Shown here one piece after another: positions 1-29,476 of a stretch of 29,476 nt of DNA. The position numbers and the translations under genes are program-made. How positions within the stretch are numbered: position 1 is the first letter of the stretch; each line of letters starts with the position of its first letter. The stretch covers positions 1-29,476 of the IMG/VR virus record IMGVR_UViG_3300041409_000587; one strand, 5' to 3'. The notes under the pieces were generated by a model. It saw nothing but the letters and a program-made list of their open reading frames with translations. It made no database searches and was not told where the DNA came from. This DNA comes from a virus.

Positions 1-2
1 CC

Positions 3-3000
3 CAGTCGCGCGAAGCCGGTCTCTACCAATTCAGCCAAGCGTTCGGATCCGGCACCTTCCAGGGTGACGAGCTCCGGAGCTTGCGCGAAAACACGTCGCA
101 ACTGGCCCAGGCGATCGCGGACGGCATGGGCGTCTCGATCGGGGAGCTGAAGAAGCTGGGCGCCGCCGGCGAGATCACGTCGCAGCAAGTCGCCGCGGCC
201 CTCGAGCGCAGCGCCGATTCGATCGAGAAGCGCTATGCGAAGCTGCCCCGCACGCTCTCGTCGGCCGGCAGCGAATTCAACAACAACCTTACCGTCATGG
301 TCGGCCGCTTCGACCAGGTCGTCGGGCTGACGTCGAACCTGGCTTCACTCCTTCACGTCGTCGGCAGCAATCTCAATTATATCCTGGCCGCCGCCATCGG
401 CCTCGGAGCCGCGTTTGCCGCCATCAAGATCACTGGGATGATAGGCGGCGTCGTCACCGCCCATCGCCAGGCACAAGGGCTCCAGCGCGCATTCGAAGGT
501 ATCGCCGCTGCCACTACCGCTCAGGCGCGCGGCGATGCGGCGCTGGCGACCCAGCGCGTGCAAAGCCTCCGCCTCGTAAAGGGCGGGATCGAAGCCAATA
601 TCCGTGCCCTCGCGGCTGAGAAAGCCGCCGCCGCCGCGGTTGTCCAGACCCAGATGACGTCGCGGGCGGCTGGAAACATTGTTCCCCAGCGGTTCGTAAC
701 GGAGGCGCTGGCGCGCGAGCACGACGTCACTAACCGGCTCCGGGTTGCGACGGCGGACCTGGCCCGTTCCAAGGCTCAACTGACCACGGCAACCGTCGCG
801 GCGACAAGCGCGTCCGGGCGCTACGAAGCGGTCACGAGGAACGTCACCACCCGGACCAGCCTGTTCCGGTCGGCGCTCAACGGCGTCATCGGCGCGTTCA
901 ATCCTTGGTTCGTGGCCATTACGCTCGTCACCGGCGGGCTGTATCTGTTGGCGACGGCACAATCGAACAGCGAACGGGCGACGGAAAGAGCCCGTAAGGC
1001 GATGGAGGATTATGGCTCCATCGTCGACAGCACCACGGGCAAGATCAAGGAGCTCAGCCGCGCGGAGCGCCAGCGGATCGTCGACGAGGCGAATACGATC
1101 ATCCGGTCTTATAAGACGGGCGATCCAGGTTCCTTCGAAGGCACCGGCGGCGCCGGTGCTCGTCTCCGTTCGCGGCTGGAGGTTTTCCAAACCGACGATC
1201 CCAAGCGCAACGCCTACCTTCAGGCGCTAGGCCGCGACCTCGCCAAGAACGGGGACAACGCAGCACAGGCGCTCAACAAGATCTTCGCCGCCGCGCGCGC
1301 CGGGGATAAGGACCTCTCCGCCTTCGTAAAGGACAACCAGGACCTCATTAACCGCTTCCGCGATCTCAATGCCGCGGCCAAGGAAGCGCAGAAGACGCTG
1401 GGCCTCACCACGGGCGCAACCGATCCCGGTTTCATTGAGCGCCAGGCGCAAGCGGAAGCCGAACTGGCGTCGCGGGTCCTGACCACCACGAAGCAATATG
1501 AGCGCCGCGCGATCGCGGAAAACACGCTCAACGACAACGCGCGCTTCAACGACAATCTTTCTTCCGCATATAAGGATTTCGGCGTGCCCTCGCCGGAGGA
1601 TATCGAGGGCATCCGCACCCGCATCGAAGCGCTCCGCAAGGCGCCGATCCCGGCTGGCCAGGAAGGCGTGCGCGCGTCGGCCGTCGGAGACCTCAATCGC
1701 CAACTCACCGAAGCGATCGAGCGCAACACGCAATACAAGGCCACGATCGAAGGCGCGGCGCGGGCGCTCACCACCGCGCAGACGGCCCAGCGCGATTTCA
1801 ACCGCGAGGTCACCGAAAACAAGCGCGATGCGCGCGACGTCGCGGAAGAAGCGAAGGTCGCGGCCGAAGTCGCTTTGGACACGCGCCTCCTGGCGATCGA
1901 GCAGAGCAAGGCCACCCTCGGCCAGCGCGCCTATACGGACGCCAAGATCGACGCTCTGCGCATCTATGACGCCGAGGTCGACCGCATCGAAAACATGATC
2001 GGCGCGTCGGGCAAGGCCCGCTCGGCGCTGATCGCGGACGCGCGCGCCACCGCAAAGGCCGTCGAACAGGCTGGAATCAAGCGCGACGAAATCCTCGGCC
2101 GCTACAGCGAAGAGCCCCGGGCGGTTGTCCGCGGCGATCGCGACATCGCGGAGCTCGCGCGAATCCAGGCGATGCTGGGCAAGGGGCTCTATCCCGATGA
2201 GGTCCGCGACGCCGACGCCCAGCGCATCCGCGACGGCGTCCGCAAGCCGATGGCGGACATCCTCGAGGATCATCGCCGCGAAATGGAGGTCCAGAACCTC
2301 ATCCTCCAGGGCCGCGACGCCGAAGCGACGGCGCTTCGCCAGAAGCATTCGCTCCTCGATTCCATCGGGGAAGTGAACGACGCCGAATATGACCAGCTGG
2401 TCCGCAATGCCGAAGAGCAGGAGAAGATCAACTTCGCGCTCCAGCGCCGCGAACGGGTGGTGAGCCTCATCACCGGCGCCGTCGACGAAGCCCGCAACGG
2501 TTTCGAGACCTTCCTGCTCGACGTCCGCACCAAGGGGCCGGCGGCGGCCGGGGACCTGGCCAAGGGCTTGCTCCAGCGCTTCAACCAGATCCAGGTCCGC
2601 GGCTTCGTCGAGCGCATCTTCGCCGGCGCCGACGAGAAGGTGAAGGCGCTGGTCTCCAGCCGCTATGCGGTGGAAAGCTCGTCGCGCAATTTCGCCAAGC
2701 AAATGGGCACGACGGCAAATTCGTCGAAGACCCTCTCCGAAGCGTTTCAATTCGCCACCCGGGTCATCGTCGACGCGGCCAACAGCATCCGCGACGGTGT
2801 CAGCGCGGCCGCCTCCGCACCCTCGGCTGGGCTCGCCGCCGCCGCTTCCGCGCCGCTGTCGGCGATCGCGCGCCGGGAGCGCATGCTGGCGCCGCTGGCC
2901 GGCGCGGTCGCGGCCAGCTCCGGCTTCGGCTATCGCACCGATCCGTTCACCGGCCTGCAACGCTTCCACAGCGGGATCGACATGCCCCAGCGCGCGGGCA

Positions 3001-4901
3001 CGAACGTCCGCGCCGCCTATACCGGCCAGGTCTCTCACGCGGGCCCGATGGGCGGGTACGGCAACGCCGTCATGCTCGATCACGGCGGCGGGCTCCAGAC
3101 GCTCTACGCGCACCTGAGCAAGGTATCGGTGAAGCTTGGCCAGCTCGTCGAAATCGGCAAGGGAGTCGGGCTGGTCGGATCGAGCGGGCGGTCGACCGGC
3201 CCGCATCTTCACTACGAGGCGCGCCGGAACGGTCGCGCGGTAGATCCGGCGTCCGTCCTTTCGGCGGCGATCAACATCCCGGGCGGGGGTGGCGGCAACC
3301 GCATGGCGTCCGTCTCCGATGTGGTGAACGCGCTCCAGGCGGAGCCGTCCGCGGCCCAGTCCAGCCGGGCGCTCCAGGAAAGCGTGACGGCCAGCATCGC
3401 CGTGATGCGCCGCCAGGGCATCATAAAGACGTCGAACCAGTTGATGGCGGACGCCAACGCGCAGCCGCAACAGGCAAAAGCGCCGGCGACGGCCCGCGAA
3501 GCCTATAACGAAATGGGGCGGAAGATCGGGGAAAACCTCGATAAGACGTTCAAGACGGGCTCATTCTTCTCCGGCGTCGGGAAGAAGCTCGGCGATGCGC
3601 TCGAGGGATCGAGCTACGGCCAGATGGCGAGCGGCGTGGCGCGCGCGCTGGGCGTCAAGCAATCCGCGACCGGCGCGGCCATCGGCGGCGCGATCGGCGG
3701 CGCGATCGGCGGACCAATCGGCGGCGTCATCGGCGGGTTGCTGGGCGGCACGGTCGGCGGCATGTTCAAGAAGACGAAGAGCGGGTCCGCGACCGTTGGT
3801 ATCGACGCCTTCGGGAACGTCGGCTCCGTCGGCACGAGCGGCAATAACGAGCGCATGCGCACCGCGGCCGCGCAAACCGCCGGCGGCATCGGCGCCACGC
3901 TGAAGGATATCGCTGAGACGCTGGGCGGCACGGTCGGCGGCTTCGGGCGCTTCTCGATCGGCACCCGGAAAGACAAGTTCGTCGTCGACACCACCGGCCG
4001 GGGAAAGACGAAGGGTGGCGGCACCCAGAGCTTCGAAAGCGAACAGGAGGCGGTCGCCTTCGCGATGCAACTGGCGATCAGCCGCGGCGCCATCCAGGGC
4101 ATCACGGCGGCGTCGCAACAAATCCTGCGCTCCGGCCAGGATCTCCAGCGCGCGATCGAGAAGGCCGCCATCATCGAATCCATCCCGCAAAGGTTGATGA
4201 TGCGTCAGGATCCGGTGCGCGCCGCGATCATCGCGCTCAACCGCGAATTCCTCGAAATGATTAACATCCTGAAGGAGGGCGGCGCGACGGCTCAACAATT
4301 CGCCGATGCCCAGAAGCTCTATGAACTGGAGCGCGCAGAAGCGGTGAAACAGGCGGCTGAGCAAATGTTCGGCGCCATCGACGATTATCTGAAGGAAATG
4401 ATCGGTGGCACGAGCTCGCCGCTGAACAAGCGCACGGTCTACGAGAATAGCCAGGCGGAGCTCAGCAAGTTCACGAGCGACATCGGCGCGGGCAAGGTCG
4501 TCGACCAGAACGACCTCCTCACCGCCGCGCGGAACTTCCAGGAAGCCAGCCGGAATCTCAAGGGCTCCGGGCAGGGCTTCTTCGACGATTTCGACATGAT
4601 CTTCCAGTTGCTCACCCGCGCGCGCAACAATGCGGCCGGCACGCTTCCCGACGGCACCGCGGGCCCGGCGCTCCCGCCCTCGCCGTTCGAAACGGATTCA
4701 GCGGTGGTCTCCATCCTGGAATCGCTGCGCAACAGCACGGACGGGCAGACCAACATCGTCGGTGGCCTGTTGACGGAAATCCGCGATCTCCTTCTCGGCG
4801 GCGGCGGCACGGCCGGCGTTGGCGGTGGAAGCCTCCGCGAGCTCCCGGCGTTTGGGGGTGGCGGCAACAGCATGCTTGAGAATAGTGTACGGCTGAAATG
4901 A
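3..4901 (+). CDS. Tape measure protein with internal M23 peptidase (5' end outside the window)
   Basis: This protein sets tail length and is ejected with the DNA. The frame is open from the window edge, so the first residues are missing; a TTG at 81 is internal, because the sequence before it (GTFQGDELRSLRENTSQLAQ) already belongs to the tape-measure N-terminal family. Numbering from that TTG, hydrophobic stretches lie near residues 92-125 and 270-295, and long helical, Arg/Glu/Ala-rich segments near 300-850. A lysostaphin-like M23 metallopeptidase domain lies near 950-1060, with zinc ligands in HSGID (His963) and HLHY (His1042, His1044). A glycine zipper (repeated AIGG) lies near 1200-1232. 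The peptidase would locally open peptidoglycan during DNA entry. At least 1630 residues are visible, which by the usual 1.5 angstrom per residue rule suggests a tail well over 200 nm. The stop overlaps the next start (ATGA). The family call is firm. Confidence 0.93.
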   Translation, partial: QSREAGLYQFSQAFGSGTFQGDELRSLRENTSQLAQAIADGMGVSIGELKKLGAAGEITSQQVAAALERSADSIEKRYAKLPRTLSSAGSEFNNNLTVMVGRFDQVVGLTSNLASLLHVVGSNLNYILAAAIGLGAAFAAIKITGMIGGVVTAHRQAQGLQRAFEGIAAATTAQARGDAALATQRVQSLRLVKGGIEANIRALAAEKAAAAAVVQTQMTSRAAGNIVPQRFVTEALAREHDVTNRLRVATADLARSKAQLTTATVAATSASGRYEAVTRNVTTRTSLFRSALNGVIGAFNPWFVAITLVTGGLYLLATAQSNSERATERARKAMEDYGSIVDSTTGKIKELSRAERQRIVDEANTIIRSYKTGDPGSFEGTGGAGARLRSRLEVFQTDDPKRNAYLQALGRDLAKNGDNAAQALNKIFAAARAGDKDLSAFVKDNQDLINRFRDLNAAAKEAQKTLGLTTGATDPGFIERQAQAEAELASRVLTTTKQYERRAIAENTLNDNARFNDNLSSAYKDFGVPSPEDIEGIRTRIEALRKAPIPAGQEGVRASAVGDLNRQLTEAIERNTQYKATIEGAARALTTAQTAQRDFNREVTENKRDARDVAEEAKVAAEVALDTRLLAIEQSKATLGQRAYTDAKIDALRIYDAEVDRIENMIGASGKARSALIADARATAKAVEQAGIKRDEILGRYSEEPRAVVRGDRDIAELARIQAMLGKGLYPDEVRDADAQRIRDGVRKPMADILEDHRREMEVQNLILQGRDAEATALRQKHSLLDSIGEVNDAEYDQLVRNAEEQEKINFALQRRERVVSLITGAVDEARNGFETFLLDVRTKGPAAAGDLAKGLLQRFNQIQVRGFVERIFAGADEKVKALVSSRYAVESSSRNFAKQMGTTANSSKTLSEAFQFATRVIVDAANSIRDGVSAAASAPSAGLAAAASAPLSAIARRERMLAPLAGAVAASSGFGYRTDPFTGLQRFHSGIDMPQRAGTNVRAAYTGQVSHAGPMGGYGNAVMLDHGGGLQTLYAHLSKVSVKLGQLVEIGKGVGLVGSSGRSTGPHLHYEARRNGRAVDPASVLSAAINIPGGGGGNRMASVSDVVNALQAEPSAAQSSRALQESVTASIAVMRRQGIIKTSNQLMADANAQPQQAKAPATAREAYNEMGRKIGENLDKTFKTGSFFSGVGKKLGDALEGSSYGQMASGVARALGVKQSATGAAIGGAIGGAIGGPIGGVIGGLLGGTVGGMFKKTKSGSATVGIDAFGNVGSVGTSGNNERMRTAAAQTAGGIGATLKDIAETLGGTVGGFGRFSIGTRKDKFVVDTTGRGKTKGGGTQSFESEQEAVAFAMQLAISRGAIQGITAASQQILRSGQDLQRAIEKAAIIESIPQRLMMRQDPVRAAIIALNREFLEMINILKEGGATAQQFADAQKLYELERAEAVKQAAEQMFGAIDDYLKEMIGGTSSPLNKRTVYENSQAELSKFTSDIGAGKVVDQNDLLTAARNFQEASRNLKGSGQGFFDDFDMIFQLLTRARNNAAGTLPDGTAGPALPPSPFETDSAVVSILESLRNSTDGQTNIVGGLLTEIRDLLLGGGGTAGVGGGSLRELPAFGGGGNSMLENSVRLK

Positions 4902-7900
4902 AGCCCGTCCTGATCCACGCCCGGCCGTTCCGGGTCTCCACCAACGCGAGGGTCGACGTCCGGACCGCTGACGGGCCCAACGCGGATACCTATGGTCTCG
5001 GCGGTTTTGCGTGGGAGCCGGCGATCGCGCAGCGCCCCGTGCTCTCGATCGAGCTTATGTCCCCGGACATGGACGGCAAGGTCCAGGCCGGCAAGGCGCG
5101 CTTCGCGCTATCGCTGGGCGCGATCGCCGATCCTGCGCTGGCGGACGCGGCGCGGCTCACTTGGCAGGGCGCCGCGGTCAAGATTTGGTCGGCCGAAGCG
5201 CTCGATTACGCAGGCGCTCCGCTGGAATTCGACGGGCTGGTTAATAGTGCGCGGCTGGATATCGATCGCGGTATCCTCTCCATCGACGCGGAAGTCTCGA
5301 CGGCGCTGATCGACAAGCCGATTCTCACCCTCGAATTCACCGGCGGCGGCGGGATACTTGGCGAGCCCGCGGTACGCGGCGTCCTGAAGCCGGCCGGTTT
5401 CGGCGCGTGCGAGAATATCGAGCCGGTCTGGTTCAACACCACCGACAACATCGGCATGATCGATGGCTACGGTAACACGATCTCCATCACCCGGTTGATG
5501 GAGGGGGCGTCCGACATGGGCGCGTCCGTCGCCGATTATGCCACCTACGCGCTCCTCCGCCAGGCGATCATCGACAAGGTCATTCCGCCAGGTCGCTGGG
5601 GCACGTGCATCGCCGGAGGGCTGGTAGGTCTCGGCGCGCCTCCCGCGGGCATCATCGGCGTGAACGCAACCTTCGGGGCAAATCGGCCGGGGCTTTTGAT
5701 GCGCCGCCTGATCGAGACACATGCGGGGGTCGCTGTCGGACTGGTCGATACCGCCGCGTTCGCCGCGCTCACCGCCGCCGTCGACCGGCCGGTGCATTGC
5801 TGGCTTCGCGAGCAGCGCAGCGTGAAAGACCTCCTCGAGGCGATCGCCGGATCCTGCAATGCGACGCCGCTGGTCACCTTCCAAGGCAAGGTCAGCGTGA
5901 CGCGCGCGATCGCCGGCGCCGCGGTGGCCACGCTGGACCGAAGCGGATCCATTGAGCCGCGCGTCATCAACTGGAAATCCGCCGACACCGATCCTCCCTA
6001 CTATGAGCTGAAGGCGCGCGCGGCGCGGCCCGCGAATGTGCTCAGCCGCGACCAGGTCAACTTCATCGACGACTTCGTGCCGATGGGCGTTTTCGACGTC
6101 GCCACGGTCTATCGAGCCGGCAATACGGTCTATCAGCCGGACGGCTCCGAATGGCTCTACATCAACGCCACAGCCGCCGCCGGCCATGTACCGCCGGCGC
6201 ATCCGACGGCCGCCGACGCATGGTGGCAGCGCCTCCAGCCGCGCACGCAATATGCCGATGGCGTGGCGCTCGATGCTCTCCGCCCGGCTGAAGCCGGCGC
6301 GAACGTCACCGAAACCCACACGTCCGCCGATACCTCGAATGTGAACGGCACCCCGGCGGCGACCGTCATCACGACGATCAATACGCACACCAGCGACATT
6401 GCCGCCCATTCCGGGCAGATCGCGACCATCCTTGTGGACGTCGACGATCTGCAAGCCACGTATGGCAGCACGGCCAGCGCGGCGGCTAGCGCGAGCGCGG
6501 CTGAATCGTATAAGAACCTCGCCGAAGCCGCGAAGACCGCGGCCGAAGGGTCCGCCTCAACCGCTGGAGTACATGCCGGGAATGCCGCAAGCTCGGCATC
6601 CGCCGCGGCCGGCTCAGTTTCCCTCGCAAGCACCCATGCGACGAACGCAGGAAACTACGCCAGCGCGGCGATGGCTTCCCAAGTGTCCGCGCAATCTGTC
6701 GCTAACCGGCTCGTGCCGGACCGTCCTGGCGTTCGGGCCGATTTTTTGGACAGTTATGTGGGAGGGACCCCGACATCCGCTCCACTCATGACTGGTGGGT
6801 CGATCGTGAATGTTGCGGGCGAGGGAGACGTCCTCCAGTACACAGGGATCGATCCTGGCGGCGCGTTTGTAAGCAGGGGTTGGATTCCGCTCACAAGCGG
6901 TCGCATTTACAGAAGCTTCAGCCGCCAGCGTGTCACCGTAAATCCTACGGTTGGCGGCAACAACATGAACTCCGACCCGGCGTTCTTCCTCTACGATGCG
7001 AGCGGGATTTTCGTCGCCACCGACCAATGGCGCTTCGATTTTCCCCTCATGGCAGCGGACGGCTGGGTAGAAAGAACACGCACCTTGAACGGGACGACCG
7101 CCAAGGCCGCATTCCCGACAGCAGCCTACGTTCGGCCCGCCCTAAGCGGAGGAAGAAGGGCTGACACATTAGCGACCAATGATGCGGTCTGGCAGGTTTC
7201 CGTTCTTCGCCTGGCCGATGTCACGGAGGAATATAACGCTGGGTTGTCGGCCACGTCCTCGGCGTCCTCCGCGTCCTCGGCTTCGACCAGCGCGGGCAAC
7301 GCGGGAACAAGCGCTACCGCCGCGCAGACTTCGGCCACCAACGCCGGCGTATCCGCCGGCAATGCTTCGACTTCAGCTTCCACGGCTTCCGGCCATGCGA
7401 GTGCGGCGAGTTCGTCGGCAGCTTCGGCGGCTTCAAATGCCACATTGACCGCTTCACATTTGGCCGGAACGCGCCTTAATCATGCCGCTACTTTTCCTTC
7501 GACATTTGATCGGAACGGGGAAGGCTTCACCAACGATTTCAGCACATTCAGTCCAACTAGCCGCAACCCGCCCCTTGCATCCGTGTATAATGGGCCGGTA
7601 ACTTATCTGGACTATTCGACCGTTGGCAGGGTCGCGGTCGCTCCCGGATACACAATTCTAGCCCACGCCCAAACCAGGACGCTGGTAGCTGGACGCACCT
7701 ATGAATGTAAGCTCCGAATGGCCAAATGGACCCACGCTACGGCTGTTGGTCTTTACAGTGGATTTGCCGCGTTCGATGCGGCGGGAGCTCACTTAGGCAA
7801 TTGGTATTATTGGGCCAATGCTCCCTACAGCACAGCAGACGGCTGGAAAATTTGGGAATGGCGGGCAACCACTGAAGTAATTAAAGCTACTTTTCCGACT

Positions 7901-9595
7901 GCCACTTTCATCGGCTCATTAGCTTTACCAAACTATGCCAGCTCTAATGCTGGCGACACGACATATATTCATTATTTTACGTTTGATGATGTTACGCCTC
8001 TCGTGGCGGCTGAAACGTCCGCCTCGGCTTCAGCCTCGTCTAGTGCCTCGGCGTCCTCGGCGGCGGCAGCAGCTTTGTCGAGCGCAACCTTGGCCGCCAG
8101 TCTAGGCCAATCATCCGCGAATAAAAATCCCGCCTTTGCCGATTGGCCGGCCGACTATCCGACAAGGCCGACGTCCTGGAACAACTTCTCGACCAACGAT
8201 CCGTTCTCGAGGCAGGCGGGCGGAAAGTACGGCAGTCCTTATTATCTGAGCTGGAGTTCAGTCGCCGGCACTTACAATGGTTTCGTTCAGACGATCAACG
8301 GGATCGTCGCGAACTCAACTTATGTCTTAGAAGCTGATATCGAATGGCTTTCCGGGAGCCTCACTGGCGCCGGCCTCTACATCAACTGGTACAGCGGCGA
8401 TAATCTTGGTGGCTCCCATCTTGGCGCTACTCAGATGAAGTTTTCCGACACCGTCACGACGGCCGGGATCGTCGCTAATGCAAATGCTCATTGGGCATAT
8501 CGTCTTCCCGTCACTCCGCCGGCCGGTTGCCGCTCCGGTGAGATCTACATCATGCAAAACTATCTGGGGTGGGGAGACGCCTCAAAAGCGTTGCGTTGGT
8601 TCCATGTAGCCTTGCGATCTGGCACCGCGGCCGATGCGGCTGTTCGGAATGCCGCTGGTGCGGTCGTCGAGGTCGGCAAGCGCGCGATGGCGTTCTGGCA
8701 GATAGAAACCGGCGTCACGATGGGCAACGGCGCTACGGCCTTTATCTCGGCCAGGGCGGAAGCAACGCCGGGCACCGTAAGCAGTACGGTGGCCTTCGGC
8801 GCCAGGGAAATCCACCTCTATAACCCGGCCGGATCCGCATACGCGAAGGCGATGTCCGTGGTTGGCGGCAACGTCATCGTCTATGGTGATCTCGACGTGG
8901 GCGGCTCGGTGCGCATCGGCACGTTGCGCATCCCCGTAGCGCTTCAGTCCTTCAAGCAAACCGCGGCGGATGGCGATGTCAAGACGTTCGGAGGCGCGGA
9001 TCTCCAGCGAACGCCGCTGTTCCTGTTCGACACATCCGCCCTGTCGCCGCTTACAGCCGGCCAGGCTTACGAGATCAAGTTCCTGTCGGCGTCGTCGACC
9101 GGGTATACGATGAGCGCAAAAAAGGTCACCCCGGGCACGCCCACGCCGCAAGATAGCGGTGCGGGCACGGCCGTCGGCGGAGGCGTCTACCGGGTCCACA
9201 AGCCTTCCGTGGCGGACGCGGCGGATGGGTACTACGTTTTTAAGGCTCAAATTCTGATCCCGTCGTTTGACTGGAACGGCTTCACCTATGAAGCGACGGC
9301 TGGATTCGAGTGTTTTGTTGATCCCGGGACCGGATGGGTGAGCGCCGGCTTCGTCCTTCAGCAAGTTTTTAATGCAAGCGCGGCCTCGGCCTATGTGACG
9401 ATTGAGGGTGCTATCTATTACGCCAACCCGATCGGCCAGCATGCCGGATATGAATTCGGAGTGGTGGGTGCGGGAGTCAACTCGGTCAACTACTTCTATG
9501 GGGTGACCTACAACGCTGCTACGTCGTCGAGCATCGTGACGGCCTCGCCCAATGGTGAGAAGGTGGCTGTCACCGTCATCCCCCAGAACGTATAG
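4898..9595 (+). CDS. Tail tip / fibre protein with Ala-Ser linkers and three beta-rich modules
   Basis: This 1565-residue protein is probably the receptor-contacting tail tip or fibre. Residues 1 to about 440 are a compact region that likely docks on the tail, directly after the tape measure with a 4-bp ATGA overlap. A segment near 395-450 (Tyr-Arg-Ala-Gly-Asn-Thr-Val-Tyr, then a Trp-Trp pair) resembles elements of J-like tip proteins. Three Ala/Ser-rich linkers near 525-600, 780-857 and 1037-1070 look like trimeric helical stalks. Between them sit modules near 611-779, 859-1037 and 1071-1244. The first two share a pattern (ADGW, then KA-x-FPTA), suggesting duplication; all look like carbohydrate-binding-type beta sandwiches. 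The C-terminal 320 residues resemble the end domain of tip proteins (short beta repeats such as VVGGNVIVYGDLDVGG). The second module is visibly AT-richer than its surroundings. Exact receptor and fold are unknown. Confidence 0.8.
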   Translation: MKPVLIHARPFRVSTNARVDVRTADGPNADTYGLGGFAWEPAIAQRPVLSIELMSPDMDGKVQAGKARFALSLGAIADPALADAARLTWQGAAVKIWSAEALDYAGAPLEFDGLVNSARLDIDRGILSIDAEVSTALIDKPILTLEFTGGGGILGEPAVRGVLKPAGFGACENIEPVWFNTTDNIGMIDGYGNTISITRLMEGASDMGASVADYATYALLRQAIIDKVIPPGRWGTCIAGGLVGLGAPPAGIIGVNATFGANRPGLLMRRLIETHAGVAVGLVDTAAFAALTAAVDRPVHCWLREQRSVKDLLEAIAGSCNATPLVTFQGKVSVTRAIAGAAVATLDRSGSIEPRVINWKSADTDPPYYELKARAARPANVLSRDQVNFIDDFVPMGVFDVATVYRAGNTVYQPDGSEWLYINATAAAGHVPPAHPTAADAWWQRLQPRTQYADGVALDALRPAEAGANVTETHTSADTSNVNGTPAATVITTINTHTSDIAAHSGQIATILVDVDDLQATYGSTASAAASASAAESYKNLAEAAKTAAEGSASTAGVHAGNAASSASAAAGSVSLASTHATNAGNYASAAMASQVSAQSVANRLVPDRPGVRADFLDSYVGGTPTSAPLMTGGSIVNVAGEGDVLQYTGIDPGGAFVSRGWIPLTSGRIYRSFSRQRVTVNPTVGGNNMNSDPAFFLYDASGIFVATDQWRFDFPLMAADGWVERTRTLNGTTAKAAFPTAAYVRPALSGGRRADTLATNDAVWQVSVLRLADVTEEYNAGLSATSSASSASSASTSAGNAGTSATAAQTSATNAGVSAGNASTSASTASGHASAASSSAASAASNATLTASHLAGTRLNHAATFPSTFDRNGEGFTNDFSTFSPTSRNPPLASVYNGPVTYLDYSTVGRVAVAPGYTILAHAQTRTLVAGRTYECKLRMAKWTHATAVGLYSGFAAFDAAGAHLGNWYYWANAPYSTADGWKIWEWRATTEVIKATFPTATFIGSLALPNYASSNAGDTTYIHYFTFDDVTPLVAAETSASASASSSASASSAAAAALSSATLAASLGQSSANKNPAFADWPADYPTRPTSWNNFSTNDPFSRQAGGKYGSPYYLSWSSVAGTYNGFVQTINGIVANSTYVLEADIEWLSGSLTGAGLYINWYSGDNLGGSHLGATQMKFSDTVTTAGIVANANAHWAYRLPVTPPAGCRSGEIYIMQNYLGWGDASKALRWFHVALRSGTAADAAVRNAAGAVVEVGKRAMAFWQIETGVTMGNGATAFISARAEATPGTVSSTVAFGAREIHLYNPAGSAYAKAMSVVGGNVIVYGDLDVGGSVRIGTLRIPVALQSFKQTAADGDVKTFGGADLQRTPLFLFDTSALSPLTAGQAYEIKFLSASSTGYTMSAKKVTPGTPTPQDSGAGTAVGGGVYRVHKPSVADAADGYYVFKAQILIPSFDWNGFTYEATAGFECFVDPGTGWVSAGFVLQQVFNASAASAYVTIEGAIYYANPIGQHAGYEFGVVGAGVNSVNYFYGVTYNAATSSSIVTASPNGEKVAVTVIPQNV

Positions 9596-9602
9596 AGGCA
9601 GC

Positions 9603-9974
9603 ATGGCGACCTCTGAAATAGTCTCCTGCCCAAAATGCGATCGCGAAACCCGCGACTTTTGCATCGTCGACGGCAAGTGCGACAAATGCCGGCAAGAGGC
9701 TGAGCGCAAGGAACATGCCCGACACCGGGACCTCGTCTCGACCAAGCGGGACAGGGCGTTCGGCGTCATCCGCGATCGTCGCAACCAATTGCTGGAGCAA
9801 TGGGCATGGACCCTTCGGCCGGACAGTCCACTCACCACCGAGTGCCAGGCGGAATATCTGGCCTGGTTGAAAGCACTCCAGCGGGTGACCGCGGACGTCA
9901 AGAAAACGGACGCCCCGGGCTTCGTCTTCCCAGATCCCCCAGCGTTGGTGTATGCCCCTCTTTCCGAACAGTAA
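9603..9974 (+). CDS. Tail-assembly chaperone-like protein with N-terminal zinc ribbon
   Basis: This 123-residue protein begins at ATG 9603, preceded by GAGGC; an earlier in-frame start would overlap the fibre gene. Near the N-terminus two CxxC pairs (CPKC and CDKC) suggest a small zinc ribbon. The second half (RNQLLEQWAWTLRPDSPLTT, then AWLKALQ and FPDPP) matches the pattern of the phage tail-assembly chaperone family Phage_tail_APC, whose consensus contains a W-T-x-x-P-D-x-P-L core. Such proteins usually sit right after fibre genes and assist fibre folding or attachment, and this one does. The zinc ribbon is not a usual part of that family. It lies 7 bp after the fibre gene. Confidence 0.72.
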   Translation: MATSEIVSCPKCDRETRDFCIVDGKCDKCRQEAERKEHARHRDLVSTKRDRAFGVIRDRRNQLLEQWAWTLRPDSPLTTECQAEYLAWLKALQRVTADVKKTDAPGFVFPDPPALVYAPLSEQ

Positions 9975-9987
9975 GAGGCCATCGACC

Positions 9988-10566
9988 ATGAACCGTTTCA
10001 CGCTTCTAGACCAATGGGATGGAGAGCAGATCGCCATCCCCACGGGCTCTATCGTTTTCGTTGAGGAATCAGTACCGGAAGCCAGGAAGAAATACCCCGG
10101 CGCCACGAGCGGCGTCTTCTATCACGACGGCGGCGAAGCGCCGGTCGCGATCATGCTCAAGGTTCCTTACGCCCGCCTTCTGAAACTCGCCAAGCTGGGT
10201 CGCCCCTCCGGCTGGATCGAGGTCGCGCGGCCGGATAAAACCAAAGCGGCCACGCTTGGCGAGCTGGTGTCGAGTTATCGCGGGCTCGCCGATGCGGTCG
10301 AAAAACCGGAGGGCGCGCGGACCCTCCTGAAGCACCGCCTGGGCACGGAAACCTACTCGCTTTTTGCCTTACAGACGTTCGCGGAAATTCACGCTATGAT
10401 GGAAGCTTCAGCGCCGCCGATGCCAAGCGCGCTCGGCGCACAGGAGGAACCAGATGCCGACGAGCACAATGATCGTATCCAACCCGGAAGAAGCCGAGGC
10501 GGCGCGCGCAGCGCTCCAAAAGTTCGAGCGGGAGGAAGCGCAAAAGGCCCAGGACGCAAAGGCTGA
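9988..10566 (+). CDS. Hypothetical protein in the tail region, with a long 3' overlap
   Basis: This 192-residue protein is not recognised. The ATG at 9988 is preferred over one at 9952 because an AAGAGG lies upstream and it avoids overlapping the chaperone gene. Residues 1-140 look like an ordinary globular protein with an Arg/Lys-containing middle and a helical stretch ending in FAEIHAMMEAS. The last 37 codons lie inside the next gene in another frame and read as a Gly/Arg/Ser-rich tail, which is what out-of-frame reading of GC-rich coding DNA gives. The native C-terminus is therefore uncertain. Position suggests a virion or tail-assembly role, but nothing in the sequence proves it. Confidence 0.65.
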   Translation: MNRFTLLDQWDGEQIAIPTGSIVFVEESVPEARKKYPGATSGVFYHDGGEAPVAIMLKVPYARLLKLAKLGRPSGWIEVARPDKTKAATLGELVSSYRGLADAVEKPEGARTLLKHRLGTETYSLFALQTFAEIHAMMEASAPPMPSALGAQEEPDADEHNDRIQPGRSRGGARSAPKVRAGGSAKGPGRKG

Positions 10567-10795
10567 GCGCTTCAAGCCGCTCACCGACCTCATCGAATCG
10601 AAGGGCTTCAAGGAGACGGTCAAAACTCTGGAAGCGCTCCACACCGACTATCGGGAATTTCCCAACGTCGACGTGCATTTGCAGCCGCTCACACAGATAA
10701 TCGTCCGCTTCCGCGATGCGGTCGCAACCGAAGTTCAGCCGTCGGGCATCCTTATGCTCGAGCCCGCGCCACCCGCCGCGCCGCCCCAGGGGTAA
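10454..10795 (+). CDS. Small helical protein of the tail region
   Basis: This 113-residue protein starts at ATG 10454 with a strong AGGAGG seven bases upstream, which fixes the start inside the preceding gene. Residues 10-45 are rich in Glu, Ala and Lys and should form a long helix or coiled coil; the C-terminus is Pro/Ala-rich (EPAPPAAPPQG). I recognise no family. It ends 3 bp before the next gene, so it is probably cotranscribed and coexpressed with the tail genes around it. A small virion component or assembly factor is possible. Confidence 0.72.
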   Translation: MPTSTMIVSNPEEAEAARAALQKFEREEAQKAQDAKAERFKPLTDLIESKGFKETVKTLEALHTDYREFPNVDVHLQPLTQIIVRFRDAVATEVQPSGILMLEPAPPAAPPQG

Positions 10796-10798
10796 GCC

Positions 10799-11176
10799 GT
10801 GACGGCACTCCCGGCCGACGTCGCCAAATATACCAACGACGGCGTTGTGGTCACGAGCACCAACCCGGCGATCAAGGCGGAGCATGTCGATGCCCGGAAC
10901 TCGGGCGCGGGCGAAATCGAAATGTTCTTCGACAGCGAAGCCGACGCCCAGATCCTTCTCGACGAAAAGTTCACCTACCTCTCCAAGATCAGCCCGGTCC
11001 ACGACGGGATCGAGGTTGAGGAATCGCTGGGGCTGGGGACGACGGTGGCGATCGCGCCCCAGGTCCCCAGCTTCCGCGTCGTCGATGAGAGCCGCCAGCT
11101 CGACCAGGTTGCTCGAGTCCGCGCCTACGCCTTCGACCTGGCCACCGATCGATTCAGCGTGGAGGTCATCGCGTGA
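10799..11176 (+). CDS. Hypothetical virion-associated protein
   Basis: This 125-residue protein uses a GTG start at 10799, with AGGGG seven bases before it and only 3 bp from the upstream stop. It is acidic and apparently beta-rich (for instance EIEMFFDSEADAQILLDEKF, then VEVIA at the end). The stop codon overlaps the GTG of the next gene (GTGA), implying translational coupling with the 359-residue tail protein. No family was recognised; position between tail genes makes a structural role likely. A phrase near residues 25-40 on local 'data array' bookkeeping (AEHVDARNSGAGEIEMFF) is typical of small phage virion proteins but not diagnostic. Confidence 0.7.
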   Translation: MTALPADVAKYTNDGVVVTSTNPAIKAEHVDARNSGAGEIEMFFDSEADAQILLDEKFTYLSKISPVHDGIEVEESLGLGTTVAIAPQVPSFRVVDESRQLDQVARVRAYAFDLATDRFSVEVIA

Positions 11177-12252
11177 TCGATCTCAGCGTCACGGCCACCA
11201 CCGCCACCACCGGAACGTTCGCGTTCGCGACGATGGGCGCGAGCGGCACGATCGAGCTCCAGATATCGTCGCGGCGGGATTTCCAGTTTTGCGTCCAGCC
11301 GATCTACACGGGGATTCCGCGCGTCTCGCCCTACGTCGCGAACGGCCTCAACCAGCGTGCCACCTATTATGCGCGGGCCCGGACGCGGCTGGGCGATGGA
11401 TCCGCGGAGCCCTGGAGCAATGTCGTCGCGTTTCGCACCGCGGATGGCGCGGCCCAGGTGACGACGCCGGCCGCCATCATGATCGATCCGGCGATCTTCG
11501 TGCTCCCGGAGCCGATCATCACCTTCACGCCCGGCAACGAACAGGCCGGATTCCCGGCCAAGAACGTGGCCCGCGACGCGCCGGTGGCTTGGCGCTCGAT
11601 CATGGCCGGCGGGGCGCACACCCTCCTCCTCGAGCTGAGCGGAGCGCCGTGGGATACGATCGGCATCCTCAACACCAACATGCCGGAGGCGACGACCATC
11701 ACCGTGCGGGGCGCCGCGACCGCCGCCGCCGCACCGGGCGCCGCGGCGATCGTCAACGCCGCCGCCTTCCGCGCGTCCGTCGACGTGCCCGGCCGGGACG
11801 GATATCATGGCCTGGTACGGCTGGCCGCGCCGGTCGCGCACAAGTTCGTCCACGTCACCATCACCGGCACGACGCCCCAGAACATGCTTCACGCCGAGCA
11901 CCTGGTCATCGGCCTGAACCGCAAGTCCAAGAATCACGCGCTGGATAAAACCGAAACGCCGGTCCATCTGGGCTCGCTCGAGCGCACGCGCAGCGGCAAT
12001 CCTGATCGCCAGGAAGGCTACAAAATGCGCAGAGTCGACTTCGAACTCGCGATGCTTACCGAAGCGCAATACGAAACGATTTACGGCGACCTGATCCGCA
12101 AGCTCGACAGCCCGGTCTTCGTCGCGCCCAACAGCAAGCCGGGACCATTCCTGCACGATCGTCTGTTATATGGAGACCTCCGCGGCGGCCGGGTCGTTCA
12201 GCCCGCCTCGCCGCGTCACACCCGGTCCTTCACCGTGGAGTCGCTGATATGA
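11173..12252 (+). CDS. Tail protein with Fn3-like and galactose-binding-like segments
   Basis: This 359-residue protein is probably a minor virion or tail protein. It starts at GTG 11173, overlapping the preceding stop by 4 bp. Residues 1-90 have the look of a fibronectin type III-like repeat (GLNQRATYYARARTRLGDG, then EPWSNVVAFRT, the typical closing strands). Residues around 110-240 resemble a discoidin-type beta sandwich (NVARDAPVAWRS, then LLLELSGAPWDTIGILNTN). The C-terminal 100 residues (KMRRVDFELAMLTEAQYETI, then RHTRSFTVESLI) look like a conserved phage structural end domain. Its stop overlaps the next gene. Domain assignments come from pattern recognition only; fold comparison would settle them. 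Confidence 0.72.
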   Translation: MIDLSVTATTATTGTFAFATMGASGTIELQISSRRDFQFCVQPIYTGIPRVSPYVANGLNQRATYYARARTRLGDGSAEPWSNVVAFRTADGAAQVTTPAAIMIDPAIFVLPEPIITFTPGNEQAGFPAKNVARDAPVAWRSIMAGGAHTLLLELSGAPWDTIGILNTNMPEATTITVRGAATAAAAPGAAAIVNAAAFRASVDVPGRDGYHGLVRLAAPVAHKFVHVTITGTTPQNMLHAEHLVIGLNRKSKNHALDKTETPVHLGSLERTRSGNPDRQEGYKMRRVDFELAMLTEAQYETIYGDLIRKLDSPVFVAPNSKPGPFLHDRLLYGDLRGGRVVQPASPRHTRSFTVESLI

Positions 12253-12656
12253 ACGTGAGCGTACCGAAGGGAGCTACCGCCGAAGTAACCAAGGCCACCG
12301 TCGACGTCGGCCGGATATTCGGCGAAGGCGGCACGGACGGGCTGATCCTCTACGCGCTCCTCATCGGCACGCTCTTGATGGCCCTGGTTGCGGTCCTCTC
12401 CGTATGGCTTGCGTTTCGTTCTATTGCTAAGGAGCGTGAAGCGAACGCGACTGCTTTGGCGAAGAAGGACCAGCTCAACTATGACCAGACTCAGTCCTTC
12501 GTTGCCGCGGCCGATCGACAATCCATTGCGCTCAACGCGCTCGCGGTTTCAACGGCCACCCAAACCTCAGTCCAGGCGAACCAGACGAACACGCTGGCCC
12601 GCATGGAAGGCGTGGGGGCCCGCATCGAAGCGCTTCTGGACCGGCTGGATGCGTAA
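12249..12656 (+). CDS. Membrane-anchored coiled-coil protein
   Basis: This 135-residue protein starts at an ATGA overlap with the tail gene. A single strong transmembrane helix lies near residues 33-57 (LILYALLIGTLLMALVAVLS), followed by a long polar Ala/Gln/Asn-rich helix to the C-terminus that should form a coiled coil. One anchored helix plus a soluble coiled coil is the layout of inner-membrane spanins, and also of various phage membrane accessory proteins, so the lysis role is only a possibility. The C-terminus overlaps the next gene by 8 bp. Confidence 0.72.
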   Translation: MNVSVPKGATAEVTKATVDVGRIFGEGGTDGLILYALLIGTLLMALVAVLSVWLAFRSIAKEREANATALAKKDQLNYDQTQSFVAAADRQSIALNALAVSTATQTSVQANQTNTLARMEGVGARIEALLDRLDA

Positions 12657-12912
12657 GATCGATTTCAAAGGCTTTGGATCCGCGCTGCGCGCCGCTTTCG
12701 GCGCCCCGGAATTCTATCATCCGATCGCGCTGGAGGAGAAGGGCTGGGAGCCGCCGCCCTGCTCGACGCTCGACGAAGCCCTCGAGCGCGTGAACGACGC
12801 GACGGAATCGCTCAAGATCGTCGCCGCATTGAAGATGGATCCCACGGACCTGGCCGCCAACGAAGACGGCATCGCGCTCGCCCTCCGCCGCTTGTCGAAG
12901 GATATCAGATGA
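12649..12912 (+). CDS. Small hypothetical protein
   Basis: This 87-residue protein begins at ATG 12649 inside the end of the preceding gene, and its stop overlaps the next start (ATGA). A much longer reading of the same frame extends back to 12388 but only as a shadow of the upstream gene, so the short form is chosen. The sequence (RKIDFKGFGSALRAAFGAPE, then EEKGWEPPPCSTLDEALERV) is soluble and helical in its second half. No family was recognised. It is flanked by two membrane protein genes and probably coexpressed with them. Confidence 0.65.
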   Translation: MRKIDFKGFGSALRAAFGAPEFYHPIALEEKGWEPPPCSTLDEALERVNDATESLKIVAALKMDPTDLAANEDGIALALRRLSKDIR

Positions 12913-13316
12913 CGGAAAAACTGCTTTTGATGCTCTATGGAGCGATCGTCATTGCATCCGGTTTCCTGATCGTCAGTACCGCCATCCTTGCCTTCAAGGA
13001 ATATCTCAGGCTGGGCGCCACCGCCGCGGCGCGGTCGACCTATTTCTGGTTCGCGGTCAACGTGTGCGTCCAGGCGCTTGCGATCACGCTCATCTGTTTC
13101 ATCCGCACGGTCCAGGGGTTGATGGGGGAATCGATCTCCGGGCCGTGGAGCTGGTGGCTGGTCTTCGGCTTCGGCCTTCTCCTGGTATCGAAGATCGGTT
13201 TCAACTGGGCCGCGACGACGGAAATGGTCCACGGCCGGCTGACATGGTGGTCAATCGTCGCCAGCCTCATTCTGTGGGGCGTCTTCGTCTACGCGCGACC
13301 CTTCATCCTGGGCTGA
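12909..13316 (+). CDS. Four-helix integral membrane protein
   Basis: This 135-residue protein has four predicted transmembrane segments near residues 5-28, 46-66, 82-100 and 113-131 (for example LYGAIVIASGFLIVSTAILA and WWLVFGFGLLLVS). It starts at an ATGA overlap and lies just before the endolysin gene. Multi-helix phage membrane proteins in this place are often holins or holin-like proteins, but 4-helix, 135-residue proteins can have other roles such as superinfection exclusion, and there is a better holin candidate after the endolysin gene. The function is inferred from position only. Confidence 0.75.
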   Translation: MTEKLLLMLYGAIVIASGFLIVSTAILAFKEYLRLGATAAARSTYFWFAVNVCVQALAITLICFIRTVQGLMGESISGPWSWWLVFGFGLLLVSKIGFNWAATTEMVHGRLTWWSIVASLILWGVFVYARPFILG

Positions 13317-13368
13317 TAGCCGCACAGCCGATCCCGTGGTATGACGTCCCCGTCCAAGGGGAGCTCCT

Positions 13369-14160
13369 ATGCCACTGATCGACGATTTCTCCGTCCAGCG
13401 CGCGCTTGCCGCCGGCGGTTTCTATCACGGCCGGATCGACGGCGATTTCGGGCGCAATTCCAGAACGGCCGCGCGCCAGATGGCCGCCAAGCGTTCGAAG
13501 AAATACTCGATCAGTTGGCCCGACGAGCGCGTCCGGATCGCCGTCGAACAGGCGATGATGGCGGACCTCAAGGTCTACAAGACGGAGATCGACGGTCTCG
13601 CCGGCCCGGCCACCCAAGCCGCACTGGAGAAGTGGCAGGATTATCTCACCTTCAAGCGGCCGCCGCTCCCCGACGCCGACGTCAAGCACCTTCCGACCGG
13701 CTGGCCGCGCCAGGCCGACGTCGAGAAGTTCTTCGGCAAGCCGGGCGCGAACCAGGTCCGCCTCACGTCTCCATACGCGCTCTATCTCGACTGGGATCTG
13801 AGCGAAGTCGTGATGGGCTTCAGCTGCCACGAAAAGGTGCACGATGCGATCGTGCGCGTGATGGAGCGCGTCGCGGACGCCTACGGACTCGAGCAGATCC
13901 ACGCGCTGGGGCTCGACCAATTCGGCGGCTGCCTCAACGTCCGCAAGATGCGCAACGGCTCCGCATGGTCGATGCACGCCTGGGGAATCGCGCTCGACTG
14001 GGACGCCGATCGCAACGCGCTGCGCGAAACGTCGAGGACCGCCCGCATGGCGCGGCCCGAATACGTCCGCTTCCTGGACCTCTGGGAGGAGGAGGGCTTC
14101 GTCTCGCTAGGCCGGGCCCGCAATTTTGACTGGATGCACGTCCAGGCCGCGCGTCTCTAA
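13369..14160 (+). CDS. Endolysin: peptidoglycan-binding domain plus M15 peptidase
   Basis: This 263-residue enzyme most likely cleaves peptide bonds in peptidoglycan to lyse the host. The N-terminal 90 residues carry a peptidoglycan-binding repeat pattern (GGFYHGRIDGDFGRNSRTAA, then EIDGLAGPATQAALEKWQ). The C-terminal domain has the zinc-site signature of the M15 family (VanY or L-alanyl-D-glutamate peptidase type): SMHAWGIALDWD with His203 and Asp210, then WMH with His257. No signal peptide is seen, so release would depend on a holin. AAGGGGAG lies 5 bases before ATG 13369. It opens a lysis cluster with the holin and lipoprotein genes that follow. Confidence 0.9.
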   Translation: MPLIDDFSVQRALAAGGFYHGRIDGDFGRNSRTAARQMAAKRSKKYSISWPDERVRIAVEQAMMADLKVYKTEIDGLAGPATQAALEKWQDYLTFKRPPLPDADVKHLPTGWPRQADVEKFFGKPGANQVRLTSPYALYLDWDLSEVVMGFSCHEKVHDAIVRVMERVADAYGLEQIHALGLDQFGGCLNVRKMRNGSAWSMHAWGIALDWDADRNALRETSRTARMARPEYVRFLDLWEEEGFVSLGRARNFDWMHVQAARL

Positions 14161-14174
14161 ACGAGGAGGAACGA

Positions 14175-14456
14175 ATGCCGAAAGAACCGAACCAAGATCA
14201 GCCGATTGTCGTCAACGACACCCAGCTCCCCGGCACCGCGGCGACCTTGCTGCGCTACGCCGCCACCGCGATCGGCGGTGTGCTCGTCACGCGCGGCTTC
14301 CTGCCGGCCGATTCCGACGTCAATGCGATCGTCGGTAGCGTCCTGATCGTCGCTTCGGCGGTCTACGGCGTCTATAAGACCTGGTCGAACAAGCGTAAGC
14401 TCATCAAGGCGTCCGACGCCGCGCCCAACGATGTGGCGATCGTCACCCGCAAATAG
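14175..14456 (+). CDS. Putative holin (two transmembrane helices)
   Basis: This 93-residue protein has a polar N-terminus, two transmembrane segments near residues 23-42 (TLLRYAATAIGGVLVTRGFL) and 49-69 (IVGSVLIVASAVYGVYKTW), and a basic, polar C-terminus (KRKLIKAS). Size, topology and its position 14 bp after the endolysin gene fit a class II-type holin that opens the inner membrane at lysis; the pattern also resembles the Pam3_gp28 family of putative phage holins. AGGAGGA precedes ATG 14175. Membrane lesion formation has not been shown, so the call is by family resemblance and context. Confidence 0.82.
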   Translation: MPKEPNQDQPIVVNDTQLPGTAATLLRYAATAIGGVLVTRGFLPADSDVNAIVGSVLIVASAVYGVYKTWSNKRKLIKASDAAPNDVAIVTRK

Positions 14457-14465
14457 GAGGCTCGC

Positions 14466-14633
14466 ATGCGCTTTGGAATTGGTACTGGATTGAGGCCGTT
14501 TCGCGGTCTCAAGATTGCCCGCATCGCCAAGCGCAGCGAACTCAACCAGATCGACCGCGCGGCGAATGCTCCGTCGACGGAAGAGGCTATGCGCCGGCTG
14601 GGCGCTGAGAAGGAAAGGAAGGAGGACCAATGA
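14466..14633 (+). CDS. Small basic protein in the lysis cluster
   Basis: This 55-residue reading frame starts at ATG 14466 after TAGGAGG, and its TGA overlaps the ATG of the lipoprotein gene by 4 bp. It is Arg/Lys-rich with a Gly/Phe-containing start (RFGIGTGLRPFRGLKIARIA) and a charged helix toward the C-terminus (EEAMRRLGAEKERKEDQ). No family was recognised. The strong ribosome site and coupling to the next gene argue that it is real, and the last codons also form the ribosome site of the lipoprotein gene. Confidence 0.65.
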   Translation: MRFGIGTGLRPFRGLKIARIAKRSELNQIDRAANAPSTEEAMRRLGAEKERKEDQ

Positions 14634-15025
14634 AGATTTTCGCAATCTTGCCCATGATCCTTGCCGTCGCTTTGACGGCATGTGCCCCCACGCTGGAGAG
14701 CACGGGGCCGCCTGGCTCGGGGCTGGGAAATCCGCCGGCGCCGCTGAACGCCACAACGCTCGACGATACCGCGATCAACGTGGCGTTCGAGACGTTCGAC
14801 GTCGCCCTCTACGCTATCGAAGGACTTCAGGCCGCCGGAACCCTTGCCCGCAATTCGCCTCGAGCGCTTGCGGTCCAGGCCGGCGTCATCCAGGTCCAGA
14901 AATGGCTCAACATCGCCTCGGCGGCGCAAAAAGCGGGGTCGGCGTCTTCATACACGTCCGCCCTGTCGGAAGCGTCCAAGGCGATAGCCGGCATCAAAGC
15001 CGCATTGCGAGGAGATAGCCCTTGA
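14630..15025 (+). CDS. Phage lipoprotein
   Basis: This 131-residue protein has a signal peptide with a lipobox (LTAC, lipidated Cys18 by the usual rule), so it should be an outer- or inner-membrane lipoprotein facing the periplasm. After a Pro/Gly-rich linker (TGPPGSGLGNPPAPLN) the rest is Ala-rich and helical. In a cluster with endolysin and holin, an outer-membrane spanin is a natural guess, but it is longer than many o-spanins and no partner could be named with certainty. AAGGAAGGAGG precedes ATG 14630. It overlaps both neighbours by 4 bp. Confidence 0.75.
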   Translation: MKIFAILPMILAVALTACAPTLESTGPPGSGLGNPPAPLNATTLDDTAINVAFETFDVALYAIEGLQAAGTLARNSPRALAVQAGVIQVQKWLNIASAAQKAGSASSYTSALSEASKAIAGIKAALRGDSP

Positions 15026-15273
15026 ACCTCAATTCAATCGTCGACGACCTGGTCAATGCGGCGGAGCTCCTTGTTCCGCTGATCGTGCCCGGCGCCGGCC
15101 CGGCTATCCAGGCCGGCAAAGCCATCCTCAATGTCATCGACAGGGTGAAGGACGGGGTGGACGATCCAGCCAAGCTCACGAAGCTTCAGGGTGGACGCGA
15201 TGCGCTTGAGCAGCGGGTGAACGCCCATGCCGATCGCGTCATCGACTCTCTGGGCGATCGCCCGGGAACGTGA
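15022..15273 (+). CDS. Small hypothetical protein at the end of the lysis cluster
   Basis: This 83-residue protein starts with TTG at 15022, overlapping the lipoprotein stop (TTGA), with AGGAGA six bases upstream. Residues 9-37 are hydrophobic (AAELLVPLIVPGAGPAIQAG) and may touch the membrane; the rest is a charged helix ending in NAHADRVIDSL. It is the last gene before the two terminator hairpins. No family was recognised with certainty; similar small proteins often follow holin genes in phages, but that is a position argument. Confidence 0.68.
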   Translation: MNLNSIVDDLVNAAELLVPLIVPGAGPAIQAGKAILNVIDRVKDGVDDPAKLTKLQGGRDALEQRVNAHADRVIDSLGDRPGT

Positions 15274-15319
15274 TATAGAGGCACCGCCCCTTCACGGGCG
15301 ATCCTCTCCTATCTACTCA

Positions 15320-15356
15320 CCCCGTCGGCGTTGCGAAGCCGGCGGGGTCTTTCTTT
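15320..15356 (+). terminator. Rho-independent terminator of the rightward block
   Basis: Arms at 15320-15329 (CCCCGTCGGC) and 15338-15347 (GCCGGCGGGG) pair over 10 bp with one G-T wobble, loop GTTGCGAA, followed by TCTTTCTTT. The T-rich tail is on the rightward side, so it ends transcription of the tail and lysis genes 47 bp after the last stop. Confidence 0.88.
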
Positions 15357-15367
15357 GCTGGAATCAG

Positions 15368-15410
15368 AAGGGCCCGCCGGCCTTGTCAGCTGGCGGACCC
15401 TTCCTTTTGG
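15368..15410 (+). terminator. Second tandem terminator hairpin
   Basis: A 14-bp stem (15368-15381 with 15389-15402) has one C-A mismatch and one G-T wobble, loop CTTGTCA, and the tail CCTTTT. It backs up the first hairpin. On the other strand there is no clear U-run after it, so a role in ending the leftward transcripts is possible but weaker. Confidence 0.72.
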
Positions 15411-15493
15411 CTTCCGTTCCGGAGCTTACGCCCAGGAGGCCATCGGCTGCCGCGACGCCTGTATGCCATCGCCCGCCGATTTCTGCAATTCCC

Positions 15494-15676
15494 CTATTCG
15501 CGGCGGTATCTCCACAAGCGCGCGCCGCGCCAGTCGGCGACGTGCCCCCACTCCCATTCGATGCGGCCGTCGCGGTACGAGATCTCGACCTTCCGCCAGC
15601 CCGTTCCCAGCGGCGCCCGGCTATGCTGGCCGCAATAGGGCAACCAGCCGTCTTCCCGCTTCAGCCGCTCGTGCAC
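15494..15676 (-). CDS. Small conserved phage-type protein (W-x-P...RDG...W-G-H pattern)
   Basis: This is a 60-residue reading if the GTG at 15676 is the start; other in-frame starts (GTG 15691, TTG 15739) give up to 81 residues and are less well supported by ribosome sites. The body (GWLPYCG, then APLGT, VEISYRDGRIEWEWGHV, and a final RLWRYR) follows a pattern seen in many small phage proteins of unknown function that begin with GWIPW and end in Tyr-Arg. It overlaps the small membrane gene upstream by 16 bp and is the last gene of the leftward block. Function unknown. Confidence 0.6.
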   Translation of the reverse strand: MHERLKREDGWLPYCGQHSRAPLGTGWRKVEISYRDGRIEWEWGHVADWRGARLWRYRRE

Positions 15677-15774
15677 TTGGTCACCACCCACGACACGAAG
15701 AAGATCAGCATCAAGGCGACGAACATGGTGGCGAGACAATCGCCCGTGATGCTCCGGTTGCCGTTATTGGCCAT
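15661..15774 (-). CDS. 37-residue single-helix membrane peptide
   Basis: This very short gene starts at ATG 15774, inside the last codons of the ligase gene, with GGAGA six bases upstream. The product has a polar start (ANNGNRSITGDCL), one transmembrane helix near residues 15-31 (ATMFVALMLIFFVSWVV) and a short basic tail with a Cys. Overlap with both neighbours and the good ribosome site support it. Function is unknown; small phage membrane peptides may act on host membrane proteins. Confidence 0.6.
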   Translation of the reverse strand: MANNGNRSITGDCLATMFVALMLIFFVSWVVTKCTSG

Positions 15775-16696
15775 TGGTCGTCTCCTTGTCCGGCCGGAGG
15801 CGAATGAAGCGGGCGTGCCGCGCCTTCGCCGATCCGGCCTTCCGGTTATACGCGATTTCGACGACGCCGCCGTAGCCTTTTGCCAGGTGCTCGATCTCCT
15901 CGCGCTTGAAGCCGGCGGTGACCTTCATCGGCCCGTCGGGGCCGCGCACCATGATCCCGCGCAGCACGCCGTCCTTCGCCAGCACGTCGATGACCGCACA
16001 GTCGATGGTGATGGTCTCCTTCCAGCGCAGCCAATCGTCATCCTTCCGGCGCCGGTAGAGGGAGCACAGCCGCTTGGCGACGACGCCCTCGTACCGCATC
16101 GCCCAAAGCTCGCGGACCCGGCCCTCGAATTGCTCGAAGCTATCGACCGGCCAGTGCTTCAGCATGCCGACGAACGGGCTTTCCGCCTTCGGCGCCAATT
16201 CCTCGAGCAGCGCCAGGCGCTCTTCCAGCGATCGCCCGCAATCGTTGCGCTGCCATTCGAGCAGCGGGAGCGCGTCGAATATCCAGAAGACGCCGGTGCC
16301 ATCGCCGCGCCTGAACGCGGAGACCGTGGCGTCGAAGCCCTCCTCCTCGATATACTCGCCGTCGAAGTACATCGGCACGCCGAACGCCGCCTCGAGGCGC
16401 TTCACGCCCGGGAGGCAATGGAGCGCGCAATCGAGTGGAACGCCTTCCCGGGTGACCAGACGGCCGCTGGTATAGAGGCCGCGGATTCCGTCGCCCTTCA
16501 GCCCGGCGACCCAGCGCTCGCCCTTTGCCAGGCGCGCAGCGAAATCGGCCGGGTTGAGATCGCGCGGGAGCATGCACAATTCCGGAGCATTGAGCCCGCC
16601 TTCGATCATCTGGACCGGCTGGGGCACCGGCGGCTGGTCGTCGTGCTTGAACACGCCGGCGAGCAGCACGCCCAGAGCGTCGCTGATTTTACCCAT
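15764..16696 (-). CDS. ATP-dependent DNA ligase
   Basis: This 310-residue enzyme seals nicks in duplex DNA using ATP. The nucleotidyltransferase motifs are visible: motif I GLKGDGIRG with adenylated Lys67, motif III MYFDGEYIE, motif IIIa FWIFDALPL, motif IV YEGVVAKR and motif V LRWKE. The C-terminal part (residues about 230-305, ending HARFIRLRPDK) is the OB-fold domain. The length and two-domain form fit small phage ligases like that of T7. The start is placed at ATG 16696 (GGAAGGAAAAGCAG before it), not at an earlier in-frame ATG at 16744 that lies in the upstream gene. It overlaps that gene by 8 bp. The role is probably joining of lagging-strand fragments and repair during phage replication. 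Confidence 0.93.
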   Translation of the reverse strand: MGKISDALGVLLAGVFKHDDQPPVPQPVQMIEGGLNAPELCMLPRDLNPADFAARLAKGERWVAGLKGDGIRGLYTSGRLVTREGVPLDCALHCLPGVKRLEAAFGVPMYFDGEYIEEEGFDATVSAFRRGDGTGVFWIFDALPLLEWQRNDCGRSLEERLALLEELAPKAESPFVGMLKHWPVDSFEQFEGRVRELWAMRYEGVVAKRLCSLYRRRKDDDWLRWKETITIDCAVIDVLAKDGVLRGIMVRGPDGPMKVTAGFKREEIEHLAKGYGGVVEIAYNRKAGSAKARHARFIRLRPDKETTNGQ

Positions 16697-16895
16697 CTGC
16701 TTTTCCTTCCCAAAATATGACGGCCGGGCCGTGCTGGATTTCAACCATGATGGTGTCGACGGCGGCGCCCACGGTGACCGCCGGCCTCTCCAATCCGCCG
16801 ATGCCCTTCCGCCATGCGCAGCCGCCGTCCATGGTCGGCCGGACGTGGAAGCGCGGGCGGTTGTCGGCGCCGCTGAATTCCCTATTCCGCCGCAT
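16689..16895 (-). CDS. Small hypothetical protein
   Basis: This 68-residue protein begins at ATG 16895, inside the end of the preceding gene, with GGAGG seven bases upstream, and its last codons contain the ribosome site of the ligase gene. The N-terminal half is basic (RRNREFSGADNRPRFHVRPT), the second half hydrophobic and beta-like (VTVGAAVDTIMVEIQHGPAV). No family was recognised. The overlaps on both sides make it part of the ligase operon. Confidence 0.62.
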   Translation of the reverse strand: MRRNREFSGADNRPRFHVRPTMDGGCAWRKGIGGLERPAVTVGAAVDTIMVEIQHGPAVIFWEGKADG

Positions 16896-17502
16896 CGGAG
16901 ACCTCCACCTTGCGATCGCGCAGGAAGGCTTCGCGGTCGAAGTAGCGCAGCGCCTTCACCAGCGGGATCCTGATCTCCGATCCGCGCCGGAACGCGACCT
17001 GGGCCGTCCGCTCGCCCAGCCCGAAATCGGCATTGAGCATGGACTCGAGCGTGGACCGGCCACCGTCCGTCTCGCCTTTATAGAGCCAGTCGATCGCCTC
17101 ACGATCCGTCGTGCCGGTGAACCGCTCCGAGAGCCCCTTTCCAGGCTTCAGAAGCGGGATGCGGATGCGCTGGCTATCGCGAAGCACCAAGCTCGCGTTC
17201 CTCTCCGCCCAATCCTCCGCCTGGGCGCAAACGGAACGGCCGAGTTGGGAATCGCTGAAGAGCTTCAACGCGCGCGCCAGCGTGCCGACGGTGATGACCT
17301 CCTCCTTCTCCGTCTCGCCAGGGTGCGTCGAGCAGCCGCGCGACACGGCCATCCAGCGGCGCCCGGGCTGGGCCGGGCACTTGCGCAGATAGTAGACGGC
17401 CAGCTCCGTCCAGCGCGTAGGGCCGACGACGGCGGCCGGCTCAGAGGTAGCGAAGGCGATGCGCTCGGCGCCGTCGTATCCGGGTTGGGTCTTCATGGTC
17501 AT
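16882..17502 (-). CDS. Hypothetical protein of the early block
   Basis: This 206-residue protein starts at ATG 17502, overlapping the preceding stop (ATGA), with AGAAGGAAG upstream; an in-frame ATG two codons later is equally possible. It is soluble and basic, with two similar short stretches (RDSQRIRIPLLKPGKGLSER and RRGSEIRIPLVKALRYFDRE), each R-I-(R)-I-P-L-(L/V)-K, which look like an internal duplication of about 70 residues apart. No family was recognised. It lies between a small helical gene and the ligase operon and may belong to DNA metabolism by context only. Confidence 0.7.
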   Translation of the reverse strand: MTMKTQPGYDGAERIAFATSEPAAVVGPTRWTELAVYYLRKCPAQPGRRWMAVSRGCSTHPGETEKEEVITVGTLARALKLFSDSQLGRSVCAQAEDWAERNASLVLRDSQRIRIPLLKPGKGLSERFTGTTDREAIDWLYKGETDGGRSTLESMLNADFGLGERTAQVAFRRGSEIRIPLVKALRYFDREAFLRDRKVEVSDAAE

Positions 17503-17771
17503 TTCTTCCTTCTGAAAATGCGCGCCAGGAGCGACGGCTTTGGTTTGGTGTCGGCGTCCATCAAGCGCTTGGTCTCCGTCAACGCCTGGAGCGCGAAGGT
17601 GAGGATGTAGGGGCGAAGCACGGGGACAGGATGCCGGTCGGCAACCATCATGATCGTCTCCATCGCTTGCTTGGCGGCGTGCCCGCCCAGTTCGAGCGCC
17701 AGGCGCATGTCCGTCGGCGCGACGCTCAACCTGGTGGCGGCGCGCAGGATGACCTCTTCTCTCTCGCTCAT
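17499..17771 (-). CDS. Small helical hypothetical protein
   Basis: This 90-residue protein starts at ATG 17771 with GAAGGG eight bases upstream; a longer in-frame reading back to 17894 is only a shadow of the preceding gene. It is predicted mostly helical (SEREEVILRAATRLSVAPTD, then LGGHAAKQAMETIMMVADRH) and ends in a very basic tail (LLARIFRRKK). Both ends overlap neighbours by 4 bp. No family was recognised. Confidence 0.68.
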   Translation of the reverse strand: MSEREEVILRAATRLSVAPTDMRLALELGGHAAKQAMETIMMVADRHPVPVLRPYILTFALQALTETKRLMDADTKPKPSLLARIFRRKK

Positions 17772-18100
17772 GATGGTTTCCCTTCGTCGGCCTGGTTGAA
17801 GCAATGTTCCTCGAACTCCACTGGCGGATCGATCATCAAGCTTCGAAGCACGGCGGTCGTCATCGGGAGCGGTGCCTTCGTCAAATCGCTCCACCAGGCC
17901 GCGCCTACCGATATCATCGCGCGCGCCATAAGAGCGCGAGCAACCATCGACGTCGCGACGGAGGTATTGGCGTCGTTGAAACCGTCGAGCACGGTATCGA
18001 TCAGCTGGTTGGTGACCTCGATCGCGCGCGTAAGATCAGCCCTCTCCAGCAAGGCATCCCGCATGCCCTGGCCCATAGGGCTGAGTTGATCTTCCTTCAT
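17768..18100 (-). CDS. Small helical hypothetical protein following the methyltransferase
   Basis: This 110-residue protein starts at ATG 18100, overlapping the methyltransferase stop (ATGA), with a GGGGG run before it. It is mostly helical (MRDALLERADLTRAIEVTNQ, then ARALMARAMISVGAAWWSDL) and ends in an acidic tail (DPPVEFEEHCFNQADEGKPS). No family was recognised. Tight coupling with the cytosine methyltransferase gene makes a functional partnership conceivable, but no motif supports it. Confidence 0.68.
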   Translation of the reverse strand: MKEDQLSPMGQGMRDALLERADLTRAIEVTNQLIDTVLDGFNDANTSVATSMVARALMARAMISVGAAWWSDLTKAPLPMTTAVLRSLMIDPPVEFEEHCFNQADEGKPS

Positions 18101-20469
18101 GCAATCCCCCTTTCCATGCGGAACGCGACCTGGTCGTTGTCCACGGTGAGAGCGAGGGCCAGCGGCTTCACCCAAATTTCGCGGGTGGAAAGCATGAAGG
18201 TCTCGCCGGTATAGGCCAGCAACAGGGTCTCGCCGATGGTGTTGGCCATCGCCTTGGCCGCCGCGCTGGGGACGGCATTGCCGATCCATTCGCGCCTGGT
18301 GGCGTCGCTCGTCGTCTCGATCTCGAAGCCGTGGCGCGCTTTCCAAGCGCCGTCAGGATCCTGATAGAAGACCTCCTCCGGATCTATAATGCTCTGAAGC
18401 GAAGCCAGGTCGAGCGTCGTGAACGGCCGGTGCCACGTCCCGTCGAGCGCGATGATGCGACAGACGAGGCGATCGGTTGGCCCGGGCAGGATGATCGGCT
18501 GTGCCGGCGACAGGGTAGCGTCGCGAGGATCGGCGACGCTGTTGAAGCCGTTGTCGTGGCTGGCGGACGCGGCGACCGTATAGGCCGCGCCCTCCCACGG
18601 CACGACGCCGTAATGGCCGCCCGTCTGGTAATTCTCGCGCCGCTGGTCGGCGACGATGGGCGCGCCGGAGCCGACGCGATCGGTTCCGATGACCGCACCG
18701 GCCGGCTCGTCATAGGGTGTCACCCTCAACTTGTTCTGGTGGCTTCCATTGCCCCACGTGCACCGCGGATCGGCAACGGCGAACGCCCCGTTATCCCGCC
18801 CGGCGATGACCGCCCGGCTGGGATCGTTCCAATCCTCGATCCGATATTTGCCGTGGAGCTTGTCGGCGTCGTCGCCACCGCGCGGATCGGCCACCGCGAA
18901 GGCACCGTCGCCCGTCGTCGACGCGCCGATGACGGAGCCGGCCGGATCGGTGAAGGCGGTGACCTTGTACTTGTTCTTTTTGAACGTCGGCGAGCTCGGC
19001 GCGCGCGGATCGGCGACCGCCAGCCCGCCAGCTGGTCCACCAGGTCCAGCGACGGCCGGCGATGCTTCGCCATAGGGCACGACGCGGAAGGTGTTGTTGA
19101 AGCGCGGCCTTCCCTCGAGGCGGGGGTCGGCGACCGCATAGGGCCCTCCACCGACGCTCATATCGCCCTTCACGCATGCGCCTGGCTTGTTCCAAGGCCG
19201 CACGCCCAACTGGACGCTCTTCGGGTGCCCGTCGATGCGGGGATCGGCAACGGAGTAGGCACCGTTCGAAGGTGCCGAGCGGCTGGTAACCGTCCCCGTC
19301 TTGTCGTTCCACTCACGCACCCCCAGCACATCATCGTTCCATGCCGCATCGGCTGGGCGCGGGTCGGCCACAGAGTAGGCGCCGTTAAGCGGAAAGCCTC
19401 GCCCGCCGATCGTTCCAGCCTCCTCCTCCCAATCCGTGACGCCGAGCGCCGTGCGGTAGAGAGGGTCGGCCGGGCGCGGGTCCGCGACGCTGAAGCGGCC
19501 CTGTCCAGGCGCGCGCTGGCCAGTGACGAGCGGCGCGGTGTCGTCCCAGGCGTTCACGCCCAGCGCGTTGTCGCGCAGCGGAACCTCCGGGACGATGCCA
19601 TAGTCGCGCAGCACGCCGGCCTCGACGGTGAGGTCGTTGAGCGCGCGCCAATCCTTCCCGGCCGGCACGAGCGCCAGGCGGACCCACGTTTGCCAGTGAA
19701 GCGAGGGCACGCGGTGCATGATGCCCGCGACCGGATCGCCGGGGAGCGGGAGCTTGCCGATGACCTCGCCGACGCCCCTGAGCTTGAATTTGGGCGGTTG
19801 GTAGACGAACGGCGGCACCTTCTCCGGATGGCGCGCGATCAGCAGGAAGCGGTTGCGCGACTGGGCCAGGTTGCCGATCTCGCCGCAATTGTGGGTGTCT
19901 TCGTTGACGTGATATCCGTAGTGCCTGAGCAGCGCGATAATCTGGTCGAGCAGCGGCCTCCCCCGGCTGGCGATCCTGGGCACGTTTTCGAACAGGATGA
20001 TCGAGATCGGATCGTGCTTGTAGGCTTCCAGCAATAGCCAGATGCCGCGCAGCGTGAGCGCGTTGAGCGCCTGATACTTGTCCGTCTTCGATTGGCTGGA
20101 GCTGAGCAGCCCGGAGAAGCCCTTGCATGGCGCCGACGTGAACGCGACGTCCACATGCGGCCCGAAGACGGAAAAGATATCGGCCGGCGATGCTTCTTTC
20201 CAATCGGCCGGCGGCTCCTTGCCGTGGAAGGCTTCATATTGAGGCCGGTCGAACAGGTCCATGAGGGTGCCCGCCACGCCCGTCTGGTTGCGGAACTCGC
20301 GGATCGCGCCGGCGTCGCTGTCGATGCCGCCCGCGCATTCGAAGCGCGCCGTCATGTGGCCGATCCGGGGATTGGCCTGGTTGAAGCCCTTCGCGCCCGC
20401 CCCGATGCCGCAAAACATATGGGCATGGCGGTAGACGCGCTCGATATCTTTGGTGTGGATGACGCTCAT
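18097..20469 (-). CDS. Cytosine-5 DNA methyltransferase with nine tandem VADPR repeats
   Basis: This 790-residue enzyme should transfer a methyl group from S-adenosylmethionine to cytosine C5 in DNA. Motif I is MFCGIGAGAKGF (residues 18-29), motif IV APCKGFSG with catalytic Cys115, motif VI FENVP (Glu161), motif VIII QSRNR (203-207), motif IX RPFTTLDLASLQ and motif X GNAVPSAAAKAMANTI near residues 735-755. The usual enzyme is about 330-450 residues. Here about 360 extra residues (roughly 300-660) between motifs VIII and IX are nine units of 38-41 residues, each a Trp/Tyr-x-x-(Pro)-x-x-(Thr/Val)-(Val/Ile) segment ending in VADPR (once VADQR). The ATG at 20469 with GAAGGAAGGAA upstream is the chosen start. 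It could protect phage DNA from restriction or prepare it for further modification. The methyltransferase call is firm; target sequence unknown. Confidence 0.92.
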   Translation of the reverse strand: MSVIHTKDIERVYRHAHMFCGIGAGAKGFNQANPRIGHMTARFECAGGIDSDAGAIREFRNQTGVAGTLMDLFDRPQYEAFHGKEPPADWKEASPADIFSVFGPHVDVAFTSAPCKGFSGLLSSSQSKTDKYQALNALTLRGIWLLLEAYKHDPISIILFENVPRIASRGRPLLDQIIALLRHYGYHVNEDTHNCGEIGNLAQSRNRFLLIARHPEKVPPFVYQPPKFKLRGVGEVIGKLPLPGDPVAGIMHRVPSLHWQTWVRLALVPAGKDWRALNDLTVEAGVLRDYGIVPEVPLRDNALGVNAWDDTAPLVTGQRAPGQGRFSVADPRPADPLYRTALGVTDWEEEAGTIGGRGFPLNGAYSVADPRPADAAWNDDVLGVREWNDKTGTVTSRSAPSNGAYSVADPRIDGHPKSVQLGVRPWNKPGACVKGDMSVGGGPYAVADPRLEGRPRFNNTFRVVPYGEASPAVAGPGGPAGGLAVADPRAPSSPTFKKNKYKVTAFTDPAGSVIGASTTGDGAFAVADPRGGDDADKLHGKYRIEDWNDPSRAVIAGRDNGAFAVADPRCTWGNGSHQNKLRVTPYDEPAGAVIGTDRVGSGAPIVADQRRENYQTGGHYGVVPWEGAAYTVAASASHDNGFNSVADPRDATLSPAQPIILPGPTDRLVCRIIALDGTWHRPFTTLDLASLQSIIDPEEVFYQDPDGAWKARHGFEIETTSDATRREWIGNAVPSAAAKAMANTIGETLLLAYTGETFMLSTREIWVKPLALALTVDNDQVAFRMERGIA
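18523..19590 (-). repeat. Nine tandem protein-coding repeat units inside the cytosine methyltransferase
   Basis: Nine units of about 117-123 bp end in codons for VADPR or VADQR; the last ends at 18523 and the first VADPR is at 19474-19488. The DNA is diverged but the endings (plus strand GGATCGGC(G/C/A)AC pattern) recur at even spacing. The unit resembles the canonical W-d-x-P-x-x-T-(I/V)...HP-d-x-R element that precedes motif IX in C5 methyltransferases, so the array looks like a repeated duplication of this enzyme's own segment. Confidence 0.85.
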
Positions 20470-20476
20470 ATTTTCA

Positions 20477-20487
20477 TTCCTTCCTTC
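20477..20487 (-). promoter_or_regulatory. GAAGGAAGGAA ribosome-binding leader of the cytosine methyltransferase gene
   Basis: The 11-mer ends 7 bases before ATG 20469 and decides this start over an in-frame ATG at 20502 that lies before it. It is one of seven identical copies at the heads of gene groups in the leftward block. Confidence 0.75.
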
Positions 20488-20950
20488 AGAGTAGACGGTC
20501 ATGCCGAGTTTTCGGCTCTTCGTAGATATCCTGGAGCTTCCGCCGCCTGGACTTGGTATCCCACTGGCGGTTACCCTTTACGTCGGCGGCCGGCGACCAT
20601 CCGCCTCCGGCCAGATTGCGCATGGATTCCCCGCCCTCGCGCTTCAGCGTGTAGGTGACGATCCTCGTGCCGCCCATCAACTGCCAGATGCGCGCGCAAC
20701 GCTGATAGAGAGCGGACGGCGCACCCTTGGGAGCTTTGTCGGAGACGCAACAGCGAACAACTTCCGCCGTTCCCTGATCCTGGAGCATCCGCGCCACCGG
20801 CCGTCCGCAGATCGCGACCCCTACAAGCTCACCATCAACCTCGATCCCGATGGCGAATTTACCACCGTCGTTGTTGGTCCGGCTGGAATGCCGATGATGA
20901 GCCTCGACGAAATTGTTCGCCAGCTTCAGGGTGAGCGGCACGAATTTCAT
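20486..20950 (-). CDS. GNAT-like phage protein (XF1762-type), possible DNA-modification partner
   Basis: This 154-residue protein has an acetyltransferase-like pattern: FVEAHHRH (residues 14-21), GELVGVAICGRPVAR (40-54), EVVR (63-66), LYQRCARIWQLMGG, then IVTYTLKREGGESM. This is the layout of the XF1762-type family of small phage/prophage GNAT-like proteins. The acceptor substrate of that family is not established as far as I know. The gene overlaps the adenine methyltransferase stop by 1 bp (TGATG) and lies just before the cytosine methyltransferase, so a role in modifying phage DNA, as the GNAT-fold Mom protein of phage Mu does, is worth considering. Protein or small-molecule acetylation is the alternative. 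A longer frame extends upstream to 21730 but only as a shadow. Confidence 0.78.
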   Translation of the reverse strand: MKFVPLTLKLANNFVEAHHRHSSRTNNDGGKFAIGIEVDGELVGVAICGRPVARMLQDQGTAEVVRCCVSDKAPKGAPSALYQRCARIWQLMGGTRIVTYTLKREGGESMRNLAGGGWSPAADVKGNRQWDTKSRRRKLQDIYEEPKTRHDRLL

Positions 20951-21720
20951 CACGCGGCCGCCAGATATTGGTCGCGCTCGACGCGATGCCCGACCTGGGC
21001 GAGCTTCTGTCGCACCTTCGCCCGCCAATTCGGATTCCGCTTCGCCTTGGGATGGCGCGCGAAGAAGCGATATGCGTCCGACACGCTCACCGGGCCCGGC
21101 TGGCGATTGATCCATTCGCGCATCACCTGGGCCCATGAAAGGTCGAGGCCGGCGACCATAGCGAAGCGCGCGAAGCGCAGCGGCACGAACGCGCCCTCGA
21201 TATCGCACGCGGCCAGCCGGTCCATGTCGTCCGCCCCATAGGCGCACAGCACGGATGGCGCGCCCGCATTGGCCGCCGCGCGCGTCCCGTCGGCATGGTG
21301 GAAATGAAGCCGGCCGGTAAGGAAGAGCAGCCCGGCCGCCCGATGCCACACTTGCCGGGTGAACGCGCCGGTCTCCGTCCGGGCGAAGATGAGCGCCGTG
21401 CCCCGGTTGTGATCGCCAAGCTTGCGAAGCCACGCTTCGATCTCCGCCGCCGTATAGGGCGGGTTGAGGAAGACGCGGCCATCCCATTCCATCGCCAGGC
21501 CATCGCCATCGGCGAGCGAATTCATCATGCGCGCGGTTGACCACGGGCGCGGCGCGGGCGCGGCGCACGGGTCGAGATCGAATTCGCCCAGCGCCTCCAG
21601 AATGGCCGGCGGCGTGAGCCATGTCGTCGTCGCGGCGGCGGCCGATTGATGTCCACCGATCCCTTTGCGGGTGGAGTCGACCGGAGCGGGAAGCGGCGGA
21701 AGATCGAAGAGCCCGTTCAT
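20950..21720 (-). CDS. Phage-type DNA N6-adenine methyltransferase
   Basis: This 256-residue enzyme should methylate adenine N6 in DNA. The pattern TPPAILEALGEFDLDPCAAP followed by VFLNPPY (catalytic NPPY, Asn86) and later FTRQVWHRAAGLLFLTGRLHF is that of the phage Dam-type family (PF05869 style). The 60 C-terminal residues (SVSDAYRFFARHPKAKRNPN, then WRAKVRQKLAQVGH) form a basic helical extension that could bind DNA. It starts at an ATGA overlap with the preceding gene and overlaps the GNAT-like gene by 1 bp, so all three are probably made together. The target sequence cannot be read from the protein. Confidence 0.9.
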   Translation of the reverse strand: MNGLFDLPPLPAPVDSTRKGIGGHQSAAAATTTWLTPPAILEALGEFDLDPCAAPAPRPWSTARMMNSLADGDGLAMEWDGRVFLNPPYTAAEIEAWLRKLGDHNRGTALIFARTETGAFTRQVWHRAAGLLFLTGRLHFHHADGTRAAANAGAPSVLCAYGADDMDRLAACDIEGAFVPLRFARFAMVAGLDLSWAQVMREWINRQPGPVSVSDAYRFFARHPKAKRNPNWRAKVRQKLAQVGHRVERDQYLAAA

Positions 21721-22481
21721 TGGTCGCCACCTGGAGCGTCGGCTGGGTTGTTCAACGCCTCGGCAATGAGGGTTGCCTGTCGCAGCGTAAGCGGAAGGGT
21801 GATGGGAGCATAACCCGCGCCGTCTTCATGCGTCGGGCGCACCACGAAGGCTCCGCCGATCGCTGGCGCAATCTCATAGGCTGGGCGTTCTTCGGTGATT
21901 GCGCCGGGCTTGAAGCCGCCCTGGAGCGTGGCCAACGCCTCTTCGGAGAGAGTCGCCGGGAAGGTTGGCTGGCCGGTCCAGATCAGCGCCCAGCGGATCA
22001 TCTGCAAAGCCTCGCCCAATTTCTCGCCAGCGGCGGTCGCCTCCGGATCGTTCGCGTCGAACAGCAATTCGGTGGCGCGTTGGCCGGCGGCAATGAAATC
22101 TTCGACGACGGCCGGACCTTCGGGCACGTCCTCAACCTCGTGCTCTTCGATCCAGACGAACGGCAATTCATTCGAACGGTCGTTGAGAAGGTCCACCATG
22201 TCCTGGTCGGTGACGATGGAGGCCAACGTCAGCGTAGCTTCACGGTCCAGGAGGATCGCTCTGGCCAGTGCGTGAAGCGCCGGCTCCCAGTCGTCGTCGC
22301 CGGTAGCCAGCGCGGGCAGGCTATTGGGATCGATTTCGAAGTCTCCGCCCGGCGACACTTCCGCGATCAGTTGGTTCACGAATTTGCGCGCCCGGTCATT
22401 GGCCGCTTCGGGGGTGAGCACCGCCGCTTGGTGGACGCCGGAGACGGCCCAATGCTCTGCTTTCACGATGAATATCTTCAT
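21717..22481 (-). CDS. Acidic hypothetical protein upstream of the adenine methyltransferase
   Basis: This 254-residue acidic protein starts at ATG 22481, seven bases after a GAAGGAAGGAA leader. The N-terminus (KIFIVKAEHWAVSGVHQAAV) looks like a beta-hairpin, followed by mixed segments rich in Glu and Ala and a C-terminal helix (LPLTLRQATLIAEALNNPAD). Its stop overlaps the adenine methyltransferase ATG (ATGA). No family was recognised. It heads the group that encodes the adenine methyltransferase and the GNAT-like protein. Confidence 0.72.
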   Translation of the reverse strand: MKIFIVKAEHWAVSGVHQAAVLTPEAANDRARKFVNQLIAEVSPGGDFEIDPNSLPALATGDDDWEPALHALARAILLDREATLTLASIVTDQDMVDLLNDRSNELPFVWIEEHEVEDVPEGPAVVEDFIAAGQRATELLFDANDPEATAAGEKLGEALQMIRWALIWTGQPTFPATLSEEALATLQGGFKPGAITEERPAYEIAPAIGGAFVVRPTHEDGAGYAPITLPLTLRQATLIAEALNNPADAPGGDQ

Positions 22482-22488
22482 AGGTTCA

Positions 22489-22499
22489 TTCCTTCCTTC
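22489..22499 (-). promoter_or_regulatory. GAAGGAAGGAA leader of the 254-residue gene
   Basis: The 11-mer ends 7 bases before ATG 22481, which it supports as the start. It lies between that gene and the next upstream gene, whose stop is at 22509. Confidence 0.72.
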
Positions 22500-22508
22500 G
22501 GTTGAATG

Positions 22509-22769
22509 TCAGTCGCGCCCGCCGCGTGGCTGGTGAGACATCTGGTGCTCCTCAAGCTCGGCGAGCTCCTTGGTGACGTCATCGACGAAGAGCTTGTCCG
22601 GGGTACCTTCGTCGGTGAAGAATGCCATTTCGAGGCCGGGCACGTGCGGCAAGGGGGGATTGGACAGCGTCGCAAGCGCCAGGGACCAACTTTTCTTCGC
22701 CTCCTCAATGGTGGCAGCTTCGACCTGGACGTCGAACGGCACGCGTCCGGAGACGGTGAACTTAGGCAT
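22509..22769 (-). CDS. Small MPKF-type protein
   Basis: This 86-residue protein starts at ATG 22769 (an ATG one codon earlier is also possible), with GGAGG upstream and an 8-bp overlap with the previous gene. It opens with a beta-strand-like MPKFTVSGRVPFDVQVEAAT and a Glu-Ala helix, and ends in a charged tail (ELEEHQMSHQPRGGRD). The opening is similar to those of the next two genes upstream, as if all three arose by duplication. No function is known. Confidence 0.68.
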   Translation of the reverse strand: MPKFTVSGRVPFDVQVEAATIEEAKKSWSLALATLSNPPLPHVPGLEMAFFTDEGTPDKLFVDDVTKELAELEEHQMSHQPRGGRD

Positions 22770-22995
22770 CATCGACCTCCGCATCATCCGCGGCCGATTT
22801 CACAATGGCCGCCGTCCAGTCTTGGCAATCATCGTGCTTGTCGGCGACGGCGTCGTCCGGGCAGGTGTTATTGAACTCCGAAGCCATGGTCGCCGCCTTG
22901 GCATAGGCCGCGTCCAGATCATCGGCTTCGATAATGCGTGTGCAGCGGTCCATCTGGACAACCTCACGCTCGAATTCGATTTCGAATTTAGGCAT
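22762..22995 (-). CDS. Small MPKF-type protein (second copy)
   Basis: This 77-residue protein starts at ATG 22995 after AGGAGGG, and overlaps the preceding gene by 8 bp. It begins MPKFEIEFEREVVQMDRCTR and then has a Glu/Asp-Ala segment (EADDLDAAYAKAATMASEFN), the same plan as its neighbours. Longer in-frame readings back to 23052 fall in the upstream gene. Very acidic C-terminus. Function unknown. Confidence 0.68.
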   Translation of the reverse strand: MPKFEIEFEREVVQMDRCTRIIEADDLDAAYAKAATMASEFNNTCPDDAVADKHDDCQDWTAAIVKSAADDAEVDDA

Positions 22996-23794
22996 TGGCT
23001 GATCCCTCCTGGATACATGGCCCGCACACGCCATCTTCAGCTCCCGCCGCACTGGGGGAGTCGAGGTCGATCGTGCACTTCAGGCAGCGGTTGTTGTTGG
23101 CGCGGAAGCTTTCGTCGGCGATGGTCACCGCGCGGCGGCAAATCACCGCATAGTTGGCCCTGTTGACGTCGTTGGAGAAGAGCCTGACGTGGGCATCCGC
23201 GTCGATGTTGGCGCTTGGGCCGACGAATTGAGGGACAGTCGTGTCCTCGGCGGCGACGATGCAAATCTGGTCATCGCTGAATTGGCTCAGCTCCCATCCT
23301 GATTTCTGGGCGATCAGTTGATCGCGCATCGTCCAATCGTATCCGTCGAAGAGCGGGGGCGGCGTGTCGGTGCCCGGCGCGTCCTGGACGTTCATCGCCA
23401 GCACGTCCTTCCGGCGTTGGGTACGGTACGGCTGGAGCTTGGCATGGCGCTCCGCTCCCCCGGCGCTGGTGAGCGCCAGGCGCACGCGGTCCACCGTCCG
23501 CTTCGCGCCCGCCGCCTTGAGAAGGTCCCGGGCTTGGCGAAGGTGGTAGATGGCCGCGCTCACCTTGACCGCATTCGAGCGCCGATCTTCGACCTCCGCC
23601 GCGTCGATCAATTCGATGCTTTCGACCTCGCGGTCCTCTTCGTTGCCGGTAACCTCATCGCCGATATAGTGCATGTTCAAGTTAGCCGGGTTTCCTTCGA
23701 AGCACTGGCGCGCATCGGCTTCGTTGTCGGCGTTGATTTCCCAGGTCTCGCGGATGTCGCCGCGCGCGGTGCACGTCACTTTGTATCTTGGCAT
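22988..23794 (-). CDS. MPRY-type protein with C-terminal zinc ribbon
   Basis: This 268-residue protein starts at ATG 23794, six bases after a GAAGGAAGGAA leader. Residues 1-35 (MPRYKVTCTARGDIRETWEI, then ADNEADARQCF) follow the plan of the two small genes that come next. A helical middle follows (AVKVSAAIYHLRQARDLLKA) and two CxxC pairs near the C-terminus (CLKC ... CGPC, about residues 242-262) look like a zinc ribbon. It may bind nucleic acid, but that is inference from the ribbon. An upstream frame back to 23914 is rejected because the leader lies after it. Confidence 0.7.
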   Translation of the reverse strand: MPRYKVTCTARGDIRETWEINADNEADARQCFEGNPANLNMHYIGDEVTGNEEDREVESIELIDAAEVEDRRSNAVKVSAAIYHLRQARDLLKAAGAKRTVDRVRLALTSAGGAERHAKLQPYRTQRRKDVLAMNVQDAPGTDTPPPLFDGYDWTMRDQLIAQKSGWELSQFSDDQICIVAAEDTTVPQFVGPSANIDADAHVRLFSNDVNRANYAVICRRAVTIADESFRANNNRCLKCTIDLDSPSAAGAEDGVCGPCIQEGSANA

Positions 23795-24050
23795 GTCGAT
23801 TTCCTTCCTTCGAATTGAGGGCGCGGGCCAGGTGGCCGGCGTAGACGGCGACGCATTTCCAATAGAGCGCCATCGGTGCCTTGTGCGTCCGCCAGCACTT
23901 TTCGGCTCGCTCACGAGCGTCCACCCGGACCTCCTTGAGCACGTCGATCAGGCCGGCGCGCGCGTCCGGGTCGATGCTGGCCAGCCTTTGCACGGATGGC
24001 AGCGCCAGCATCGGGTTACGGACCTCGCGGCGGATCGAGCGATCCGTCAT
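23682..24050 (-). CDS. Hypothetical protein following the sliding clamp gene
   Basis: This 122-residue protein starts at ATG 24050, overlapping the clamp gene stop (ATGA). The first 85 residues look like a helical protein (LPSVQRLASIDPDARAGLID, then ERAEKCWRTHKAPMALYWKC). The last 37 codons lie inside the next gene in another frame and are Arg-rich, so the natural end may be elsewhere or the tail may be dispensable. No family was recognised. Coupling to the clamp gene suggests a replication-linked role, unproven. Confidence 0.62.
   Translation of the reverse strand: MTDRSIRREVRNPMLALPSVQRLASIDPDARAGLIDVLKEVRVDARERAEKCWRTHKAPMALYWKCVAVYAGHLARALNSKEGNRHAKIQSDVHRARRHPRDLGNQRRQRSRCAPVLRRKPG
23801..23811 (-). 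promoter_or_regulatory. GAAGGAAGGAA leader of the zinc-ribbon gene
   Basis: The 11-mer ends 6 bases before ATG 23794. It lies inside the end of the upstream gene, whose frame continues 113 bp beyond this start. Confidence 0.72.
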
Positions 24051-26518
24051 CCTGCCATCGCCCGTCGCACGGCTGGGCCGCCCATGATGATGGTTGGAAG
24101 CGGCTGGACCTGGACGGGCCGCACCGCTTCGATAGCCGCCGCAATGGGAGCGAGACGTGCAACCTCGGCTTGGGAGGTAGTGAGGCGGCGTGTCAGGTCC
24201 ACCGCGCGCTCCGCCGATTGCTGGGCGAGATTGAGCGCATCGGTGGCGCGGGTATCATTGTCCCGGGCCCGGTGGCGAAGCGCGCGAATCCGGGTGCACG
24301 TTCCCAGGCGCTTTGCGGAGAGGCGAGCGCGGGAGGCTTCGGAGACGCGCAATGCCGCGCTCAGCCGGTCGATTTCGCTCACCAGCTCCGCCCGTTCGTC
24401 GGAAGCAATCGCGGCCACGGCGTTGATCGCATCCGCCAAGGCATCGGCGACTGGCTCAGGCGCGGTTTCCGGCCCCGGCTGGGCCGGTGGAGCCTCGGAT
24501 GGAGCTTCAGGCTCCAGGACAGGCCCAGAGACCGCCACCGCCGGCGATTCGACCGGCCTTGCCCTCAATTCGACAAGCTCAGCCTCCAAAGTGTCAATGC
24601 GGCGGAGCATTGCGACAACCGTATCCTGCAAATCGGCAATCTGGCGCGCGGCCATTGTCCCGGAGACCTTGGGCGGCGTGACGCTGACAATCGACGTGCG
24701 ATACACGCAATTCGAGTGGCGGCGGCTGCGCTGCTCTTTCCCGGTGGCGCTCACCCGCTGAAGGAACGGCTTCGAAAGATCGCGCAGCTCGCTCGCCAGC
24801 ACGAAAGCCTCTTCGCCGACGGTATTGACGATAGGAAGCACGTGGCGGCTATCGGCCGGATCGAAGCCGGGCATCGTCGCCAACTGGGCAATCGCCAGCT
24901 CCATCGTGCGGATCGCGCCGAAGCCAGCCGAATTATGCGTCCGGCCATGGCCATAGCAATGAAAGCCGTGCGCCTCCGCCGCCATCGCGAGCTGGCGAAG
25001 CCGAGCCCGGTTCAATTGCTTGCCCAGGTCGCGCATGGCTTTCGGCTTTTGCTCCGCCTCGCGACGGATGTTGGCCGCTTTCAGCACCAACTCTTGCCGG
25101 TTTTCCCGGGCCGACGATTTCGGATTGCTTTCCGCGAGCGATTCCATGCGGTCGCGCACCGCCTCGGCAATCGCCGCCTTGTCCCGGGCCGCATAGGCTT
25201 CGGCGTAGAGACGTTGGAAGCGATGATAGGGGGATTCGGAGGGCTTTTCCGGTTCGGCATCCTTCTGTGCCGCGGCGATCGAGCGCCCCGCGTCCGTGTG
25301 CATCGGCATAAGCACGCCGAGGAAATCCGGCATGTCGCGAGACGTCCAAAGCATGGGCGCGGTGCAATCGGCGATGGTGACGTTCACGTCGCCTTCCCCG
25401 AAGATGCCGCATAGCTCGCGGGCATAGGCCGCGTTCGCGCCGATTTCCAAAGACGGCGGAGCCGCTTCGTCATAGGTGCCCGGCACTTTCCAGCCGCACG
25501 CGACAGTCGCCTCGGCAACGCCGCTTTCCGGGCTGTAGCACGACAGCGTGAGCCCGGCCCCGGTGATTGCCATATGCACCGCGCGCGTCCCTTCCTTCGC
25601 GACAACCGCCGCCGCGCTTGCAATGCCGCCGTCCAGCGCCTTGGCCGCAATCGTCATGACCTTGTCGTTCGCGGTCGGGATGACGCGGGTGTAATCCGGG
25701 AAAGAGCCGTCGATCAGCTTGGCGGTTACCCTCCAGCGGTCGAAGCAAAACAGCGACTTCGTGTCGCTCACGCTGAATTTCGCCTCCCGGCTGGACGTCG
25801 CCTTCTTCTTCGGCTTGCCGATAAGCTTCAGCATGGCGGCAATCGACTTGCGGGGAACAATGACGTCCGGGAAGGTCTCAGCGTCCACACCTTCGGGCAT
25901 GGCGCGGGTGACCACATGAAGCCGGTGGCCATCGGTGGCGGCGAAGCGAAGCATTGGGGAATCGCCGCCGTAGCGGTGCATGAAAATGCCGTTCAGATAG
26001 TAGCGCGTCTCTTCGGTCGAGATCGCCGGTTGAACGCGGGCCAGGTCCAGGGCGAATTCATCGGCCGGAAACGCGAGGCTGGCCAGCATGACACCGGGCG
26101 CGACGTGCGGGAACCTATCGGCTGGGAGCGTAGGCAGAAGCATCGACGCGCCGCCGCCTGAGACCTTCAGCTTCCCGCCCTCGGTTAGCTCCAACGTCAC
26201 CAATTCGTCGCCGCATCCCTTGACGGCGGAAAGCAACGCCTTGGCATCCGCCGCGACGAAAGGCTCGCAATCGGCTGGCCAGTCGCCGGGAAGGCTGGTG
26301 GTGGCGAAGATATCCAGATCGGTGCCCGTGATCGTGACGACGGAGCTCCCGTTGCCTTCGGGAGCGAAGAGCACGCCGGAGAGGATCGGGATAGGGTTGC
26401 GCCGCTCGATGATGGAGCCGCACAGGAAAGTCAGCGCCTCGGCGAGGTTGGCGCGTTCGAGCACAATAATAGCGGGCAGCGCGGCATCGTTGGCCGCTTC
26501 AATTTGAGCATGTTCCAT
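24047..26518 (-). CDS. dnaN-like: DNA polymerase III beta-type sliding clamp with a long C-terminal extension
   Basis: This 823-residue protein holds the polymerase on DNA. Residues about 12-405 match the bacterial DnaN clamp over all three domains: ERRNPIPILSGVL, TGTDLDIFATT, LPTLPADRFPH, ISTEETRYYLNGIFMH, ATDGHRLHVV, VIVPRKSIAAMLKLIG, SFPDYTRVIP, and the end LGVLMPMHT. About 420 residues follow, unlike the normal clamp, which stops here: a helical, Arg/Ala-rich part (about 415-590), a Pro-rich linker, and a coiled coil to the C-terminus. ATG 26518 follows a GAAGGAAGGAA leader by 8 bases. An internal ATG at 24655 (residue 622) could start a separate coiled-coil protein, but no strong ribosome site precedes it. 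Clamp call is firm; the extension is unidentified. Confidence 0.92.
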   Translation of the reverse strand: MEHAQIEAANDAALPAIIVLERANLAEALTFLCGSIIERRNPIPILSGVLFAPEGNGSSVVTITGTDLDIFATTSLPGDWPADCEPFVAADAKALLSAVKGCGDELVTLELTEGGKLKVSGGGASMLLPTLPADRFPHVAPGVMLASLAFPADEFALDLARVQPAISTEETRYYLNGIFMHRYGGDSPMLRFAATDGHRLHVVTRAMPEGVDAETFPDVIVPRKSIAAMLKLIGKPKKKATSSREAKFSVSDTKSLFCFDRWRVTAKLIDGSFPDYTRVIPTANDKVMTIAAKALDGGIASAAAVVAKEGTRAVHMAITGAGLTLSCYSPESGVAEATVACGWKVPGTYDEAAPPSLEIGANAAYARELCGIFGEGDVNVTIADCTAPMLWTSRDMPDFLGVLMPMHTDAGRSIAAAQKDAEPEKPSESPYHRFQRLYAEAYAARDKAAIAEAVRDRMESLAESNPKSSARENRQELVLKAANIRREAEQKPKAMRDLGKQLNRARLRQLAMAAEAHGFHCYGHGRTHNSAGFGAIRTMELAIAQLATMPGFDPADSRHVLPIVNTVGEEAFVLASELRDLSKPFLQRVSATGKEQRSRRHSNCVYRTSIVSVTPPKVSGTMAARQIADLQDTVVAMLRRIDTLEAELVELRARPVESPAVAVSGPVLEPEAPSEAPPAQPGPETAPEPVADALADAINAVAAIASDERAELVSEIDRLSAALRVSEASRARLSAKRLGTCTRIRALRHRARDNDTRATDALNLAQQSAERAVDLTRRLTTSQAEVARLAPIAAAIEAVRPVQVQPLPTIIMGGPAVRRAMAG

Positions 26519-26526
26519 AGGTTTCG

Positions 26527-26537
26527 TTCCTTCCTTC
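26527..26537 (-). promoter_or_regulatory. GAAGGAAGGAA leader of the sliding clamp gene
   Basis: The 11-mer ends 8 bases before ATG 26518. It supports this start over an ATG at 26572 and lies in the 108-bp gap after the next upstream gene. Confidence 0.73.
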
Positions 26538-26595
26538 AATTCGGGCATCGGCGCCCGCCAAGCCGTCGGCAATGGATCCGGCGGCTGGGCGGACG

Positions 26596-26618
26596 GCGCG
26601 GGATCCCGGACCCCGCGC
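26596..26618 (-). other. GC-rich hairpin between the 117-residue gene and the clamp gene
   Basis: Arms GCGCGGG (26596-26602) and CCCGCGC (26612-26618) pair perfectly with a 9-base loop that itself contains part of a GGGATCCC palindrome. It lies 8 bases after a stop codon on the leftward strand. No U-run follows, so it may stabilise or attenuate mRNA rather than terminate. Confidence 0.45.
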
Positions 26619-26626
26619 GCGTGCCG

Positions 26627-26980
26627 CTATCCTTCCTGTCGATCAGCACAATTGCCGCAATAGCCGTCGTACCCCTCCCCGTCGTTTGGATCGCCGTCGC
26701 ACTCCTCGGTGCGGCACGCATCGTCATCTTCTTCTTCGTCGTGTTCTTCGGGCACCGCGTCTTCGTCCGGGCCGTAGAAGGTGACGGCTGGGGAAATGGT
26801 TATGTCCGGCATATCCGCGTCGAAGCGCCCGCCATAAACCTCGACATCGCCTTCCCCCGTAGGCAAGTCGCCGATGACATTCGCGCCGAAATTGGCATTG
26901 ATGATCGCGATGGCTGCCTCGGCATTCTCCGCCCGCACGTAGGCGGTTGCGTAGAGTTTCACGTCCATTGAAAAAAGCAT
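26627..26980 (-). CDS. Small acidic protein with Cys-pair tail
   Basis: This 117-residue protein starts at ATG 26980 with GGAGG ten bases upstream; ATG 26968 is a weaker choice. The N-terminal 30 residues (KLYATAYVRAENAEAAIAII) have the same strand-then-Glu/Ala-helix plan as the MPKF-type genes. The C-terminus is strongly acidic and has Cys residues spaced C-x4-C and C-x2-C (ECDGDPNDGEGYDGYCGNC), a probable metal site. It lies 3 bp after the preceding gene. Function unknown. Confidence 0.7.
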   Translation of the reverse strand: MLFSMDVKLYATAYVRAENAEAAIAIINANFGANVIGDLPTGEGDVEVYGGRFDADMPDITISPAVTFYGPDEDAVPEEHDEEEDDDACRTEECDGDPNDGEGYDGYCGNCADRQEG

Positions 26981-26983
26981 GGC

Positions 26984-27505
26984 TCAGACCTCCGCTTTCG
27001 GCGCGTGTAGTTCGCGCGTTATCTCTTCGATTATATGGTCGCCGTAGATGGCTTGCCCTGTGGTGGAGCGACCCCAGATGATGAGGCCCAGCACGTCCCG
27101 GGCGATGGATTCGCCGCGCTTTTCCAGCTTGTCGGCCAACCAGTCCGATACGATCCAATGTTCGAAGATTTCGCGCCCGTCCGGCTCGGTTATGCCGCTC
27201 CTGTCGAAAGCATCGCGATAGGCGGCCAGTTTGTCCGGGAAGCCGATTGACCACATTGCTTCGCCGTCTTTCCACTTAAACTCTTCGCCATCCTGCGCGA
27301 CCTTCAGAGAGGCCGGTGCGTCTTCGATGTAATCGTCCAGATCGGCGCGGCGGCTCGACAAGGTACAAAGATCGCTTTCGTCGAAACCCATGGCGGTGGC
27401 TGGGCCAAAGTTTTGCAGAGCGGCGGATATCAGGCCGGAAACGCAATAGTGTACCTCGTTTGCGACTAGGCGGCGCGCGGCTTCTTCCAAGTTAAGATCG
27501 GTCAT
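26984..27505 (-). CDS. Hypothetical protein of the early block
   Basis: This 173-residue protein starts at ATG 27505, five bases after a GAAGGAAGGAA leader; an upstream frame to 27673 is a shadow. It is soluble, with helical and acidic stretches (LNLEEAARRLVANEVHYCVS, then WSIGFPDKLAAYRDAFDRSG). A hydrophobic part near residues 140-150 (DVLGLIIWG) is too short for a membrane helix. No family was recognised. Confidence 0.7.
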   Translation of the reverse strand: MTDLNLEEAARRLVANEVHYCVSGLISAALQNFGPATAMGFDESDLCTLSSRRADLDDYIEDAPASLKVAQDGEEFKWKDGEAMWSIGFPDKLAAYRDAFDRSGITEPDGREIFEHWIVSDWLADKLEKRGESIARDVLGLIIWGRSTTGQAIYGDHIIEEITRELHAPKAEV

Positions 27506-27510
27506 TTTCG

Positions 27511-27521
27511 TTCCTTCCTTC
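27511..27521 (-). promoter_or_regulatory. GAAGGAAGGAA leader of the 173-residue gene
   Basis: The 11-mer ends 5 bases before ATG 27505, with CGAAA between. Its downstream-gene spacing is the same as in two other copies. Confidence 0.72.
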
Positions 27522-27534
27522 GGTGGTGCGGTGC

Positions 27535-27645
27535 TCAGTAGAAAGCGCGGATTAGAAACAATGCGGTTGCCTTCGACCGGCGAGCGGTGCGGCGGGAAAT
27601 CGTGCGCTCTTTGGCGCGCCGGGTGCGGGTGAAATCGCGTTGCAT
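27535..27645 (-). CDS. 36-residue very basic peptide
   Basis: This short gene starts at ATG 27645, five bases after GAAGGAAGGAA, and stops at 27535. The product is Arg/Thr/Lys-rich (QRDFTRTRRAKERTISRRTA, about one third Arg or Lys) with a hydrophobic end (TALFLIRAFY). The ribosome site makes it a convincing gene in spite of its size. A small nucleic-acid-binding or host-takeover peptide is possible; no family was recognised. Confidence 0.62.
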   Translation of the reverse strand: MQRDFTRTRRAKERTISRRTARRSKATALFLIRAFY

Positions 27646-27650
27646 GTTCT

Positions 27651-27661
27651 TTCCTTCCTTC
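27651..27661 (-). promoter_or_regulatory. GAAGGAAGGAA leader of the 36-residue peptide gene
   Basis: The 11-mer ends 5 bases before ATG 27645, with AGAAC between. It is the main support for this small gene. Confidence 0.72.
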
Positions 27662-27737
27662 AACCCCTGCCATCTTCAGGCACCGCTAGGGGTGGATGCG
27701 GTGCGACGTGCGCCCATGGGTAGGGTGCACGTTTCGG

Positions 27738-27968
27738 CTATCTGTTTTCCTGTATGGCCAGTGCTTGGCGTGCGCCGATGCTGTTGCCAGCTGGGCCCGT
27801 GTAGCGGGTGACGTTATAGCGGGTTGTCCCTAACAGGCGCGCTTCCACCTGCACGGTGAGCCCGGTTGCACTGTCGGTGGCTATCCCCATGCCCTGCCCG
27901 CCTAGAGCGTTGGCTGAGATTAGCGCGCCACGGTGAGCAGCGGCGACTAGGGTGGTGAGGGTGCGCAT
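27738..27968 (-). CDS. Small hypothetical protein
   Basis: This 76-residue protein starts at ATG 27968, 3 bp after the stop of the preceding gene, with AAAAGGG farther upstream as a plausible ribosome site. It is Ala/Gly/Thr-rich (LTTLVAAAHRGALISANALG, then LTVQVEARLLGTTRYNVTRY) with little charge. No family was recognised. The reading frame could be a weak gene; coupling to the first gene of the block supports it. Confidence 0.5.
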   Translation of the reverse strand: MRTLTTLVAAAHRGALISANALGGQGMGIATDSATGLTVQVEARLLGTTRYNVTRYTGPAGNSIGARQALAIQENR

Positions 27969-27971
27969 CGC

Positions 27972-28292
27972 TTAGGCATCCCTTTTCAAATGGGAATGAA
28001 CCACGCACCCCAGATGCTCGGCAAGGGCATCAGCATAGGTGAATGCGCGCTTTTTCGCCTTCGCAAGGCTGGCTTCATGCGAAGCGGGACGGCCCCTGCA
28101 CGGCCATGGTGCCGCGCGAAAGTCCTGAATGTGGAAGGCGAGCGGGTTGCGGATGTAGACGGCGAATAGATCGGCGTCTTCCGGGGCGTTGTTGCATGTG
28201 GTGAGGCTGCGTCCCTCGCCGCGCTTAACGGCTGAGACCTCTATTTCTAGGTGCGAGTCCTCGCCACCGTGAATGCTGCGCTTGCTGGTCAT
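27972..28292 (-). CDS. First gene of the leftward block, hypothetical
   Basis: This 106-residue protein starts at ATG 28292, five bases after GAAGGAAGGAA. It is basic, with a beta-like opening (SHLEIEVSAVKRGEGRSLTT) and a short middle with Trp/Cys/Pro (FRAAPWPCRGRPASHE). No family was recognised. Its place right beside the divergent control region makes it one of the first products of leftward transcription. Confidence 0.65.
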   Translation of the reverse strand: MTSKRSIHGGEDSHLEIEVSAVKRGEGRSLTTCNNAPEDADLFAVYIRNPLAFHIQDFRAAPWPCRGRPASHEASLAKAKKRAFTYADALAEHLGCVVHSHLKRDA

Positions 28293-28297
28293 CTTCG

Positions 28298-28308
28298 TTC
28301 CTTCCTTC
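28298..28308 (-). promoter_or_regulatory. GAAGGAAGGAA leader of the first leftward gene
   Basis: The 11-mer ends 5 bases before ATG 28292, with CGAAG between. It lies at the edge of the divergent region. Confidence 0.72.
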
Positions 28309-28371
28309 TGGCCATGCACCGACTCGACGTTCGGTGGTGACATCGCATCCTATGGCACAAACAAACGTAGA

Positions 28372-28386
28372 CCGCAAATGTTGCGG
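28372..28386. repeat. Inverted repeat CCGCAA-ATG-TTGCGG
   Basis: Six-base arms match perfectly around ATG. It overlaps the possible -35 of the leftward promoter and would suit a dimeric repressor or activator. Confidence 0.5.
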
Positions 28387-28406
28387 CTTAGTTAAGATGC
28401 GGCGCT

Positions 28407-28465
28407 TGTGGATAGGGTGCGATCGATCGCCATCAACGGGGAGTGCATCGCTGTGGATATGTGCG
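28407..28465 (+). repeat. Two DnaA-box-like direct repeats around a 12-bp palindrome
   Basis: TGTGGATAGGGTGCG (28407-28421) and TGTGGATATGTGCG (28452-28465) start 45 bp apart in the same orientation. Their reverse complements begin CTATCCACA and ATATCCACA, each one base off the DnaA-box consensus TTATCCACA. The palindrome GCGATCGATCGC lies at 28419-28430, just overlapping the end of the first repeat. Confidence 0.5.
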
Positions 28466-28724
28466 GGGGTAAGCATCATCTAACTAGCACCGACATCGGC
28501 CAGGCGACTGGCCGGCGAATGAGGATCAACACACATCGACGACGCGGGCACCCCCCCGGCCTCCGGGTCCTTCCTAGCCGGACCATAAAGCAAAGCGGTG
28601 GGGGACCCCTAAAATCATCTGGCTTTGAAAAAATCGTTGTCGCCGAAACCAAAACGGCTTTTTCGTGCCCGTCGCCTTCACAGTAGAAATGCGGTAGAGA
28701 GCAATTTCCGGGGAGATCTTGCCT

Positions 28725-29039
28725 ATGTCCGAAGCGACTGACTTTCTCGTGCTTGTCCGTGATGAGGCCGGCACCAACGTCGCGGCCCTCGTCTCTGTTC
28801 GCCAGCAAGTGCTCGATCGGTGCAATGCGATCGCCGCCTGGCCCGAATCTCCAATCCGAACGGACATGCTGAAGCGCTTCAACACAATGACCCGCGGTAT
28901 CGACAAGCTCCTGGGCCCGACCAGGTCGCTTCAGAAGGGCGCGAACGACGCGGCGGTTGCCTCGGGAGGAGTGGTGCCGCCTTCGCCGATTCCCGCGCCC
29001 AATCCAGGCGGCATCACCTGGTCGACAGATACTTGGTAG
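28725..29039 (+). CDS. Small hypothetical protein, first gene of the next rightward block
   Basis: This 104-residue protein starts at ATG 28725 with GGGGAGA eight bases upstream; a TTG six bases earlier is less likely. The first 70 residues look like a helical domain (FLVLVRDEAGTNVAALVSVR, then DMLKRFNTMTRGIDKLLGPT) and the last 35 are Pro/Gly-rich (VVPPSPIPAPNPGGITWSTD). No family was recognised. The next gene follows after 4 bp, so it is probably the first of a virion gene group. Confidence 0.68.
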   Translation: MSEATDFLVLVRDEAGTNVAALVSVRQQVLDRCNAIAAWPESPIRTDMLKRFNTMTRGIDKLLGPTRSLQKGANDAAVASGGVVPPSPIPAPNPGGITWSTDTW

Positions 29040-29043
29040 CGGC

Positions 29044-29476
29044 ATGGGCGCCATCACCTTTCATAAAGACGAGGTTCTTCCTGCGCAGCCGGTCCCCGAT
29101 GCGGTCTATTTCATCAAGGGCGGGGAGAGGATCGAAGTATGGGTGGTGGACAACACAGGCGTAGCGCGCCTGTCCGGATGCCCCTCTCACCTTCAGATGA
29201 TTTTCTCCTCGAGCGCGAAACCGCCGCCGGCCATCGAAATCGGCCGGTACAAGGCGGTGGAGAATCTTAGTCTCGACGCTGCCCTGAGCGCCGCGAGCGC
29301 CGATATCGCCGCGACCGCGCCCGCGTCGATCCTCGTGAAGCGCGGCGTCGAGACAGTCGCCCGCTTTAATTGGCTTGCCGGCGCCGTCGTGGCGCTGGTT
29401 GAAATCCTGACCCCTGCTATCGCCAAGAATGACGTTCTGATATTTACCGCGCCTGTCGATCAGGATCCCACGCTTT
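29044..29476 (+). CDS. Hypothetical, possibly virion protein (3' end outside the window)
   Basis: The frame from ATG 29044 stays open to the window edge (144 codons visible). It begins GAITFHKDEVLPAQPVPDAV and continues YFIKGGERIEVWVVDNTGVA, a pattern of short beta strands often seen in phage tail or fibre proteins. No close stop or recognisable catalytic motif occurs. No strong ribosome site is visible; it starts only 4 bp after the previous stop, so coupling is likely. The family is not identified. Confidence 0.68.
   Translation, partial: MGAITFHKDEVLPAQPVPDAVYFIKGGERIEVWVVDNTGVARLSGCPSHLQMIFSSSAKPPPAIEIGRYKAVENLSLDAALSAASADIAATAPASILVKRGVETVARFNWLAGAVVALVEILTPAIAKNDVLIFTAPVDQDPTL

Follow-up and report, generated by a model that had tools for sequence, protein, structure and literature searches.

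A predicted cytosine methyltransferase from a virus (IMG/VR record IMGVR_UViG_3300041409_000587; we analysed a stretch of 29,476 nucleotides, which we will call the window) has a tandem array of nine related units between motifs VIII and IX. We think it likely that this is an orphan phage C5-methyltransferase that is multispecific and counters restriction, similar to M.SPRI and M.Phi3TI, with nine modules. We propose that the region which recognizes the target consists of nine small target recognition domain (TRD) modules in tandem, that each module is one copy of the TL element, and that a single catalytic core is served by different modules in turn. One protein would then methylate cytosines in several different short sequences, which would guard the genome of the phage against many restriction enzymes of its hosts. 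The modules would come from a pool of a few dozen types that the enzymes share, with whole cassettes gained, lost, or replaced by recombination between mobile elements, and through this exchange, the choice of protected sequences would be tuned to whichever restriction systems are encountered.

The reading frame on the minus strand is open from an ATG at 20502 (18097–20502), and this alternative start would give a protein of 801 amino acids. The start at 20469, which has a good ribosome-binding site (GAAGGAAGG) ahead of it, is probably the true start of the gene. The main parts of the gene are:

18097..20469, minus strand: predicted C5-cytosine methyltransferase gene, 790 amino acids (Pfam DNA_methylase, E = 1e-12; phrog_32684, E = 1.8e-90)
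19813..20427, minus strand: N-terminal catalytic core with motifs I, IV, VI, and VIII (amino acids 26–230 of 801), from the motif scan and a model with pLDDT of about 90
18223..18429, minus strand: motifs IX (RPFTTLDLASLQ) and X (GNAVP) and the C-terminal helix of the catalytic domain (amino acids 692–760; pLDDT 77–95)

The Pfam match covers the N-terminal 200 residues, and besides phrog_32684, the protein matches the methyltransferase family phrog_116. A phmmer search of the PDB sequences with the window protein gave no match. As originally predicted, the core motifs of C5-methyltransferases (PF00145) are all present and in order. In the numbering of the 801-residue protein, they are motif I (FCGIG, 30), motif IV (APCKGFS, with the PC pair, 124), motif VI (ENV, 172), motif VIII (QSRNR, which fits QxRxR, 214), motif IX (692), and motif X (741). 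We rejected a plus-strand open reading frame opposite the array (18331–20037), which is a high-GC shadow frame without support.

The AlphaFold2 model of the core has high confidence (pLDDT of about 90) and the class I methyltransferase fold of M.HhaI and M.HaeIII: VIA-align gave Z = 24.9 against M.HaeIII (1dct; 3.2 Å over 289 residues) and Z of about 23 against M.HhaI. For the array, pLDDT was about 30–45, both in the window protein and in a family member with 4 units, from alignments of 41 and 63 sequences, respectively.

The array has nine units of 39–41 residues, and their number agrees with the nine VADPR units of the original prediction. Eight units end with VADPR and one ends with VADQR. 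Counting from 0, these endings are at 338, 377, 417, 456, 495, 536, 575, 616, and 655, or 39, 40, 39, 39, 41, 39, 41, and 39 residues apart. In 5,000 shuffles of the protein, VAD[PQ]R occurred at most once. In the DNA of the window, the array was not among the repeats reported by Tandem Repeats Finder, because the units have diverged: each is 44–56% identical to the closest unit within its own array. Here are the units, with the number of proteins (from a set of 150 relatives, described below) that contain the same unit type:

19474..19569, minus strand: unit 1, NALGVNAWDDTAPLVTGQRAPGQGRFSVADPR, type found in 22 of 150 proteins
19357..19449, minus strand: unit 2, ALGVTDWEEEAGTIGGRGFPLNGAYSVADPR, the sole member of its type at the 60% cut
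19237..19329, minus strand: unit 3, VLGVREWNDKTGTVTSRSAPSNGAYSVADPR, type found in 94 of 150 proteins
19120..19212, minus strand: unit 4, QLGVRPWNKPGACVKGDMSVGGGPYAVADPR, type found in 17 of 150 proteins
19003..19095, minus strand: unit 5, NTFRVVPYGEASPAVAGPGGPAGGLAVADPR, type found in 34 of 150 proteins
18880..18975, minus strand: unit 6, NKYKVTAFTDPAGSVIGASTTGDGAFAVADPR, type found in 114 of 150 proteins
18763..18852, minus strand: unit 7, GKYRIEDWNDPSRAVIAGRDNGAFAVADPR, type found in 7 of 150 proteins
18640..18735, minus strand: unit 8, NKLRVTPYDEPAGAVIGTDRVGSGAPIVADQR, the sole member of its type at the 60% cut (the SDRVGSG type is nearest)
18523..18618, minus strand: unit 9, GHYGVVPWEGAAYTVAASASHDNGFNSVADPR, type found in 109 proteins and last in 107 of its 109 occurrences

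The TRDs of C5-methyltransferases have a C-terminal consensus, (YFW)x(RK)x5P(STCA)PT(ILV)(TASV)x5-16H(PFYWL), which lies 10–50 residues before motif IX and includes residues whose contacts with DNA are critical (PMC2413257). It was by this TL motif that Trautner's group delimited the TRDs of multispecific enzymes and exchanged them (PMC2413257). Across the family of the window enzyme, the unit consensus is GKYGVVPWDEPAGTVTGASGPGNGAFSVADPR. Its Y-G-V-x5-P-A-G-T-V-T is in register with the TRD consensus, except for V instead of R/K and G instead of the second P. Ordinary C5-methyltransferases co-occur in genomes with the array family (for instance, with YGRMEWGKPAPTMTGQCFGFGNGRFGHPEQHRAISLREAAILQ as the segment before motif IX). 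A hidden Markov model of the units, which was built without the ordinary enzymes that it was run on, matched the single element before motif IX in four single-TRD C5-methyltransferases (domain E = 2e-5 to 4e-4). When we compared the unit profile to a canonical profile with hhalign, it aligned with this segment as well (P = 1.8e-4, score 26.4, probability 48%); the scores of 20 column-shuffled unit profiles did not exceed 15.1. The original prediction had likened the units to the W-d-x-P-x-x-T-V element before motif IX, and the model matches, the hhalign placement, and the register with the TL consensus all agree with it. Judging from these sequence comparisons, the units are copies of the TL element, which within the TRD carries the DNA-reading loop.

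Such arrays are widespread. With tblastn, we found relatives of the window enzyme in 36 phage records and 167 plasmid records. The phages include Pseudomonas phages (Citexvirus and Hollowayvirus), Sinorhizobium phage PBC5, and Marinobacter phage PS3; the plasmids are from Sphingopyxis, Sphingobium, Pseudomonas, Burkholderia, Roseomonas, Bacillus, and Paenibacillus. The closest relatives are largely from Sphingomonadales, which hints at the host. Pattern scans with the family alignment confirmed at least 591 stretches in viral contigs, and 395 in genome contigs; a scan of the viral contigs with a single protein gave nothing, and matches came only with the alignment as the query. Among 165 full-length proteins, there were 2–10 units each, with a mode of 6, and the unit spacing peaked at 39–40 residues. 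(This sample comprises the 80 best matches from each collection, so it leans towards relatives of the window protein.) VADPR arrays are carried by a large family on phages, prophages, and plasmids, and an enlarged region between motifs VIII and IX is the norm for the family rather than a peculiarity of the window enzyme. We did not find a description of VADPR arrays in the papers searched, and the family is apparently undescribed so far.

How did the arrays arise? The original prediction was that the array came from repeated duplication of the enzyme's own segment. A recent self-duplication can be rejected because the units are closer to units in other enzymes: for the units of the window enzyme, the identity to the closest unit is 0.66–0.84 in other enzymes versus 0.44–0.56 in its own array. 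Similarly, we compared 936 units across 150 non-redundant proteins: 934 of them are closer to some unit in an enzyme with a core that is under 75% identical than to their array mates. Clustering 844 distinct units at 60% identity gave 94 clusters, and the 32 clusters with at least 5 members hold 89% of the units. About 30 common unit types recur at varied positions, although some favour the first or last place, and the 150 proteins have 121 distinct arrays. Thus, the arrays are mosaics of old, shared unit types, and not recent copies of one segment.

Pairs of enzymes with nearly identical cores differ by the replacement, insertion, or deletion of whole units, with unchanged units on either side. 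L006 and L102 (100% identical cores) are one inserted unit apart. L050 and L051 (99%) differ at units 3 and 5, L036 and L049 (98%) differ at units 1–3, and L039 and L058 (97%) differ at units 4 and 5. In the latter three pairs, the nucleotide identity of the exchanged units is 0.50–0.64, versus 0.89–0.99 for the units that were kept and 0.94 for the core. In two members with 4 units (L135 and L158), the usual last unit (GHYGV...HDNGRW) is missing and a unit of a middle type abuts motif IX, so the terminal unit is exchangeable too.

We also considered that a nearby store of silent units, or an invertible locus for shuffling, might supply new units. This was rejected: in about 160 flanking regions and in the window, there was no unit-like sequence outside of the methyltransferase reading frame, except at one frameshifted gene. 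That gene (L021:3073-5399, from plasmid plas2 of Croceicoccus marinus) is a close relative that is annotated as a methyltransferase and an overlapping "hypothetical protein"; as the array is in the second frame, the gene is either frameshifted or missequenced.

A given unit type is almost never used twice in the same array. Just 4 of 150 arrays contained a type twice, while shuffling the middle units between proteins (also within the same position) led us to expect 50–56 such arrays and never gave fewer than 36; related arrays are not independent, so we view this as a strong tendency rather than as an exact probability. A repertoire of targets would be expected to be non-redundant, whereas DNA coating, affinity by valency, and decayed copies would give no reason to expect this. 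The original prediction had offered either a multi-target or a DNA-coating surface. Coating needs no diversity of types, and coating or affinity by valency is unlikely because the types hardly ever repeat within an array; recognition of multiple targets is indirectly supported. Because of the non-redundancy and the swaps of whole units, we regard the units as candidate specificity modules, and the comparisons suggest that the unit set resembles a repertoire of specificity modules that can be exchanged, rather than coating or padding. Each unit would have its own DNA target, one module at a time would dock on the core, and countering restriction would be the selective reason for the array. Since unit types have preferences for some positions, an added role for the units in ordering is possible.

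Alternatively, a single unit might read DNA (the first, or the conserved last one), with the others being decayed copies or structural spacers that remain from duplication. The commonest last-unit type is indeed the type that is most fixed in place. Also, six of the nine units in the window enzyme lack the conserved threonine at the first TL position (they have L, C, A, S, A, and A instead), which fits a single reader and counts against multispecificity. (Across the family, the residue at this position is T in 46% of units and A in 38%, and the second TL position is V or I in 99%.) However, G24, V28, A29, D30, P31, and R32 are retained almost without exception across the family's units, with no sign of decay, although the invariance of D, P, and R is partly by construction as these residues belonged to the seed pattern. 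The loop after the TV is among the most variable parts of the unit. Furthermore, it is the internal units that are exchanged, and L135 and L158 do without the usual last unit. We consider a single reader to be improbable. It is far less probable still that the array binds proteins, such as host restriction enzymes or partners, as a decoy or a scaffold that is fused to the methyltransferase. Diverse and exchanged modules would suit protein targets as well, but the units are homologous to a DNA-reading element and are in the location of the TRD.

How does the window enzyme compare to characterized methyltransferases? M.HhaI, M.HaeIII, and Dcm share motifs I–X with it (and the core fold, with Z of 23–25 for M.HhaI and M.HaeIII), but they have a single TRD, with one TL element before motif IX, and one target, instead of nine units. 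M.SPRI, M.Phi3TI, and M.H2I are more similar: like the window enzyme, each is an orphan phage enzyme with one core and with tandem TRDs that bear TL elements between motifs VIII and IX. Unlike the VADPR family, with its 2–10 units, they have two or few TRDs and they do not have the VADPR framework. The second C5-methyltransferase of phage phi3T (444 amino acids), which we take to be M.Phi3TI, has two TL elements that are 47 residues apart. When run on M.Phi3TI, the unit model gave no significant match to the TRDs. We therefore place the window enzyme outside of the SPbeta-group lineage; by analogy, it would work like M.Phi3TI, using the mechanism of the Bacillus phages with nine modules. A single core that employs several TRDs by turns is well established: in temperate phages of Bacillus, multiple TRDs that are arrayed in one polypeptide guard against many restriction systems (PMC12707154). 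In the papers searched, no shared pool of types of this size is described for the multispecific enzymes of Bacillus phages.

The exchange of units is reminiscent of the specificity subunits (HsdS) of Type I systems, whose TRD cassettes are exchanged between alleles. Unlike the window enzyme, HsdS has two large TRDs, is a separate subunit, and acts in adenine methylation with a restriction partner.

Another family of C5-methyltransferases that is found on phages, the RR1-A type, includes RHXG_00060 from Rhizobium phage RR1-A (L217:580-2673), JCM7686_0772, JCM7686_2655, and Phi2LM21_p23. RHXG_00060 has 697 amino acids and nine TL elements that are about 32–42 residues apart, and relatives of this type are in 251 phage records. 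In contrast to the window's family, several units of the RR1-A enzyme end in a VAPxL-like motif instead of VADPR, and motif IV is SPDCKHFS instead of APCKGFS. The RR1-A-type enzymes were not among the records that tblastn matched with the window protein. This seems to be a parallel family with tandem TRDs that is equally undescribed. JCM7686_0772 and JCM7686_2655 are from Paracoccus aminophilus, and their homology to the RR1-A protein and to Phi2LM21_p23 has been stated (PMC5537653); they presumably carry TL arrays as well. The homologs that were tested are of the RR1-A type: they gave only partial protection, and their relative Phi2LM21_p23 was inactive in E. coli (PMC5537653).

Relaxed cytosine specificity was measured in two RR1-A-type homologs (PMC3925955), and the RR1-A type gives our proposal indirect experimental support. 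We also considered that the window enzyme might be relaxed or nonspecific, with a flexible DNA-binding array that raises affinity: many cytosines would be methylated with little choice of sequence, and the units would not have separate targets. The array is rich in glycine and proline, and AlphaFold2 gives it no stable fold, as this would predict. However, this leaves unexplained why distant enzymes have conserved, loop-specific types in common, why cassettes are exchanged, and why types are almost never repeated. We think that a nonspecific enzyme is unlikely, albeit less so than a single reader.

If the units are specificity modules, then many DNA-reading modules could be deciphered together by matching arrays to methylomes, the restriction barriers that an element can cross would become predictable, and the use of many TRDs by one core would become directly testable. 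A further idea, to which we give slightly less than an even chance, is that the units form a recognition alphabet, with each common type reading one fixed short sequence regardless of its position or its neighbours. The methylation spectrum of any family member could then be read from its string of unit types. So far, multispecific C5-methyltransferases are known mainly from a few Bacillus phages. The array family would bring this principle, at a larger scale and with visible cassette exchange, to several hundred phages, prophages, and plasmids from Proteobacteria and some Firmicutes, including resistance plasmids (pVIM records). Our proposal describes a real, conserved, and apparently undescribed enlargement of this principle.

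The genes around the methyltransferases also fit an orphan enzyme in that, among the named neighbours in the window and the annotated neighbourhoods of relatives, there is no restriction enzyme, and so no cognate endonuclease as in type II restriction-modification systems. The neighbours of the phage and plasmid relatives include ParB-like proteins, a single-stranded-DNA-binding protein, a zincin-like metallopeptidase, and RdgC, which would fit a region for establishment or anti-restriction.

The window itself is viral, with genes for a tape measure, a tail-tip protein, an endolysin, an ATP-dependent DNA ligase, a Dam-like methyltransferase, and a sliding clamp. The Dam-like N6-adenine methyltransferase (20950–21720, minus strand) is directly upstream of the C5-methyltransferase and is a second orphan modification enzyme. 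The sliding clamp is a phage-encoded DNA polymerase III beta clamp (a processivity factor) within a reading frame of 841 amino acids (24047–26572, minus strand), which has a C-terminal extension of about 415 residues without a clear match. Finally, the gene for the tape measure protein (1606 amino acids) contains a 12/36-base tandem repeat (3665–3761, plus strand), and this protein also bears a metallo-endopeptidase domain at about residues 940–1090.
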